A DNA stretch of 64,000 bases from Ignavibacteriota bacterium (GCA_016212665.1 JACREZ010000003.1:1-64000); one strand, 5' to 3'. Shown: positions 1 to 64,000, counted from the stretch's first letter. Translations and numbers: made by a program. The notes: a model not told the origin generated them from the letters alone.

Positions 1-2
1 CG

Positions 3-1130
3 ATTACAGTTCAGTTAAAGGATGTGAATGGAAATAATTTGACGAGCGGAGGAGCCACGGTTGCTCTTTCAACAACATCAGGTTCACTTGGTTCGGTAAC
101 TGATAATAGCAACGGAACCTATTCAGCGACATTGACTTCATCAATAGTAACAGGAACAGCGACAATAACCGGAACACTGAATGGAAGTGCAATCACGGAT
201 GATGCGACGGTGATGTTTACGGTTGGTTCTGCTTCAACGGTAACATCAACAATAACTGCATCGCCAACTTCGATTACAGCCAACGGAACAAGCACGTCAA
301 CTATTACCGTGCAGTTGAAGGATGTAAATGGAAATAATTTGACAACAGGTGGAGCGACAGTTGCCCTTTCGACAACATCAGGTTCACTTGGTTCGGTGAC
401 GGATAATAACAACGGAACGTACACAGCGACATTGACTTCATCAATCGTAGCAGGAACTGCAACGATAACGGGAACGCTGAACAGTAACCCGATTACAGAT
501 GATGCGACTGTAACATTTACAGTCGGTTCGGCATCAACAGCAACCTCCACGATAACAGCCGCGCCGACATCCATCACAGCAAACGGAACAAGCACGTCAA
601 CTATTACCGTGCAGTTGAAGGATGTGAACGGAAATAATTTAACAACAGGTGGAGCTACGGTTGCGCTTTCAACAACTTCAGGTTCACTCGGTTCTGTTAC
701 GGATAATAACAACGGAACTTACACAGCGACATTGACTTCATCAATCGTAGCAGGAACTGCAACGATAACGGGAACGTTGAATGGAAGTGCAATAACGGAT
801 GATGCGACGGTTACGTTTACGGTCGGTGCGGCATCAACAGCAACCTCAACAATAACAGCATCACCAACATCCATTACAGCAAACGGAACAAGCACATCAA
901 CAATTACGATTCAGTTGAAGGATGTCAATGGAAATAACTTAACGACAGGCGGCGAAACGGTTGCTCTTTCAACTACATCAGGTTCACTCGGTTCGGTAAC
1001 TGATAATAGCAACGGAACCTTTTCAGCGACATTGACTTCATCAACAGTAGCGGGTACAGCAACGATAACCGGAACGCTGAATGGAAGTGCAATCACGGAT
1101 GATGCGACTGTGACGTTTACGGCTGGTTCA
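3..1130 (+). repeat. Tandem 300-bp coding repeats (Ig-like type 1)
   Basis: The same phrase (GATGTnAAnGGAAATAA) recurs at about 21, 321, 621 and 921, an exact 300-bp period. Copies remain very similar at DNA level, including third codon positions, which suggests recent duplication or gene conversion. Confidence 0.92.
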
Positions 1131-4100
1131 GTCAATAATTTTTTAGTTGAATCTGCGAGTGGCGGTTCAATCGGAAGCCAAACAGCAGGAAGTCCATTCA
1201 GTATCAAAATTACTGCAAGAGACCAATTTGGAAATACAGCAACATCATTTACAGGAACTGTTACCATCAGTTCAACCGGGACATTGAGTTCAGGAAGTGG
1301 AATAACGGCTTCATTTACGGCTGGAGTGCTTTCATCTCATAGCGTTACCATTTCAAATACCGGTACATTCACAATTACAGCAACCAATACGGCTGGAAGT
1401 GAAACAGGTACAAGTAATTCATTTACTGTTAACGCCGGAGCGGTGAATAATTTTCTTGTGGAATCATCTGCAGGTGGAAATATCGGAACACAAACAGCAG
1501 GGACGTCTTTTGCAATAAAAATTACTGCTCGTGATGCCGGAAATAATACGGTAACTTCATTCACCGGAACGGTGGATATCAGTTCGACTGGTACACTTTC
1601 ATCCGGTTCGGGAACTACGGTTGCGTTTACTGCCGGTGTATTATCATCACACAGCGTTACCATCACAAATTCAGGAACGTTTACAATTACTGCCACGAAG
1701 ACGGGAAGTTCAGAATCGGGTACGAGTAATTCGTTCGTCGTTAATGCGGCTACGCTTGACCACTTCCTCGTCCAATCATCATCAGGCGGAAGTATTTCAA
1801 CGCAAACAGCAGGAACTACATTTGCTATCAAAGTTACAGCGAAGGATGTATTCAACAACACTGTTACAGCGTTCACGGGAACAGTTGATATTTCATCAAC
1901 CGGTACATTAAGTATGGGTGGTGGTACAACTGCTCCATTCACTTCCGGCGTACTTTCATCGCACAGTGTTACAATTTCAAACACTGGGTCATTTACAATT
2001 ACAGCAACGAAAACATCAGGTGTTGAATTTGGAACAAGTAATTCCTTCACGGTAAGTGCGGGAAGTGTGAACAATTTTGTAGTTGAAGCGTTTGGCGGCG
2101 GAAACATCGGCGCGCAGACGGCAGGGGTTCCATTTGCCATCACCATCACCGCCTACGACGCACTTGGAAATGTAGCAACAGGGTTTACGGGAACGGTGAA
2201 CGTTACTTCAACAGGGACGATTACTGCCGGGAGCGGAACAACATTGGCATTCACTGCCGGAGTTCTTGCTTCACATTCGATAACAATTTCAAGTGTCGGT
2301 ACATATACTGTTACTGCCACGAGAACAGGCGGCGCTCAGAATGGTGTCAGTAATTCCTTTGTGGTCAATCCCGGATTGCTCAGTACGTTCTTAGTTGAAA
2401 AACAGGGGGGAGGCAACATCGGAAGTCAACGAACTAATATTTCATTCAATATCCGCTTGACGGCGAAGGATGCGTTCGGAAATACAATTCCTACTTTCAC
2501 CGGCACTGCTGATATATCTTCGACCGGGACGTTGTCGGCGGGAAGTGGTACGACAAGCGCCTTTGTCGCGGGTGTTTTGACTTCGCACACCGTTGCAATT
2601 TCTAATAACGGAACATTCACCATAACAGCAACCGCAACTGGAAGTTCGGAGAGTGGAACGAGTAATTCATTTAGTGTTCTTGGAGCGTCGGTCAGCGGCA
2701 ACGCATATAACGATGCAAATTCAAACGGCGTGAAGGATGTCGGGGAAAACGGCTTGTCGGGTTGGACAATCAATGTAACGGGAACGAATCCGGTAAACAA
2801 TCAAACCGTTACAACTGCGGCTGGCGGAAATTATACAATCTCAAATCTGGCGGCGGATACGTATACGATTGCTTTGCAGATGCAAACTAATTGGTCAGCA
2901 ACGGTTCCGGTCACTGCTACATACACTGTTGCCATTACAAACGGAATTGATACAACCGGATTTACCTTCGGTGCGGTTACAGCCGGTTCGGGAACGATGA
3001 TGAGAACATTTACTCCTCAGGAACTTGGCGTGAAGAAAGCTGTGAAAAAGAAAAATGTCAACACCAAGTTTACATTTCACTTTGTCAACAGAACACGCCA
3101 ATCGGTTGATGGGTTGAGCGTGGAATTTAATGGTAGCGTAAGTTCAATTGAAGTCCACACGCCGTTCAGTATATATTATGATACCGACCAGAGAGGGCAG
3201 GATTGGGAATTCAGGGGAACAACAATAGCCCCCGGCGAAACGGTAACGGTCACCGGTTATACCAATTCGAAAGCAATGGATGCAGGAAAATATTGGTGGA
3301 CGAGCGGCGGACAAATCATCGAGTGGACAAAAGGATTTTTACGTCCGACCGAAAAAATAAACTTGTTACCGATGCCTAATATGGCAAATGTTCGGGATGA
3401 TGTATTTGCCCGCATGGGTGGAATTCTCGTTGGCGTTGCACGACCGGATAGTAAAAAAGTGTATGGCTGGGTCAATCTTACAAAGAGCGCCGACTTTCAA
3501 CGTTCGATGTACGATAAGCATGAACACTACGGACCGGCAAGAGGATTTACCGTCTATGGAAAAGGTCCAAAAGTGATGGGACAACTTCGCAACATGCCTC
3601 CATCCCGGTACAATAATAAATTGTTTGCACATGTTACTGCATTAAAATTCAGTATCGAAGCGAGTGCGTTACAGGTTACTCCGGCTGGGTTGGGCGAATT
3701 GATTTATGATGAAGGAACGAATCCACTGAGCGGACTACAACTAAAAGAAATTGTCAGAAAGATCGATACGGCTCTGACGTACTGGCGACATCGTTCGCCC
3801 GCTGAATATATCAACTACGATACGACACTTGGAAAAATATTAAATGCGTTTAGCGGTTCAATGGATACAACATCGTGGGGCGATAGTTTGGTGTTGGAAG
3901 GAACACGACCGATTTCGGATGTTTCGTTCTTACGTGTGAACCCGAATGTACCTCCGGTGATTAAATCCCGCGAGAACGTTGTTACCGTTGAAGAAGAAAC
4001 TCCTGAGAAATTTGCGTTGAACCAGAATTATCCGAACCCGTTCAACCCGGTTACAAATTTCGGATTTCGGATTGCGGATTTGGGATTGGTGACGTTGAAG

Positions 4101-4298
4101 GTGTATGATATGCTGGGAAGGGAAGTAGCGACGCTGATTGATAAACAGGAAACCGAGGAGGGAGAATATGAATTTCAATTTGACGGAAGTAATTTACCAT
4201 CAGGTGTCTATGCCTATCGTCTGACAGTTGAATCAACAAATGATGAAGGAGTGAGCCGGACGTTTACCGATGTGAAGCGGATGATGCTTCTCAAATAG
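3..4298 (+). CDS. Giant secreted Ig-repeat protein with T9SS sorting domain (5' end missing)
   Basis: The frame is open from the window edge, so the N-terminus and signal peptide lie outside; 1431 residues are visible. They hold four about 100-residue Ig-like repeats of invasin/Big type, five 104-residue repeats of a second Ig-like type, an SdrD-B-like domain from about residue 897 (GNAYNDANSNGVKD, a Ca-binding type motif), a region of about 370 residues that I do not recognise, and a C-terminal Por/T9SS sorting domain from about residue 1336 with NQNYPNPFNP and KVYDMLGREVATL. The family expectation is export through the outer membrane by the type IX system, with removal of the tail and surface attachment. 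The role is inferred as adhesion or surface-layer display. A terminator follows at once. Confidence 0.9.
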   Translation: MTVQLKDVNGNNLTSGGATVALSTTSGSLGSVTDNSNGTYSATLTSSIVTGTATITGTLNGSAITDDATVMFTVGSASTVTSTITASPTSITANGTSTSTITVQLKDVNGNNLTTGGATVALSTTSGSLGSVTDNNNGTYTATLTSSIVAGTATITGTLNSNPITDDATVTFTVGSASTATSTITAAPTSITANGTSTSTITVQLKDVNGNNLTTGGATVALSTTSGSLGSVTDNNNGTYTATLTSSIVAGTATITGTLNGSAITDDATVTFTVGAASTATSTITASPTSITANGTSTSTITIQLKDVNGNNLTTGGETVALSTTSGSLGSVTDNSNGTFSATLTSSTVAGTATITGTLNGSAITDDATVTFTAGSVNNFLVESASGGSIGSQTAGSPFSIKITARDQFGNTATSFTGTVTISSTGTLSSGSGITASFTAGVLSSHSVTISNTGTFTITATNTAGSETGTSNSFTVNAGAVNNFLVESSAGGNIGTQTAGTSFAIKITARDAGNNTVTSFTGTVDISSTGTLSSGSGTTVAFTAGVLSSHSVTITNSGTFTITATKTGSSESGTSNSFVVNAATLDHFLVQSSSGGSISTQTAGTTFAIKVTAKDVFNNTVTAFTGTVDISSTGTLSMGGGTTAPFTSGVLSSHSVTISNTGSFTITATKTSGVEFGTSNSFTVSAGSVNNFVVEAFGGGNIGAQTAGVPFAITITAYDALGNVATGFTGTVNVTSTGTITAGSGTTLAFTAGVLASHSITISSVGTYTVTATRTGGAQNGVSNSFVVNPGLLSTFLVEKQGGGNIGSQRTNISFNIRLTAKDAFGNTIPTFTGTADISSTGTLSAGSGTTSAFVAGVLTSHTVAISNNGTFTITATATGSSESGTSNSFSVLGASVSGNAYNDANSNGVKDVGENGLSGWTINVTGTNPVNNQTVTTAAGGNYTISNLAADTYTIALQMQTNWSATVPVTATYTVAITNGIDTTGFTFGAVTAGSGTMMRTFTPQELGVKKAVKKKNVNTKFTFHFVNRTRQSVDGLSVEFNGSVSSIEVHTPFSIYYDTDQRGQDWEFRGTTIAPGETVTVTGYTNSKAMDAGKYWWTSGGQIIEWTKGFLRPTEKINLLPMPNMANVRDDVFARMGGILVGVARPDSKKVYGWVNLTKSADFQRSMYDKHEHYGPARGFTVYGKGPKVMGQLRNMPPSRYNNKLFAHVTALKFSIEASALQVTPAGLGELIYDEGTNPLSGLQLKEIVRKIDTALTYWRHRSPAEYINYDTTLGKILNAFSGSMDTTSWGDSLVLEGTRPISDVSFLRVNPNVPPVIKSRENVVTVEEETPEKFALNQNYPNPFNPVTNFGFRIADLGLVTLKVYDMLGREVATLIDKQETEEGEYEFQFDGSNLPSGVYAYRLTVESTNDEGVSRTFTDVKRMMLLK
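1131..2690 (+). repeat. Tandem 312-bp coding repeats (Ig-like type 2)
   Basis: Five copies start at 1131, 1443, 1755, 2067 and 2379, an exact 312-bp (104-residue) period. Each begins with a VNNFLVE-like strand and ends near GTSNSF. They are more diverged than the upstream 300-bp copies. Confidence 0.92.
4057..4091 (+). repeat. Heptamer array inside the T9SS sorting domain
   Basis: Five consecutive 7-mers read ATTTCGG, ATTTCGG, ATTGCGG, ATTTGGG, ATTGGTG. They encode the FGFRIADLGL segment that replaces the usual hydrophobic and polar strand between NPFNP and VTLKVYD. The same 7-base periodicity is found in non-coding spacers at 8084, 22251 and 22328. Confidence 0.75.
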
Positions 4299-4324
4299 AA
4301 TGTGAATTAAAGTAGCTGACCATA

Positions 4325-4358
4325 AATCCTGTCTCGAGAAATTGAGGCGGGATTTTTT
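4325..4358 (+). terminator. Rho-independent terminator after the adhesin
   Basis: AATCCTGTCTC and GAGGCGGGATT pair (two G-U pairs) around an 8-base loop and are followed by TTTTTT. It lies 26 bases after the stop codon. Confidence 0.75.
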
Positions 4359-4374
4359 GTTTCAATGTTTGGAT

Positions 4375-4437
4375 GTTACGGTAAACACCGTGATGCGAAT
4401 GTTTCAGGTTACAGAGTGGTTTGTGACCTCCGGACAG
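4375..4437. repeat. Dispersed double-hairpin element, copy 1 (degenerate)
   Basis: This is a decayed version of the element at 4950 and 5838: an ACGGTaaACACCGTGA hairpin, then AATGTTTCAGGTTACAG and GTTTGTGACCTCC. It lies immediately after the adhesin terminator. Confidence 0.6.
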
Positions 4438-4548
4438 GATTAATTGGTAGTGACTGATCATAAAGTAGCTCAGAGCATTGGATTGGCAAGTACGCACGCC
4501 TGTATACCAGAAGCGAAAATTGGGCAAGACAGCCATCTTTGCCTCATG

Positions 4549-4892
4549 CCGGAAGGGGTTGTTGATGCTAACAAGCCTTGTTGTTGGTGCGCCGGAAGGG
4601 GTCGTTGGTGCTAACAAGCCTTGTTGTTGGTGCGCCGGAAGGGATTGTTGGTGCTAACAAGCCTTGTTGTTGGTGCGCCGGAAGGGATTGTTGGTGCTAA
4701 CAAGCCTTGTTGTTGGTGCGCCGGAAGGGGTCGTTGGTGCTAACAAGCCTTGTTGTTGGTGCGCCGGAGGGTGTTGTTACTGCTAACAAGCACTGTTGTT
4801 GCCGCGCCGGAAGGGGTTGTTGGTGCTAACATGCCCTGTTGTTGCCACGCCAGAAGAGGTTGTTATTGGCAACAGATGCCTTTGTTAATGTG
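4549..4892. repeat. 43-bp tandem repeat array, 8 units
   Basis: Units begin at 4549, 4592, 4635, 4678, 4721, 4764, 4807 and 4850, exactly 43 bases apart. The core is GCCGGAAGGGG, TTGTTGGTGCT and AACAAGCCTTGTT. The last part is a near-palindrome (arms AACAAG/CTTGTT around one C). The first five are nearly identical and the last three decay. The period is not a multiple of three, no gene covers it, and there are no unique spacers, so it is neither a coding repeat nor CRISPR. Apart from this and the two hairpin elements, I see nothing else in the gene-free stretch 4299-5130. Confidence 0.92.
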
Positions 4893-4949
4893 GAATATGT
4901 CTAAAATAGCCTATATTTGATAGATAGCTGAATTTCCGAGCTATTTTAC

Positions 4950-5020
4950 TTGGGTGTCACGTTCCACACCGTGACACGGACGTTCAGGTCACGGAATTGT
5001 CGGTGACTTCCTTGTAAACG
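4950..5020. repeat. Dispersed double-hairpin element, copy 2
   Basis: TTGGGTGTCACGTTCCACAC plus CGTGACAC forms a hairpin at 4954-4977. A second imperfect hairpin around GGTCACGGA follows at 4987-5008, then CTTCCTTGTAAACG. It matches the copy at 5838 over about 70 bases. Confidence 0.82.
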
Positions 5021-5130
5021 ATTCTCCTCATAGGTTATCAACGTATGAATGTAATATCAGACGCTCTTCGTCCAACCTCAATTCCTTTCTCTTTTGGTTT
5101 TTCCATCGGAGGGAAGTACATTCATTGTAG

Positions 5131-5592
5131 ATGAAACAACGAATATACATTGATACGTCTGTTATCGGAGGTTATTATGATGCAGAATTTGAAGCAGATA
5201 CGAAGCGATTTTTTGAGAGAATCGGAAAGAAAGATTTTCTCGTTCACCTTTCGGAAATCAGTACAATCGAATTAATGCCCGCGCCGGAACGTGTGAAAGA
5301 TGTCGTGAGAAAAATTCCGGCAGATTGTTTAGTATCGCTGGAGTTTACCAAAGAATCTGAAGAGTTATCGAATCATTATCTTGAAGAAAAAATACTTGGC
5401 ATGAACAGTCTGAACGATGCGTACCACATTGCAATTGCAACGGTGAATCGCATTGAAGTTCTCGTAAGTTGGAATTTTAAACATATAGTGAACTTAGATA
5501 AGATAAGACTTTTTAATGCCCTGAATTTGAAATATGGCTTTCCTCTCATTGATATTCGTTCACCAAAGGAAATGATAAAATATGAAGACTAA
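5131..5592 (+). CDS. PIN-domain ribonuclease, VapC-like toxin
   Basis: This 153-residue protein has PIN-fold acidic residues in the expected places: D8 in IYIDTSVIGG, E47 in STIELMP, and D96 in SLNDAYHIAIA, followed by LVSWNFKHIV. PIN proteins of this group cleave RNA with Mg2+ and usually act as the toxin of a type II toxin-antitoxin pair. The ATG at 5131 starts directly before the conserved first strand. The gene overlaps the small partner gene by 11 bases, so the pair is toxin-first, the reverse of classical vapBC. It stands alone among repeats and is probably mobile. The RNA target cannot be read from sequence. Confidence 0.85.
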   Translation: MKQRIYIDTSVIGGYYDAEFEADTKRFFERIGKKDFLVHLSEISTIELMPAPERVKDVVRKIPADCLVSLEFTKESEELSNHYLEEKILGMNSLNDAYHIAIATVNRIEVLVSWNFKHIVNLDKIRLFNALNLKYGFPLIDIRSPKEMIKYED

Positions 5593-5743
5593 CAACCAAC
5601 CACCAAGAGAATTTGATACGGTCGCATTCTTTCGGAGCGTAAAAGAAAAAATTGCAAAAGAATTAGAGGGGAAATCATTTGAACAACAAAAAGAAGTGAT
5701 GAGAAAATTTCTCTCGGGAGAACAAAAACTTCAGATGGAATGA
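5582..5743 (+). CDS. Small 53-residue partner of the PIN protein (probable antitoxin)
   Basis: An ATG at 5582 lies inside the end of the PIN gene in another frame and opens 53 codons to TGA at 5741. The product begins MKTNNQPPREFDTV and continues as a charged amphipathic helix (KEKIAKELEGKSFEQQKEV) ending in LSGEQKLQME. There is no DNA-binding domain that I can recognise. Size, coupling by overlap and the charged helix fit an antitoxin that neutralises the upstream PIN protein. That role is inferred from position. Confidence 0.65.
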   Translation: MKTNNQPPREFDTVAFFRSVKEKIAKELEGKSFEQQKEVMRKFLSGEQKLQME

Positions 5744-5812
5744 GACGTAACCGACCATCTACTTTCTTGGGTAACTAATTAGATGGGGTCGTCTCAAAAA
5801 TTAGATTTCTCC

Positions 5813-5907
5813 GTAGGCGCAACCTTCATGGTTGTTACTTGGGTGTCACGGTCCACACCGTGACACGAATGTTCAGGTCACGGAGTGGTCCGTGACCTCC
5901 TTGTAAA
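5813..5907. repeat. Dispersed double-hairpin element, copy 3 (with extra hairpin)
   Basis: A small hairpin (CAACC ttcat GGTTG, about 5821-5835) precedes the element. Hairpin 1 is GTGTCACGGT ccac ACCGTGACAC (5843-5866, 10-bp perfect arms). Hairpin 2 is GGTCACGGA gtgg TCCGTGACC (5876-5897, 9-bp perfect arms). CTCCTTGTAAAACG then follows, as in copy 2. It lies just 3' of the PNP gene. Confidence 0.85.
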
Positions 5908-5927
5908 ACGCAGACATAAAGTCTGCG
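5903..5927 (-). terminator. Possible terminator of the nucleoside operon
   Basis: CGCAGAC ataaa GTCTGCG is a 7-bp perfect hairpin at 5909-5927. Read on the minus strand it is followed by TTTTAC, a short T-tract, and it lies 6 bases past the PNP stop. The T-run is weak. Confidence 0.45.
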
Positions 5928-5933
5928 GCTACA

Positions 5934-6752
5934 TTAAAATAATGGAATGATGGATTTCAGCAAAAGCGTAAATTTCTTCTTTGCCAAGTTCGCGGTTTCT
6001 GTCACTTCTGCGTGGGAGAGTTTCAAGTCTTTGATTCCGGTTGCGTAGTTCGTGATGCAGGAGATTCCGGCTATCTTCATCCCAAGCGCGTGAGCGAGAC
6101 TGACTTCGTTCACGGTTGACATTCCCACAGCATCAGCGCCGATTCTCCGAATCATTTCAATTTCTGCGGCGGTTTCGTAGGAGGGACCTTTCACGCCGCA
6201 ATAAACTCCCCGTTGCAACGGAAGAGAATGTTGAAGAGCAGTCTTGTAAATTATTTCCTGCAATAAAACATCATACAAAAAAGAAGAACGGATTTGCTTC
6301 GAGGGAGTCTTTCCTCGTAACGGACTTTCAAACGTCAGGTTGATTTGGTCGGTAATCAACATCAAATCACCAGGGTTGAATTGTTTGTTCACGCCTCCAG
6401 CCGCATTGGTGACGATGAGCGTTTTCACTCCAAGCGCACGTGCAACCTGAATGGGGAAGAGGATTGTGTTGAGTGTTCCCGTCTCATAGAAATGAACTCT
6501 GCCTTGAAACGCAAGAAGTTCTGTTTTCCCGATTCTGCCAAATACTAACTTGCCTTTATGTCCTTCGACGGTGGAAACAGGGTAGTGGGGGATTGAAGAA
6601 GTATCAATTGCGATTTTGTTTGATAACGAATCGGCAAAATCACCTAAGCCGGAACCAAGAACGATTGCGACTTTGGGTTTCGCTTTTGTTCGTGAACGAA
6701 TAAACGAACCTGATTCTTTGAGTTGATTCTTATCCAAGAAGTATTCCCGCAA
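5934..6752 (-). CDS. punA: Purine-nucleoside phosphorylase (class II, trimeric type)
   Basis: The enzyme phosphorolyses purine (deoxy)ribonucleosides to free base and (deoxy)ribose-1-phosphate. The 272 residues match the usual 265-290 of the trimeric NP-II family. Visible signatures are the phosphate-binding LGSGLGDFAD near residue 32, VEGHKGKLVFG, QGRVHFYE, TNAAGGVN, GPSYETAAEI, and the base-binding MSTVNEV and CITNYATGI. It is the last gene of cdd-tdk-nupC-punA; its start lies 23 bases inside the end of nupC, implying coupled translation. In context it degrades purine nucleosides imported by NupC. Confidence 0.93.
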   Translation of the reverse strand: MREYFLDKNQLKESGSFIRSRTKAKPKVAIVLGSGLGDFADSLSNKIAIDTSSIPHYPVSTVEGHKGKLVFGRIGKTELLAFQGRVHFYETGTLNTILFPIQVARALGVKTLIVTNAAGGVNKQFNPGDLMLITDQINLTFESPLRGKTPSKQIRSSFLYDVLLQEIIYKTALQHSLPLQRGVYCGVKGPSYETAAEIEMIRRIGADAVGMSTVNEVSLAHALGMKIAGISCITNYATGIKDLKLSHAEVTETANLAKKKFTLLLKSIIPLF

Positions 6753-8079
6753 TTGTTGCTGTCAGTAATGTCGCAAGAGAACCGCCGAGAACTGCTTTCA
6801 AACCGAGCGCGGCAATATCTTTTCTTCGCTCAGGCGCCAATGGACTGATACCGCCGATTTGAATTGCAATGGAAGAAAAATTTGCAAATCCACATAATGC
6901 GAACGTTGCCATCAATACGCCTTTCTCGGTTAATGCCCCTTCCTTGACTAAGGCAGCGAGGTCGAGATAGGCGACAAATTCATTCAGCGCCACTTTCGTG
7001 CCGATTAAACTTCCAACGTTGAGCGCATCCTGCCAAGGCACACCGACAGCAAAGGTCAAAAACTGTAAAATATATCCTAACATGAATTGCAACGTGAGCG
7101 GCTTATGATATACTGCCATGAGATACGTGTTCAATCCTGTTACCGCGCCGAATTGTTCGAGCAGGTAATTAATGAGCGTGATGAAAGCGATGAACGCTAT
7201 CAACATTCCACCAACATTGAGTGAAAGTTGAAGTCCATCCGACGCGCCGCCTGCCGCCGCTTCGATAACATTTGATGCTTGTTTCTCAACTTTCAGTTTG
7301 ACTGTTCCTTTTGTCATTGATTCTTCAGTTTCAGGATAAAGAATCTTCGAAATAGCTAATGAAGCAGGAGCCGCCATTACGCTTGCGGCAAGAAGTTGAA
7401 CTGCAAATTTTAATTGAGCCGTTTGCAAATCAAGATGTTGGGCATCCGCGAAGGATTGACCGAGCATCTGAATGTATGCCGCCATCACACCTCCTGCAAT
7501 CGTCGCCATACCGCCCACCATAATCGTCAGGAGTTCGGATTTTGTCATCGTACCGATATATGGTTTAATAAGCAATGGCGCTTCGGTTTGTCCGACAAAA
7601 ATGTTTGCAGTATTCGAAAGCGATTCTGCGCCGCTTGTTCCCATCAACCGAGCCATTACCCACGCCATTCCCTGAACAACTCGTTGGAGGATTCCTAGAT
7701 AATAAAGGACTGACGTTAAAGAAGAGACAAAGATGATTGTCGGAAGGACCTGAAACGCAAAGAAAAATCCAAGGCTACCTGGACCGGAATTGATTGCCAG
7801 ATTTCCAAAGACAAACTTCGCCCCTTCGATGGTGAAGTTAAGAAGGCTGACAATCGCTCCACCAAGCCAATCAATTACTATTTTGGGAAGTCCGAGGGGG
7901 AAGAAGAAATTCTTCAGTGGCTCATGAAGAATAATGAAAATTGCAAACACAAGTTGAATCGCCAATCCCATTCCGACAAGTCGCCAATTGACTTTTTTCT
8001 TATTGTTAGAAAAAAGAAACGCGATGCCGAGGATGACAGCAATACCTATGATGCCTCTGATTACTGATTCGGGATTCAT
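6730..8079 (-). CDS. nupC: Concentrative nucleoside transporter, NupC/CNT family
   Basis: The protein has 449 residues with about ten hydrophobic segments and the CNT core signatures SGAESLSNTANIFVGQTEAP and GVPWQDALNVGSLIGTK plus the C-terminal CGFANFSSIAIQIGG. CNT proteins import nucleosides with H+ or Na+. The usual bacterial length is about 400; the extra residues lie in a loop between helices (ETEESMTKGTVKLKVEKQA), as in many Bacteroidota members. It is between tdk and the PNP gene, so uptake and salvage are encoded together. The 33-base spacer to tdk consists almost wholly of a heptamer array and shows no clear Shine-Dalgarno sequence. Confidence 0.93.
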   Translation of the reverse strand: MNPESVIRGIIGIAVILGIAFLFSNNKKKVNWRLVGMGLAIQLVFAIFIILHEPLKNFFFPLGLPKIVIDWLGGAIVSLLNFTIEGAKFVFGNLAINSGPGSLGFFFAFQVLPTIIFVSSLTSVLYYLGILQRVVQGMAWVMARLMGTSGAESLSNTANIFVGQTEAPLLIKPYIGTMTKSELLTIMVGGMATIAGGVMAAYIQMLGQSFADAQHLDLQTAQLKFAVQLLAASVMAAPASLAISKILYPETEESMTKGTVKLKVEKQASNVIEAAAGGASDGLQLSLNVGGMLIAFIAFITLINYLLEQFGAVTGLNTYLMAVYHKPLTLQFMLGYILQFLTFAVGVPWQDALNVGSLIGTKVALNEFVAYLDLAALVKEGALTEKGVLMATFALCGFANFSSIAIQIGGISPLAPERRKDIAALGLKAVLGGSLATLLTATIAGILLG

Positions 8080-8083
8080 GAGA

Positions 8084-8111
8084 AAGGTTGGAGGTTAGAG
8101 GTTTGGAGATT
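8084..8111. repeat. Heptamer array between tdk and nupC
   Basis: Four 7-mers read AAGGTTG, GAGGTTA, GAGGTTT, GGAGATT. They fill the spacer between the tdk stop and the nupC start. Confidence 0.6.
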
Positions 8112-8112
8112 G

Positions 8113-8694
8113 TTATTCTTTCGGGGGCTCGAAGCATTTCCGGCAACGGGCTTCATACACACCTTTTGCGCCGACGAGGACACGCTTTTGTTGTTTCGTG
8201 ATACGCTGTGTTCGGTCGGCAGGATTTCCGCAGACAACACAGATGGCGAGCGTCTTTGTAATGTACTCAGCAACTGCGAGTAAATGGGGAATTGGTTCGA
8301 ATGGCTTACCGCGATAATCCTGGTCAAGTCCGGCAACGATGACCCGTTTACCCATCGCCGCAAGTTTCTCACAAACATCAACTAAATCAAGTGAAAAGAA
8401 TTGTGCTTCATCTATGCCAATCACTTGCGAGAAGAGTGCCTTTTCAAAAATCTCAGACGGTTTTGTAACGACGATTGAAGGGAGTGATTGCGTGTTATGA
8501 GAGACGATATTACTTTTGCTGTACCGTTTGTCAATTTTCGGTTTGAAGATGATAACGTTTTGCTTAGCAATTTGCGCCCTGCGAAGTCGGCGAATTAATT
8601 CTTCTGTTTTGCCGCTGTACATACAACCGGTAACGACCTCAATCCAGCCGGTGCCGCTTGGTGTGCTGTGTGGAGTTCCAATTTCCATTGTCAA
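8113..8694 (-). CDS. tdk: Thymidine kinase (type II, zinc-binding)
   Basis: It phosphorylates thymidine with ATP in pyrimidine salvage. The 193 residues include the P-loop GCMYSGKT (23-30), the Mg-binding GIDEAQFF (93-100), a lasso-type YRGKPFEPI segment and two Cys pairs (CVVCG and CRKC) that form the structural zinc site of type II thymidine kinases. ATG at 8694 overlaps the cdd stop (ATGA), so it is coupled to cdd. Two internal Met codons near the start allow a start 2 residues later, with no functional difference. Confidence 0.95.
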   Translation of the reverse strand: MTMEIGTPHSTPSGTGWIEVVTGCMYSGKTEELIRRLRRAQIAKQNVIIFKPKIDKRYSKSNIVSHNTQSLPSIVVTKPSEIFEKALFSQVIGIDEAQFFSLDLVDVCEKLAAMGKRVIVAGLDQDYRGKPFEPIPHLLAVAEYITKTLAICVVCGNPADRTQRITKQQKRVLVGAKGVYEARCRKCFEPPKE

Positions 8695-9110
8695 TCTTTC
8701 TGTAACATTTCAGGTTTGAATGCCATCGGCAGAAGTTCAGATGTTTTCTTTGTTTGAACATTGCCTTTTTTATTTGTCATGATAATATCAATGTCGCCGG
8801 CGAGTTCCATAATCACCTGACGACATGCGCCACACGGAGGGATAAATTCATCTGCGTCTGTTGAAAGAGCAATCGCTTTGAATTTTCGTTTCCCATCAGA
8901 GATTGCTTTGAAAAGCACAGTTCGTTCTGCGCAGTTTGTCAATCCGTACGAACTGTTTTCGACATTACAACCAAGAATGATTTCTCCGGTTGATGTCAAC
9001 AACGCCGCGCCAACGCGAAAGCGGGAGTAAGGAGAATAAGAATTCTTCTTCGCTTTCGCTGATGCGTCTATAAGTTTTTTATATGTGGATGATAACCGTT
9101 GCTTTTTCAT
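8691..9110 (-). CDS. cdd: Cytidine deaminase
   Basis: It converts cytidine and deoxycytidine to (deoxy)uridine. It has 139 residues, the usual size of homotetrameric cytidine deaminases. The zinc site is visible as C60-A-E62 (NCAERTVLF) and PCGACRQ with C93 and C96; the leading SPYSRFRVGAAL and NVENSSYG form the substrate pocket. C60 replaces His of the dimeric type, as is normal for the tetrameric class. It is the first gene of the four-gene nucleoside operon, and its product feeds tdk and phosphorolysis. Confidence 0.95.
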   Translation of the reverse strand: MKKQRLSSTYKKLIDASAKAKKNSYSPYSRFRVGAALLTSTGEIILGCNVENSSYGLTNCAERTVLFKAISDGKRKFKAIALSTDADEFIPPCGACRQVIMELAGDIDIIMTNKKGNVQTKKTSELLPMAFKPEMLQKD

Positions 9111-9161
9111 GGCTCGCCAATATAGGAAAATGAAGGGAGAATGAAAAGCCTAAAGGCGTTT

Positions 9162-10595
9162 TCACCAGTTTTCATGATGAAGAATTCTATGACGCACAAA
9201 GTTAATCATCCGTTGTTCGATTGGAAAACCGTATGAATCATTTTTGATTCGTAAGCCTGCAAGTTTCTGAAATGGTCGGATGAATCCCTTTGAATATCGT
9301 TGCTCGGTCGCGAGTTTTGTATAAAACTTAAACCGTTCGACATAATCTTGCTCAGACTTACTCACCCAGTAACCGGAATAAAGAATGAAATCAATATCAC
9401 TCCACTCGGCAAGCGTCTGCGGAACGTGAAATCCTTTCTTCACAATGTAATTGAATAATTCGGTGCCGGGATAAGGCGTGAAGAAGAAAATACCAAACTC
9501 AAAATTTTGATTTACTTTCTTAATTGATTTGATGGTTTCGAGGGTCTTCAGTGTGTAACGGAATTCTTCCTCAGGAAAACCGACAATGAAATTAAACGTC
9601 GCACCGATATTGTGGCGGCTAAGCTTTTCTGCAGAGATGACTGCTTCTTCTGCAAGCGTATCTTTCTTCATAAAATCAAGCATTTCCTGAGAGCCGGATT
9701 CTGTTCCGATGGTAACACGACGCAGTCCTGCTTGCGCAACTTCACGAAGGAAATCATCTTCGAGCGGAGCCAATTGGTCTGCTCGCGAAGTTACAGCCCA
9801 AGTAAAGTGCATGTTCTTTTGATTGATTCCCTGACTAAACTCCAAGACACGATTTCGATTGGCAAAGAAGTTTTCATCCTGAAACAAGACATCATCAACA
9901 GAATATTTTTGAACAATATCAAACACATCATTCAACATGCGCGAGCCTTTGAGACCTGACCAGCGACGATTATAGACAAACGGGTCAGCACAAAACGCGC
10001 AGCGATACGGGCAGCCTTGCGATGAGTAAAAATCAATCTGCCTGATTCTTTTTAGTTTGAAATATGTTTCGGTTGGAATAAGACTATAATCGTACGTCGG
10101 AAAGTTGTTTATGTCAATAAATTTCCGCTCGGCGTTTTCCATGAATTCACCCTTGTTGAGATACGCTAATCCGAGAATCTTTTCAAACCCGGAGTTGGAT
10201 TCAATCGCTTCAAGCAGTTCAAGAAATGTTATTTCACCCTGACCGAAAATGCAATAGTCGGCGTAACCATCTCGCATACATTGTTCCGGCAAAATAGAAG
10301 GATGCCATCCGCCCCAAACGATTGGAATGTTCGGTGAAACTGATTTTGCAAGTTTGGAAACCTCTACTGCATCTTTTATTGGTGTTCCGGTGATGACAGA
10401 AATTCCGAGACAGAACGCATCGTTCAAAAGTTCTTTTACTTTTTCATGCGCGTGTCGCGTACTCTTTTCAATTCGTGCATCAACGATTTTTACATCGTAC
10501 TTCTCCCGGTCAATTACCGATGCCAATGCAAGGAACTGCAATGGCATTGTGTAGTACGGTGCTTGGGGATTATAAAGAACAATTGTTTTCTTCAT
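9162..10595 (-). CDS. Radical SAM protein with N-terminal B12-binding-like domain
   Basis: From ATG at 10595 the product has 477 residues. Residues 1-140 resemble the cobalamin-binding domain of B12-dependent radical SAM enzymes (VLYNP near the start, WGGWHPSILPEQ, YCIFGQGEITFLELL); the radical SAM core follows with C195-x3-C199-x2-C202 in SSQGCPYRCAFC. An upstream in-frame start at 10709 would add 38 residues encoded by an intergenic repeat, so I reject it. Relatives (BchE/methylthiotransferase-like groups) methylate or rearrange substrates; this substrate is unknown. It is the last gene of a minus-strand run with a SPASM radical SAM protein, a deaminase and a glycosyltransferase. Confidence 0.8.
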   Translation of the reverse strand: MKKTIVLYNPQAPYYTMPLQFLALASVIDREKYDVKIVDARIEKSTRHAHEKVKELLNDAFCLGISVITGTPIKDAVEVSKLAKSVSPNIPIVWGGWHPSILPEQCMRDGYADYCIFGQGEITFLELLEAIESNSGFEKILGLAYLNKGEFMENAERKFIDINNFPTYDYSLIPTETYFKLKRIRQIDFYSSQGCPYRCAFCADPFVYNRRWSGLKGSRMLNDVFDIVQKYSVDDVLFQDENFFANRNRVLEFSQGINQKNMHFTWAVTSRADQLAPLEDDFLREVAQAGLRRVTIGTESGSQEMLDFMKKDTLAEEAVISAEKLSRHNIGATFNFIVGFPEEEFRYTLKTLETIKSIKKVNQNFEFGIFFFTPYPGTELFNYIVKKGFHVPQTLAEWSDIDFILYSGYWVSKSEQDYVERFKFYTKLATEQRYSKGFIRPFQKLAGLRIKNDSYGFPIEQRMINFVRHRILHHENW

Positions 10596-10650
10596 GGATG
10601 AATTTATATGTTGATGTTCTGAGTATGCAAAAATTGAAATGAAAAACCAA

Positions 10651-10715
10651 CTTGAATTCTTCTTTGCGTAGTCTGCGTCTTTGCGGTTAAGATTCAACCA
10701 CAGAGGCACGAAGTG
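10651..10715. repeat. Low-complexity intergenic element between the two radical SAM genes
   Basis: On the minus strand it reads as phrases CACTTCGTGCCTCTGTGG, AACCGCAAAGACGCAGACTA and CGCAAAGAAG: near-periodic CGCAAAG/CACAGAG phrases. I recognise this style from intergenic regions of many environmental genomes. It is in frame with the downstream gene, which produces a false N-terminal extension. Confidence 0.5.
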
Positions 10716-10718
10716 TTA

Positions 10719-11753
10719 TTAAAATCTATCCATGAACGCATTCATAGCGGGAACTTGCAGGGTGCAAACACACTGCTGACATTGTTTGAGTGAATACTCT
10801 TTAACCTTCTTTCTTGTTTGGCAAATGGATTCAGAGTTCACTATCGAACGGATTATTTCTTCTCTAATATTACCAAACTTCGGAAGGAAGTAACAGGGGA
10901 GGATATCACCTGTTGAAGTAATAACAGCCGAAACGTTCGGAGCGTTACAATGATTTCTAGGGAAATCCGCTTCGCCAAGCAACGCGCGAAAATATTGTGC
11001 AATATGATTGAGTTTCTCAGATGATTCACTGATAAATCCGTTTTGAAATTCATTTCGATAATCAACAGAAAGTTGCTTGACTATTTCTGCAAATTCAATA
11101 CATTCTTCGTGATTCAAATTCACTGAACTTTCTGAAACTGTCTGTCCTGTTTCCAATCTGCCATACGCAACCGAACGAACATCAACGGCAAGAAAGGAAA
11201 TCCTATCTATCTTCAACGACCGGGCAAGTTCAATCATCATCGGCATTTGCCGGAAGTTTGATTTTTGTATGACAATACGAAATGAAATTAGTGGACGCTT
11301 ACTTGCAGAAACAACCTTCTCTACTCCTTGAAGAATCGTCTCAAATGAATCAACACCTCGTATTGAAGTTTGAACTTCAGAGGTTGCACCATCGAGTGAG
11401 ACAATTATCTCATGGAAATACGATTGGATTTCTATATACCGTTTTGATAACAGCAATCCGTTGGTGAGAAGTGTTTGCTTTACTTTCTCCCGCGAAAATA
11501 GCTGACAGATTTCTGGAAAGTCCTTCCGCAATAACGGTTCACCGCCTGAGAAAGCAATGTGCCTCAACCCAAAACCGAATAACTCGTCGGCGAGTTTTCG
11601 AATTTCATCAAGTGAAAGTTCATTTGGTAACGGTTTACGGTATGAACACATTTGACATTTGAGATTGCATCCTTCGGTTACATACAGAATGACAATCGGT
11701 AATGTCCAACAACGGTTACCGAGTGTGTTGAGATATGCTTTGTAGTTCAACAA
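10719..11753 (-). CDS. Radical SAM/SPASM domain protein
   Basis: Its 344 residues start with the radical SAM cluster motif C29-x3-C33-x2-C36 (TEGCNLKCQMC), followed by FSGGEPLLRKDF and SLDGATSEVQTSIRG. A C-terminal Cys-rich region (CNAPNVSA, ILPCYF, KQCQQCVC) fits a SPASM/twitch domain holding auxiliary Fe-S clusters. Such proteins modify ribosomal peptides or protein residues, or act in cofactor and sugar metabolism. No precursor peptide was found next to it. It starts 2 bases after the deaminase stop, so both are surely co-transcribed. The role is unknown; context suggests a small biosynthetic operon. Confidence 0.82.
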   Translation of the reverse strand: MLNYKAYLNTLGNRCWTLPIVILYVTEGCNLKCQMCSYRKPLPNELSLDEIRKLADELFGFGLRHIAFSGGEPLLRKDFPEICQLFSREKVKQTLLTNGLLLSKRYIEIQSYFHEIIVSLDGATSEVQTSIRGVDSFETILQGVEKVVSASKRPLISFRIVIQKSNFRQMPMMIELARSLKIDRISFLAVDVRSVAYGRLETGQTVSESSVNLNHEECIEFAEIVKQLSVDYRNEFQNGFISESSEKLNHIAQYFRALLGEADFPRNHCNAPNVSAVITSTGDILPCYFLPKFGNIREEIIRSIVNSESICQTRKKVKEYSLKQCQQCVCTLQVPAMNAFMDRF

Positions 11754-11755
11754 TG

Positions 11756-12313
11756 TTATTCTTTGTAATCGGGATGTAATCGGAAAAGAGAGTCTTGTAG
11801 TTCATTCGGTGAAACCTGAACTCGTCTCCATTGATAGCGATACGAGCGATAATCTTCTTTCAACCAATGAAGAATGGATTTTTCTTTTAAGAATTGAACG
11901 TGCTTGATGTTGTACTCTAAGATGGCTCCTTGACACATCAAACATGGTTCGTACGTGGAAATAAGGAACAAAGAATCTTTCTCAAGTAAAGCGAACTCTG
12001 TTCTTGAAAATGTATGTAGTGCATCTGAAAGAGCATTGATTTCTGCATGACCGCCGACATTTATGTCACGAAGAACTGTGTTGTAACCTCGGCCGATAAT
12101 CTTACCTTTGTAAAGAATAAGCGCGGCAATTGGCGCATCTTTGTGTTGAAGAGCAGTGGTTGCAAGCGCTCTCAGTTCGTTCAGCAATGAATCGGATAAG
12201 ATAACATCATCACGAAAGAGTGAAGCGGATTTGTATGTTGCAACTTGAAATCCAAACAACACTGAAAGAACGATAAGCGTTATGATAACGTATGAGCGAA
12301 AAGAATTTTTCAT
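11756..12313 (-). CDS. Membrane-anchored cytidine/deoxycytidylate-type deaminase
   Basis: An N-terminal hydrophobic segment (residues 7-27) is followed by a zinc deaminase domain: GGHAEINAL (H89, E91) and YEPCLMCQGAI (C124, C127). The domain resembles the nucleoside/guanine/tRNA-adenosine deaminase branch. The single N-terminal helix or uncleaved signal is unusual, because such deaminases are normally cytosolic; the catalytic domain would face the periplasm. The ATG overlaps the glycosyltransferase stop (ATGA). The substrate cannot be told; a base-containing metabolite made or modified by the neighbouring enzymes is one option. Confidence 0.75.
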   Translation of the reverse strand: MKNSFRSYVIITLIVLSVLFGFQVATYKSASLFRDDVILSDSLLNELRALATTALQHKDAPIAALILYKGKIIGRGYNTVLRDINVGGHAEINALSDALHTFSRTEFALLEKDSLFLISTYEPCLMCQGAILEYNIKHVQFLKEKSILHWLKEDYRSYRYQWRRVQVSPNELQDSLFRLHPDYKE

Positions 12314-14565
12314 TTCTGTTCGTGTTCAATATACAAGAATTTGTCGTACAACGCTTTCACTTGGTTGACACTCCAGCGTATATCATGTTCGGTTGCCCAA
12401 TCGTGAGCGGAGTTTCTTAGTTTCTCGATTCGTCCTTTGTCATTAAGAAGTTTGAGTACTTCATTTGCCAACGATTGATAATCACCTACATTCACAGCTA
12501 CAGCTTTTTCAGGTGAAAAGTCAGAAAGCAAGCCGACGTTAGTTCCACATACGACGACGTTGCACGCGGCGGCTTCAACGATAATCATCCCTTGCGCTTC
12601 ATGGCGAGAAGTATGGAGGAGGACATCAGCCCATCGGTAATAGTCAATCATTTTTTCATATTCTACAACACCGAAGTATGTAACTTTCTCATCCAATCTT
12701 AATTGATGAATCATTTGTTGAACTGCACCGTTCAGGTAATCAGCGCCTACTAATTTAAGTTCACAATCTACTTTCCCTGAAATAAGTTTGAACGCTCGCA
12801 ACAATGTTTCATGGTCTTTTACTTTGTTGAGTGTACCAACGTGGAGAAAATGAAATGGAGGTACAAGCTCTCGTTTTTCATGAACGGCGAACTGTTCTGT
12901 ATCAACACCAAGCGGAATGATGTGTACTTCTTTTGGATCCATTCTGAGTTGATTTATTTGCTGATGTTGATAGTTCGTTAGAAGGACAAGAGCGTCAGCA
13001 TTCTTTGTCAACCAAAGCATCACTGAACGCAAAAAAAGAGAGCGCATGTTCCCATAAGAAATCTCAAGTAGATTTGCAGTTTCTCCACCCAGGAAACTTA
13101 CGATGCTTGGAACTCCGAATAATTTTCCGATGATGACAGCCACAAGTCCGGTCGGAGTTCCCCACAGTCCATGAATCAAATCAAACTGCTCGTGTTGTTT
13201 GATGAAAGCTTTGATTAACAAATATAATTTCTTGATGAAAGAATCACTCGGTTGAGCATTGAGAAAAACAATGTCAGCGTTTCCGCATTTGCTGATGTTG
13301 TTTTCAGAAACTCTAATCAAGGAAAAGATTGTCATGTCGTAATGCTCTGACAAGCCGCTGAGGAGTTGAACCAAAGCGGGGACTTGCAACCCGGATTGAG
13401 GAGAATCAATTCCGCCGGGGACAAAGACTGCAACTTTCTTTTTCACTGAATTTCGTTTTTCATACGTGGCTTGATATGCATTCAACGCCTGTTTGCCAAG
13501 CGCGAGATAACTTAATACTCTATCGAAAAAGTCGAGAACATCTTCTCTTGTTCGTTTTTTCTTTGACGCTTCTACAATTGCCTGAGCACAGGATTCAACA
13601 ACTCCAACACTCCATAACTTCCCGATTTCTCCGTTGTTGGTGATTTTTCTGAACGAGGGAATATCAGTTACAATTGGAACGACTCCACAAGCGAGTGATT
13701 CCAACAATGCAAAGCCGCTTCCTTCATGATGGCTTCCAAGGAGAAAATAATCAGCCGCGCTGTAATATTGTTCAAGAAGTTCATGCGGCTGTTTACCAAG
13801 TAGATGAATTCGTTCAGTCAGTCCGAGTGCTGCAATAATCTGTCGAACTTCATTCAACAAATTTCCCTCATGAAAAATCATATACAAATGGGCATCACGG
13901 AGATGAAGTAATGCCTTATGAAATCCTTTGATGACCGTGAGCGGATCTTTGTTTGCATCCAATCTCCCAACCCAAAGAAATATTTCTTCACCTCTCAACC
14001 CTAACTGAGTTCGTGATAGTTGTTTTCCTTGTGGGTGGAACGATGATGAACTTTCAATCACTTCATGAACTTCTTTATGCTTGCTAATGATTTTCTTCTT
14101 TTTCCATGAGTGGGAAATTTCAAGAGAAGTGAAGAGGAAGGAGTCAACGACATCGAATCCGGTTTGATAGAACGGACGAGAATACCATTGCGGCATTCCT
14201 CCGCCGTGATGTTGCCAAACGATTGCAGTTTCTTTCGACAATCTCGGTCTGAGATGAATTAGCGGATAAGCCCAGCCGTTATGGTGAACTACATCGGGCT
14301 TTAGTTGAACAACAACATCGTGTATATTTTGAAATGAATCGAGAGGAGTAGTAAGGTTTCCTAAGCCATCAGAAACAAAATAATAATGAATTCCCTCGTG
14401 AATGAGATGAGAATTTTTATGGAAACGTTGAACGACCGAAACGCTGTTTGCTCCGGCTTTGAGAACGGCTTTGCACCATTCAGTAGTTGAGTTGTAGCGA
14501 GTGAGTAAACTCGTTTCATTCTCTACATCCTTATCATAGAAGTATGATAAGAATACAATATTCAT
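12310..14565 (-). CDS. Tandem (two-domain) GT4-type glycosyltransferase
   Basis: The 751 residues contain two GT-B glycosyltransferases in one chain. The first (about 1-370) has LWVGRLDANKDPLTVIKGFH and HEGSGFALLESLACG; the second (about 377-751) has VAVFVPGGID, LHVGTLNKVKDHETLLRAF and SRHEAQGMIIVEAAACN. The EA(A/L)xxG region that binds the sugar nucleotide is present in both. Each half is the usual length of a GT4 enzyme, so this is a fusion. Such enzymes build surface polysaccharides or glycosylate small molecules. It is the first gene of the operon with the deaminase and the two radical SAM proteins. Confidence 0.85.
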   Translation of the reverse strand: MNIVFLSYFYDKDVENETSLLTRYNSTTEWCKAVLKAGANSVSVVQRFHKNSHLIHEGIHYYFVSDGLGNLTTPLDSFQNIHDVVVQLKPDVVHHNGWAYPLIHLRPRLSKETAIVWQHHGGGMPQWYSRPFYQTGFDVVDSFLFTSLEISHSWKKKKIISKHKEVHEVIESSSSFHPQGKQLSRTQLGLRGEEIFLWVGRLDANKDPLTVIKGFHKALLHLRDAHLYMIFHEGNLLNEVRQIIAALGLTERIHLLGKQPHELLEQYYSAADYFLLGSHHEGSGFALLESLACGVVPIVTDIPSFRKITNNGEIGKLWSVGVVESCAQAIVEASKKKRTREDVLDFFDRVLSYLALGKQALNAYQATYEKRNSVKKKVAVFVPGGIDSPQSGLQVPALVQLLSGLSEHYDMTIFSLIRVSENNISKCGNADIVFLNAQPSDSFIKKLYLLIKAFIKQHEQFDLIHGLWGTPTGLVAVIIGKLFGVPSIVSFLGGETANLLEISYGNMRSLFLRSVMLWLTKNADALVLLTNYQHQQINQLRMDPKEVHIIPLGVDTEQFAVHEKRELVPPFHFLHVGTLNKVKDHETLLRAFKLISGKVDCELKLVGADYLNGAVQQMIHQLRLDEKVTYFGVVEYEKMIDYYRWADVLLHTSRHEAQGMIIVEAAACNVVVCGTNVGLLSDFSPEKAVAVNVGDYQSLANEVLKLLNDKGRIEKLRNSAHDWATEHDIRWSVNQVKALYDKFLYIEHEQK

Positions 14566-14595
14566 GAGGAAGGGAAGAGATACGTGGAAAAATAT

Positions 14596-14805
14596 TTAAG
14601 CGAAAACCAAACGACCCTTTGGTTCCGGAATCGGCCTTCCTAATTCTTTGGCAGTTTCAATCCACTCATGGATAATTACTTCAACATTTTCTAAAGCTTC
14701 TTGGTAGGTTGCACCATCAGATGCGCAACCTGGTAATTCAGGAACCTCAGCGATAAAGGCGTTATCGCACTGACTCCAATAAATAATCACTTCATACTTG
14801 TTCAT
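14596..14805 (-). CDS. HicB-like antitoxin, solitary
   Basis: Its 69 residues form a typical HicB-like fold: KYEVIIYWSQCDNAFIAEVP, ELPGCASDGATYQEALENV, then a helix HEWIETAKELG and a GRPIPEP tail. HicB proteins neutralise HicA mRNA interferases. No HicA is recognisable beside it. The 14806-14940 region carries only a short frame without ATG whose stop overlaps this start (ATGA). It could be a stand-alone HicB relative, which is common. It sits 30 bases before the glycosyltransferase operon on the same strand. Confidence 0.8.
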   Translation of the reverse strand: MNKYEVIIYWSQCDNAFIAEVPELPGCASDGATYQEALENVEVIIHEWIETAKELGRPIPEPKGRLVFA

Positions 14806-15080
14806 AATGTCATACCCAATTTATACTTTACAATTACAGTTCTAACTTGTTTAACCTGATACGGCTTGGCATGAAAGCCTTTAGGTTGCAAGTTTAATAT
14901 TTCTTCAATACCAAGTTTTTGTGAAAAAATGATGACTACCCTTTGTTCTTAGAGTGAAACCAAGTACTTGGAGTAAGTGGCAAAGCTCTGAGAATGACAC
15001 GTTACTGTCCGAGTGTCCACGAAGTACCTGTTCGAGGACTTTCTCATATTTCGACATTGGGCGCACTCATCAAGAATATT

Positions 15081-15197
15081 TTACTTACCCCCATCCTTCT
15101 CCTGAGGAATATTTAACACCTTCACAAAAAATTTAATTGTGTAATAGGCGATGATTGTCCACGCGCCAATCATGGTAACAAGTGCAGATGCTGACAT
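15081..15197 (-). CDS. 38-residue MetS-like small subunit of the NSS transporter
   Basis: This short gene lies 12 bases after the NSS transporter stop, on the same strand, preceded by AGGAGAAAACATT, a good ribosome binding site (AGGAG). The product starts MSASALVTMIGAWTIIAYY, has one membrane helix and ends with a charged tail (PQEKDGGK). This size, topology and position match the MetS family, the small subunit needed by some methionine/alanine NSS importers. A homologue occurs at 20203-20334. Confidence 0.75.
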   Translation of the reverse strand: MSASALVTMIGAWTIIAYYTIKFFVKVLNIPQEKDGGK

Positions 15198-15209
15198 AAT
15201 GTTTTCTCC

Positions 15210-16853
15210 TTATGAATGTTTCTCTCGTTTTTGCCATGCAACTTTGATAGCCCATGCAATTCCGATAAACGTAACCATGAGCAGAATTCTCGTTGCATCT
15301 ATGATGAATGTGTTTGTCGGAGAGCCATCAACAAACCAACGGGTGTCTTCAATTCCAATGTGGAGTATTTTTCCGATGATACTTCCACCATCGAATGCCC
15401 AGCCTTGACCGCTGAATAATTTACTGAACGCGCCTGACCAGTCACCACCGGCAGGACTAATCAATGAACCAAGAAATACAACAAGTAAAAATGAAGGTGT
15501 AATGTATTTGATGACAAATTTAAAGAAGTTCGGGATTTTAATGTCTGCACCACGATTGATTTCCTCCCAACCCTTGTCAATGCCGAAAATCCATGCAAAG
15601 GCGATTGATTCAAGCAGGGCAAAGACGACGAGCGCAAACGTTCCCGACCAATCATCGAACTCACCAAATGCACCTGCACCGAAGAAGATGATGCACCAGA
15701 GAGCAAGGATAAACGTAACGATGCCAAAATAGATTGCAGATTTCTCTCGTTTCATTTTGAATTCATCTTGCAAGAATGCCATAACAGGTTGTCCCATTGC
15801 AAGTGAACTTGTAATTCCTGCAAAGAAGAGAAGTCCGAACCATGCGAGACCGGCAAGGGCGGCAAAGATTGGTCCCCAGTTTTGGAACAACACAGGCATT
15901 GTTCTGAAGCCCATCATCAACCCGACATTACCGGGAGTTTGAATCCATTCCAATCCGAAATATGCGACGGAAATCGGGATGACAATTGAACCGCCGAGAA
16001 GAACTTCGACGAACTCATTCATCCATCCGGCAGAAGCGGCGTTCAAAGCGATGTCATCTCTTTCTCTCAAGTACGCGGCATAACAATGTATCGAACCCAT
16101 ACCGACAGAGAGGGTGAAGAAAATTTGTCCTGCGGCGGCAAGCCACACTTTCGGATTCGAGAGCGAATCGAATTGTGGTTCCCAGAGAAAGTTCAAACCG
16201 ACGGTTGCATCGTTCACTGCGTTTTGGTCACCGGCATCAAGCGTGAGCGCACGAATCGCGAGAAAAATTCCAAATAAAATAAGTATCGGCATTCCGATCT
16301 TGCTCGCAATCTCAACTCCTTTTGCCAAACCGCGGGAAAGTATCCAAAGATTGAGTCCTAAGGTAATAACAAAGAAGAAGAGCGCTTCGGGAGGAAAGTT
16401 AAACAATCCGCCATTCGTTGTCCCGACATACTCGTTAAAAAATCCCGCTATTTGCTCAGGAGTTTTTCCTGAGAAACTACCGACGACCGAGTGATAGGCG
16501 TAGGAAAGTGTCCACGATTCAAGATAACAATAATACGCGGCTACGGTAAGATTAGTAAAGATGCCGAACACGCCGACGTATTTCCACCAACTTGATTTTC
16601 CAAGAACTGCAATCATTCCCGGAGTGGAGTGGTGTCCATACTTTCCGCCATGCCGACCAATCGCCCATTCAATCCAGAGGAGGGGTATTCCCATTAACAA
16701 AAATGAAACGAGGTACGGAATAATAAACGCGCCGCCGCCGTTAGCAACAGCCTGTGCAGGGAATCTCAAAAAGTTTCCAAGCCCGACTGCATTGCCTGCC
16801 ATCGCAAGCACCAGCCCGACTCGTGAACCCCACCGTTCTTTATGTGTTGACAT
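15210..16853 (-). CDS. Sodium:neurotransmitter symporter (NSS) family transporter
   Basis: The 547-residue protein has about 12 membrane segments. The first contains the NSS Na+-site signature GLVLAMAGNAVGLGNFLRFP, followed by GGGAFIIPYL and the helix VAAYYCYLESWTLSYAYH. Members import amino acids or related amines with Na+. The following MetS-like gene suggests the bacterial amino acid importer branch. The substrate cannot be fixed. The GNAT/nitrilase gene upstream is on the same strand, 62 bases away. Confidence 0.9.
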   Translation of the reverse strand: MSTHKERWGSRVGLVLAMAGNAVGLGNFLRFPAQAVANGGGAFIIPYLVSFLLMGIPLLWIEWAIGRHGGKYGHHSTPGMIAVLGKSSWWKYVGVFGIFTNLTVAAYYCYLESWTLSYAYHSVVGSFSGKTPEQIAGFFNEYVGTTNGGLFNFPPEALFFFVITLGLNLWILSRGLAKGVEIASKIGMPILILFGIFLAIRALTLDAGDQNAVNDATVGLNFLWEPQFDSLSNPKVWLAAAGQIFFTLSVGMGSIHCYAAYLRERDDIALNAASAGWMNEFVEVLLGGSIVIPISVAYFGLEWIQTPGNVGLMMGFRTMPVLFQNWGPIFAALAGLAWFGLLFFAGITSSLAMGQPVMAFLQDEFKMKREKSAIYFGIVTFILALWCIIFFGAGAFGEFDDWSGTFALVVFALLESIAFAWIFGIDKGWEEINRGADIKIPNFFKFVIKYITPSFLLVVFLGSLISPAGGDWSGAFSKLFSGQGWAFDGGSIIGKILHIGIEDTRWFVDGSPTNTFIIDATRILLMVTFIGIAWAIKVAWQKREKHS

Positions 16854-16915
16854 AGTTACTCAATGATATTGGTTGAAAAAGAACTCATTGAGTATAAGGA
16901 AAAAAAAGTGGTTTG

Positions 16916-18451
16916 TCAAGAATTATTTTCGTTTAACCTCACTTCATACAAATCTTTTCTTCGGTCTAACCAATTTAAAACACTGCCGGTCTGCCGATGC
17001 CGTTTGAGTAATTCGAGGTCAACATCATCAATGATGACAGTTTCGATGTTCGGCGTACATTCCGATGCAATCGCATCCCGAGTGAAAGGAATGTCTGATG
17101 GAGTATAAATTCCTGATTGAGCGTACTGAATATCAAAATTGTCAATCGAGGGTAAATTTCCTACAGTTCCCGCCATTGCAACATACACATGGTTTTCTAC
17201 ACAACGTGCTTGTGCGCAGTAACGAACCCTGAGATAAGCGTAGCGCTCGTCCGTACAAAATGGGACAAAAATTATTTGAGCCCCTTTTTCAACTGCGATT
17301 CTGCTGATTTCCGGAAACTCAATGTCATAGCAGATTTGGATAGAAATTTTTCCTCTATCAGTTTCGAACACCTCTATTTTGTTCCCAGGTTGCACGCCCC
17401 ACCATTGTCGTTCGTTCGGAGTGATGTGTAATTTATACTGCTTTCCAATTCCACCGTTCCTTTTGAATAGATATGAAACGTTGTAAAGTTTTTCTTCCTC
17501 AAAAGTGAAGTGTGAACCTCCGATAATATTTATATCATATTTAATTGCAAGATTTGAAAAGAGGTCAAGGTACTCCGGTGTAAATTCTGAAAGTTTTCTC
17601 ACTGCAAGTCCCGGACGCATTGGCTCAATACAAGAAAGGAGTTGCATGGTAAAGATTTCAGGGAAGAGAATAAAATCGGATTTGTAATCTGAGGCAACAT
17701 CAACGAAATATTCACACTGACGGGCAAATTCCCTGAAGCTTTTTATTTCTCTCATTTGATATTGAACGGCACATATACGCACTGACTTTGACCGAATAAA
17801 CTTTTGATGCGGGTCAGGTTCATAATCGAGGTTGGGCCACTCAAGTAATGTCGCGTAGCCCATAGATTCCTTATCAGATTCCATATAAGCATTTATAAGG
17901 CGCTTCAAAACAAATCCGTTTGAGATTTGGGTGGTTAGAACAGGGTCAACCAGATCTTTTGAAATAACCTTATCAACATATTCACGTGCAGTCATTTTGT
18001 CTGCATGTTTTGAATATCCGGGAATTCTGCCACCAAGAACAATACGCATAAGATTCCGTTCACTTGCAAGTTTTTTCCTTGTATCATATAAACGACGGGC
18101 AAGTTTCATTCCTCGGTATTCAGGGTCAACCATGATTTCGATTCCGTACAGCGTGTCTCCTTCGGGATTGTGGTTACGAATAAATCCTTGGTCGGAGATT
18201 TCTCGCCAACTATGCCATTCATCGTACATGTTAAAATCTAAAATGAGACTGCTCGACGAGGCAACGATTTTTCCTTCATACTCGACACATATTTGACCTT
18301 GAGGAAAAATCTCCAACTGACTTTGTAGTTGTTCTATCGTCCAAGGTTTCATAGCAGGGAAGCATTTCAATTGTAAACTGACAACTTGTTGGTAATCAGA
18401 AACGCGTAAAAGCCGCACAGATATTTTTTTGTCTAACGAGGTTATTTCCAC
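16916..18451 (-). CDS. Bifunctional GNAT acetyltransferase / carbon-nitrogen hydrolase
   Basis: In 511 residues, a GNAT domain (about 10-170, with EIMVDPEYRGMKLARRLYD as acetyl-CoA loop) is fused to a nitrilase-superfamily domain (about 225-490). The Glu-Lys-Cys triad is visible in LFPEIFTMQL, KLHITPNERQWWGV and ISIQICYDIEFPEI. This fusion is a recognised bacterial architecture; its substrate is undefined, probably an amide. It begins 12 bases after nhaA in the transcription direction. Confidence 0.88.
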   Translation of the reverse strand: MEITSLDKKISVRLLRVSDYQQVVSLQLKCFPAMKPWTIEQLQSQLEIFPQGQICVEYEGKIVASSSSLILDFNMYDEWHSWREISDQGFIRNHNPEGDTLYGIEIMVDPEYRGMKLARRLYDTRKKLASERNLMRIVLGGRIPGYSKHADKMTAREYVDKVISKDLVDPVLTTQISNGFVLKRLINAYMESDKESMGYATLLEWPNLDYEPDPHQKFIRSKSVRICAVQYQMREIKSFREFARQCEYFVDVASDYKSDFILFPEIFTMQLLSCIEPMRPGLAVRKLSEFTPEYLDLFSNLAIKYDINIIGGSHFTFEEEKLYNVSYLFKRNGGIGKQYKLHITPNERQWWGVQPGNKIEVFETDRGKISIQICYDIEFPEISRIAVEKGAQIIFVPFCTDERYAYLRVRYCAQARCVENHVYVAMAGTVGNLPSIDNFDIQYAQSGIYTPSDIPFTRDAIASECTPNIETVIIDDVDLELLKRHRQTGSVLNWLDRRKDLYEVRLNENNS

Positions 18452-18463
18452 GATTGTCTTCCT

Positions 18464-19630
18464 TCAATTAATGTTGTTAGAATTTATTGTTTGATTATTT
18501 TCCAGTGATTGTTTCAACCAGAAGTACCCTACAGTACCAGCAATAAGCGATGCAAGAAGAATCATAATTTTAGAATTGTTGATAATATCACTTTCATCAA
18601 ATGCAAGTAAAGTGATAAATATTGACATGGTAAACCCAATTCCCCCAAGAAATCCTACGCCGGATAATTGTTTCCAGTTGATATCCGATGGGAGTTTACA
18701 CAGTCCAATAAACACAGAGAAGTAACTAAATACCATGATGCCTACGCTTTTACCAACAACTAATCCGAAAAATATTCCGAGTGCAAACGGTTGTACGAAA
18801 CTATCCTGAAATGTATGCAAAGAAAGCGCTATGGCTGTATTCGCGCAAGCAAAGAGCGGGAGAATAAAATATGCAACAGGTTTATGCAAAGTATGTTGTA
18901 AAATGAAAGATGGAGATTTATCCTTCCCGTCGCCAAAAGGAATTGCAAACGCCAGCAACACGCCACTGATTGTTGCATGAACGCCGGAGTGAAGCATGAA
19001 ATACCACATGACGATTCCTCCCAGTACATAAGGAATCAACGAATGAACTTTCATTCGGTTAAAAACTAACAACAGTAAAAATATTCCGAGAGCAATAAAT
19101 AAGTTAGTCCATACTAAAGTTTTCGTATAAAAAAGGGCGATAACAATAACAGCGCCTAAATCATCTATGACGGCAAGTGCAGTCAGGAAAACTTTCAGGG
19201 ATAGAGGAACCCGATTTCCTAAGAGCGATAAAATTCCCAATGCAAAAGCAATATCAGTTGCCATCGGAATTGCAATGCCTGATTGTGTTGATGTTCCGAA
19301 ATTAAATAACAAATAGATACTTGCAGGAACAATCATCCCGCCAATAGCCCCGGAGATAGGCAGGAGAGCATTTTTGATGTCTGATAACTCCCCATCATAA
19401 ATTTCTCTTTCCAATTCCAAACCAATCAGCAGGAAGAAAACTGTCATCAATCCATCATTTATCCAATGGAGAAAAGTATGACCGGCAAATTCATAGTCCC
19501 AAATTGCGAAATAATAAGATTGAATTGTTGAATTTGAAAGAAAGAGGGAAACTCCGGTACAAAATATCAGAATTAGTCCGGCGGATTTTTCACTTTCAAA
19601 AAATTCTTTGAATAGTCTTGTGATTCGCAT
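18464..19630 (-). CDS. nhaA: Na+/H+ antiporter NhaA
   Basis: It exports Na+ in exchange for H+ and controls pH and salt. The protein has 388 residues with about 11-12 membrane helices. It shows FFLLIGLELEREIYDGELSD, the unwound-helix region AIPMATDIAFALGI, and the paired Asp of the ion site in LAVIDDLGAVIVIAL (equivalent to D163-D164 of the E. coli protein). Length is as in the family. It lies between the 188-residue membrane protein and the GNAT/nitrilase gene on the same strand. A sodium theme runs through this block (NSS, DAACS, NhaA). Confidence 0.95.
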   Translation of the reverse strand: MRITRLFKEFFESEKSAGLILIFCTGVSLFLSNSTIQSYYFAIWDYEFAGHTFLHWINDGLMTVFFLLIGLELEREIYDGELSDIKNALLPISGAIGGMIVPASIYLLFNFGTSTQSGIAIPMATDIAFALGILSLLGNRVPLSLKVFLTALAVIDDLGAVIVIALFYTKTLVWTNLFIALGIFLLLLVFNRMKVHSLIPYVLGGIVMWYFMLHSGVHATISGVLLAFAIPFGDGKDKSPSFILQHTLHKPVAYFILPLFACANTAIALSLHTFQDSFVQPFALGIFFGLVVGKSVGIMVFSYFSVFIGLCKLPSDINWKQLSGVGFLGGIGFTMSIFITLLAFDESDIINNSKIMILLASLIAGTVGYFWLKQSLENNQTINSNNIN

Positions 19631-19664
19631 TATCGGGTGGTCAAAATTTGAGTTTCTTTATTGG

Positions 19665-20231
19665 CTATCGTTTTTTTACAAGATATTGTGAATACAATTT
19701 TTCCATACACTCAGGACACACTCCATGCGTGAAATCTGCATTACTACGTTCTGAAATATATTTTTCCAATGGTTGCCATTCGTTCGATTCATCCCGAATC
19801 TTTTTGCAGGAACTGCAAATCGGAAGCAATCCTTCTAAGTGTTGCACATGTGTTTCGAGTCGCTCTTTCTTTGTTGCAATATCCGTCAGATACGCCGTCA
19901 TCATCATTACGAGAATTCTTATAACTGAATTGACCGCGACATTGGCTAAATCCCATCCCACTTCCCAACGTACATTGAAATAAAATTGGGTAAGCGGTAA
20001 TGCAATGGCGAAGAAGAATCCCCAATATTTTCCATTGAACCATGATGAAAGTATCACGGGCAAAACAAAGAGTATTGGGAATTGAATTGTCGGACCGGAT
20101 AGATAATTAATAAACAGGCATACAATTGCAAGGAGAAACCACAAGACCAAGAGTTTGCTCTTGTTCTTCTGCGATTGCTGAAAAGAAAATAGATTTACCG
20201 CGTCATTCATTTTGAATTTCATCTTGCTCAT
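19665..20231 (-). CDS. Membrane protein with C-terminal two-CxxC domain
   Basis: The protein has 188 residues. Four hydrophobic segments (about 27-125) are followed by a short coiled segment (KKERLETHVQHLEGLL) and a C-terminal motif PICSSCKKIRDESNEW, LEKYI and HGVCPECMEKLY. That C-terminal pattern occurs at the ends of many sensor kinases and diguanylate cyclases and probably binds a metal; here it is attached to a membrane domain without any output enzyme. The first ATG overlaps the MetS-like gene by 29 bases; ATG codons at 20222 and 20210 are alternatives. The role is unknown, possibly sensing. Confidence 0.7.
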   Translation of the reverse strand: MSKMKFKMNDAVNLFSFQQSQKNKSKLLVLWFLLAIVCLFINYLSGPTIQFPILFVLPVILSSWFNGKYWGFFFAIALPLTQFYFNVRWEVGWDLANVAVNSVIRILVMMMTAYLTDIATKKERLETHVQHLEGLLPICSSCKKIRDESNEWQPLEKYISERSNADFTHGVCPECMEKLYSQYLVKKR

Positions 20232-20334
20232 CTTTCTTTTGTGGTGTGCGTAAAACTTTGATAAAAAAACGAGTTACAAAAAACAGTATGACAGTCCACG
20301 CTGTCAGCATGGTTACTAACGCTGATGTTTTCAT
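20203..20334 (-). CDS. 43-residue MetS-like small membrane protein (no adjacent NSS partner)
   Basis: From ATG at 20334 the product begins MKTSALVTMLTAWTVILFF, then RFFIKVL, with one membrane helix and a charged tail (KKDEQDEIQNE). It is clearly homologous to the 38-residue protein at 15081-15197 (shared SALVTM, AWT, FF-KVL and P). Earlier in-frame ATG codons would add a non-homologous extension and overlap the gene upstream, so 20334 is preferred. It overlaps the start of the 188-residue membrane protein. Confidence 0.7.
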   Translation of the reverse strand: MKTSALVTMLTAWTVILFFVTRFFIKVLRTPQKKDEQDEIQNE

Positions 20335-20344
20335 AAGAATGCTC

Positions 20345-20464
20345 TTAAAATATTTCCATAACTCGGAGGACGATGAATAGTACTCCAAAAGCAATGGTTG
20401 CAAGAAGAATCTTTAATTCAAGTGGAAATTTTCCATCTTCGGGTTGTGGATTATTGTTCGACAT
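20345..20464 (-). CDS. 39-residue single-span membrane protein
   Basis: The ATG at 20464 is preceded by AAAGAGATTGAACT and opens 39 codons: a polar N-terminus (MSNNNPQPEDGKFPLE) and one hydrophobic helix (LKILLATIAFGVLFIVL) ending RVMEIF. It ends 10 bases before the MetS-like gene, so the two form a tiny pair. Such pairs of micro-proteins typically accompany symporters. I do not recognise the family. Confidence 0.6.
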   Translation of the reverse strand: MSNNNPQPEDGKFPLELKILLATIAFGVLFIVLRVMEIF

Positions 20465-20563
20465 AGTTCAATCTCTTTCATTGAATAAAATGAAATACAA
20501 CTGTACCAGGCAACAGTTGTTTACCGGAGTTGCCCGGACAGACGAATTAAAAAATGAGAATGA

Positions 20564-20914
20564 CTATGATAAAGGAGGCGAGCGGGGGGAGGAATCTGAG
20601 AAGTGATATTCGGTGAGATAATTGCACTCGAAACTCGGTAGAACGAATGAAATACACTCACGAGTTGGGATTTCCGTTGTTAAAGTAATTTCGGCTGATG
20701 GAAGTTCAGCCTTGACTGAATGGGTGGTATGTCGACGAAGATTCCACCAGAGTTTCTGTTCAATCTTCAGTGGTTTTGAACTTGAACTTTCTTTGTTGAT
20801 GGTTTTTGGAGAACAAAGCGCAATCTTAAATACTTCAATACGACTGATTGAAGTCGTAAGTACATACACTCCAAGAAGGAGACAGATGATGATATTTTTA
20901 AGTTGAACTTTCAT
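20564..20914 (-). CDS. Hypothetical exported protein
   Basis: It has 116 residues. The N-terminus (MKVQLKNIIICLLLGVYVLT) is a plausible signal anchor; the rest is polar with three Cys and no motif that I know. A plus-strand frame overlaps but has no membrane or motif content. Support is the signal-like start and same-strand position upstream of the micro-protein genes. It may be a lineage-specific small periplasmic protein. Confidence 0.4.
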   Translation of the reverse strand: MKVQLKNIIICLLLGVYVLTTSISRIEVFKIALCSPKTINKESSSSKPLKIEQKLWWNLRRHTTHSVKAELPSAEITLTTEIPTRECISFVLPSFECNYLTEYHFSDSSPRSPPLS

Positions 20915-21025
20915 TCGGTCATAAGATACTTCATTTTCAAGAAAGATACAACGGAAAAATAATATTATGTTTCAATATCGGAAGATTTGGGTGCCAACAC
21001 TTTTTGGATTGAAACTAAAATAGTG

Positions 21026-22234
21026 TCAACTGTTGGTCGGTTTATATTCACCTTCCCATTTCGCCACAACAACGCTTGCTAAACAATTGCCGACAACATT
21101 CACCATCGTTCTTCCCATGTCCATGATTTCATCAACCCCGAGAATGACAGCAACACCTTCGAGCGGAAGATTGAACGATGCGCATGTTCCTGCAAGTATA
21201 ACAAGCGAAGCGCGGGGAACTCCGGCTACTCCTTTTGTCGTCAGCATCAGTGTCAGCATCATCAGTAATTGTTGCTCAATTGATAAATCAATTCCTGCCG
21301 CCTGTGCCACGAAGATTGATGCAAGGGAAAGATACAACGTCGAGCCATCGAGATTGAAACTGTAACCGGTCGGTATAACAAACGAAACAATTCGTCTTGG
21401 AACTCCCATTGCTTCCATTGCGAGCATTGCTTTTGGTAGCGCGGCTTCTGAACTTGTAGTTGAGAAGGCAATGAGCGCCGGTTCTTTCACCGCACGGTAA
21501 AATTGTTTGAGTGGAATCTTGAAGAAAAGCATCACACCTCCAAGTACGAAAACAATAAACACAATCAATGCCCCGTACATTGTCAGAATCATCAAACCAA
21601 GGTTCCAAAGCACGCCTAATCCTTTGTGACCGACTGTTACGGCGATTGCCGCACCAACACCAATCGGAGCGTACTTCATTACGATGTTTGTGAACTTGAA
21701 CATCGTCTCAGCAAGCGATTCACAAAAAGTAATTATTACTTGTCGTTTCTCAATCGGGACAAGTGCGAGAGCAAAACTGAAGATGAGTGTGAAGACAACG
21801 ATTTGCAGAACTTCGCCTTCAGCCGCCGCCTGAATAAAACTTTGAGGGAAAATATGGGTGATGATTTCTGAAATGGATTGTTTCTTCGCAACAAAATCCT
21901 TCGCCACTTCTGCTGATTGTAATTCTACACCAACGCCGGGTTGAGTTAAATTCACTGCAACCAATCCGATAATCAAAGCAAGCGTTGTTACAATCTCAAA
22001 ATAAATAATTGATTTGATTCCCATTCTTCCAACCTGCTTGAGGTTTCCATGTCCGGCGATGCCAACAACAAGAGTTGAGAAAATAAGAGGAGCGATAATT
22101 GATTTAATCAACCGGAGGAAAATTGTACTCAGCGGTTTGAGGTCAACAGCAACATCAGGGAACAACCAACCCCAAAGCAATCCCACACCCATGCCGATGA
22201 AAATCCATTGTGTTAGTGTTGGTTTGTAGTTCAT
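21026..22234 (-). CDS. Dicarboxylate/amino acid:cation symporter (DAACS/GltP family)
   Basis: The 402-residue protein imports glutamate, aspartate or C4-dicarboxylates with Na+ or H+. Family signatures are SFVIPTGYSFNLDGSTLYLS (the serine-rich re-entrant loop is replaced by STTSSEAALP), TTKGVAGVPRASLVIL, and the C-terminal substrate site VDEIMDMGRTMVNVVGN with Asp and Arg. About eight helices plus two hairpins are visible. It precedes the small-protein cassette on the same strand, with DedA upstream. Confidence 0.93.
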   Translation of the reverse strand: MNYKPTLTQWIFIGMGVGLLWGWLFPDVAVDLKPLSTIFLRLIKSIIAPLIFSTLVVGIAGHGNLKQVGRMGIKSIIYFEIVTTLALIIGLVAVNLTQPGVGVELQSAEVAKDFVAKKQSISEIITHIFPQSFIQAAAEGEVLQIVVFTLIFSFALALVPIEKRQVIITFCESLAETMFKFTNIVMKYAPIGVGAAIAVTVGHKGLGVLWNLGLMILTMYGALIVFIVFVLGGVMLFFKIPLKQFYRAVKEPALIAFSTTSSEAALPKAMLAMEAMGVPRRIVSFVIPTGYSFNLDGSTLYLSLASIFVAQAAGIDLSIEQQLLMMLTLMLTTKGVAGVPRASLVILAGTCASFNLPLEGVAVILGVDEIMDMGRTMVNVVGNCLASVVVAKWEGEYKPTNS

Positions 22235-22250
22235 TGTTTCGTTGTCAGTT

Positions 22251-22285
22251 GCTTAAGGTTTTAGGTGATAGGTTTTAGGTTGTAG
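22251..22285. repeat. Heptamer array upstream of the symporter
   Basis: Five 7-mers read GCTTAAG, GTTTTAG, GTGATAG, GTTTTAG, GTTGTAG, all ending in AG. They lie 17 bases upstream of the symporter start. Confidence 0.65.
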
Positions 22286-22327
22286 GAAATCTAAACTTCT
22301 GAGTAAATTGTTTCGAATCAATGTTTC

Positions 22328-22383
22328 AATCTTCAATCGTAAATCCGAAATCACTACTCACCAATCACCAATCACTAATTAAT
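22328..22383. repeat. Heptamer array at the end of the DedA gene
   Basis: Eight 7-mers run without a break: AATCTTC, AATCGTA, AATCCGA, AATCACT, ACTCACC, AATCACC, AATCACT, AATTAAT. The array overlaps the DedA stop codon. Confidence 0.72.
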
Positions 22384-23010
22384 GTCAGTTGTGGGTTTTA
22401 ATTTATGTTGAACATATTTGATTATCAACGGCAGAATCGAAAGGAAGATAACAACAGCGATAACGTATTCAATTTTGCTTTCGATGCCGGGAATAAATCG
22501 CCCAAGAAAATATCCGGTAAGTGTCATGCTTGTAATCCACCCGATGCCGCCAAAGATATTAAACATTGCAAAGCGACGGTATTTCATTTCAGCAATTCCT
22601 GCAACTACCGGAGCGAATGTTCTTGCAAATGGCATGAAACGGGCAAGCACGATTGTTATTCCGCCATACTTCTCATAGAACTCTCTTGTCTTGAGAAGAT
22701 GGTCTTTCCTGAACCAACGGGATTGTTCCCGGCTGTAAAGTTTATGACCGGCTTTCAAACCAATCCAATAGCCGGTTGCATCTCCTGTTATTGCGGCGAT
22801 AATAAGAAGAACATTCAGCCAAACAATATCGAGCGAACCTTGCGCGGCGAAAAGTCCGGCAGTAACGAGAAGCGAATCTCCCGGCAGAAAGAAGCCGATG
22901 AGCAATCCTGTTTCAGAAAAAATAATGGCAAACAGTCCGATGTATCCGCCCCAGACAATTATTTCTTGGAGCGTCGGTAGTTGAGGGAGTATAAGTGACA
23001 ATAATTCCAT
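22375..23010 (-). CDS. DedA family membrane protein (VTT domain)
   Basis: It has 211 residues with the DedA/VTT signatures ETGLLIGFFLPGDSLLVTAG and LARFMPFARTFAPVVAGIAE, plus C-terminal helices. DedA proteins are linked to undecaprenyl phosphate or phospholipid translocation and membrane homeostasis. A second DedA member is encoded at 45200. The last codons are made from the heptamer array. A 194-base divergent region separates it from the plus-strand nuclease gene. Confidence 0.9.
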   Translation of the reverse strand: MELLSLILPQLPTLQEIIVWGGYIGLFAIIFSETGLLIGFFLPGDSLLVTAGLFAAQGSLDIVWLNVLLIIAAITGDATGYWIGLKAGHKLYSREQSRWFRKDHLLKTREFYEKYGGITIVLARFMPFARTFAPVVAGIAEMKYRRFAMFNIFGGIGWITSMTLTGYFLGRFIPGIESKIEYVIAVVIFLSILPLIIKYVQHKLKPTTDIN

Positions 23011-23204
23011 GATGTTATAAAAATTCGGTTGTGAATGTAAGAAACTAAAGGAGAAAGAAAAAATGAGCGACTTTGTTCCGTCAATTCCTTTTTCTTATAA
23101 TCAACAAAACTAAACTGGGAAGGAGTTCTACTCCTGACCAATGTCAGGTCGGCAGTTGAACCGCCACCCGGTATAAAACATTCATTTACAATTTTGGATG
23201 AGTT

Positions 23205-24173
23205 ATGAAACAGCACTTCATTGCATGGTGGAATCTCGAAAATCTTTTTGATGTTGAAAACTCAGCATTGCGTCCTGAGTGGCTTGCAAAAGAACTTGCA
23301 GGCGAATTGAAAGGATGGACAAAGGAGGTTCTTGATAAGAAATTGACCAACCTTTCCAAAGTCATTTCAAAAATGAATAACGGAACAGGACCCGATATTC
23401 TCGGAGTCTGTGAAGTTGAAAATGAAAATGCGTTGCAACTGCTGACAAAGAAATTAAAACGAAAATATAAAGTCGCCCACAAAGAGACCAAAGACCAACG
23501 TGGAATTGATATAGCGTTTCTGTATGATTCCGAAAAATATTCACAGGTTGGCAAACTGTTTTCGTATGAAGTTATCAAACGGTCTGCAACTCGGGATATC
23601 TTACAAATTGAATTGAAAATCAAAGGGACAAACAAATCATTTATTTTGCTTGGAAACCATTGGCCATCAAGAAGCGCAGGACAATATGAATCTGAGCCAT
23701 TCAGAATTATCGCCGCTGAAACATTAAGTTATTGGATTGAAAGGATTCCGGAGAAAACAACTCCGACAATACCGATAATTGTCATGGGAGATTTTAATGA
23801 CGAACCGCACGACCGTTCTCTTCGTGAATATGCGTTGAGTTTGAAAAACAAATCGAAAGTATCGAGCAAGAGAAATACTAATCCATATTTGTTCAATGCG
23901 ATGTGGGAGATTGCAGGACAACGGCAAGGAACGTTCTTCTTCGAGAACGAGCCGAATGTGTTAGACCAATTTCTGTTTCACCGCAATGCTCTGACGACGG
24001 ATTCTTACATCACGTATGTTGATAGTTCCGCCCGTGTTGAGATATTTGATGACCTCAACATGCGAACAAAAAACGGCGCTCCAATCAAATTCTCTCGCCC
24101 AAGCGAAAGCGGATTTAACGAGAATGGTTTCAGCGACCATTTTCCGATTTCGTGTTTGGTGGAGGAGAAGTAG
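23205..24173 (+). CDS. Endonuclease/exonuclease/phosphatase family protein
   Basis: The 322 residues carry the DNase I-like fold signatures: WWNLENLFDVEN, DILGVCEVENENALQLL (catalytic Glu), GNHWPSRSAGQYESE (Asn-His), VMGDFNDEPHDRSL and FSDHFPISCLV (Asp-His at the end). There is no signal peptide, so the protein is cytosolic. The family covers nucleases and phosphatases; this subfamily is common in Bacteroidota and its substrate is not known. It is a single gene read away from dedA. Confidence 0.88.
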   Translation: MKQHFIAWWNLENLFDVENSALRPEWLAKELAGELKGWTKEVLDKKLTNLSKVISKMNNGTGPDILGVCEVENENALQLLTKKLKRKYKVAHKETKDQRGIDIAFLYDSEKYSQVGKLFSYEVIKRSATRDILQIELKIKGTNKSFILLGNHWPSRSAGQYESEPFRIIAAETLSYWIERIPEKTTPTIPIIVMGDFNDEPHDRSLREYALSLKNKSKVSSKRNTNPYLFNAMWEIAGQRQGTFFFENEPNVLDQFLFHRNALTTDSYITYVDSSARVEIFDDLNMRTKNGAPIKFSRPSESGFNENGFSDHFPISCLVEEK

Positions 24174-24324
24174 TGGTTCGTGAGATAGACTCCACCTGAC
24201 ATGTGTGCTCCATCTGTAACGAGCAATTTTTTGTTTGATTGAAAAAATGAATGGTATATATTTACAGGCAATCTTTCATCTTTTCCAACTTGCTCTTGCA
24301 ACAAAAAAGTAATTGATCATCGAA

Positions 24325-25011
24325 ATGGATAAGGAAAAACCAAAAAGTAAAAGTAAGAAATTTATTAGCAACGACTTAAATTATGATAAAAAGAGAAGTT
24401 CTAGCTCTGAAAAGAAATTGTCTAAAAGACAATACCTAGGAAATATTACAGCTTTTTGTAACATAGCCATTGCTGTTGGAACACTCATTCTTGTTTTCTA
24501 TACAATAAAGCAAGTTAATTTTTCTATTCTTTTTGCAGAAAAAACAATAGCGCTTGCAGATAGTAGTATGAAACTCGATCATAGACCTTGGGTTATCTTT
24601 CAAAAAATCATTCCAGATAGTTATAATATTGATAGCATGAGTGAGGGAAGTGTTTGGATAGATAATTATGGAAAAACACCTGCTATCGATCTTGACCTAG
24701 TTGTGGGAATGTTTTATGATTCTGTTTTCGAGATTACGCGATTACCTTTAGATGGAGAAGACAATGTTTCATTTAAAAGTAAGGCTATTATACCACCGTC
24801 TCGTCCTTCTCAAATTGTTTGCAATGACTTTAGTTTTTTGAGCCCAGAAAGACGTAAAAAAATTCTGCAGAAAAAAGGATGGTTATTCGTTTATGGAGTA
24901 ATTACATATACTGATGTGTTCAAAGGCCACGATACCACAGTATTCTGTCAGGTATATGATGTTGATTCTCGCAGTTTTGTTTTTTTCAAAAAATTCAACA
25001 CTGCTAAATAA
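24325..25011 (+). CDS. Hypothetical membrane-anchored protein
   Basis: Starting at ATG 24325 (a TTG four codons earlier is less likely), it has 228 residues: a lysine-rich N-terminus, one membrane helix (about 40-62), then a polar domain with LDHRPWVIFQKI and a C-terminal beta-rich part. Proteins with this layout (basic tail, helix, RPWV) are widespread uncharacterised, often mobile genes. Its codon use looks more AT-rich than that of the genes before it, suggesting acquisition. Confidence 0.65.
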   Translation: MDKEKPKSKSKKFISNDLNYDKKRSSSSEKKLSKRQYLGNITAFCNIAIAVGTLILVFYTIKQVNFSILFAEKTIALADSSMKLDHRPWVIFQKIIPDSYNIDSMSEGSVWIDNYGKTPAIDLDLVVGMFYDSVFEITRLPLDGEDNVSFKSKAIIPPSRPSQIVCNDFSFLSPERRKKILQKKGWLFVYGVITYTDVFKGHDTTVFCQVYDVDSRSFVFFKKFNTAK

Positions 25012-25125
25012 TTAATTCCACCAAAATTACTCTTAATTCAGATTTTTTTACCACACTCTCTAATGGGTTTACTAAAGTAAAAATTGAGAAGAAATGGAAC
25101 AATGAATTAATTTATTGAGAACAGA

Positions 25126-25863
25126 ATGATTAACAAGAAAACTACAATTAACAATTTCATAAAACTCCTTATCCTCTCAATTTCATTATTGATGAATTTC
25201 ACTTCGTTCGCTCAACAACATGGCAACACCGTTCATGTCGTTGGCGCGATGAAAAACGTTATGTGGAAGGGGGAACTCTTCGGAACAATTAACCTTGATA
25301 CAATTTCAAACAAACAACATCTCTATGGAGTCGGACCGGTTGAATATCTCACTGGAGAAATTCTTATTGTTGATGGTAAATCATACAAATCAACCGTTCT
25401 TACCGACACAACTATGAAGGTTGAGGAAACCTTTAAAGTCAAAGCCCCGTTTTTTGTCTATGCAAATGTTGAGAAATGGAAAGAACAAAATATCCCCGAA
25501 AGTATTCGGACGATGCCGCAGTTGGAAACATTTTTAAACCAAATTACCAAAACTGCAAAGCGACCTTTTACATTCAGGTTAACAGGAACAATTGAATCGG
25601 CAACCATTCATGTTGTTAATTTACCAAAGGGTTCAAAGGTAAGTTCACCGGAAGATGCACATCAGGGACAAAAGGACTATCAATTAAGAAACGAACAGTC
25701 AGAAATCATTGGTTTCTTCTCGACTGAACACAAAGCAATCTTTACACACCACGATACATTTCTTCACATGCACTTGATAACATCGGATAAATCTGCAATG
25801 GGACACTTGGACGACGTACTTTTCAAAAAGGGGATGATGAAACTATTTTTGCCAACTGAATAA
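25126..25863 (+). CDS. budA: Alpha-acetolactate decarboxylase, exported
   Basis: The 245 residues begin with a clear signal peptide (LLILSISLLMNFTSFA) ending before QQHG. The rest matches acetolactate decarboxylases: WKGELFGTINLDTIS, GVGPVEYLTGEILIVDG, the RPFTFRLTG segment, and the metal-binding C-terminal HHDTFLHMHLI with a following GHLDD. The family converts 2-acetolactate to acetoin with a zinc ion. A periplasmic location is unexpected for a metabolic enzyme in the butanediol pathway, but exported versions exist. No acetolactate synthase or butanediol dehydrogenase gene is nearby. Confidence 0.85.
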   Translation: MINKKTTINNFIKLLILSISLLMNFTSFAQQHGNTVHVVGAMKNVMWKGELFGTINLDTISNKQHLYGVGPVEYLTGEILIVDGKSYKSTVLTDTTMKVEETFKVKAPFFVYANVEKWKEQNIPESIRTMPQLETFLNQITKTAKRPFTFRLTGTIESATIHVVNLPKGSKVSSPEDAHQGQKDYQLRNEQSEIIGFFSTEHKAIFTHHDTFLHMHLITSDKSAMGHLDDVLFKKGMMKLFLPTE

Positions 25864-26001
25864 TTTTGGGCAGAAAGCATGACAAAGCCTACTTACTTGA
25901 TGAAATCAATGTCAGTACACGTTGAGAGCGTTCTTTGTTGAGGAACCGGAATTTTCTTATCTTGGTTCCGTTCATGCAGTTATCACAGCAATAGCACTAA
26001 A

Positions 26002-26691
26002 GTGACAGCATTAAAGTTCTTTCTTGGCATCTGGTTGACAGTTGTTTTTACTGTCGCCTTAGTATTTCCCATGGTTCAAAATCCTCAATCGTGGTATGAA
26101 TTTCCGATTATTCCCGGTTTAGAAGATAAAGCCCGAATCCTGTTCTTCCATGTCCCGATGGCATGGGTGACTGTGGTTGCATTCATGGTTGCGATGGTTT
26201 ATGGAATCAAATATCTCGCAAAGAGAAATCTTGATGATGATTCAAAATCGGTAGCATCGGCTGGCTTGGGATTATTGTTTTGTGTTCTGGCGACAACAAC
26301 CGGTTCGCTCTGGGCGAAGTTTAGTTGGGGTTCGTTCTGGAACTGGGACCCGCGTGAAACATCAATATTTATTTTGCTTTTAGTCTATGGGGCATATTTC
26401 GCACTTCGTTCTGCATTGGAGACAGAGGAGAAACGAGCAACTCTATCAGCTGTTTATTCAATTATTGCAGGCGTAACGGTTCCTTTTTTTATTTTTATCA
26501 TGCCCAGACTTGTTGCAAGTCTCCATCCCGACCCGATTGTGAACAATAGGGGAAAGATTGACATGAACGGAACAATGTTGGTTATCTTCCTCAGTTCGTT
26601 GGCGGGATTTACAGCGTTCTATGTTTGGCTATGGAACTTAAAAGTCCGTTCACTTCGTTTAGAATCAAAATTACAAACTCACGGAGAATAA
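26002..26691 (+). CDS. ccmC: Cytochrome c maturation protein CcmC (heme handling)
   Basis: The protein has 229 residues with six membrane helices. The tryptophan-rich WWD motif is visible (WGSFWNWDPRETSIFILLL), flanked by periplasmic histidines in FFHVPMAWV and ASLHPDP that ligate heme. CcmC loads heme onto CcmE. The start is GTG. It is directly followed by the ccmD-like gene, then ccmE and ccmF. CcmA/B are not in the window. Confidence 0.93.
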   Translation: MTALKFFLGIWLTVVFTVALVFPMVQNPQSWYEFPIIPGLEDKARILFFHVPMAWVTVVAFMVAMVYGIKYLAKRNLDDDSKSVASAGLGLLFCVLATTTGSLWAKFSWGSFWNWDPRETSIFILLLVYGAYFALRSALETEEKRATLSAVYSIIAGVTVPFFIFIMPRLVASLHPDPIVNNRGKIDMNGTMLVIFLSSLAGFTAFYVWLWNLKVRSLRLESKLQTHGE

Positions 26692-26826
26692 ATGTCTGAG
26701 TTTTTATCACAAAATTCATTATATGTAGTTTTAGGTATCGTTCTTATTTGTTGGGTCGGTATTTTCGGGTATGTTGTTAAACTCGAAAAGAAAATCAAAC
26801 AATTAGAAAATCAAATCAATCAATAA
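26692..26826 (+). CDS. ccmD: CcmD-like small membrane protein
   Basis: An ATG immediately follows the ccmC stop and encodes 44 residues: a short N-terminus, one membrane helix (LYVVLGIVLICWVGIFGYVV) and a charged coil (KLEKKIKQLENQINQ). This is the size, layout and position of CcmD, which helps release heme-loaded CcmE from CcmC. Sequence similarity in this family is weak, so the call rests mainly on position. Confidence 0.78.
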   Translation: MSEFLSQNSLYVVLGIVLICWVGIFGYVVKLEKKIKQLENQINQ

Positions 26827-26835
26827 TATCGTTCT

Positions 26836-27225
26836 ATGAAAATTAAAGTTATTCTTGGAAGTCTCCTTATTTTGGCGGCAATTGTTTTCGGCTCTATCTC
26901 GTTTATGGAAAGTAATATCGAGTATGGAGATTTTCAGACGGCAATTTCATCAAATAAAAAAATTCAAGTCAAGGGTGAATGGGTTCGTGAAATGGAAAGC
27001 GACTTCGATGCGAACTCCGGTAAGTTTACTTTCTATATGAAAGATGACAACGGCGAAGTATTACGAGTTATTTTCGATGGAGCCAAACCGAATAATTTTG
27101 AATTAGCGACGAGTGTTGTGGCAAAAGGCAAATATGAAAATGATTGCTTCCACGCTTCAGAGATTTTAACTAAATGTCCTTCAAAGTATGAAGGTGATAC
27201 TGAAGCAATAAAAAAATCGCTTTAG
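26836..27225 (+). CDS. ccmE: Heme chaperone CcmE, CxxxY variant
   Basis: Its 129 residues consist of an N-terminal membrane anchor (6-23) and a beta-barrel OB-fold domain. In the typical protein heme is bound covalently by His in HxxxY; here the equivalent site is C114-P-S-K-Y118. The CxxxY form is known from some sulfate reducers and archaea. The gene sits between ccmD and ccmF, so the role as heme carrier is secure. Confidence 0.9.
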   Translation: MKIKVILGSLLILAAIVFGSISFMESNIEYGDFQTAISSNKKIQVKGEWVREMESDFDANSGKFTFYMKDDNGEVLRVIFDGAKPNNFELATSVVAKGKYENDCFHASEILTKCPSKYEGDTEAIKKSL

Positions 27226-27295
27226 ATTATTCTTCTTGTTGTAACCTTTTATAAAATCAGACGCTGTCTGATTTTTATTTTTTCATCAATATCAG

Positions 27296-29638
27296 ATGTT
27301 TATGCTTGGTCAAGCGCTTGTTCTTTTTGCATTCATTAGTTCGCTCATTTCAGGTGTTTCATATTACCTCAATCATAAACGTGGTGATATTGTAAATCTC
27401 AATGTTGCCCGATATTCCTATCATGCGGCGGTAATTTCAGTCATGGGCTTTTGCTCGTTTCTGATTTATCTTATCCTCACTCATCAATTCCAATACACCT
27501 ACGTTTGGAATTACAGTTCAACTGACTTACCAACGCCACTATTAATTTCGACCTTCTACGCGGGACAGGAGGGGAGTTTTTCACTTTGGGCTTTGTACAC
27601 AGCAATTATCGGTGTTGTGTTGATGGGGTACGCCTCAAGACGAAACTATGAATCATCAGTCATGTTCGTTTGGAATTGGATATTGGCTTTTCTTTTATTG
27701 ATGTTGATTGTAAAAAACCCATTTGAAAATATTTGGGAAGCATTTCCAAAAGAAATTATTCAAACCGGACCAATACCACCGACAGTAACAAATTTTTTAT
27801 GGCTTGATGAAGTGAAAGGAATTTGGGCTCAAATTCCACAGGAAGGAAGAAGTCTTAATCCACTACTTCAAAATTATTGGATGGTCATTCATCCACAAAT
27901 TTTATTCTCGGGATTTACAGCAATGGCGATTCCATTTGTTTTTGCAATTGCAGGATTGTTGAAACGTGATTATCAGGGTTGGGTGCGAATTGCAAAACCG
28001 TGGTCTGTTTTTGCGGCAACAGCGTTAGGAACAGGAATAATTCTCGGCGGCTATTGGGCTTATGAAACACTTGGATGGGGTGGATATTGGGGCTGGGACC
28101 CTGTTGAAAACTCATCACTAATTCCCTGGCTTGTTTGTATAGGATTGATTCATACAATGATGTCTCAAGCACGTTCGGGCGCATTTGTGAAAACGAATTT
28201 TGTCTTGAGCATACTTGCTTACATGCTTGTTTTATACAGCACGTTTCTCACTCGCAGTGGCGTGTTGGGAGAGACATCCGTTCATTCTTTTGTTGACCCG
28301 GGAATGTATGCGTATTGGTTACTTCTCAGCGTAATATTTTTATTCGGTGGTACCGGGTTCTATCTGTTGTTAAGCAGAATGAAAGAGATGCCGAATGTAA
28401 AAATCGAACACAGTATATATTCACGCGAGTTTGCATTATTTCTTGGAGCGTATGCTATTTGTCTCTCAGCATTGTTTATTGTGATTGGGACATCAGCGCC
28501 AATTATTACACAAATTTTACAAGGGAAATCATCAGCAGTTGATACTTCGTTCTATGTAAAAACTACACTACCGATTGGAATAGCAGTCTCCTTTCTTGCC
28601 GGATTCGGGCAACTGTTATGGTGGAAAAATTCTAACAAGAATAAAATAATCCAAGGATTAATTCTTCCTTTGATATTATCTGTATTGTTTACGGTGGTAA
28701 TGGTTCTCATAGGCGTAACTGAAATACAAGTGCTATTATTTCTATTCACAGCCGGCTTTGCATTATTTGTTAATCTGATTATTGGATTTCAAATTTTCAA
28801 AGGCGACCCTAAATATTCAGGCGGCGCATTGTCGCATATCGGACTTGCTTTTCTTTTTCTTGGATTTGTCTCGAGCGAAGGATTCGATAGAATGGAAACC
28901 GTTTCACTTGAACGAGGAAAGCCATTGCAAGTTTTCAGTGATTATCAATTGACGTATGTAGGAATGAAAAATGTTGATGCGGAACGATATGGTTTTATGG
29001 TTGACGTCGAACATGGCAAGGAGAAGTTTACTGTGATGCCAGTGATGCATTACAGTAATTATACACAAAATGTTTTACGTCATCCGGATGTAAAAAACAT
29101 GTACACAAAAGATTTTTACATTGCACCGATGTCATTGGAAGAATCTGATGGAAAGCAGGAGTCAACAATCAGTTTATTGAAGGGTGAAACAAAGAATTTA
29201 CAAGGAATTCAAGTTAAATTTATTGACTATGATTTTAGTAATATGGATAAGACAAAGATGTTAGAGGGGGGAGGATTTTCAATAGGCGCAATGTTGGAAA
29301 TTCGCTCAGGTGAAAAAGTTGAACAACTAATGCCTCTCATGAAAAATGATGGGGGACAAGTAAATTATATTCCTGTAAAGTCCACGTTTGCGGATATCGA
29401 ATTGAAAATAAATAAACTTCAACCGAATCGTGAAGACCCAACAAAATCAAGAGTGGAATTAAGTTTTGTTTTACCTAATGGAAATTCACAATCAGTGAAA
29501 TTAGAAACACTTGTTGTTGAAGCAAGTATAAAACCTTTAATTAATTTAGTTTGGGTTGGAACAATAACCCTACTTGTTGGTTTTATAATAACAATAGTTC
29601 GTCGGTCTCAGGAAACTCGACTGAAAAGTCAAGTATAG
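27296..29638 (+). CDS. ccmF: Cytochrome c heme lyase component CcmF
   Basis: The 780-residue protein has many membrane helices, the WWD motif GWGGYWGWDPVENSSLIPWL, and HPQILFSGFTAMAIPF and LTRSGVLGETSVHSF that carry heme-ligating histidines. A periplasmic domain near the C-terminus (about 560-750) is followed by a last helix. It is longer than the E. coli protein (647). CcmF attaches heme from CcmE to apocytochrome c. No ccmG/H is adjacent. Confidence 0.94.
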   Translation: MFMLGQALVLFAFISSLISGVSYYLNHKRGDIVNLNVARYSYHAAVISVMGFCSFLIYLILTHQFQYTYVWNYSSTDLPTPLLISTFYAGQEGSFSLWALYTAIIGVVLMGYASRRNYESSVMFVWNWILAFLLLMLIVKNPFENIWEAFPKEIIQTGPIPPTVTNFLWLDEVKGIWAQIPQEGRSLNPLLQNYWMVIHPQILFSGFTAMAIPFVFAIAGLLKRDYQGWVRIAKPWSVFAATALGTGIILGGYWAYETLGWGGYWGWDPVENSSLIPWLVCIGLIHTMMSQARSGAFVKTNFVLSILAYMLVLYSTFLTRSGVLGETSVHSFVDPGMYAYWLLLSVIFLFGGTGFYLLLSRMKEMPNVKIEHSIYSREFALFLGAYAICLSALFIVIGTSAPIITQILQGKSSAVDTSFYVKTTLPIGIAVSFLAGFGQLLWWKNSNKNKIIQGLILPLILSVLFTVVMVLIGVTEIQVLLFLFTAGFALFVNLIIGFQIFKGDPKYSGGALSHIGLAFLFLGFVSSEGFDRMETVSLERGKPLQVFSDYQLTYVGMKNVDAERYGFMVDVEHGKEKFTVMPVMHYSNYTQNVLRHPDVKNMYTKDFYIAPMSLEESDGKQESTISLLKGETKNLQGIQVKFIDYDFSNMDKTKMLEGGGFSIGAMLEIRSGEKVEQLMPLMKNDGGQVNYIPVKSTFADIELKINKLQPNREDPTKSRVELSFVLPNGNSQSVKLETLVVEASIKPLINLVWVGTITLLVGFIITIVRRSQETRLKSQV

Positions 29639-29641
29639 TAG

Positions 29642-29983
29642 TTAATCTTTTTTACAACAATCCGGCAAAGAAGCGTAAATTTCAGGATTACGTTTTCTGT
29701 TATTCGCGTCATAGCCCGAATTCGATATAGCCATTTCTATTGTCTCAAGATTTGTTTGTGCGGAGTTGAATTTTACATGAGTAATTTTTTTTTCCAAATC
29801 TACTTCCACACTTTTTACACCCTCTAATCCGAAAACAGTTTTCTTGATAGTTTCTTCACACATTTCACAAACAACAGTCGGTACTTGAATACTCACTTCG
29901 GTGAGTTGTGAAGTTTGTTTTGAATTATTGTCCTTGCAACTCAGCAAGATAAATGTAAGGAAGATAAAAATATATAGTTTCAT
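29642..29983 (-). CDS. Lipoprotein with heavy-metal-associated (HMA/MerP-like) domain
   Basis: The 113 residues start with a lipoprotein signal (FILLSCKDN). An HMA domain follows with the metal site CEMCEETIKKTV and the core GLEGVKSVEVDLEKKITHV; the tail has PDCCKKD, a second potential metal site. HMA domains carry Cu+ or other soft metals. Lipidation would place it on the outer side of a membrane, unlike most cytosolic CopZ types. It is convergent with ccmF, with 3 bases between the stop codons. Confidence 0.85.
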   Translation of the reverse strand: MKLYIFIFLTFILLSCKDNNSKQTSQLTEVSIQVPTVVCEMCEETIKKTVFGLEGVKSVEVDLEKKITHVKFNSAQTNLETIEMAISNSGYDANNRKRNPEIYASLPDCCKKD

Positions 29984-30000
29984 AAGCTTCTGAATTACCT

Positions 30001-30030
30001 AAAAAAAAAAGCCGTCCCAAGTGGAACGGC
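30001..30030 (-). terminator. Rho-independent terminator of the Cys-rich gene
   Basis: On the minus strand GCCGTTCC actt GGGACGGC (one mismatch) is followed by at least ten T. It lies between the Cys-rich gene and the HMA gene. Confidence 0.75.
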
Positions 30031-30051
30031 AAAAACGAAAAGTATTAAAAA

Positions 30052-30324
30052 TTACTTCGAATCTTTTGCTAATTTTACAACTTCATTCTTTGCATCTTTT
30101 TTTGAATTACTGGCTTTTGAATTTTTCAATTCCTTCTTGCAGCAATCCATTTGATTAGATGCTTTCATCTTCGAATCATCACATTGCTTGGACTTAGCCA
30201 TCTCAACGCTACAATTCTTAGAGTCATTTTTTGCCTTTGATTTATCACATGTACCGCCGCCTGCAGTTGCAGATACAACATAGAGAGCGAGAGCAGCAAT
30301 AATGAAGAACAGTCGAATTTTCAT
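30052..30324 (-). CDS. Small exported Cys/Lys-rich protein
   Basis: It has 90 residues with a signal peptide (LFFIIAALALYVVSATAG) and a mature part of Lys, Ser, Asn and five Cys (GTCDKS, KNCSVE, KQCDDS, DCCKKEL). I do not recognise the family. The composition and the neighbouring HMA lipoprotein suggest metal binding in the periplasm. It is separated from the HMA gene by a terminator, so the two may be transcribed separately. Confidence 0.65.
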   Translation of the reverse strand: MKIRLFFIIAALALYVVSATAGGGTCDKSKAKNDSKNCSVEMAKSKQCDDSKMKASNQMDCCKKELKNSKASNSKKDAKNEVVKLAKDSK

Positions 30325-30520
30325 AATATCACCTAAATGAATAATGATTAATAATAATTATTTTGTCAAATATAATAATTATTTTTTCAAAAACAATCGT
30401 ATTAACAAAATAAATTTTATTTAATTATTGACTTTCTAAAAAAAAATCTACATATTGTATAAAGTTTTTAGGAATAGGTAATCAAATTTCTTTGACTTTA
30501 GGAATTTTATGTGATTATTT

Positions 30521-30748
30521 TTACGGTCTCGGTGAATCAGGTAATGTCGGGATTCCAGCCTTAGGTCTGGGTGAATCCGGTAATGTCGGGATTCCAGCCT
30601 TAGGTCTGGGTGAATCTGGTAACGTAGGAATACCTGCTTTACGACTTGTAATCCCAGTAAAAGAAAGAGCAAAATTTACAGCAAAAACAAGAAGTATGGT
30701 AATGATAATTGAGCGGAATTTTTTTGCATTTTGAGAATTGTGTAACAT
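30521..30748 (-). CDS. Small exported protein made of 13-residue Pro-rich repeats
   Basis: It has 75 residues. After a signal peptide (IIITILLVFAVNFALSF) come three tandem copies of KAGIPTLPDSPRP; the last ends at the stop. AAAGG lies 8 bases before the ATG on the minus strand, and no other frame here has a signal peptide, so this frame is chosen over the two other open frames through the repeat. The function is unknown; the repeat may form a short extended linker or be a substrate of processing enzymes. Confidence 0.5.
   Translation of the reverse strand: MLHNSQNAKKFRSIIITILLVFAVNFALSFTGITSRKAGIPTLPDSPRPKAGIPTLPDSPRPKAGIPTLPDSPRP
30531..30647. repeat. 39-bp tandem repeat, 3 copies
   Basis: GGTGAATCnGGTAA recurs at 30531, 30570 and 30609 (period 39). 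The first two copies are almost identical, and the third has about 8 changes, mostly at wobble positions of the minus-strand reading frame. Confidence 0.85.
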
Positions 30749-30786
30749 TGGTAAACCTTTATATATTTGTTAATAATTAAAAACTA

Positions 30787-30801
30787 TTTGACTAAGTCAA
30801 A
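30787..30801. promoter_or_regulatory. Palindrome in the divergent region
   Basis: TTTGACT a AGTCAAA is a perfect 7-bp inverted repeat centred on one base. It lies between the divergent genes at 30748 (minus) and 30953 (plus), a fitting place for a repressor or activator site. No direct evidence of use. Confidence 0.35.
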
Positions 30802-30952
30802 AATAATCTTTCATTATCTAATTATCAATAAAAATATATGATGCAGAAGTATTTTTATACGAAACAAATTTGTGATAAGACTCACTCATTTTATTTAGAT
30901 AAGCAAATAACTACGATACATAATACCAAATAATTACAATAATGGTTAGTTT

Positions 30953-32092
30953 ATGAAAATATTTCCAAAAATAATTTACATTTGGCTTGGCATAGTAGCC
31001 TTTTTTTATACTGGATTATTTTTCTTTGAACATAAAGAAATTCAATTTTCTGGTCTAATAAATCTTCTTTCATTATCTCTGCTCATGATTATATGCTACT
31101 TTTTATATGAAAAGACTCCGGGAAAAAGTACAAAGTTCATTTTTCTTAATTTTTTAATTTTCTTTTCTTTTTCAATTCTAGCATTCCTTCATTTATTTAT
31201 TGGAAAATCTTTTTTCACGGATTATAAATTTGCTGACCATTACTATTTTCAATATTACACTGCCTTTTACATCTTTGCCTTAGCATTATCCGTTGTTTAC
31301 CTTGTCATTGACGTGGTACTGGCAAATTTTCGAGTTAGTCAAAAATATTTTGTAGCGTTATCTATTTGTGTATTATTTTTCGGTTTTTATTTTACTCCGA
31401 TTTTGAGTGACCCGCATTATTTGTATAAAACGGAAGAAATTCAACAATGGAAAACATTAGCAAACTATGTTGATAAGGTTGGGAATTATTATACATCTGA
31501 AGAGCTATCGAATCAAGTAAACCTAAAATCATGGAATTACGACAAACCCATTGGAGATTTATATCCAAGTGAGAATCTTGCCAAAATTGAGGAGTTGTTA
31601 CCATATTTAGAAGGTGAAAATTATCGGACACTTTTAATTTATCCGCTATATTCCAATATCATCAATATTGAAATAATGATAATTGGATTCATCATTCTCT
31701 TTTTTGGTTATCAATATAAAAAAGAACCTCCACAAGGTGCATACATGGATAAAATTGTTTTTGCACTATTACTTTTCACCTCGACCGACATTTTACATTA
31801 TTGGGGATATATGAAGAGTGTAGAATGGAATTCTCTGACAGAGTTTTTTACTGTCGGACAATATATCTCAAATATTATCTTGTTATTACTTGTAATACTT
31901 TTTGCCTTGAGACTAAAATTTGTTGTTTCTCCACAGGGCGCATTTTACGAGAGCGAATTATCTTCTAATCCAAGTGGAATTAGTCGGTGGCGTGATTCAG
32001 TTGATGATTTCATCATGAAAAAATTTTTTGTCAACAAACCTGTTCAAGGCAGACTATTTGAACAAAGTGTTAATAAAAATCATACAAATTAA
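30953..32092 (+). CDS. Polytopic membrane protein of unknown function
   Basis: It has 379 residues with about six hydrophobic segments in the first half (to residue about 150), a hydrophilic loop (about 155-230, with DPHYLYKTEEIQQWK), then three more segments and a 50-residue soluble tail (SSNPSGISRWRDSVDDFIMK). I do not recognise the family. It ends 18 bases before an AAA+ regulator of sigma-54 activator type, so the two are surely one operon. A sensory partner for that regulator, which lacks an input domain, is my inference. Confidence 0.7.
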   Translation: MKIFPKIIYIWLGIVAFFYTGLFFFEHKEIQFSGLINLLSLSLLMIICYFLYEKTPGKSTKFIFLNFLIFFSFSILAFLHLFIGKSFFTDYKFADHYYFQYYTAFYIFALALSVVYLVIDVVLANFRVSQKYFVALSICVLFFGFYFTPILSDPHYLYKTEEIQQWKTLANYVDKVGNYYTSEELSNQVNLKSWNYDKPIGDLYPSENLAKIEELLPYLEGENYRTLLIYPLYSNIINIEIMIIGFIILFFGYQYKKEPPQGAYMDKIVFALLLFTSTDILHYWGYMKSVEWNSLTEFFTVGQYISNIILLLLVILFALRLKFVVSPQGAFYESELSSNPSGISRWRDSVDDFIMKKFFVNKPVQGRLFEQSVNKNHTN

Positions 32093-32110
32093 AAAACAAG
32101 GAAGGTTAAT

Positions 32111-33109
32111 ATGAATAGTGAAAAATTACCATATCAGATGATTGTAAAAAGTAAAGCCAGTGATGCTATTCTTAGGCAAATAGCTAAAGTCTCTAAGGAA
32201 TCTAACGATCTACTAATAGTAGGTGAATCCGGTGTAGGAAAAGGAACTATTGCTAAGAATATCCACGCTATTTCAAAAGCTGGTTCTGAAGGAACTCAGT
32301 TTTCTTCTGTGAATTTATCCGTTGTGGACGATAGTGAGTTAGAGGAAATTCTCTTTGGTTATGAGCGTTACGGTAAGAGTTATGGAGGAGTCACCAAAAA
32401 AGGGATTTTCGAATTGGGGAACGGAGGGACTGTACTTATCGAAGAAATTGAAGAGGCAAGTTTTAGAAATCAAATGAGAATTTTGAATTTTTTAGAACAA
32501 CGCCAAACAAGTAGGTTGGGTAGTATTGAAGAAAAAGAGGTAGAAATCCGAGTAATTATTACCGCTAAAGAAGATATTGATATTCTTTACGACAAGCACA
32601 AGTTATATGAAGATTTGTATAGGAAAATCAGAAGCTATGAAACCATTAGAGTCCCGGCACTACGCGAACGTCCGGAAGATATCCCTTTGCTTGTTAAACA
32701 CTTTGCAAATGAGTTGTCTAAAGAATTAGGGATAAGCGAATTAATTATTGATATAAATGCAATTGATATTTTAGTTCGTCAGCCGTGGAAGGAAAATATC
32801 CGTGAATTGAAAGCAGTGGTCGATAAGTCAGTGTTATTCTCTTCGGGTGGTCGTTTCATGTTACCTCCGGAACTTGTTGACGAAAAAACCGAGGTAATTA
32901 AGATGATTACAAATATTGATACCGGTCAGGAATTTTTACTTGAAAATTCTTTGGATATAATTGAAAAAGGTATCATTGAGCGTTCTCTTAAGAGATTTGG
33001 TTTTAATCAATCCCGAGCAGCAAGTTTTCTTGGATTGACTGAACAAACTTTGAGATATAAACTCAAGAGATTAGGAATACTGAGTTCGCGTATGCGTTCA
33101 AGAATCTAA
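32111..33109 (+). CDS. AAA+ enhancer-binding-protein homologue lacking GAFTGA
   Basis: In 332 residues it has no receiver or sensory domain: the AAA+ core starts near residue 10. Walker A is GESGVGKG (38-45), Walker B is GGTVLIEEIE (105-114), the arginine-finger region VPALRERPEDIP is present, and a Fis-type helix-turn-helix ends the chain (NQSRAASFLGLTEQTLRYKL). The sigma-54 contact loop, GAFTGA in active members, is GKSYGG (88-93) here. Known family members without GAFTGA regulate sigma-70-type promoters or act as repressors. It follows the membrane protein at 30953; a terminator ends the operon. Confidence 0.85.
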   Translation: MNSEKLPYQMIVKSKASDAILRQIAKVSKESNDLLIVGESGVGKGTIAKNIHAISKAGSEGTQFSSVNLSVVDDSELEEILFGYERYGKSYGGVTKKGIFELGNGGTVLIEEIEEASFRNQMRILNFLEQRQTSRLGSIEEKEVEIRVIITAKEDIDILYDKHKLYEDLYRKIRSYETIRVPALRERPEDIPLLVKHFANELSKELGISELIIDINAIDILVRQPWKENIRELKAVVDKSVLFSSGGRFMLPPELVDEKTEVIKMITNIDTGQEFLLENSLDIIEKGIIERSLKRFGFNQSRAASFLGLTEQTLRYKLKRLGILSSRMRSRI

Positions 33110-33114
33110 CAAAA

Positions 33115-33146
33115 AAAATGCCCTTCTTAGAAGGGCATTTTTTTTA
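33115..33146. terminator. Bidirectional terminator
   Basis: ATGCCCTTCT t AGAAGGGCAT (33118-33138) has 10-bp perfect arms, with A-tract before and T-tract after. It serves both the plus-strand regulator and the minus-strand glycosyltransferase that converge here. Confidence 0.9.
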
Positions 33147-34265
33147 TAAACTTCGCTCTTTCCAAATAACTTTCTTGCTAAACAAAGCAACAAACGGAAT
33201 AAACACGACATACAATGTAAAATACAACTCAAAAAATAATATGTACTTTAATAAAGAATATTTATTTAATTTCTTCAACAAATTGAACAAATATATAAAG
33301 TCAATTAAGAGTTTTAAAAGAACTATTTGACTAATAAGTATCGAATTAGCTGTGAATAGCCCGACGAGAAGTGCAAAACTTAATGTCCACGTCAGAGAAA
33401 ATATTATGATACCATGAGGAATCATATCCAAACCGCCAATAGCCCATCGTTGCTTTTGTCTGAATAATTGCTTTACAGATGAACATGCTTTGCTTGAAAT
33501 GGTTGCACTTGAGAGTAAAGGAAACTTCAGTTTATATTTTGTTTTGCTAAGAATACTTCGAACAAGTGCATAATCCTCAGTAACACTAAATGGAATTGAA
33601 TAATACCCGCCCGATTGTTCATAAGCCTCTTTCCTCACAGAAATATTATTTCCAATTGCAGTTAGTGGAATCTTCCAGCCTGCTGTACCGGAGGATGTAG
33701 AAAATAGAATAAGCCAATCCAATGCTTGAATTCCTTCAAATGCCTTCGTTGCCTTGAGAGTTGTAAATCCTCCGACAATGCCTGTTTTATCATCAAAATA
33801 TTTTACTGTTTGACGAATCCATTCAGGAGAAACCGTACAATCCGCATCCGTGAACATCAAGATTTCACCTTTGGAAACTTCTATTGCCTGGGTAATTGCG
33901 TTTGTTTTTCCTCTTAGATTTCCTCTTTCAGGTTTTGCCTCTAAACAAATAAGGTTTGGATGAGTCTTAGAAAATTGATTTACTATTTGAAATGTATTAT
34001 CCGATGAGTGGTCACTTATTACAATAATTTCGAGTTTCTTATTTGGGTAATTCAATTGGAACAGCGACTCTACACACTCACCGATATTGTCTTCTTCATT
34101 TCTTGCTGCGACAATAACGGTAACGATTGGTTCATAGTTTATAACCGTTCCGGCATTATTTGCTTTCCATAATCCGATTTGAAGAAATACAAATTCAAGT
34201 GCATAAAGAATTAGCGCTATAAGAAGCAAGGATTCAATTGGAGTCAACATAAAATTGAGTTGCAA
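33144..34265 (-). CDS. Family 2 glycosyltransferase, membrane-bound
   Basis: The protein has 373 residues. After an N-terminal helix comes a GT-A domain with PIVTVIVAARNEEDNIGECV, the metal-binding FTDADCTVSPEWI, a central TEDYAL region and KQLFRQKQRWAIGG (QxxRW), followed by two or three C-terminal helices. This is the layout of processive or lipid-directed GT2 enzymes that use nucleotide sugars at the membrane. The acceptor is unknown. It is divergent from uridine kinase, with no other surface-sugar gene close by. Confidence 0.88.
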   Translation of the reverse strand: MQLNFMLTPIESLLLIALILYALEFVFLQIGLWKANNAGTVINYEPIVTVIVAARNEEDNIGECVESLFQLNYPNKKLEIIVISDHSSDNTFQIVNQFSKTHPNLICLEAKPERGNLRGKTNAITQAIEVSKGEILMFTDADCTVSPEWIRQTVKYFDDKTGIVGGFTTLKATKAFEGIQALDWLILFSTSSGTAGWKIPLTAIGNNISVRKEAYEQSGGYYSIPFSVTEDYALVRSILSKTKYKLKFPLLSSATISSKACSSVKQLFRQKQRWAIGGLDMIPHGIIIFSLTWTLSFALLVGLFTANSILISQIVLLKLLIDFIYLFNLLKKLNKYSLLKYILFFELYFTLYVVFIPFVALFSKKVIWKERSL

Positions 34266-34334
34266 TGTAAGAAATGTGCATCAGCAAAGCAATTGAATCT
34301 TGCAACTACAGCGAGTTTCATTTATATTGGAGCC

Positions 34335-34967
34335 ATGAATGTACATCCTTTAATCATTGGCATCGCAGGAGGTAGTGGCTCTGGAAAAACAACAGTTACT
34401 CATAAAATTCTTGAGCGATTCGAACTGACTGAAGTCGCAGTCTTGAAACATGATTTTTATTATAAAGATATTTCATCGTTCAAAGATAAATCCCTCCATG
34501 AAATAAATTTCGACCATCCTGATTCGCTCGAAACAAGTTTACTCATACAACAACTAAAAACGTTGAAGGGCTGGAATAGTATTGAACAACCTCTTTACGA
34601 TTTTACCACAAGTAAACGGTTGACTGAAGTGACGATTATTCACCCTCGACCTATCATTATCGTAGAAGGGATTTTGATTTTTGTTGAGAAAGAACTTCGT
34701 GATTTAATGGATATTAAAATTTATGTTGATACCGATGCTGATGAACGGTTATTACGCCGTTTACGCCGTGATTTAATCGAACGGGGAAGAACAATTGAAT
34801 CGGTCATGCAACAGTATATTAAGAATGTCAAACCAATGCATCTTGAATTTGTGGAACCGAGCAAACATTGGGCAGATGTTATTATCCCGCGTGGCGGTGA
34901 AAATGCAGTAGCCATTGATATGATTGCTTCAAAAATTAATGGCATGTTAAATTCAACTAAAGACTAA
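34335..34967 (+). CDS. udk: Uridine kinase
   Basis: It phosphorylates uridine and cytidine with ATP or GTP. From ATG at 34335 it has 210 residues, the usual length (E. coli 213); an upstream TTG/ATG extension would overlap the divergent gene and is rejected. Signatures are the P-loop IAGGSGSGKTTV, HDFYYKD, NFDHPDSLETSLL, YDFTTSKRL, IIVEGILIF and the Arg-rich RRLRRDLIERGRT. It precedes the sensor kinase by 11 bases, so both may be co-transcribed. Confidence 0.94.
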   Translation: MNVHPLIIGIAGGSGSGKTTVTHKILERFELTEVAVLKHDFYYKDISSFKDKSLHEINFDHPDSLETSLLIQQLKTLKGWNSIEQPLYDFTTSKRLTEVTIIHPRPIIIVEGILIFVEKELRDLMDIKIYVDTDADERLLRRLRRDLIERGRTIESVMQQYIKNVKPMHLEFVEPSKHWADVIIPRGGENAVAIDMIASKINGMLNSTKD

Positions 34968-34978
34968 TCTTCTTTTTC

Positions 34979-37900
34979 ATGAAATCTCGTTCTACTCCAA
35001 ATCATTCTTCTGAGAATATTAACATTACTGAATTATTGCAAAAAGAAAAATTGCATCAGGCAATGTTGGATATTTCGAATGTAGTAAATACTTCTCAGCA
35101 ACTGCAACAACTCTATACTTCAATTTTTGAACTGCTAAAGAGTTCTCTTCACATTAAGAACTATTACATTGCCTTTCATACACCAAAACAAAATCAAATA
35201 ACCTTCCCGTTTTCTTTTGATGAAAGGTCAAAAGAATTTCTTAGTAGAACTTCCGGGAAATATTTAGAGGAGATCGTTCTTCATGATGCGACGACGTATG
35301 TATGTACACAAGACGATTTTCTAACTTTTATCAATCAAGGAAGGCTTATTGACGACACATTTCCGATGAAAGTTTGGGTTGGGATTCCATTAGTTGTCCA
35401 ACAAACTGTCGTTGGCGTTTTAGCACTCTATGATTATACAAATGAAAAATTATTTGGCAAACATGAACTTGAACTGGCAAAATATGCTGCAACACAAATT
35501 TCGTTCGCACTTGAACGAAAACTTGCTGTCATGGCAATTCAGGAACATGAACTGAACTTACTCGCCCTGTTAGAAAATACTGATGATGCAATTTGGTCAA
35601 TTGATAATGATTATTCAATAGTTACGTACAATTCACAAGCGAAGAATATTTTCCGTAAGATATTCAACATAGAATTAAAAGAGGGTTTGAATTTCAGAGA
35701 TTCAACTCAAACAGAAGAAAAAATGTTCTGGGAGGAAATGTATTCACGTTCGTTCAACAATGAGAGATTTTCTGTAAATCGAAGTTATTTGAATGGCGAA
35801 GATAGACTTGAATTGAATATTTCTTTCAATCCAATTGTTAATGAGCAAAAGATTGTAGCCGGTGTTTCTGTTTTTGTTAAAAACATTACCCAAATTAAAA
35901 GAGAAGAAGAGTTAAAACGTGAGCGAACGGAACTTATTCTAAGAAATCAACGTGTTCTTACCGAACTTGCAAAAAAAGAGTACGATTCACTTGAAACAGC
36001 ATTAAATACAATAATTGTACGCGATGCGCAGACACTGGGAGTAGAACAAGTCAGTATTTGGTCGTTCTCTCAAGACAGGAGAGAAATTCAATGTGAGGCA
36101 TTTGTCAGTCTTACATTCGCGAAATCAATGAAGGGGGTAAAACTCCATTCAAAAAATTATCCAACATATTTCAATGCATTGGAAACTTTGTATGCTGTTG
36201 TGGCAGATGATGCTCGAACAAATTCACTGACAAGTGAATTTACTGATTCGTATCTCATCCCTCATGGAATCACTTCTATGATGGATACGCCAATTCACTT
36301 ACACGGAAAAGTAATTGGTATCGTTTGCCATGAACATATCGGTCCTGCCAGGAAATGGACATTAGAAGAACAGGAATTTGCTACATCGATAGCTGAGTTA
36401 GTTTCTATTGCCTATGAAACTTCAAAAAGAAAGCAGGCGGAAATTGCATTACGCGAAAATGAAGAACGATATAGAATGTTCATTCTTCACAGCACAGAAG
36501 CAATCTGGCGATATGAAATCGAAGAACCGGTTCCCGTCACATTACCGGTCAACGAGCAGATACAAATGTTTTACAAACACGGCTATCTTGCTGAGTGTAA
36601 TGAAGCGATGGCTAAAATGTATGGGTTTGATAACATTGAAGATTTCATTGGGAAGCGATTAGCAGAAACACTTGTTCCGGAAGAGGAACAAAATATCGTA
36701 ATGCTTCGAAAATTAATTGAATCAAATTACAAATTGGAGGATATGGAAACGATAGAATACGACCGGAATGGAAACATAAAATATTTTCTTAATAATCTGG
36801 TTGGTATTGTTGAGAATGGCTATTTGAAGCGTGCATGGGGAACACAACGTGACATAACCGAGCGAAAATCAGCGGAAAACTCTTTGATGAAACTCGGTCA
36901 CGCGTTACGAAGCATCAGTGAGTGCGTTTGCATTACAGATATGGATAATAAAATTATCTTTGTCAATAAAGCATTTACCAAGACATACGAATTTTCTGAA
37001 GAAGAATTATTAGGTCACGATATCGGTCAATTCCATTATTCAGGAAATGGGAGCGGACATGTTCAGGAAATATATGAAATGACACTGAAAGGGGGATGGC
37101 AGGGAGAGGTGATTAATTCTAAAAAAGATGGAACCCTATTTACAAGTTTTCTTTCGACTTCTATTATTCGGGACGAAAAGGGTGTTCCGATTGCTTTAAT
37201 AGGAGTATCGAATAACATTGAAGAAAGGAAAAAATCAGAAAAATTAATTAAAGAAAGTGAGCAACGATTCAGAGTCCTCACGGAAACAGTTGAATCAGCA
37301 ATCATCATTTACCAAAACGAGAAATATGTCTACGCGAATCCGGCGGCAGAGCGCTTGCTGGGTTATTCAATGGAAGAATTACTCGGTATGAATTTTTGGG
37401 ATGTCGTTCATCCGGATTTCAAAGAACTCATTCGGCAGCGAGGTTTAGCGCGGCAACGTGGCGAAAAAATTCCTCCCCGATACGAATTCAAAATTCTCTC
37501 GAAAAATGGTGTTGAACGATGGATTGATTTCACGGCGGCTGTTATTAATTATCAAGGGCTACAGGCTGTATTAGGAACAGCATTCGATATTACTGAACGA
37601 AAGCGTGCTGAGCAATTGCAAAGTGCAGTGTATCGTATCGCACAGGCGGCTGAAGGAGCTCCTGACTTAAAAGAATTATTCAAGGCGGTTCACTCAATTG
37701 TAGCCGAGGTTATGTATGCAAAGAATTTTTACATTGCATTATATGATGATGAGACAAATACTGTTAGTTTCCCATATTATGTAGATGAAGAAGATGAACC
37801 GCCACAACCACAACAAGCAGGACGAGGTTTAACTGAATATGTTTTACGAACCGGCAAATCACACCTATCAACACTTGAAGACCATGAAAACTTAGTGCAG

Positions 37901-39994
37901 TTGGGCGAAATTGAGAGCATCGGTTCTTTATCCCCGATTTGGCTTGGTGTACCGTTAATCATCGGGAAGAAAACAATTGGCATAATGACGGTTCAACATT
38001 ATTCTGATCCCAAAACCTATGGCGAGACAGAGCGACAAATGTTGGAGTACGTTTCGACTCAAGTAGCGAAAGCAATCGAACAAAAAAAGACGGAAGATTT
38101 ATTACGGACGAACGAACGACGATTCAGGACCCTCATTGAAAATAGTTCCGATGTCGTTGTCATGCTGGATAAACAAGGAAGGATATTGTACGAAAGCCCT
38201 GCGATATTTCAAGTGTTAGGCTTTACGGCTGAATCCCGAATCGGGAAATCAATTTTTGAAAAGATTAATCCGGATGACCTTCAAGATTTGAAACGAATTT
38301 ATCAGGAACTCCTTGAACAGCCCCATCAATCTGCTTCGTCAACCTTTCGTGTTTCTCATGTTAATGGAACCTGGCGATGGATTGAGGCTATCGCCACAAA
38401 TTTTTTATTTGACCCGAACATTCAGGCAATCGTTTCGAACTATCGTGATGTTACAGAGAGAAAAAATGCTGTCGAATCATTGAGGGATTCCGAGGAGAAA
38501 TTCAGAAGTTTGTTTGAAAGTGCTACGGATGCAATTTTTACTGTTTCGCTTCAAGGCATATTTACTTCTCTCAATCCCGCTTTTGAGAAAATCACCGGTT
38601 GGAAATGTTCGGAGTGGCTTGGTAAGTCATTCAACACCATACTTCATCAGGAAGATTTGCCATTAGCGAACAGATTGTTTCAGGAAACAGTCAGCGAAAA
38701 ACCTCATCCGGCATATGAACTCAGAATTAAAACAAAAAACGATGATTATTTTGTCAGCGAAATAACCACAACTCCCCGACGCCAGAACAACCAAATCATT
38801 GGAATACTTGGTATCGCACGTGATATAACAGAGCGAAAAAAGATGGAAGAGGAAATCCGTTACATTCAAAAAATGGAAAGTATCGGAATTCTTGCTGGAG
38901 GTGTCGCCCACGATTTCAATAATATTTTGGCAATTATTAATGCCTACACAGGTTCGATTAAACTTTCTGAAAATCTGCCGACACCATTACTCCATAACAT
39001 TGAAATAATTGAAAAGACAGTACGAAGAGGTGCTCGTGTTGTTCAGCAATTACTGACATTGGCTCGAAAGACAGAATCATTTTTTAGTATTATAACAGTT
39101 GACCCGATAATCGATGAATTATCAAAGTTGCTTCATGAAACATTTCCGAAAACAATTACTTTTCAAAGTGATATCAAACAGAAAGATGTTTCAATTGCAG
39201 CTGACAATAACCAGATATATCAAGTTCTCTTAAATCTTTGTTTGAATGCACGCGATGCCATGCCATTGGGAGGTAGTCTAACTATTGCGACAGAAATTAC
39301 TTCATCGGAAATTGTACAAGAACTATTTCCTGAAGCGACGGGCGAACGGTATCTGAAAATTTCCGTGGCTGACACGGGAACAGGTATTGATGAGAAAACA
39401 AAACATCGAATTTTTGACCCATTCTTCACAACGAAGGAACGTGGACAGGGAACAGGACTCGGATTATCTGTGGTTTTTGGAATCATCGAAAATCACAAAG
39501 GATTTATTAATGTTGAAACTGAACTTAACAAAGGAACGACATTCAATATCTTTCTACCTTTGCCTGAACATCTTCCTGGCGATGATGTACTTGCCTCTCA
39601 AGTTGAAACTGTAGCGAAAGGTGGAAACGAAACACTTCTTTTGGTAGAAGATGAAGTTCCACTTCTTGAATTAATGTCAAATATTTTAGAGGGATACGGT
39701 TATAAAATTATTCCTGCATTCGATGGAGAAGAAGCCGTTCAGATATTTGCTGAACGTAATGAAGAAATTAAGTTAGTGCTCACAGATATGGGATTACCAA
39801 AACTTGGTGGTTTCGAGGCATTTCAGCAAATTAAAGGCATTCGTTCGGATGTGAAGATAATTCTTGCAAGCGGGTATCTTGATACAAAAGTGCGCGCTCA
39901 AATGATCGAGGCAGGTGCAGATGATTTTGTACAAAAGCCATATGATGTTCTTGAAATTGTTACTCGCATTAGAGAAATCCTTGATAGGAGATAA
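34979..39994 (+). CDS. Soluble hybrid histidine kinase with 3 GAF and 6 PAS domains
   Basis: The protein has 1671 residues and no membrane segment. Order: GAF (28-190), PAS (192-308), GAF (325-485), PAS (490-635), PAS (637-755), PAS (758-880), GAF (880-1035), PAS (1043-1165), PAS (1168-1292), HisKA with phospho-acceptor H1311 in GGVAHDFNNIL, HATPase (NARDA near 1423, DTGTGID near 1465, GTGLGLSVV) and a C-terminal receiver (1552-1668) with phospho-Asp D1603 in LTDMGLPKLGG. It lies just before the NtrC-type regulator, its likely partner; the attached receiver may act as phosphate sink. Signals are presumably cytosolic (redox, gas or small ligand), unproven. Confidence 0.92.
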   Translation: MKSRSTPNHSSENINITELLQKEKLHQAMLDISNVVNTSQQLQQLYTSIFELLKSSLHIKNYYIAFHTPKQNQITFPFSFDERSKEFLSRTSGKYLEEIVLHDATTYVCTQDDFLTFINQGRLIDDTFPMKVWVGIPLVVQQTVVGVLALYDYTNEKLFGKHELELAKYAATQISFALERKLAVMAIQEHELNLLALLENTDDAIWSIDNDYSIVTYNSQAKNIFRKIFNIELKEGLNFRDSTQTEEKMFWEEMYSRSFNNERFSVNRSYLNGEDRLELNISFNPIVNEQKIVAGVSVFVKNITQIKREEELKRERTELILRNQRVLTELAKKEYDSLETALNTIIVRDAQTLGVEQVSIWSFSQDRREIQCEAFVSLTFAKSMKGVKLHSKNYPTYFNALETLYAVVADDARTNSLTSEFTDSYLIPHGITSMMDTPIHLHGKVIGIVCHEHIGPARKWTLEEQEFATSIAELVSIAYETSKRKQAEIALRENEERYRMFILHSTEAIWRYEIEEPVPVTLPVNEQIQMFYKHGYLAECNEAMAKMYGFDNIEDFIGKRLAETLVPEEEQNIVMLRKLIESNYKLEDMETIEYDRNGNIKYFLNNLVGIVENGYLKRAWGTQRDITERKSAENSLMKLGHALRSISECVCITDMDNKIIFVNKAFTKTYEFSEEELLGHDIGQFHYSGNGSGHVQEIYEMTLKGGWQGEVINSKKDGTLFTSFLSTSIIRDEKGVPIALIGVSNNIEERKKSEKLIKESEQRFRVLTETVESAIIIYQNEKYVYANPAAERLLGYSMEELLGMNFWDVVHPDFKELIRQRGLARQRGEKIPPRYEFKILSKNGVERWIDFTAAVINYQGLQAVLGTAFDITERKRAEQLQSAVYRIAQAAEGAPDLKELFKAVHSIVAEVMYAKNFYIALYDDETNTVSFPYYVDEEDEPPQPQQAGRGLTEYVLRTGKSHLSTLEDHENLVQLGEIESIGSLSPIWLGVPLIIGKKTIGIMTVQHYSDPKTYGETERQMLEYVSTQVAKAIEQKKTEDLLRTNERRFRTLIENSSDVVVMLDKQGRILYESPAIFQVLGFTAESRIGKSIFEKINPDDLQDLKRIYQELLEQPHQSASSTFRVSHVNGTWRWIEAIATNFLFDPNIQAIVSNYRDVTERKNAVESLRDSEEKFRSLFESATDAIFTVSLQGIFTSLNPAFEKITGWKCSEWLGKSFNTILHQEDLPLANRLFQETVSEKPHPAYELRIKTKNDDYFVSEITTTPRRQNNQIIGILGIARDITERKKMEEEIRYIQKMESIGILAGGVAHDFNNILAIINAYTGSIKLSENLPTPLLHNIEIIEKTVRRGARVVQQLLTLARKTESFFSIITVDPIIDELSKLLHETFPKTITFQSDIKQKDVSIAADNNQIYQVLLNLCLNARDAMPLGGSLTIATEITSSEIVQELFPEATGERYLKISVADTGTGIDEKTKHRIFDPFFTTKERGQGTGLGLSVVFGIIENHKGFINVETELNKGTTFNIFLPLPEHLPGDDVLASQVETVAKGGNETLLLVEDEVPLLELMSNILEGYGYKIIPAFDGEEAVQIFAERNEEIKLVLTDMGLPKLGGFEAFQQIKGIRSDVKIILASGYLDTKVRAQMIEAGADDFVQKPYDVLEIVTRIREILDRR

Positions 39995-40031
39995 CGAATA
40001 ATTAGTAGTTAAAGAAAATCGTGTAGAAATT

Positions 40032-41414
40032 ATGATTGATAAAAAAATATATCATGTACTTATAGTTGATGATGAAGCAGAAATCAGGAAACTGCTGGGA
40101 GAGGGTATCCGGTACCTGGGATACTCTGTTTCGGTAGCGGTTGATGGAGCCGATGCTATTAACTTAGTGAACAGTAACCATTTCGATATTGTGATACTTG
40201 ATGTCGAGATGCCACGTGTGGATGGATTAGAGGTATTGCAACATATAAAAGAACATTCACCATGGACTGAAGTCATTATGCTCACTGGTGTGAAAGATAT
40301 TCGTATCGCTGTCTCTGCTATCAAACTTGGCGCTTCCGATTACTTAACGAAGCCTACATCGTTCGATGAATTGGAAATTGTTATTGAGAAATGTCTTCGA
40401 CAGAAATCTCTTCGTACCTCTACTTTTCTAATGCAACGCTCTCTTGATAAGGCTTGTCTCTTTGATGCTGTTGTCGGTAATAGTGAACCGTGGCTCGCAC
40501 TTCTTGAAAAAGCGAAACGGTTTGCAGATGACGATTATCTAATTCACATAGAAGGAGAATCAGGAACCGGAAAGGAAGTACTTGCACATTATATTCATAC
40601 ACAAAGCCGAAGAAAAGAACATCCGTTCGTTATGGTTGATTGTGGTGTTCTTCATAGTACATTGATAGAGTCTGAATTATTCGGGCATATTAAAGGTTCA
40701 TTTACAGGAGCAGACACAAATAAGGAAGGATTGGTTGAAATCGCACAGGGCGGAACTCTCTTTCTGGATGAAATCGGACATATTGATTTAACATTTCAAC
40801 AAAAACTGTTGAAGTTTGTTGAGACAAAAACGTACCGGCGGGTTGGAGATACAGCAACACGAACAGTTGATGTGAGAATAATTACGGCTACAAATAAAAA
40901 CCTTGCAGAGGAAGTTCGTGTTCAGCAATTCAGAAATGACCTATGGTACAGATTGAACGTTATGAAGTTAGAAATTCCTCCTCTACGTAGCCGACGTTCC
41001 GATATCAAACTTTTTGCAGAATATTTTCTTGATAAGTTTAAAAAACTACAACAACCGAAGAAATTAACAGAAGAAGCCCTAACCGCGTTAGAACGATATC
41101 AGTGGCCCGGAAATGTTCGTGAATTACAATCAACTATACAACGTGCAATAGCCCTCTCCGGTGATGATTTCATAACGATAGAAGACCTCGCAATTGAACC
41201 CAATATCTCTATTCATGTTTCTGACAAATTCGATTCCAACGTTTTACATACCGCTTTAATTTCACTTGCCGAGAGTGAAAACAAACATATTCAATTCGTT
41301 CTTCATTCAGTTGACTGGAATATTTCTCAAGCCGCCAAGATTCTCCAAATTGGGAGAAACACGCTTTATGCAAAAATGAAAGAATATGGAATTGAACATA
41401 TTGTATCTAAATAG
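40032..41414 (+). CDS. NtrC-family sigma-54-dependent response regulator
   Basis: It has 460 residues: a receiver with D57 (IVILDVEMPRVDG) and DDE at 13-15, an AAA+ domain with Walker A GESGTGK (175-181), an intact sigma-54 loop GSFTGA (222-227), Walker B GGTLFLDEIG (240-249), and a C-terminal Fis helix-turn-helix (NISQAAKILQIGRNTLYAKM). It is therefore competent to activate sigma-54 promoters. It follows the hybrid kinase by 37 bases. A sigma-54-like promoter and a perfect inverted repeat lie just downstream, before the ABC exporter genes, its probable targets. Confidence 0.95.
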   Translation: MIDKKIYHVLIVDDEAEIRKLLGEGIRYLGYSVSVAVDGADAINLVNSNHFDIVILDVEMPRVDGLEVLQHIKEHSPWTEVIMLTGVKDIRIAVSAIKLGASDYLTKPTSFDELEIVIEKCLRQKSLRTSTFLMQRSLDKACLFDAVVGNSEPWLALLEKAKRFADDDYLIHIEGESGTGKEVLAHYIHTQSRRKEHPFVMVDCGVLHSTLIESELFGHIKGSFTGADTNKEGLVEIAQGGTLFLDEIGHIDLTFQQKLLKFVETKTYRRVGDTATRTVDVRIITATNKNLAEEVRVQQFRNDLWYRLNVMKLEIPPLRSRRSDIKLFAEYFLDKFKKLQQPKKLTEEALTALERYQWPGNVRELQSTIQRAIALSGDDFITIEDLAIEPNISIHVSDKFDSNVLHTALISLAESENKHIQFVLHSVDWNISQAAKILQIGRNTLYAKMKEYGIEHIVSK

Positions 41415-41435
41415 TGCTGACGTTCGTCGATTGTA

Positions 41436-41600
41436 CTATTTATGAACACTGTTCGCGCTCGGAACGATTCCTATTTCAAGGATTCTATTTTTTCCTCCTT
41501 GAATAAATGAGTTCAATGAAGTTTCAGTGGCATCAACTTTGTAATATTTCTCTTCAGGAGTGATTTTCTTAGCAATGTGAATTAGTGAACTGCGACAAAA
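41436..41600 (-). pseudogene. Possible gene remnant (C-terminal fragment)
   Basis: On the minus strand a frame reads IHIAKKITPEEKYYKV, ATETSLNSFIQGGKNRIL and EIGIVPSANSVHK before a stop. It looks protein-like, but has no start codon after the terminator hairpin at 41606 and matches no family that I know. I regard it as a possible decayed end of a lost gene. With the hairpins and promoter listed below, this accounts for the 414-base gap before the ABC genes. Confidence 0.25.
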
Positions 41601-41605
41601 CAAAA

Positions 41606-41635
41606 AGCGTCCGTGATTACGGACGCTTTTTTTTT
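41606..41635. terminator. Terminator after the NtrC-type regulator
   Basis: AGCGTCCGT gatt ACGGACGCT has 9-bp perfect arms and is followed by TTTTTTTT; a run of A precedes it, so it may act in both directions. It isolates the regulator operon from the ABC operon. Confidence 0.88.
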
Positions 41636-41644
41636 GCCTTGAAT

Positions 41645-41679
41645 TGTTCAATGATAGAACAACGTTCTATCATTGAACA
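41645..41679. promoter_or_regulatory. Perfect 16-bp inverted repeat, probable enhancer site
   Basis: TGTTCAATGATAGAAC and GTTCTATCATTGAACA are exact reverse complements separated by AAC. No T-tract follows, so it is not a second terminator. Its centre (41662) lies about 105 bases upstream of the -12 element of the sigma-54-like promoter, the usual distance of an upstream activator sequence for NtrC-type proteins. Confidence 0.65.
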
Positions 41680-41751
41680 TATCCTTTATACAGTATTTGA
41701 ATACAAACATCTTTTCTCGAACAAATAAGCCACTATTATTTTATTTTCAGA

Positions 41752-41768
41752 TGGCACAAGTGTTGAAT
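41752..41768 (+). promoter_or_regulatory. Sigma-54-like (-24/-12) promoter of the ABC operon
   Basis: TGGCAC AAGTG TTGAAT fits the TGGCACG-N4-TTGCA pattern, with GG at 41753-41754 and the -12 dinucleotide read as GA at 41765-41766 instead of GC. The spacing of ten bases is exact. It lies 61 bases before the ABC ATPase start. Confidence 0.6.
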
Positions 41769-41828
41769 GGTTTTAACAAAAACAATGAATAAACAACACT
41801 AATCATAAATAATTCTGTTGAGGGTATT

Positions 41829-42710
41829 ATGAGATTAATTGCTGAAAATATTAGCAAAGTCTATCAGAAGAAATTTTGGGGACTGAAAGACTTTAGTATG
41901 GACATAGATTCCAAGCGAATAGGAATTCTGGGTCCGTATGGGTCGGGTAAATCCACGTTAGTTCACATCTTAACTACTGTAACAAAGCCAACAAAGGGAA
42001 CCGTAACTCTGAACGGTACCGATATTTCTCAATCACCGGATGAATTGCGTTCGCATTTGGGGTACATGCCACAAAACTTCGGAGTATATTCGACGTTGAC
42101 TGCACTTGAGTATTTGGAATATATTGCCGCATTAAAAGGAAAAAATAGAAAATTCAATCACGACAATATTATTGAACTGATGGAGTTGATGAAACTAACC
42201 GAAGTGAGAAAACAAATATTGGGTACTCTTTCACCGGGGATGCGGCAAAATTTAGGCATCGCCCAGATGTTCTTAAATGACCCAAAACTATTTGTCGTTG
42301 ATGAATTATCCGACGAACTTCTTCCTGAAGAACGCCATGATGTTTTGAGAATTTTATCTGAGCGTTCTCAAGGAAAATTATTGTTCATCACAACCGAAAG
42401 AGCATCAGACTTAGAAGGCTTGGTTGATGAAATATATATCTTGTCAAACGGTTCCTTGTTAACAAAAACAACTCCTGATGAAATGAAACAGATTGTCAAA
42501 GGAAAAGTTTGGGAGATGACAGTTCCCAACTCACAATTATCAGCCGTACGCAGACGATTTTTCACCGTAGGGCTGGAACATACACGACAAGGAGACACGA
42601 TAAGAGTAATTTCGGATGAATCACCGGGAGAGAGCGCACTTAACGTAACACCCACGCTCAATGATGTTTACCAATATGTTCTTCATATCTGGAAAGGAAG
42701 CATCCAATGA
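41829..42710 (+). CDS. ABC transporter ATP-binding protein with degenerate motifs
   Basis: The protein has 293 residues. Walker A is GPYGSGKST (intact) and the Q-loop region is GYMPQNFGVYSTLTALEYLE; the signature is LSPGMRQ instead of LSGGMRQ, and Walker B reads LFVVDELSDEL where VDEPT is normal. The C-terminal part resembles the accessory domain of ABC-2 drug, antibiotic or gliding-type exporters. GAGGG lies 5 bases before the ATG. It overlaps the permease gene by 4 bases. Weakened catalytic motifs may mean slow ATPase activity or a need for a partner; inference only. Confidence 0.85.
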   Translation: MRLIAENISKVYQKKFWGLKDFSMDIDSKRIGILGPYGSGKSTLVHILTTVTKPTKGTVTLNGTDISQSPDELRSHLGYMPQNFGVYSTLTALEYLEYIAALKGKNRKFNHDNIIELMELMKLTEVRKQILGTLSPGMRQNLGIAQMFLNDPKLFVVDELSDELLPEERHDVLRILSERSQGKLLFITTERASDLEGLVDEIYILSNGSLLTKTTPDEMKQIVKGKVWEMTVPNSQLSAVRRRFFTVGLEHTRQGDTIRVISDESPGESALNVTPTLNDVYQYVLHIWKGSIQ

Positions 42711-44323
42711 GTACGTTGAGAATTCTACTACAAATTGTCATTTCCAATTTCTATGATGAAATACGAAGAGACAAATTTTTCCTGACAAGTCTGGCAATAC
42801 TTGCAATTATCGTTGCCGCAGTTCCACCGCCCGATGCAAGCCATACAATTATTAACTTGGGGAATTATCGCCCGCTGTATAATTCTGCATGGATTGGGAC
42901 AGTCGTGGCGGTTCTCACATCCATGATAATTGCTCTGACTGGATTTTATCTACTTCGTGGAAGAATCGAAAAGGATAAATACTTAGGTATCAGTGAACTG
43001 TATGCAACAACAAAATTAGGCAAAGCGACCTACATCTTTGGAAAATTTCTGAGTAATGTTGCTGTTCTCTCATTGATTGTACTCCTTACAGCCTTAGCAA
43101 GTATTATCCTTCAGTTGAATTTCGGAGAAGAACCATACATTCATCTTTGGTCAATCCTATCTCCTTTTTTAATGATAACGTTGCCGGTAGTACTTATTGT
43201 TTCTTCATTAAGTATCTTTTTTGAAATTTCAAGAGGTTTGAATGGAACAGTTGGAAATATTCTGTACTTCGTTCTTTGGATTGGATTTCTCTATAGTTCC
43301 GTGCAACCATTAGAACAAACCACTCACCTTTTTCTTGGTACTCAAAACGACGTTTTTGGAATTACGCCTACTCTGTCCGAACTAAGTTCATCCATCAAAG
43401 AAAAACATAATGATTATACCGGGATGATATATTTTGGCATTTCCATAAAAGACCTTAATAAAATCATTACAGCAGTTGAGTGGGAGGGAGTTGAGTGGAA
43501 GCACTCAACTTATTCAGCAAGAATAGGATTAGTCGGAGTTTCTTTATTGTTGATGTCTTTATCCGGGCTATTGTTTTTCCGATTTGACCCTGCGTATGAA
43601 CGAAGAAAGAAATTCCGAAATAGTTTGAGAGACAGGAGTTACATACGTAACGAAGAAACAAACATTATCTTCCCTGTAGTGCAAAAGATCATCACTCCCA
43701 TTTTATCGGTGCAACGATGGATGAAATTTGAACAGATGCTCTACTCAGAAATGAAGAAATTGGTGAAAGAAACTACATGGTGGTGGTTCGTTGTCTCAGC
43801 CGTGTTATTAGTCGTTTGTGTTGTCGCTCCTTTCGAGATAATGAGGGAGTGGTTATTGCCTGCCGCATGGGTTTGGCCCCTGTTCATCTGGAGTAGGCTC
43901 GGTATGAGACTCAGTGAACATTACCGACACAAAAATAAAAATCAAGATGCACAACGAGATGCAATGTTGATGCAAGTTCTCTGGACAGTAGGAGTACTTG
44001 TCGCATTAGTAACCGGAGCGGGTGCTGCCATTCGATTTGTTCTGGCTGGTGAATGGTCGTCGTTAGCCGCGTGGATAATTAGTGCGACTTTTATTCCTTC
44101 ACTTGCTTTTGTCTTATCAATCTGGACGAACAGTAATTATGCCTTTGAAGGAATTTATACGTTACTTTGGCTCGTCGGCTGTACAAGCAAACAGCCCCTT
44201 CTTGATTTTCTTGGAACGCTACAAGATTCTGTCGTCGTACAAAATCCGTTTTTATATTTAATCTGGACCATTGCATTGATAACGTTTGCCGCGGTGGGGA
44301 AACAGAGACTCATAGAACATTAA
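42707..44323 (+). CDS. ABC-2 type permease
   Basis: The protein has 538 residues with about six hydrophobic segments in the first half (SLAILAIIVAAVPP, VAVLTSMIIALTGFYLL), a long soluble stretch with KDLNKIITAVEWEGVEWK, and about six more helices after residue 280. The layout is that of two fused ABC-2 permease halves, so one polypeptide may supply the whole channel with the ATPase dimer. ATGA overlap with the ATPase gene shows coupled translation. Substrate unknown. A strong terminator follows. Confidence 0.85.
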   Translation: MSTLRILLQIVISNFYDEIRRDKFFLTSLAILAIIVAAVPPPDASHTIINLGNYRPLYNSAWIGTVVAVLTSMIIALTGFYLLRGRIEKDKYLGISELYATTKLGKATYIFGKFLSNVAVLSLIVLLTALASIILQLNFGEEPYIHLWSILSPFLMITLPVVLIVSSLSIFFEISRGLNGTVGNILYFVLWIGFLYSSVQPLEQTTHLFLGTQNDVFGITPTLSELSSSIKEKHNDYTGMIYFGISIKDLNKIITAVEWEGVEWKHSTYSARIGLVGVSLLLMSLSGLLFFRFDPAYERRKKFRNSLRDRSYIRNEETNIIFPVVQKIITPILSVQRWMKFEQMLYSEMKKLVKETTWWWFVVSAVLLVVCVVAPFEIMREWLLPAAWVWPLFIWSRLGMRLSEHYRHKNKNQDAQRDAMLMQVLWTVGVLVALVTGAGAAIRFVLAGEWSSLAAWIISATFIPSLAFVLSIWTNSNYAFEGIYTLLWLVGCTSKQPLLDFLGTLQDSVVVQNPFLYLIWTIALITFAAVGKQRLIEH

Positions 44324-44357
44324 TACACGAACGTAGTACCCTCAACAACCCTACCAG

Positions 44358-44398
44358 ACGCCCCTCGTGGAGTAATCCATGAGGGGTGTTTGTTTTTG
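44358..44398 (+). terminator. Terminator of the ABC operon
   Basis: ACGCCCCTCGTGG agtaat CCATGAGGGGTGT forms a 13-bp stem with two G-U pairs and is followed by TTTGTTTTT. Confidence 0.85.
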
Positions 44399-44435
44399 AT
44401 TTCTTTCCATTTCCTTGTATTTTCATTCTCACACT

Positions 44436-44708
44436 ATGAATTGTTCAGCAAAGATAGTAGTCAAAGGTTTAGTGCAGGGCGTCGGCTTTCGATATTTTGT
44501 TTACTCAAAAGCCGTAAAACTCGGTATTCACGGTTACACAAGAAATTTGTTTAACGGCGATGTCGAAATCGAAGCGGAAGGAACTCGTGGTTCAATCGAA
44601 GAATTAATTAAAGAAGTGAAAGTCGGTCCACGCATTTCTCATGTTTCGGACGTTGTCATTGAGTGGAATGAGCCAACCGGAATATTCAATCAATTTTCTA
44701 TTCGGTAA
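44436..44708 (+). CDS. acyP: Acylphosphatase
   Basis: It hydrolyses acyl phosphates. From ATG at 44436 it has 90 residues, the family size; a TTG seven codons earlier is less likely. The signature is VKGLVQGVGFRYFVY (catalytic Arg) with GYTRNLFNGDVEIEAEG (catalytic Asn). It starts the tightly packed operon acyP-ispF-dedA-PAP2-lnt-ltaE-thioesterase; ispF follows after 9 bases. Confidence 0.94.
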   Translation: MNCSAKIVVKGLVQGVGFRYFVYSKAVKLGIHGYTRNLFNGDVEIEAEGTRGSIEELIKEVKVGPRISHVSDVVIEWNEPTGIFNQFSIR

Positions 44709-44717
44709 AGAGGACAC

Positions 44718-45203
44718 ATGCGATTCGGTATCGGGTACGATGTTCATAAATTCATTGAAAACAGGAAACTAATTCTTGGTGGAGTGGAAATTCCTTTCGA
44801 GAAAGGACTTGATGGTCATTCTGATGCAGATGTACTGTGTCATGCCATAGCAGATGCATTGCTTGGCGCAGCTGCGCTCGGCGATATCGGAAAACATTTT
44901 CCCGATACTGATCCGAATTACGAAGGTATTTCCAGTTTGGTCTTGTTACAACATGTTGCAGGTTTACTGAAGCAACATCAATTATCAGTTAACAACATTG
45001 ATGCAACTTTAATAATGGAGAAGCCCAAAATTATTTCGTTTGTTGAATTGATGAGAGAACGTATAGCTCAATCTCTTTCTATTAGGGTTGCAGATGTATC
45101 AATAAAGGCAACAACAAATGAAGGATTGGGTTTCATCGGTAAAGGTGAAGGAGCCGCCGCATTTGCAATTGCATCACTCCAAGAAGTACCGGGGTGTGAT
45201 TGA
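44718..45203 (+). CDS. ispF: 2-C-methyl-D-erythritol 2,4-cyclodiphosphate synthase
   Basis: It makes the cyclic diphosphate intermediate of the MEP isoprenoid pathway. The 161 residues (typical 155-160) show GIGYDVHKF (zinc Asp and His), LDGHSDADVLCHAIADALLG, DIGKHFPDTDP and the C-terminal ATTNEGLGFIGKGEGAA. Its presence shows that isoprenoids come from MEP, which matters for the HMG-CoA synthase at 52207. The gene overlaps the next by 4 bases (TTGA). Confidence 0.96.
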   Translation: MRFGIGYDVHKFIENRKLILGGVEIPFEKGLDGHSDADVLCHAIADALLGAAALGDIGKHFPDTDPNYEGISSLVLLQHVAGLLKQHQLSVNNIDATLIMEKPKIISFVELMRERIAQSLSIRVADVSIKATTNEGLGFIGKGEGAAAFAIASLQEVPGCD

Positions 45204-45814
45204 ACGAAATCATTACTCTGCTTTCTCAGGTAGATCCGTTTTGGATTTATATTATTATCTTTGGCGTTGCATTTATTGAAAATTTATTTCCCCCCTTGCC
45301 TAGCGATGTTGCAGTAGTATTCGGTGGCGCTCTCGCTTCCTTAGGGAAAGGTAATTTTCTCCTTGCGTTGAACGCAGCAGTATTCGGTAGTACATTAGGC
45401 TTTATTGCTATGTTTACATTGGGAAACTGGTTCGGAAAGAAGATTCTTGATGAGGGGAAGTTAAGGTTTATCCCAAGGGAGACCGTAAACAAACTCGATG
45501 GATGGTTTGAGAAATATGGCTATTGGTTAATAGTCGGGAACAGATTTTTAGCCGGTACTCGCGCCGTTGTCTCGTTCTTCGCCGGTGTTTCACATCTTGA
45601 CCCATTCAAAACGACGGTGCTTTCATTTTTTAGTTCTTTATTCTGGTATTCAATTCTTGTTTATGCCGGTTATTCGTTAGGAAAGAATTGGGAACAGATT
45701 GGTTTTTACTTAAGCGCTTACAGTCAGGCAGTTACCGGAATATTGATTATAGTGATAATCATTTTTACTGTTCGATATTTCATTAAACAACGAAAGGCAA
45801 AATCGAATGTCTGA
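45200..45814 (+). CDS. DedA family membrane protein (VTT domain)
   Basis: It has 204 residues starting at TTG inside the ispF stop. DedA signatures are ENLFPPLPSDVAVVFGGALA and VGNRFLAGTRAVVSFFAGVS, with C-terminal helices and a basic tail (KQRKAKSNV). Relatives translocate undecaprenyl phosphate or phosphatidylethanolamine. It overlaps the PAP2 phosphatase by 8 bases, which fits a shared job in lipid-carrier recycling: the phosphatase removes a phosphate and DedA flips the carrier (inference). Confidence 0.9.
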   Translation: MNEIITLLSQVDPFWIYIIIFGVAFIENLFPPLPSDVAVVFGGALASLGKGNFLLALNAAVFGSTLGFIAMFTLGNWFGKKILDEGKLRFIPRETVNKLDGWFEKYGYWLIVGNRFLAGTRAVVSFFAGVSHLDPFKTTVLSFFSSLFWYSILVYAGYSLGKNWEQIGFYLSAYSQAVTGILIIVIIIFTVRYFIKQRKAKSNV

Positions 45815-46406
45815 GTTTCTACTACAAATTGACAAATCTCTTTTTAATCTTTGTAACCAGGGAATGGCAAATTCTTTCTTTGATGCAACAATGCCATTTC
45901 TTACCGACCTGAACAAGCATTGGTTCGGTTGGATTTTGTTCGGTAGTCTTTGGCTTCTGTTACTTTGGAAAGGAGGGAAGAAGGGACGAATCATTGCTCT
46001 TGCTCTTATTCCTCTAATCGTATTTAGCGACCAACTTAGTAGTACATTCATCAAAAAAGCAATTATGCGTCCACGTCCTTGTCACGATATTAACGGGAAG
46101 ATTGTTATGGAGCATTTGCGGTTGCTCGTTCCATGCGGAAGCGGATATTCATTTCCTTCCTCGCACGCTGTTAATAGTTTTGCTGCTGCAACATTTCTGG
46201 GCGTGTATTATCGAAAATTTGCTTGGGCATTTTTTACCTACGCAATAGTTGTGGCGTTCTCCCGTGTATATGTTGGAGTTCATTATCCCTACGATGTCTT
46301 CGTCGGAGGAATTATTGGTATTGTTTGCGGGTTAATCATCGTTTCGTTACTACAGTTTACTGGTAGATTGATTCCTTCACTTGAGATAAAAAATCTTCCG
46401 GATTAA
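45807..46406 (+). CDS. PAP2-type membrane phosphatase
   Basis: It has 199 residues with six helices and all three PAP2 motifs: KKAIMRPRP, SGYSFPSSHAVN (catalytic His) and SRVYVGVHYPYDV (His and Asp). Such enzymes dephosphorylate undecaprenyl pyrophosphate or phosphatidyl lipids on the outer membrane leaflet. It lies between DedA and lnt with no spacer to lnt. Confidence 0.92.
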   Translation: MSEFLLQIDKSLFNLCNQGMANSFFDATMPFLTDLNKHWFGWILFGSLWLLLLWKGGKKGRIIALALIPLIVFSDQLSSTFIKKAIMRPRPCHDINGKIVMEHLRLLVPCGSGYSFPSSHAVNSFAAATFLGVYYRKFAWAFFTYAIVVAFSRVYVGVHYPYDVFVGGIIGIVCGLIIVSLLQFTGRLIPSLEIKNLPD

Positions 46407-48080
46407 GTGGAACAAAATGTATTTTCAAATAACCGAGGCGCTACCAAACGAAACTTAATTTTCGCTTTGGCTACCGGAGTATTGTTGGGTATGTCATTTC
46501 CACCAATTCAAACCGGTGTTACAGCATTCGTCGGTATTACACTTCTATTATTCCTTATGGAAAAATTGGAGAGTTATCTTGATGCCTTTCGATTTAGTTA
46601 CGTTGCTTTTTTTCTCTGGCATATCATTGTAGGATACTGGGCAGGAGGTTTTACCCATGGACGGGACATTTACCAAATGCTTGGCGGCGCAGGATTACTT
46701 CTTCTCAATCCTTTTTTTTATTTAATTCCCATAGCCGCATTTCAGTTTATCCGACGTTACTTCAGTTTTAATGTTGCAGTACTATCTTTCCCTTTTTGCT
46801 GGATTGGGTTAGAGTTATTTCGTGCAAAAACCGAACTTGCACTCCCGTGGCTTACACTTGGTAACACTCAGACATATAATCTTTCTGCAATTCAATTTGC
46901 TTCTTTCACAGGTGTCTATGGAGTTTCCTTTTGGATTCTCTGCATCAACATTTGCCTCTTTTTCCTGATAAGAAAAATACTAAAACATGAGTGGAAACTT
47001 GTTGCAAGGCAATCTCTCCTCTCATTCCTATCTCTTCTCATCATCTTCCTTGTTCCATATGTTCATGGATTTATTGTTTTACAAGAACAAAACAAAAGTA
47101 ATCATTCTGAGAAAGTGCGGGTTGCGCTCATTCAACCAAACATTGACCCATTCGAAAAATGGAAGGCAGATAAGTTTGAACCGTTTCTTCTTCATCGTGA
47201 AATGACAAGGACTCTCGCGGGGAAGAACATTGACCTCGTTCTTTGGTCTGAAACTGCTATTCCTTTTTATCTCTTACATCGCAATAATCAGTATTACCTT
47301 GAGCAACTCAAGGAGGAATTACTCTCCGCAAAACTCAATCTTGTTACAGGCGTGCCGGATATTGTGTACTACTCAGATAACAAAACTGCACCGAGCACAA
47401 GTAAACACAATCAAGAAGGTAAGAGATATGAAAATTTTAATGGCGCCATTTTATTAGAGTACAACTCAGACACGGTTCAGAGGTATCACAAAAAATTGCT
47501 TGTCCCGTTTGCAGAGCGAGTTCCATTTTCAGATGAATTGAATTTCCTCAATGCATTTCAGTGGGACTTAGGTTTAGGAGGATGGGGAAGAGGAAAAGAG
47601 CATACTGTATTTCAATTTCAAACAAAAAATAACACAAACGCGAAGTTTTCAACTCTTATCTGTTTTGAATCAATCTTCCCTGGCTTTGTTACCGAATTTG
47701 TTCGGAACGGAGCGCAGTTCCTCACAATCATTACCATTGATAGTTGGTGGGGAAAAACATCAGGAGCCTATCAACACTTGCAATATTCTGTATTTCGAGC
47801 AATTGAAAACAGACGCTGGCTTGCTCGCTGTGCAACCGGAGGTATTTCTTGCATAATTGACCCATTTGGTAATATATTAGAGCCGTCTGAGCTATTCACG
47901 AGGCAAATTACTATTGGCGAAGTCGAGTTACGTCATGAACTTACTTTTTATACTCGATACGGTGATTGGTTTGCAACGCTTTGCATAATACTTGCAAGCA
48001 TGTTTATAGTTTCAGCATTAGGCAAAAAATATTATTTATTAATTAGAACTCAACAAGAGAAACAAAATGAAATATATTGA
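46407..48080 (+). CDS. lnt: Apolipoprotein N-acyltransferase
   Basis: It transfers the third acyl chain to lipoproteins. The 557 residues start at GTG directly after the PAP2 stop: six to eight N-terminal helices, then a nitrilase-type domain with the triad Glu ([11 protein letters not shown]), Lys ([14 protein letters not shown]) and Cys at about 419 ([12 protein letters not shown]). A final helix follows. The lipoproteins encoded in this window (29642, 56335) are possible substrates. It overlaps ltaE by 14 bases. Confidence 0.94.
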
Positions 48081-49098
48081 TTTACGAAGCGATACAGTTA
48101 CAAAACCTTCTCAAGGTATGTTGGAGGCGATGATGAAAGCAGAAGTGGGCGATGATGTTTTTGGTGAAGACCCGACGGTCAACAAACTTCAGGAACGTGT
48201 AGCATCAATGTTCGGAAAAGAAGCTGCGCTCTTTGTCCCAAGCGGTGTGATGGGAAATCAAGTTTCCATTAAAGTTCACACTCAACCCGGTGATGAAATA
48301 TTGTTGGATCAGGATTCACATATTTTTGTCTATGAAACAGGCGCATCCGCATTTCTCTCCGGCGTACAAATGCGAAGTGTTATGGGCGTGGACGGAATGA
48401 TGACTTCAAAGCAACTTCGAAAGATGATGAGACCAAGAGCTTATTATCTACCGATACAGAAACTCATTTGCCTGGAGAATACTTTTGGCAGAACCGGTGG
48501 AACAATTTATCCTTTCCATGAAATTCAACAAATCCATCAACTTGCGAAAGATTACAAACTAAGAATGCACTTAGATGGAGCAAGAATATGGAATGCCTGC
48601 ATTGCAACAAAAATTCAACCGCGTGAATATGCTCATTACTTTGACTCGATTTCTGTCTGTTTCTCAAAAGGACTTGGCGCACCGGTTGGCTCCATGATTA
48701 TCAGTTCACGTGAGTTTATTGACCGGGCAAGAAGGTACCGAAAACTCTTCGGTGGTGGAATGCGACAGTCTGGTATTCTTGCTGCGGCAGCTCTCTATGC
48801 GTTAGATAACAATATTGAACGCTTAAAAGAAGACCATGAGAAAGCAACTTTCTTTGCAAATGCTTTGAAGGATGTGCAAATGCTTCATATTGATAAAAAT
48901 ACTGTCCAAACTAACATGGTAATTATTGAGATTCAAAAACTAAAAAAATCTCAGCAAGAAGTTCTTACTATGTTAAAAGAACAAGGTGTATTGATGACTC
49001 CGGAAAGACATTCTTCCATACGTGCAGTCTTCCATCTTGATGTAAGTATGGATGAAGTGAAAGAAGCCGCAGACGTACTTCAACGGCTTTTCGGATGA
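48067..49098 (+). CDS. ltaE: Low-specificity L-threonine aldolase
   Basis: This PLP enzyme splits threonine or allo-threonine to glycine and acetaldehyde. Its 343 residues show [19 protein letters not shown], the PLP ring-stacking [26 protein letters not shown] as [10 protein letters not shown], and the Schiff-base Lys in [15 protein letters not shown], followed by [13 protein letters not shown]. Length is typical. It overlaps lnt by 14 and the thioesterase gene by 4 bases. Confidence 0.95.
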
Positions 49099-49526
49099 GA
49101 GACAACTTCCGATTCAAGTCTCAGGTTCGCGTACGAAATTTCGAGGTAGATTGGCAAGGCATTGTCCACAATGCCAACTACCTCTTATATTTTGAAATCG
49201 GACGCATTGAATACTTGAAACATCTTGGTATTCATGTTTCAATGGAGAGCATTATGGGAAATTCAAAGATTGTTGTTGCCCGTAATGAAATAGATTATCG
49301 TTCACCCGCCCGCTTCGATGAAGCACTTGATGTTTATACAAAAATCTCCCATGTTAGCAATACAAGTTTTGTGTTTGAAGGGAAGATATATGAAACTATT
49401 TCTAACCGATTGATTGCGGAGAATGTTGCAGTCCATGTTTGGCTTGATTCAAAATCTGATATGCCGGTTCGTGTACCTGACGATTTCAGAATCAAGATAG
49501 CTGAATATGAGGGAGTCAAGGAGTAA
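49095..49526 (+). CDS. Acyl-CoA thioesterase, 4HBT hotdog family
   Basis: It has 143 residues with the hotdog signature [20 protein letters not shown] and [13 protein letters not shown]; the Asp (D in [10 protein letters not shown]) is catalytic in 4-hydroxybenzoyl-CoA-thioesterase-like enzymes. Tol-Pal-associated YbgC-type and general acyl-CoA thioesterases share this motif. It is the last gene of the acyP-to-thioesterase operon, coupled to ltaE by ATGA. The substrate chain is unknown. Confidence 0.88.
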
Positions 49527-49671
49527 GCAACCTTCAAATAATACTTTTTTATTGTTTAGCGGTTTGTCAGTCATACCCGATTTTCCTATATTTCTTCGCA
49601 ATTTGTAGGTCAGGTTTCTAATTTGACCTACTTCGTTTTTTACTTTTCATCATCATTTATCAGAGCATCAT

Positions 49672-51438
49672 TTGAATAATTTTACTAAGCGTACTCACAC
49701 CTGCGGAGAACTGCGTGTGGGCGATATTGGAAAAACAGTTACACTTACCGGCTGGGTTGATACACGTCGTGACCTTGGCGGTGTTATTTTTGTTGATTTG
49801 CGTGACCGCTTTGGTAAAACACAGGTCGTGTTTAACCCTCAGAACAATGCGCAGGTTCACGAACTTGCTGGTGCGCTACGAACTGAGTTTGTTGTTTCTG
49901 TCACCGGTACTGTCGAGCATCGCCCTGAAGGAACAGATAATCTCTCGTTGCCGACGGGTGAGATTGATATTATGGCGACGAAACTGGAAATACTGAACAA
50001 AGCAGATACAACGCCGTTCCCGATTGAAGACCAATTGCAAGTGAACGAAGAAGTACGTCTGAAGTATCGTTATCTCGACCTACGTCGTCCTGCTATGCAG
50101 AAGAACTTAATAACACGTCATAAGATGTATCTCATCACGAGAAACTATTTCGATGCTCAGAATTTTGTTGAAGTAGAAACTCCGATTCTTATGAAGAGTA
50201 CTCCGGAGGGAGCAAGGGATTATTTGGTGCCAAGCCGCATTCATCGGGGGAGATTTTATGCACTGCCTCAGTCTCCACAGACCTACAAACAAATCCTGAT
50301 GGTTGCAGGAATGGACAGATATTTTCAGATTGTCAAATGTTTCAGGGACGAGGACTTACGAGCAGACCGTCAGCCGGAGTTCACTCAGATTGACGTAGAA
50401 ATGTCATTCGTTGATGAGGAAATAATCTACGGGATAGTTGAGGGATTGATGCAACGGTTCTTCAAAGAACTGAATGGCATCGATATCCAATTACCGTTTC
50501 CCCGTATATCCTATAAGCAGGCGATGGAACTTTATGGTTCAGATAAACCTGATACACGTTTCGGATTGACTTTTACTTGTATCAACGATATTGTTGCTAC
50601 AACAGAGTTTAAGGTATTTAGTGAAACAATAAAAAAGGGGGGAGTTGTTTCGGGATTTACAGCACCCGGTTGTGCAACCTACACACGTAATCAACTTGAT
50701 GTATTGACTGATTTTGTAAAGAGCAATGGTGCGGGTGGTTTAGTTTGGATGCGTGTAACTGAAAATGGTGTCGAAACTCCGAGCGAGAAGTTCCTTGGTA
50801 AAGAAACTATCAATGCGATTAAAGAAAAGATGCAAGCAAACGTCGGAGATATGATTTTTCTTATTTCTGATTCTTGGTCGAAAGCGTACAATATTTTGGG
50901 GAGTTTACGATTGGAAATGGCTCGTCGTCTCAATCTCATTGACGAAAGCAAGAACAATTTGCTCTGGGTAACAGATTTCCCGATGTTTGAGTATGATGAG
51001 ACAGAAAAGCGATATGTTGCAGTTCATCATCCATTCACCTCGCCCAAGTTTGAAGACGCAGAGTTACTTGATTCTGACCCTTCAAAAGCCCGCGCCCGTG
51101 CGTATGATTTAGTTTTGAACGGTAGCGAAATTGCAGGCGGGAGCATTCGTATTCATGATAGGACATTGCAAAGCAAAGTATTTTCACTTCTTGGTATAGG
51201 AGAGGAAGAAGCAAAACAAAAGTTCGGATTCATGCTTGATGCCTTTCGTTACGGCGCGCCGCCACATGGTGGAATCGCGTTCGGGTTTGATAGAATTTGC
51301 ATGTTGCTGAATGGTGAAAAATCCATTCGCGATGTCATTGCGTTCCCGAAAACAACAAGCGCAATGTCACTGATGGATGATGCACCGTCAGATGTAGATG
51401 AAAGACAATTGAAAGAATTGCATATTAGAGTTGTATGA
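49672..51438 (+). CDS. aspS: Aspartyl-tRNA synthetase
   Basis: The 588 residues are of the bacterial type: an N-terminal OB-fold anticodon domain (GWVDTRRDLGGVIFVDLRDR), class II motif 2 (CFRDEDLRADRQPEFTQID), the GAD insert, and motif 3 (GGIAFGFDRICMLL). The start is TTG at 49672. It is translationally coupled at its 3' end to a nucleotidyltransferase gene (ATGA). Whether it charges tRNA-Asn too cannot be judged reliably here. Confidence 0.97.
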   Translation: MNNFTKRTHTCGELRVGDIGKTVTLTGWVDTRRDLGGVIFVDLRDRFGKTQVVFNPQNNAQVHELAGALRTEFVVSVTGTVEHRPEGTDNLSLPTGEIDIMATKLEILNKADTTPFPIEDQLQVNEEVRLKYRYLDLRRPAMQKNLITRHKMYLITRNYFDAQNFVEVETPILMKSTPEGARDYLVPSRIHRGRFYALPQSPQTYKQILMVAGMDRYFQIVKCFRDEDLRADRQPEFTQIDVEMSFVDEEIIYGIVEGLMQRFFKELNGIDIQLPFPRISYKQAMELYGSDKPDTRFGLTFTCINDIVATTEFKVFSETIKKGGVVSGFTAPGCATYTRNQLDVLTDFVKSNGAGGLVWMRVTENGVETPSEKFLGKETINAIKEKMQANVGDMIFLISDSWSKAYNILGSLRLEMARRLNLIDESKNNLLWVTDFPMFEYDETEKRYVAVHHPFTSPKFEDAELLDSDPSKARARAYDLVLNGSEIAGGSIRIHDRTLQSKVFSLLGIGEEEAKQKFGFMLDAFRYGAPPHGGIAFGFDRICMLLNGEKSIRDVIAFPKTTSAMSLMDDAPSDVDERQLKELHIRVV

Positions 51439-51785
51439 AGAAGAAAATTGCTGAAATAAATCTTGAACCTAAAGAAAGAAAGGCGATTAAGGAGTTTTCA
51501 AAGAGAATAAAAAAATCTCTCGGAAAACGATTACTAAGGATTTTACTCTTTGGTTCAAAAGCACGTGGAGATTTTCACGTAGATTCTGATATTGATGTTT
51601 TCATAGTAACGAAAAAGAGTACCGTACAAATTATAAGTAAAATAGGACAGGTAACAGCAGACATCTTTGATGAGTTTGATGTTTTGATTTCTCCAGTTGC
51701 TTACAGTGAATACGAAGAGCAGAGGAACCTTGAAATGCATTCGTTTTTCTTTGAAGATGTTTACAAAGAAGGCATAGCTTTGTAA
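51435..51785 (+). CDS. MNT-type nucleotidyltransferase (antitoxin of a HEPN pair)
   Basis: The 116-residue protein contains the minimal nucleotidyltransferase motif LLFGSKARGDFHVDSDIDVF, which fits GS-x10-DxD exactly. MNT proteins paired with HEPN toxins transfer AMP to the toxin and silence it. Its ATG overlaps the aspS stop by 4 bases and its stop overlaps the HEPN start by one base, so translation of the three genes is linked. Confidence 0.88.
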   Translation: MKKKIAEINLEPKERKAIKEFSKRIKKSLGKRLLRILLFGSKARGDFHVDSDIDVFIVTKKSTVQIISKIGQVTADIFDEFDVLISPVAYSEYEEQRNLEMHSFFFEDVYKEGIAL

Positions 51786-52198
51786 TGGAAAATCATCATA
51801 AAGATTTAGCAAAATATCGGCTTGAGAAGGCAAGCGACAATCTACGGATAGCAAGACAGCACTTTCAACTTGGAAATTATGGGGATGCAATAGGGAAAGC
51901 ATATTATGCTGTCTTAACCGCGATGCGTGCATTGCTCGCGTTACACCATAAAGATAGCAAGCGACACGAAGGCGTAATAATTTTATTCAATGAATTTTTT
52001 ATCCGTACGAAAATATTTCCAAAAGAATTCAACAAAATTATCAAAACATTGAAAGTATTTCGAGAAGATGCTGATTATGGTGATTTCGTAGAGTTCAGTC
52101 GGCAAACTGCTGAAGTGGAAATTAATAACGCAGAGCGATTTATAAAACTTTCTGAAAAAGTTTTTCTTCAACTTATAACAGACAATAACAAAATATAG
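51785..52198 (+). CDS. HEPN-domain protein (toxin of the MNT/HEPN pair)
   Basis: It has 137 residues, all helical, of the HEPN (UPF0332-like) type: KAYYAVLTAMRALLALHHK includes R-x5-H, the putative RNase site, followed by KRHEGVIILFNEFF. HEPN proteins of such pairs are RNases or nucleotide-binding toxins. It directly follows the MNT gene, the canonical order for this pair. The target is unknown; the neighbourhood with aspS may hint at tRNA, but this is speculation. Confidence 0.85.
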   Translation: MENHHKDLAKYRLEKASDNLRIARQHFQLGNYGDAIGKAYYAVLTAMRALLALHHKDSKRHEGVIILFNEFFIRTKIFPKEFNKIIKTLKVFREDADYGDFVEFSRQTAEVEINNAERFIKLSEKVFLQLITDNNKI

Positions 52199-52206
52199 GA
52201 AATCTT

Positions 52207-53253
52207 ATGATCGGAATAGTTGGTTACGGTGCGTATGTACCCCGGTATCGCATCAAAGCAGAAACAATAGCACATCAGTGGGGAGCGGACGCGGAAGCAA
52301 TACAGCGCGGACTGCAATTGATTGAGAAAACAGTTCCCGGTCAGGACGAAGATACAATTACAATTTCCGTTGCCGCCGCGAAAAATGCTCTCAAACGTGC
52401 ACAGATTGACCCGCAGGAAATCGGTGCTGTGTATATTGGCTCTGAATCTCATCCGTATGCGGTCAAACCAAGCGGAACAATTTTAATTGATGCGCTCGGA
52501 ATCGGACCTCATGTTCATGTTTCAAGTTTCGAATTTGCTTGCAAAGCGGGAAGTGAAGCCATGTACGTTGCATATAGTCATGTAAAATCGGGTGAAATGA
52601 AATATGCACTTGGAATTGGCGCTGATACTTCTCAAGGTGCGCCGGGTGATGCACTTGAATATTCTGCATCCGCAGGCGGAGCGGCATTTATTATGGGAAC
52701 AGAGAAGGTTGTCGCGGAAATATTATTTACTAATAGTTATACTTCAGACACTCCGGACTTTTGGAGACGTGAAGGTGAATCGTATCCTCGTCATGGTGGA
52801 AGATTCACGGGAGATCCGGCATACTTCAAACATATTATGGGCGCGGCAAATGCTTTGCTTGAGAAATCAAAAATGAAGCCGGAGGATTTTCAGTATGCAA
52901 TCTTTCACATGCCGAACGGAAAGTTTCCACAAGAAGTAGGCAAACGACTTGGTTTCACGAAGAAACAACTAGAAGTAGGTTGGATTGTTCCTTTGATGGG
53001 AAATACGTATTCAGGTTCATCTCCAACAGGACTTGCTGCAGTTCTCGATGTTGCAAAACCGAATGATATGATTTTCATGGTTTCATTTGGTTCGGGCGCG
53101 GGAAGCGATGGTTTCATTTATCGTGTAACCGATGAACTTCCAAAAGTACAAGACCGTGCGCCAAAGTTTCGGGATATGTTGGACAAAAATAAAATCCATC
53201 TGAACTATGGAGAGTATGCAAAGTTCCGTCGTAAAATTAAGTTAAACGAATAA
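52207..53253 (+). CDS. Archaeal-type hydroxymethylglutaryl-CoA synthase
   Basis: The 348 residues follow the archaeal/short HMG-CoA synthase rather than the eukaryotic or Gram-positive mvaS form: [14 protein letters not shown], Glu80 in [13 protein letters not shown], the acyl-accepting C112 in [13 protein letters not shown], and His in [10 protein letters not shown], then [16 protein letters not shown]. It condenses acetyl-CoA with acetoacetyl-CoA. The next two genes, a thiolase and a DUF35 protein, are the known partners of a thiolase/HMGCS channel complex in archaea. Because ispF is present, a mevalonate pathway is not needed for isoprenoids. Confidence 0.88.
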
Positions 53254-53264
53254 GGAGAACGAAG

Positions 53265-54416
53265 ATGAGAGACGTTGTAGTAATTGGAGCAGGCATGACA
53301 AGGTTCGGTGAACTTTGGGACAAATCTATCAAAGATATATTTGTTGAAGCCGCTCTCAAAGCAATTGAAAATTCCGGCGTTGACCACATTGATTCGATGT
53401 ATGTCGGCGCGATGTCATCCGGTTTGTTTGTTGGACAAGAACATCTTGGCGCTGTAATGGCGGATTATCTCGGAGTGAATCCAATACCTTCCACGCACGT
53501 AGAATCAGCTTGTGCTTCAGGAGGTGTTTCTTTCCGTCAAGCTTTTCTTGAAGTCGCATCCGGCATGAGCGATATTGTACTTGCAGGTGGAGTTGAGAAA
53601 ATGACTGATGGTGCAGATGTTACTGAAGTACTCGCAACCGCCGCAGATCAGGAATATGAAGTTTTTCAAGGTGTAACGTTTCCCGGTTTATATGCGATGA
53701 TTGCAAAAGCGCACATGCAAAAGTACGGAACGACACGCGAACAGCTCGCCGCAGTTGCAGTAAAAAATCATCGCAACGGAGCAAAGAATCCCAATGCTCA
53801 ATTTCGTTCGGAAGTAACGATGGAACAAGTAATGAAAGCGACTATGGTTTCCGACCCTCTTCGTTTGTTAGATTGTTCACCCGTGAGTGATGGCGCTGCG
53901 GCTGTAATCGTTACCACAATGGAAGTTGCAAAAAAACTCGGAAAGAATCCGATTCGAGTGATTGCATCTTCACAAGCATCAGATACGATAGCTCTTCACA
54001 GCAGGAAGGAAATCACTACACTTGGTTCAGTTGTGAATGCGGCTAAGAAAGCGTATCAAATGTCAAACAAAAAGCCGAGCGATATTAACTTGGTTGAAGT
54101 TCATGACTGCTTTACCATCGCTGAGATTGCTGTAACTGAAGACCTTGGCTTCTTTGAAAAAGGAAAAGGTGGTGAAGCGGCACTCAATGGCTGGACATCA
54201 ATCGAATGTAATCGAATCCCTGTGAATACAAGCGGTGGATTGAAATCGAAAGGACATCCTGTTGGTGCGACAGGCATTGCACAAATTATTGAATTGTATG
54301 AACAGCTCAATCAGAATGCAGGAAGTCGGCAAGTGAAAGATGCTCATGTTGGAATGGCACAAAACATGGGTGGTAGTGGTGCAAGTTGTGTTATACATAT
54401 TTTGGAGTCAAAATGA
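53265..54416 (+). CDS. Thiolase (acetyl-CoA acetyltransferase of HMGCS complex type)
   Basis: It has 383 residues. Catalytic C83 lies in [13 protein letters not shown], the second-half His in [11 protein letters not shown], and the final [13 protein letters not shown] replaces the GGGxxxGHP loop of biosynthetic thiolases; there is no second C-terminal Cys, as in SCP2-like/archaeal thiolases. It supplies acetoacetyl-CoA to the preceding synthase. AAGGAGAACGAAG before the ATG is a strong ribosome binding site. The stop overlaps the DUF35 start (ATGA). Confidence 0.9.
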
Positions 54417-54802
54417 TTACGGCAAGATACCATCGAGAAGTTCCGCAACGTTATCGTCTTGAAGCGGCAAAATGTTCGTCGTGTGGAAATATCAGTTTCC
54501 CGCCTCGTCTCATTTGCCCTGAATGTAAAGCGAGAAAGTTTGAAACCATTAAACTACATGATGAAGGTAAACTCATCACGTACACAGTTATCCGGGTTGC
54601 CTCTGATAAATTTTCTAAAGAAACTCCGTTTGCCGTCGGCATCGTTGAACTGAATGACGGAGTCAGAATTACTACACAGATTGCTGATGTTGAACCGGAA
54701 GAATTGACAATAGGTCAGAAGGTTCGATTGGTTTTCCGTCGTATCCAGGAAGATGGCAAAGCAGGAATTTTGTGTTATGGGTATAAAGCGGTAACTGTTT
54801 GA
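54413..54802 (+). CDS. DUF35 zinc-ribbon/OB-fold protein of the thiolase complex
   Basis: From ATG at 54413 it has 129 residues: a rubredoxin-like zinc ribbon (C21, C24, C35, C38 in [12 protein letters not shown] and LICPECKA) and an OB fold with [12 protein letters not shown] and [12 protein letters not shown]. In archaea such a protein bridges thiolase and HMG-CoA synthase and helps pass acetoacetyl-CoA. The overlap with the thiolase gene supports that role here. Confidence 0.9.
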
Positions 54803-54806
54803 CATT

Positions 54807-54965
54807 ATGCAAATAGTTGTTGATACATCCGTTCTTATTGTAGTGATTGCGGAAAGTGCAAAGGCATCTCCATTAGATATTGAAGGAATCGAATTAGGAG
54901 TTTCTACAAAAAATGTTCTTAAGACAATACGCACTGGAAGAAAACGAGTTAGCTTTGAAAAATAA
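54807..54965 (+). pseudogene. Remnant of a PIN-domain toxin gene
   Basis: An ATG at 54807 opens 52 codons. The first 15 residues (MQIVVDTSVLIVVIA) are the beginning of a PIN domain with its first catalytic Asp, but after that the text changes to SPLDIEGIELGVSTKNVLK and TIRTGRKRVSFEK, more like the C-terminus of a small antitoxin. A PIN protein needs about 130 residues, so this is a deletion scar of a toxin-antitoxin locus. It overlaps the first codons of the AtuA gene. Confidence 0.6.
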
Positions 54966-56316
54966 AATTCGTATCGCCTCAGGTCAAGGTTTCTGGGGTG
55001 ATTTACCGTCAGCACCGTACAACCAAGTATCGAAGGGTCAAATTGATTATCTCATGATGGATTTCCTTGCAGAAGTAACGATGTCCATCATGCAAAAACA
55101 AAAGCATCGTAATCCTGAGCATGGATATGCAAAAGATTTAGTCACCATTGTTGAACATATTCTTCCAATTTGTTTGGAGAAGAAGATTAAGATTATTACC
55201 AACGGTGGTGGCGTAAATCCTAAAGGATGCAGTGATGCAATTCTTAAATGGGCGCATAAAAAGGGAATCAAGGGGCTGAAGATTGGAATTGTTTCCGGTG
55301 ATGACCTTTTAGGAAAGTTTGATACGCTTGCCCAACAAGGTATTTATTTGAATAACATGGAAACGGGTGAGAAGTTCGACAGTGTTGGACATAAGATTCT
55401 TAGCGCAAATGTTTATTTTGGAGCAAGACCGATTGTTGAAGCATTGAAGCAGGGCGCGGATATTGTTATCACCGGAAGAACGACAGACACTGCGCTCACG
55501 TACGCGCCGATGATTCATGAATTTGGTTGGTCGTGGGATGATTGGGATAAACTTGCAACCGGAGTCGTTGCCGGACATATCCTCGAATGCGGCGGACAGG
55601 CAAGCGGCGGAAATTGTATGTACAATTGGAAAGATATTCCCGACCTTGCACACATCGGATTTCCGATTGCTGAAGCATTTCCGAATGGTGATATGATTTT
55701 TACAAAGCATGAAAACACAGGCGGACTTGTTTCTGTTCAAACAATTTCTGAACAGTTGATGTACGAGATTGGAAATCCATCCAACTACATTACGCCGGAT
55801 TGTATTGCTGATTTTACGACTATCAAATTAGAACAGGTTGATGAAAACCGGGTGAGAATGTTCAATGTCAAAGGGAGACCTGCAACAGATTCATACAAGG
55901 TTTCTATGTCCTACAGCGATGGTTGGACTGCAATCGGAACATTGACGTATGCATGGCCCGATGCTCTTGAGAAAGCAAAGAAAGCTGACGAGATTCTTCG
56001 AACAAGATTACAAGATTTAGGTTTGAAGTTTGATGAAATACGAACGGAGTTTCTCGGTTTGAATTCGTGTCACGGTCCGTTGGCGGAAATGCCAAATGTT
56101 ATCAATGAAGTAGTGTTGCGTGTCGGTGTTCGCGGGCATGACCACAAAGCAGTCGAATCATTCGGCAAAGAATTAGCGCCATTGATTTTGACAGGACCAC
56201 CATCCGTTACAGGATTTGCAGGTGGAAGACCAAAGCCGGGTGAAGTAATTGCGTATTGGCCCTCGTTAATTCCAAAAAGTGCCGTGCAGCCAGAAGTGAT
56301 TGTAACAGAGGTATAA
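54955..56316 (+). CDS. DUF1446 / AtuA-type protein (N-terminal half)
   Basis: The family begins with K-IRIxxxxGFWGD; here KNKIRIASGQGFWGDLPSAP follows a TTG at 54955. An ATG 14 codons earlier (54913) is also open, but its codons lie in the toxin remnant, so TTG is preferred (453 residues). Further signatures: TNGGGVNPKGC, GARPIVEALKQGADIVITGR, DTALTYAPMIHEFGWSWDDW, GHILECGGQASGGN and GFAGGRPKPGEV. AtuA proteins occur in acyclic terpene (citronellol) and branched acyl-CoA degradation. The usual C-terminal domain is missing and is encoded separately at 57177. Confidence 0.87.
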   Translation: MKNKIRIASGQGFWGDLPSAPYNQVSKGQIDYLMMDFLAEVTMSIMQKQKHRNPEHGYAKDLVTIVEHILPICLEKKIKIITNGGGVNPKGCSDAILKWAHKKGIKGLKIGIVSGDDLLGKFDTLAQQGIYLNNMETGEKFDSVGHKILSANVYFGARPIVEALKQGADIVITGRTTDTALTYAPMIHEFGWSWDDWDKLATGVVAGHILECGGQASGGNCMYNWKDIPDLAHIGFPIAEAFPNGDMIFTKHENTGGLVSVQTISEQLMYEIGNPSNYITPDCIADFTTIKLEQVDENRVRMFNVKGRPATDSYKVSMSYSDGWTAIGTLTYAWPDALEKAKKADEILRTRLQDLGLKFDEIRTEFLGLNSCHGPLAEMPNVINEVVLRVGVRGHDHKAVESFGKELAPLILTGPPSVTGFAGGRPKPGEVIAYWPSLIPKSAVQPEVIVTEV

Positions 56317-56334
56317 TTTAGATTTTTTTTTAAA

Positions 56335-57150
56335 ATGAAAACGCGATTTCTTTTACATACGACATTATGTCTATTTGTTCTTCTTTTGTCTTGTCAACGT
56401 TCAAAAAGGGATAATCGGCTTTCACAAAAACAAACCTTGTCAAATTCAAGCATACTGGACACACTTTCTCCAGAAAAATGTTTATCTCTTACAAAGGATG
56501 ATTCCCTCTCACTCCATTATGCAAATAGTGATACCATGGTAAAATCACGGAATATAAATGATTTAAGGAGAGAAGCGATAGCCGATGATTCTCTTCAGTA
56601 CTATATTCATACAATCACCAATACGCTCGACAGTAAGCACAGTATTTTTGATTATTGTTCTTTAATAATTCTATATTCTAAAGTAGAATCGTTGTCAAAT
56701 GTGTATAAAATTCAAATCGATTCAATCGAAGTTTCCACGGGCGCCTTATCTATGTTTGAACAAAGTATGCAAGTTATTGATGTGAATTACGATGGTTATA
56801 AAGATATCATTATTTCTTTTACGGAAAATACTGCTGGCAATGTTGGTAATAATTGGTTTGTAACTTACGATTCTAAACAACAACGCTTCTATTTGGATTC
56901 TAGCCTGACTGCAATGTTTGGTCGACAGGATATTTACATCGATACTGAGAACGAACAAATAACAACTGGTGGAAGAGTGGGTTTGAATAAATATAGTCAT
57001 TCCGAATATCAATGGAATGGTACAATGTATGAACTTTCCGCAAAAGAAAGTTCAGAATCTACTGATGACGGTAAAGCGACTGTTGAGATACGGAAAGAAT
57101 TGATTAATGGTCAATGGCAAATCGTAAAACAGGATACTGTCCAAGAATAA
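56335..57150 (+). CDS. Lipoprotein with XAC2610/VCBS-like C-terminal domain
   Basis: The 271-residue protein has a lipoprotein signal (LCLFVLLLSCQRS). The C-terminal half has IDVNYDGYKDIIISF, NNWFVTYDSKQQRFYLD and ITTGGRVGLNKYSHSEYQWN, a pattern of beta-propeller-like proteins of XAC2610 type. The function is unknown. It is unrelated to metabolism and lies between two parts of the AtuA system; gaps on both sides (18 and 26 bases) are short, so it may be co-transcribed. Confidence 0.7.
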   Translation: MKTRFLLHTTLCLFVLLLSCQRSKRDNRLSQKQTLSNSSILDTLSPEKCLSLTKDDSLSLHYANSDTMVKSRNINDLRREAIADDSLQYYIHTITNTLDSKHSIFDYCSLIILYSKVESLSNVYKIQIDSIEVSTGALSMFEQSMQVIDVNYDGYKDIIISFTENTAGNVGNNWFVTYDSKQQRFYLDSSLTAMFGRQDIYIDTENEQITTGGRVGLNKYSHSEYQWNGTMYELSAKESSESTDDGKATVEIRKELINGQWQIVKQDTVQE

Positions 57151-57176
57151 TTACACCAAGACATTAGATCAAATTT

Positions 57177-57506
57177 ATGAAACTCCAACTCTCAAAAATC
57201 TGTCACGCCCGCTCCGGCGATAAGGGCGACACAGGAAATGTCGGCATCATCGCGCTGAAACCTGAGTATTATCCAATTCTGCAAAAGTATGTAACTGCGG
57301 AACGAGTGAAGGAACATTTCGAAGGCATTTGCTTAGGAAAAGTAGAACGATTTGAACTACCGAATCTGAATGCCTTGAATTTTCTCCTTCACAATTCGCT
57401 TGGCGGAGGGGGGACGGTTTCATTGAAAAACGATGCGCAAGGAAAAACCCTCAGCAGTGCAATGCTCAGAATGGAAATCGAAATTGAAGAAACGATTGAC
57501 ATATAG
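57177..57506 (+). CDS. AtuA C-terminal-like protein
   Basis: Its 109 residues begin KLQLSKICHARSGDKGDTGN and contain NVGIIALKPEYYPIL, LPNLNALNFLLHNSLGGGGT, the hallmarks of the C-terminal domain normally fused to DUF1446/AtuA. Here the two halves are separate proteins, with the lipoprotein gene between them. The two probably form a complex acting on an acyl or terpene substrate; the exact reaction is not known. Confidence 0.85.
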   Translation: MKLQLSKICHARSGDKGDTGNVGIIALKPEYYPILQKYVTAERVKEHFEGICLGKVERFELPNLNALNFLLHNSLGGGGTVSLKNDAQGKTLSSAMLRMEIEIEETIDI

Positions 57507-57607
57507 TTTTAGGAATATACAACTCAGGGCTTGAAGCCGACAATTAGCAATATTTCGTCGAACGCTCTCGCTATAAACCATCGCAACCATGCTTCTATAT
57601 TCAATGT

Positions 57608-57859
57608 ACTCGCATATTTTCATTATTTGAATGCTTCCACAAAGCACTTTCAGGCAAAAACTTTTTGCATACTTCCATCCGCATGTTGCATCTTCGCAAA
57701 AGATTGTTGCAGGTAAGCTTCCGCAGTGCGCATCTTTGTATTCGCATTGCGCATCCAAGCATTTGTAACTAACAACTTCGCAAAAGAAGGTTGCAACCAA
57801 GCCTCCGAAATGTGCATCTTCGCAAACTATTATAGCAACCTTGCATTTGTAAGGCACAA
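57608..57859. repeat. Degenerate 42-bp tandem array, 6 units
   Basis: Units at 57608, 57650, 57692, 57734, 57776 and 57818 follow a loose pattern: CTTCGCAAAAG, GTTGCA, AAGC and TCCGnAnTGnGCAT. Units at 57692 and 57776 are the most alike. Because 42 is 14 codons, a minus-strand frame stays open through it with Cys near every 14th residue (CEDA..., CLKV..., CEYI...), but that frame also overlaps the previous gene. Apart from the array, I see nothing between 57507 and the prfB start except AT-rich spacer. Confidence 0.72.
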
Positions 57860-57943
57860 GGAAGCGTTTGTATCGGGCATGGAATCATAACATGTTCATG
57901 AAACACCATACACAGTTTTACTTATTACTTATATCAGGAAATT

Positions 57944-59051
57944 ATGTTTGAAGAACTTAAAGAACAATTAACAGAACTCAACGAAAAACTTTCACAACTC
58001 CGGAGGTATCTTTGACGTTGATGCAAGAGAATCACAAATCGCCGCGTTAGAAGCGCAAACACACGCGGAGAATTTTTGGAACGATAATATTTCTGCTCAA
58101 AAAGTGATGCAGGAAATTACCAAAAGGAAGGAGTGGACTGAGGCGTACAGAAGTGTTGAGCGGAAATTCCATGATGGGCAAGCGATGCTTGAGTTGGCGG
58201 TCGAATCGGGGGATGAAAGTTTCGCGAACGAACTTGTCAAAGAAATTACAGAGATTAAAACTGTTGTTGCCGACTTAGAGTTTCGGAATATGTTGAGCGG
58301 CGATGATGATGAGAAGAGTTGTATTCTCACCATCCACTCAGGGGCGGGAGGGACCGAGGCGCAGGATTGGGCTGAGATGCTTCTTCGCATGTACACTCGT
58401 TGGGCAGAACAGAAAAAGTATAAAGTATTTTTGCTCGATGAATTACAAGGCGATGGCGCGGGTATTAAAAGCGCCACAATTGAAATTCAGGGGAAGTTTG
58501 CTTTCGGATATTTGAAGGCGGAAAACGGTGTGCATCGGCTCGTCAGAATTTCTCCTTTCGATGCGAACGCCCGAAGACATACTTCCTTCTCATCCGTGTT
58601 TGTCTATCCCGAAATTGAAGACGATGTTGAAATTGAAATCAACCCGGCGGATTTGGAATTCGATACGTACCGTGCTGGTGGAAAGGGAGGACAGAACGTC
58701 AACAAAGTTGAAACGGCAGTGCGCATCAGGCACATTCCTTCAGGAGTTGTGGTAGCGTGTCAGCAGGAGCGTTCTCAATTTCAAAACAAAGAACGCGCAC
58801 TCAAAATGTTGAAGTCCCGGCTTTATCAATTGAGAAAAGAAGAAGAAGAAGCGAGATTATCAGCCATTGAAAGTACGAAAAAGAAAATCGAATGGGGAAG
58901 TCAGATTCGTTCGTACGTGTTTCATCCCTATAATTTGGTGAAAGACCATCGCACCGATGTGGAGACAAGCAACACACAGGCGGTTATGGATGGCGATATT
59001 GATAATTTCATCAAGGCATATCTCCTCGAATTCACAACAAAGAAAAACTAA
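57944..59051 (+). CDS. prfB: Peptide chain release factor 2, made by programmed +1 frameshift
   Basis: RF2 ends translation at UGA and UAA. The first frame runs from ATG 57944 for 23 codons to TGA at 58013; the main frame continues from 58014 to 59051, giving 368 residues (E. coli 365). The main frame contains SPF (203-205, stop codon recognition) in [15 protein letters not shown] and GGQ (248-250, peptide release) in [15 protein letters not shown]. At 58001-58016 the slippage site is intact, so low RF2 levels favour frameshifting. lolC/E-like genes follow after 12 bases. Confidence 0.97.
58001..58016 (+). promoter_or_regulatory. RF2 programmed +1 frameshift site
   Basis: CGGAGG TAT CTT TGA C: an internal Shine-Dalgarno-like GGAGG, the slippery CTT codon, the in-frame TGA at 58013-58015 and the poor context base C. 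It equals the classical bacterial prfB site and is the autoregulatory element of RF2. Confidence 0.97.
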
Positions 59052-59063
59052 CGGAGCAACTGT

Positions 59064-60272
59064 TTGTCAGTTGAATGGTTCATAGCAAAGCGGTTCCTCC
59101 AATCTCAAGGAAAAGGAGGAACACTTTCGTTCATAACGGTAGTTTCCATACTTGGAATTACGCTTGGAACTGCCGCGCTGATTATTACGCTCTCAATACT
59201 CTCCGGTTTCGAAAAAGAAATCAAAGATAAAGTGATTGCGTTTGTCACTCATATACAAGTGACAGGATTTCAGGGGAAGTCACTGCCTGAAGTTGAATCG
59301 CTCCCGAAAAAACTTCGCGATGAACATCCTGAAATACTTTCTGTAAATCCTTATGTTGCAAAGGAGGGGATGATTCGTTCAAAACATTCTGTTGAAGGAA
59401 TTTATTTGAAGGGGATTGACCTTCAGAATGTCCATCCGGCATTATCTAACTATTTGATTGAAGGGGAACAACTACAGGCATCGCCGACCGCTAATCAAAT
59501 CATCATTGGAAAAAAACTTGCAAGAAAATTGAACGTTCGCGTAGGGGAGAGCGTGATAGTGTTCGGCATCTCAGGTGAACTTCAACAGATGCAACCTAAA
59601 GCAAAACAATTTATTGTCTGCGGGATGTATGAATCGGGCATGTCGGAGTACGATGATATTTATGCCTTCACCGGAATTTCTGCCGCACAACAATTATTCA
59701 GTATGACCGGGGCAATCAGCGGCTATGAAGTTTCGGTTCGTGATATTTCAAGCGTTGAATCGCTTTCAAAACAATTGTCCGTCTCGCTCGGCTTTCCTTA
59801 TCATGTCACAACGATGTTTCGGTTGTATCGGAATTTGTTCTCGTGGATTGATTTGCAAAAGAAACTCTCGCCCATTCTTCTCGTTCTCATCATCGTTGTT
59901 GCAACCGTGAATATCTTAGGAATGTTACTGATGTTTGTTCTTGAAAAGATAAAGGCGATTGGGATTCTTTCAACGTTGGGAGCAACACGCACACATTTAC
60001 AACGAATCTTTTTCTATCAGGGAATTTTCATTTCGTTGATTGGAATAGGACTTGGGAATATCCTTGGAGCGGCAATTTGTTTCCTTCAGCAGGAGTTCCG
60101 CGTTATTTCCTTGCCGTCAGATATTTATTTTATGACGACAGTTCCGATTGAATTCAAGGTTCAAAATTTTCTTCTTGTCTCCGGTGTTGCGTTAGTGTTG
60201 GCAATGATAACAACATTGCTTCCATCACGAGCGGCATCAAGAATTAATACTATTTCTGCAATTCGTTTCTGA
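59064..60272 (+). CDS. LolC/E-like ABC permease (first copy)
   Basis: The 402 residues start at TTG (59064). One N-terminal helix (FITVVSILGITLGTAALIIT), a large periplasmic domain of about 220 residues and three C-terminal helices are the MacB/LolCE layout. LolCDE releases lipoproteins from the inner membrane toward LolA. The stop overlaps the start of a second, related permease (TGATG). Membrane localisation and partnership with lolD follow from the operon. Confidence 0.9.
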   Translation: MSVEWFIAKRFLQSQGKGGTLSFITVVSILGITLGTAALIITLSILSGFEKEIKDKVIAFVTHIQVTGFQGKSLPEVESLPKKLRDEHPEILSVNPYVAKEGMIRSKHSVEGIYLKGIDLQNVHPALSNYLIEGEQLQASPTANQIIIGKKLARKLNVRVGESVIVFGISGELQQMQPKAKQFIVCGMYESGMSEYDDIYAFTGISAAQQLFSMTGAISGYEVSVRDISSVESLSKQLSVSLGFPYHVTTMFRLYRNLFSWIDLQKKLSPILLVLIIVVATVNILGMLLMFVLEKIKAIGILSTLGATRTHLQRIFFYQGIFISLIGIGLGNILGAAICFLQQEFRVISLPSDIYFMTTVPIEFKVQNFLLVSGVALVLAMITTLLPSRAASRINTISAIRF

Positions 60273-61504
60273 TGCAACCTGTCGAATTATTCTTAGCATC
60301 GAGATACTTGTTTGCAAAACGCTCAGTCAGATTTGTGAACATCATTACTATTATTTCGATAGGAGGAATAACTATCGGTGTTGCGGCGTTACTGATTGTC
60401 TTGTCAGTCTTTAACGGTTTCAGCGGAATAGTTACAAAGGTGTTAGTCGGGTTCGACCCGCATGTAAGAATCGAAAAATCAGGCGGATTTGATTCAACTC
60501 AGTATTCAAACATTGAACGGGCAGTTCATTCGCTTCCTCAGGTAATCGCAAGCGCTCCTGTTCTCTCCGGAAAGGCAATGATTATAACAAAGAACCGGAA
60601 TGTTGTTGTCATTGTTCGTGGTGTTGATGAGCAAAAGGTTTCAACAGTTTCCGGTTTGAACTCAAGCATTATTGCAGGTGAACTGAAATTTAATCCTTCA
60701 TCCGAAGTAGGAGGGATGGTAATTGGTCTAACGTTAGCAGAACAACTCGGATGTATGGTCGGTGAAGAAGTAACGGTAGTCAGTCCCGGTGATTTTGAAG
60801 CGATGTTTCAAACAATAGCAACTCCTGAATTCAAGTCATTTCGCATTACCGGTATCTTTCTCTCGAACAATAAAGAGTATGATGCAAATTATGCGTACGT
60901 TTCATTGCCATGGGCACAAAGTCTGTTTAATGTTGGTGGACAAATACATGCATTGGAAGCACGGCTTACAAACTTTGAAGATGCAGAATTTGTGAAGAAT
61001 GAGTTATCAAAGAAACTCCCGAGTGATATTCAAATCTCTACCTGGCAGGACCTTCATCTGGATTTGTATTTTGTTATGATGTTGGAACGATGGGCTGGTT
61101 ACATCATCCTGTCTTTAATAATAGTTGTGGCTTCATTTAATCTCATGGGTTCGTTGGCGATGAGCATCGTCGAGAAGAAACGTGACATTGGAATTCTGCA
61201 AACACTTGGAATGACTTCAAGGAGAATTAAGAAAGCGTTTATCTATGAGGGTTTATTAGTTGGCATTATCGGCACAACATTAGGAATTCTTTTGGGAATT
61301 TTTGTATTATATCTCCAAGTGAACTATCAATTATTTGCATTAGATACGAGTGTGTATATCATCCCGGCAATACCTGTCGAGATTCACGCGATTGATTTTC
61401 TCTCTGTCGCAGTAGTCTCGTTAGGGCTGAGTTTGCTCTCTGCCTATTATCCAAGTAACAAAATAACTGAATATCAACCGTCGGAATGTATCAGATGGGA
61501 ATGA
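60272..61504 (+). CDS. LolC/E-like ABC permease (second copy)
   Basis: The 410 residues are paralogous to the preceding gene: ASRYLFAKRSVRFVNIITII, IGVAALLIVLSVFNGFSGIV, then a periplasmic domain and three C-terminal helices (IVVASFNLMGSLAMSIVEKK, LQTLGMTSRRIKKAFIYEG). Two different permeases with one ATPase match the LolC plus LolE plus LolD composition. The stop overlaps the lolD start. Confidence 0.9.
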   Translation: MQPVELFLASRYLFAKRSVRFVNIITIISIGGITIGVAALLIVLSVFNGFSGIVTKVLVGFDPHVRIEKSGGFDSTQYSNIERAVHSLPQVIASAPVLSGKAMIITKNRNVVVIVRGVDEQKVSTVSGLNSSIIAGELKFNPSSEVGGMVIGLTLAEQLGCMVGEEVTVVSPGDFEAMFQTIATPEFKSFRITGIFLSNNKEYDANYAYVSLPWAQSLFNVGGQIHALEARLTNFEDAEFVKNELSKKLPSDIQISTWQDLHLDLYFVMMLERWAGYIILSLIIVVASFNLMGSLAMSIVEKKRDIGILQTLGMTSRRIKKAFIYEGLLVGIIGTTLGILLGIFVLYLQVNYQLFALDTSVYIIPAIPVEIHAIDFLSVAVVSLGLSLLSAYYPSNKITEYQPSECIRWE

Positions 61505-62196
61505 ATTCACATCATCCATTGTTACGATGCGAAGATTTGCACAAATCTTTTTCCTCGATAGAGGGAAAGGAGGGAGGATTGCATGTCCTCAAGGGTATCA
61601 ATTTGACCATTGAACAGGGTGAAATGACTGCAATCGTTGGCGCTTCCGGCTCAGGGAAAAGCACGTTGTTGCACATCCTTGGTGGAATTGACACTCCAAC
61701 AAATGGAAAAGTGTTTTGGCAAGAAACTGAACTCAGTACGCTGAAAAAAGATGAATTGACAACAAGGCGCGGAAAGTTTATAGGATTTGTATTTCAATTT
61801 CACCATTTGTTGAACGAATTTACAGCAATAGAAAATGTAATGCTCCCGATGCTTGTAGCCGGAGAAAAAACTTCAGTTGCAAAGAACAATGCAAATGAAA
61901 TTTTGAAGCAACTCGAACTTAGTAGTCGCACGAATCATAAACCGAATGAATTATCCGGCGGTGAACAACAACGGGTTGCTATCGGTCGGGCGATTGCAAA
62001 TACTCCGCTTGTCATCCTTGCCGATGAACCAACCGGTAATCTTGATTCAGTTAGTAGTTTGTTGATTTATGATATCCTGAAGCGATTGAATCAGGAACAA
62101 GGCATGACAGTAATTGTAGTGACACACAATGAGCAATTATCGAAAGACTGTAAGAAAACCTACAAAATGTTTGATGGTCAACTACAATTACTTTGA
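61501..62196 (+). CDS. lolD: Lipoprotein-releasing ABC ATPase LolD
   Basis: ATG at 61501 overlaps the permease stop (ATGA); two earlier Met codons (61486, 61495) are possible but would deepen the overlap. The 231-residue protein has Walker [17 protein letters not shown], signature [16 protein letters not shown], Walker [14 protein letters not shown] and the H-loop VVTHN. It energises lipoprotein release with the two upstream permeases. Confidence 0.93.
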
Positions 62197-62238
62197 ACTA
62201 ACGACGAATTTTTCTAAATTAAACCGAAAGAAAATATT

Positions 62239-62499
62239 ATGGCAAAAGCAGAACAAAAGAAAATAAAAAGCAGTAAATCAATTATCTTCCCATTAGAGAA
62301 GCAAAATTACATTATCCTGGCGATTGGGTTAATCGTCATCATCGTTGGATATTTTGCTCTTGCATCGAACGGCGTGGAAGGATTTATGCCGTTAGTCGTT
62401 GCTCCTATTTTACTTGTACTTGGTTATTGTGTGATTATTCCATTCGGAATCCTGTACAAAGTGAAAGAGAAGCAGGACGTAGCAACCACACAATCCTAA
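62239..62499 (+). CDS. DUF3098-like small membrane protein
   Basis: It has 86 residues: a lysine-rich N-terminus, two helices (YIILAIGLIVIIVGYFALAS and PLVVAPILLVLGYCVIIPFG) and a charged tail. The FPLEKQNYIILAIG opening resembles the DUF3098 family of Bacteroidota. In many genomes these follow ftsX/ABC permease genes, and here it follows lolD. Function not established. Confidence 0.75.
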   Translation: MAKAEQKKIKSSKSIIFPLEKQNYIILAIGLIVIIVGYFALASNGVEGFMPLVVAPILLVLGYCVIIPFGILYKVKEKQDVATTQS

Positions 62500-62588
62500 C
62501 TCATATTTAAAACTCCAACACAATCGAATCTAAACATGGTAAAAAGAAACTCGTTTGTGTAGGATAATAAAGATTATGTAAAGTTAAT

Positions 62589-64000
62589 TCAATGCAATCC
62601 GTAAGATTGTAACAATTGATTATTTGATACTTCGATGATATTGTTTATCGAAAGTGTTCCTCCCTTTTTGACCTGACCTATTTCGGAATAATTTATTCTG
62701 TGTGTTTCGAAGATTGTCTTTATTTCTTCCAACATTCCTTTCTTACAAGAAATGACTACTCGTGATTGGTCCTCAGTAAACAAGTATAAATCATTTCGTA
62801 TCTCTGAGTTATAATTAATTACAGCACCTAAGTCCTGATGATTCATACACATTTCTGCTAATGTTATACCTAAACCACCATCACTGACATCATGACAGGA
62901 ACGTATCAACTTTTTATGAATCAATTCAAGCAAGCACGATTGCAATTGCAATTCCTCATGTAAGTTAATAGTGGGTGAATCACCGGTGATTTGATTGTGG
63001 ATGTGTGCAAGATATTCTGACCCGCCGATATGGCCAATTGTCGTTCCTACAAGTACAATTACATCGCCATCTTCTACAAATGAATTCGGAATTATATTCC
63101 GTACATCCGAAATTTCACCTAACATACCGATAACCGGAGTCGGAAAAATCGGTGAACCGTTGTGTTCATTATAAAAACTGACATTACCACCGGTAACAGG
63201 AGTTTCGAGTGCTTCACAGGCTTCTTTTATACCTCTGATTGACTCTCTGAACTGCCAATAAACTTCCGGGTCGTATGGATTTCCAAAATTCAGGCAATTC
63301 GTAATCGCAATTGGTTTCGCGCCAACACAGACCACATTTCTTGCCGCCTCTGCTACAGCAATCTTTGCGCCTTCATAAGGATTTAGATAAACATACCGAG
63401 GATTGCAGTCAGTCTTTACAGCGATTGCTTTGTTTGTTCCTTTGATTCGAATTACAGCCGCGTCGGTTATACCTTCAATTTGTATTGTATTCGTTCTCAC
63501 CATTGAATCGTACTGCTCCGTTGCCCAACGTTTAGAACGAATGTTTGGAGAACTCAACAATTTCAACAGACATTCATTATAGTCATCCGGTTCAGAAATA
63601 GTGTTTTGGTTGAACATTCGTGTCTGTTTGATGTACTCAGGTTCTCTTGATTCACGAATGTAAACGGGCGCACCGCCGCCAAGCACAAGTCCTTGCGCAG
63701 GAATGTCAACAACAAGACTTCCATCCTTCCACATTTTGATTCTGTCTTGTGCTACAACTTTTCCTATAACTTTACAATGTAAGTCCCATTTGGAGAAAAT
63801 AGTTTCAATTTGTGTTTGATGTTCAGGTTTAGCGACAAGCAACATTCGCTCCTGAGATTCAGAAAGAAGAATTTCGTACGCAGTCATATTCTTTTCGCGC
63901 AATGGAACTTCATCTAAGTTGATTACCATTCCTGAGTTACCTCGTGCACTCATCTCTGAAACCGAGCAGGTAATTCCTGCCGCACCCATATCCTGAATTC
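62589..64000 (-). CDS. purL: Phosphoribosylformylglycinamidine synthase subunit PurL (5' end missing)
   Basis: The visible 470 residues are the C-terminal part of PurL, which makes FGAM from FGAR, ATP and ammonia. They begin with QDMGAAGITCSVSEMSARG (the AIR-synthase-like domain motif) and include GGGAPVYIRESREPE, LNFGNPYDPEVYWQFRESI, PVTGGNVSFYNEHNG, VGTTIGHIGGSEYL and HDVSDGGLGITLAEMCMN. The N-terminal part lies beyond 64000. The size matches the small bacterial PurL working with PurQ and PurS. Confidence 0.95.
   Translation of the reverse strand, partial: IQDMGAAGITCSVSEMSARGNSGMVINLDEVPLREKNMTAYEILLSESQERMLLVAKPEHQTQIETIFSKWDLHCKVIGKVVAQDRIKMWKDGSLVVDIPAQGLVLGGGAPVYIRESREPEYIKQTRMFNQNTISEPDDYNECLLKLLSSPNIRSKRWATEQYDSMVRTNTIQIEGITDAAVIRIKGTNKAIAVKTDCNPRYVYLNPYEGAKIAVAEAARNVVCVGAKPIAITNCLNFGNPYDPEVYWQFRESIRGIKEACEALETPVTGGNVSFYNEHNGSPIFPTPVIGMLGEISDVRNIIPNSFVEDGDVIVLVGTTIGHIGGSEYLAHIHNQITGDSPTINLHEELQLQSCLLELIHKKLIRSCHDVSDGGLGITLAEMCMNHQDLGAVINYNSEIRNDLYLFTEDQSRVVISCKKGMLEEIKTIFETHRINYSEIGQVKKGGTLSINNIIEVSNNQLLQSYGLH

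Follow-up and report, generated by a model that had tools for sequence, protein, structure and literature searches.

What product would call for a fused pair of GT4 glycosyltransferases, a deaminase and two radical SAM enzymes, and do their genes belong together at all? The question is raised by positions 9162-14565 of a 64,000-nucleotide stretch of DNA (hereafter the window) from an Ignavibacteriota bacterium (GCA_016212665.1 JACREZ010000003.1:1-64000). The original prediction had read this segment as a four-gene biosynthetic operon without an assigned pathway, perhaps for a modified glycoside or nucleoside-sugar.

All four predicted ORFs are present, each on the minus strand, and the Pfam searches returned the families originally named (Table 1), with dCMP_cyt_deam/MafB19-deam for the deaminase. 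The GT4-GT4 gene and the start of the deaminase gene share 4 bp, and 2 bp separate the deaminase from the SPASM gene, as described for the first three genes, whereas the last gap had to be revised. The longer ORF of the B12-binding radical SAM protein (B12-rSAM) spans 9162-10709, and close homologues align only downstream of its extra N-terminal stretch (from about residues 26-40, most of them from 35-40); the start was therefore moved to an ATG near 10595, which is probably the true one judging from these alignments, and the gap after the SPASM gene becomes approximately 123 bp rather than 9. The extra 5' stretch of the longer ORF contains a dispersed repeat of the AACCGCAAAGACGCAGA type, which has seven copies in the genome with at most two mismatches, compared with none for a reversed-pattern control. 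No known RNA elements were found in the window.

Table 1. Features at and around the four-gene set (window coordinates)
Feature	Coordinates	Strand	Details
Island border: pnp, nupC, tdk, cdd	5934..9110	-	Pfam/NCBIfam; judged outside the pathway
B12-binding radical SAM protein, subfamily D	9162..10595	-	477 aa from ATG; Pfam B12-binding + Radical_SAM
Dispersed repeat	about 10660..10720	-	
SPASM-type radical SAM protein	10719..11753	-	344 aa; Pfam Radical_SAM + SPASM
TadA/guanine-deaminase-like CDA-fold protein	11756..12313	-	185 aa; N-terminal hydrophobic segment; HAE...PCxxC motif; PF00383 4.6e-15
GT4-GT4 fusion glycosyltransferase	12310..14565	-	751 aa; Pfam Glycos_transf_1, two stretches
HicAB-like toxin-antitoxin remnant	14596..15066	-	By-eye reading; just upstream of the GT4-GT4 gene; HicA-like frame broken after ~50 aa, resuming in another frame; at the apparent island break
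Single-TM ORF	15081..15197	-	38 aa; Shine-Dalgarno-like site; immediately follows the SNF-type transporter; resembles a small transporter subunit
SNF-type transporter	15210..16853		
GNAT acetyltransferase fused to nitrilase-family domain	16916..18451	-	

The survey of SPASM gene neighbourhoods proposed with the original prediction shows that the four genes are part of a recurring, previously unnamed Bacteroidota island. Orthologues of the SPASM protein with 49-56% identity occur in approximately 16 of 100 relatives, where their genes lie among B12-rSAMs, a class I methyltransferase (MT1), GT9, GT87 and GT4 genes, forming one mosaic cluster centred on a nucleotidyltransferase-like protein (NTase; a weak match to PF01909). 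The core of this island consists of the NTase, a B12-rSAM of subfamily A (B12rSAM-A) and MT1. Around it are optional parts, including further B12-rSAMs (one to four in total), additional methyltransferases, GT9, GT87, GT4, ABC exporters, a metallophosphoesterase, the SPASM protein, and one or other of two deaminase-type proteins that are unrelated to each other, namely the deaminase and an amidohydrolase of the chlorohydrolase/5'-deoxyadenosine-deaminase superfamily. Cluster versions from other Bacteroidota classes keep the same parts. The minimal cluster (loci L059-L067) comprises the NTase, B12rSAM-A, MT1 and the deaminase, with an ABC protein in some cases and a convergent GT9-GT4 pair in several. 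A 234-aa protein encoded between B12rSAM-A and B12rSAM-B (G000:C2; L148:11901-12605) has a signal-like N terminus and no Pfam match, and a flippase call for a polytopic protein (L193:11904-13277) was dropped for want of a Pfam match.

Homologues are thus not scattered in the way that a chance grouping would imply: the SPASM and deaminase families co-occur and co-localise with the same NTase/B12-rSAM core. The NTase, found in 45 of the 100 relatives overall, is present in 16 of 17 SPASM-positive genomes (Fisher 5.5e-6) and in 11 of 12 deaminase-positive genomes (Fisher 5.6e-4), both p-values being inflated by kinship. Among 296 genomes of the phylum, all eight SPASM-positive genomes are found within the 26 that carry the NTase (hypergeometric 1.2e-9, inflated by shared ancestry); in seven of the eight the two genes lie within about 23 kb of each other, and deaminase matches occur approximately 2-2.5 kb from the NTase in G022, G340 and G114. 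In a scan of the genome collection, SPASM matches with at least 49% identity (49-57%) were confined to Ignavibacteria-type MAGs, followed by a sharp fall to 26%, and a closer search of the phylum added members at 34-62%, the 62% match (G352) lying outside the order.

Within the order, the island occupies a fixed site, flanked by a PASTA gene on one side and by cdd-tdk-(nupC-pnp) on the other. In NTase-negative relatives these flanks are separated by 48, 65, 88, 103, 103 and 109 bp, with looser empty sites of 332, 668 and 1105 bp in G052, G024 and G018, respectively; filled sites measure 6.7-13.5 kb. Since the same genes abut PASTA in island-free relatives, cdd-tdk-nupC-pnp are ancestral neighbours of the site rather than pathway genes. 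The window holds the cdd-side half, GT4-GT4, deaminase, SPASM and B12-rSAM followed by cdd, whereas another contig of the same genome (G000:C2, 85.3-92.2 kb) carries PASTA, NTase, B12rSAM-A, the 234-aa gene, B12rSAM-B, MT1 and the metallophosphoesterase. It is strongly suggested that the island has been split in this genome. Both contigs run on past the break into other genes, in the window into the HicAB remnant and then the SNF-type transporter, and this speaks for a real rearrangement, although with the halves on different contigs only a better assembly would make the split certain. The genes predicted to form an operon therefore do belong together, yet they represent only half of an island. 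No GT87, GT9 or exporter genes were seen in either half.

The double glycosyltransferase reflects the same mosaic history. Its N-terminal half shows 48% identity to L165_10 over the entire length of that protein and its C-terminal half 38% to L165_11; these two are separate adjacent genes inside an NTase-B12rSAM-MT1 cluster, so the window protein fuses two GT4s encoded side by side elsewhere. A fused orthologue (747 aa, 56% identity) is found in G001, a genome of the same genus, where the deaminase is divided between two contigs: its N-terminal part adjoins the fused gene on the first, and its C-terminal part lies with the B12-rSAM and SPASM genes on the second. Judging from the gene content of these two short contigs, the four-gene unit is apparently conserved in G001 with the last two genes swapped (deaminase, B12-rSAM, SPASM instead of deaminase, SPASM, B12-rSAM).

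The SPASM protein belongs to the Radical SAM/SPASM superfamily (PF04055 and PF13186 above cut-off), with a CxxxCxxC motif at C29/C33/C36 and with C269, C287, C325, C328 and C330 invariant in an alignment of 13 sequences (A1). Its AlphaFold model (pLDDT 82.9) matches the folds of BlsE (Z 22.6), PqqE (Z 22.3) and SkfB (Z 22.0), and the best sequence matches among solved relatives are BlsE (1.5e-18) and MoaA (4.3e-18). As the sugar/nucleoside enzyme BlsE ties with the peptide enzymes PqqE and SkfB, the structure leaves the substrate class unfixed. A defence role was considered and rejected, since the PADLOC matches were weak (pVip, 71.5 bits) and covered the radical SAM core only; the prokaryotic viperin family NF038283 scored 59.5 bits against a curated score of 180.

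The B12-rSAM has the domain pair of the B12-binding radical SAM (class B) proteins, a predicted B12-binding domain fused to Radical_SAM (PF02310 and PF04055 above cut-off). Among the four subfamilies in the islands, A (beside the NTase, phylum-wide), B, C (widespread) and D, the window protein falls in D, which forms its own starred clade of six genomes from one family. Subfamily D is present in every SPASM-positive genome of that family except an incomplete one, in which the contig ends soon after the SPASM gene. Its scores lie well below those of BchE (TIGR02026; 133.8 bits, curated score 481.35), the ladderane-type lipid family (TIGR04072; 109.8 bits, curated score 360) and the AprD4 equivalog (80.3 bits, cut-off 500). 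Indeed, neither radical SAM protein nor the deaminase reached any curated NCBIfam cut-off.

The deaminase appears by profile comparison to be related to CDA-fold guanine/guanosine deaminases (3.4e-13 and 5.8e-11). It scored 43.7 bits against the TadA equivalog (cut-off 150), and a separate TadA-like match exists elsewhere in the genome (G000:C24). The original prediction called it exported, which is doubtful: the N-terminal hydrophobic segment is present in eight of 11 family members and absent in three, and most of the homologues that have it carry their positive charges after it, a pattern that gives a cytoplasmic catalytic domain. In the window protein the charges precede it, and charge alone does not settle the topology. 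A single-sequence AlphaFold model was discarded (pLDDT 52.7). The cluster-linked deaminases of other relatives show approximately 44% identity, and a more distant homologue in G239 stands beside a dnaG-looking gene (by eye) and lacks the NTase core around it, which shows that the wider family also occurs outside the cluster.

We propose that a split mosaic island makes a membrane-associated glycoconjugate and that the four genes constitute the half of it responsible for tailoring and glycosylation, a reading that we consider as apt to prove right as wrong. In this scheme, the NTase/B12rSAM-A/MT1 core would make or modify an acceptor, which the two GT4 modules (together with GT9/GT87 in relatives) would glycosylate at the membrane. 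Radical reactions of the SPASM protein and the B12-rSAM, whether dehydrogenation, deoxygenation, C-methylation or a ring change, might modify the sugar or lipid, while the membrane-tethered deaminase could convert the amino group of an intermediate that is either purine-like or amino-bearing. An ABC exporter would release the product, yielding a membrane-associated or surface glycoconjugate. We infer the product class, the order of steps and the membrane export, the membrane localisation being drawn from partner genes in other genomes, namely GT87, ABC exporters and a YaeI/LpxG-like phosphoesterase. A modified glycoside or glycoconjugate stays the best guess. An improbable variant would have the core perform an undescribed, Bacteroidota-wide radical SAM chemistry on a membrane-bound purine- or adenosyl-bearing intermediate, with CDA-fold and amidohydrolase-fold deaminases acting interchangeably before glycosylation.

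Several other readings were weighed. The deaminase, or the amidohydrolase in other clusters, might merely salvage 5'-deoxyadenosine or S-adenosylhomocysteine (SAH) released by the radical SAM and methyltransferase reactions. The amidohydrolase does score against 5'-deoxyadenosine deaminase (52.0 bits, cut-off 522) and chlorohydrolases (54.1 bits, cut-off 294), and it never shares a genome with the deaminase (8 and 12 of the 100 relatives, respectively, with zero overlap), an exclusion that is suggestive only, not being statistically significant, and was not retained as a finding. Moreover, no MTA/SAH nucleosidase scored above cut-off in any of the 100 relatives, the same search being positive in most control genomes. 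However, this absence is order-wide, which makes it uninformative as a reason for the deaminase; with a deaminase in only 12 of 100 genomes it can hardly be a general route, and a membrane anchor is odd for an enzyme of a soluble by-product. We therefore regard this reading as unlikely.

A pathway resembling that of HpnH, HpnG and HpnJ is a doubtful candidate. Here the SPASM protein would attach a 5'-deoxyadenosyl moiety to a lipid, after which the deaminase would convert the adenine to hypoxanthine, a phosphorylase would remove the base, and the GT4s and the B12-rSAM would decorate the ribosyl lipid. For B12-rSAM subfamilies A and D, HpnJ ranks first or second among the NCBIfam matches, most members of the deaminase family are membrane-anchored, and its solved relatives include the guanosine deaminases. 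Nevertheless, every HpnJ score falls far under the cut-off (TIGR03471; 117.7 bits for D against a curated 577.6), and the phosphorylase gene adjoining the set, pnp, is an ancestral neighbour outside the island. HpnH is not among the 25 NCBIfam families listed for the SPASM protein, the best of which scored 96.3 bits.

The nucleoside-sugar originally suggested is similarly improbable. It would require a BlsE-like action of the SPASM protein on a nucleoside uronate, with the base as the substrate of the deaminase, and BlsE is indeed the top solved relative both by sequence and by fold, but with MoaA, PqqE and SkfB tied with it. No nucleoside-antibiotic family cut-off was reached. A nucleoside product read from cdd-tdk-nupC-pnp was rejected, and this suggestion finds little support because those salvage genes belong to the border, adjoining PASTA in island-free genomes too.

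That the genes serve a RiPP pathway whose precursor peptide went unrecognised seems very improbable. Peptide maturation is known from SPASM radical SAM proteins and from some B12-rSAMs, and SkfB and PqqE are among the fold matches; however, no convincing precursor ORF, and no small ORF with a Shine-Dalgarno-like site, was found in 9162-14565, as the original reading had it, no RiPP family cut-off was reached, and the clusters of relatives hold GT9, GT87 and GT4 instead. Finally, that four unrelated genes became neighbours by accident is barely credible and largely refuted by the co-occurrence. In its favour, the genus's two genomes differ in the order of the genes, and no direct link between the deaminase family and the SPASM family is seen among the 100 relatives. 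Against it, the same clusters centred on the NTase hold members of all four families time and again, and G001 keeps the four genes together, insofar as its short contigs allow this to be judged.

A radical-tailored glycolipid, if that is the product, would represent new chemistry for bacterial envelopes. Up to five radical SAM enzymes occur together in one island, which spans the phylum from Ignavibacteria to other classes, and no characterised homologue, product or published description of it was found in the open-access papers searched, in line with the original view of the set as unassigned. The conserved site, with its naturally empty and filled genomes, lends itself to a clean metabolomic comparison, and the minimal cluster (NTase, B12rSAM-A, MT1, ABC, deaminase, GT9, GT4) is of a size that suits cloning.

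Among known systems, the hopanoid side-chain pathway HpnH-HpnG-HpnI-HpnJ combines radical SAM enzymes, one of them B12-type, with a glycosyltransferase. The island resembles it in this combination and in the rank of HpnJ among its matches, and differs in the low HpnJ scores, the NTase and MT1 core, the several glycosyltransferases and an island free of a phosphorylase. BlsE, the cytosylglucuronate decarboxylase of blasticidin S, is the solved protein nearest to the SPASM protein, albeit at only about 17-18% identity in the fold alignments, and the island lacks nucleoside-antibiotic partner genes. The closest solved relatives of the B12-rSAM are AprD4, a sugar diol dehydratase, and OxsB, a nucleotide ring-contraction enzyme, both acting on sugars or nucleotides, with partial alignments (201 residues for AprD4). 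With TadA and the guanine/guanosine deaminases, the window deaminase shares the CDA fold, the HAE...PCxxC zinc motif and a profile match over the catalytic half, and it differs from them in an extra C-terminal region and in the membrane anchor typical of its family. The published description of the Bacteroidota O-glycan locus (LFG; PMC12871550) includes metG and wzx but no radical SAM or B12 proteins; like the island, LFG is a phylum-wide, species-variable glycosyltransferase locus, whereas the core and the site of the island are different.
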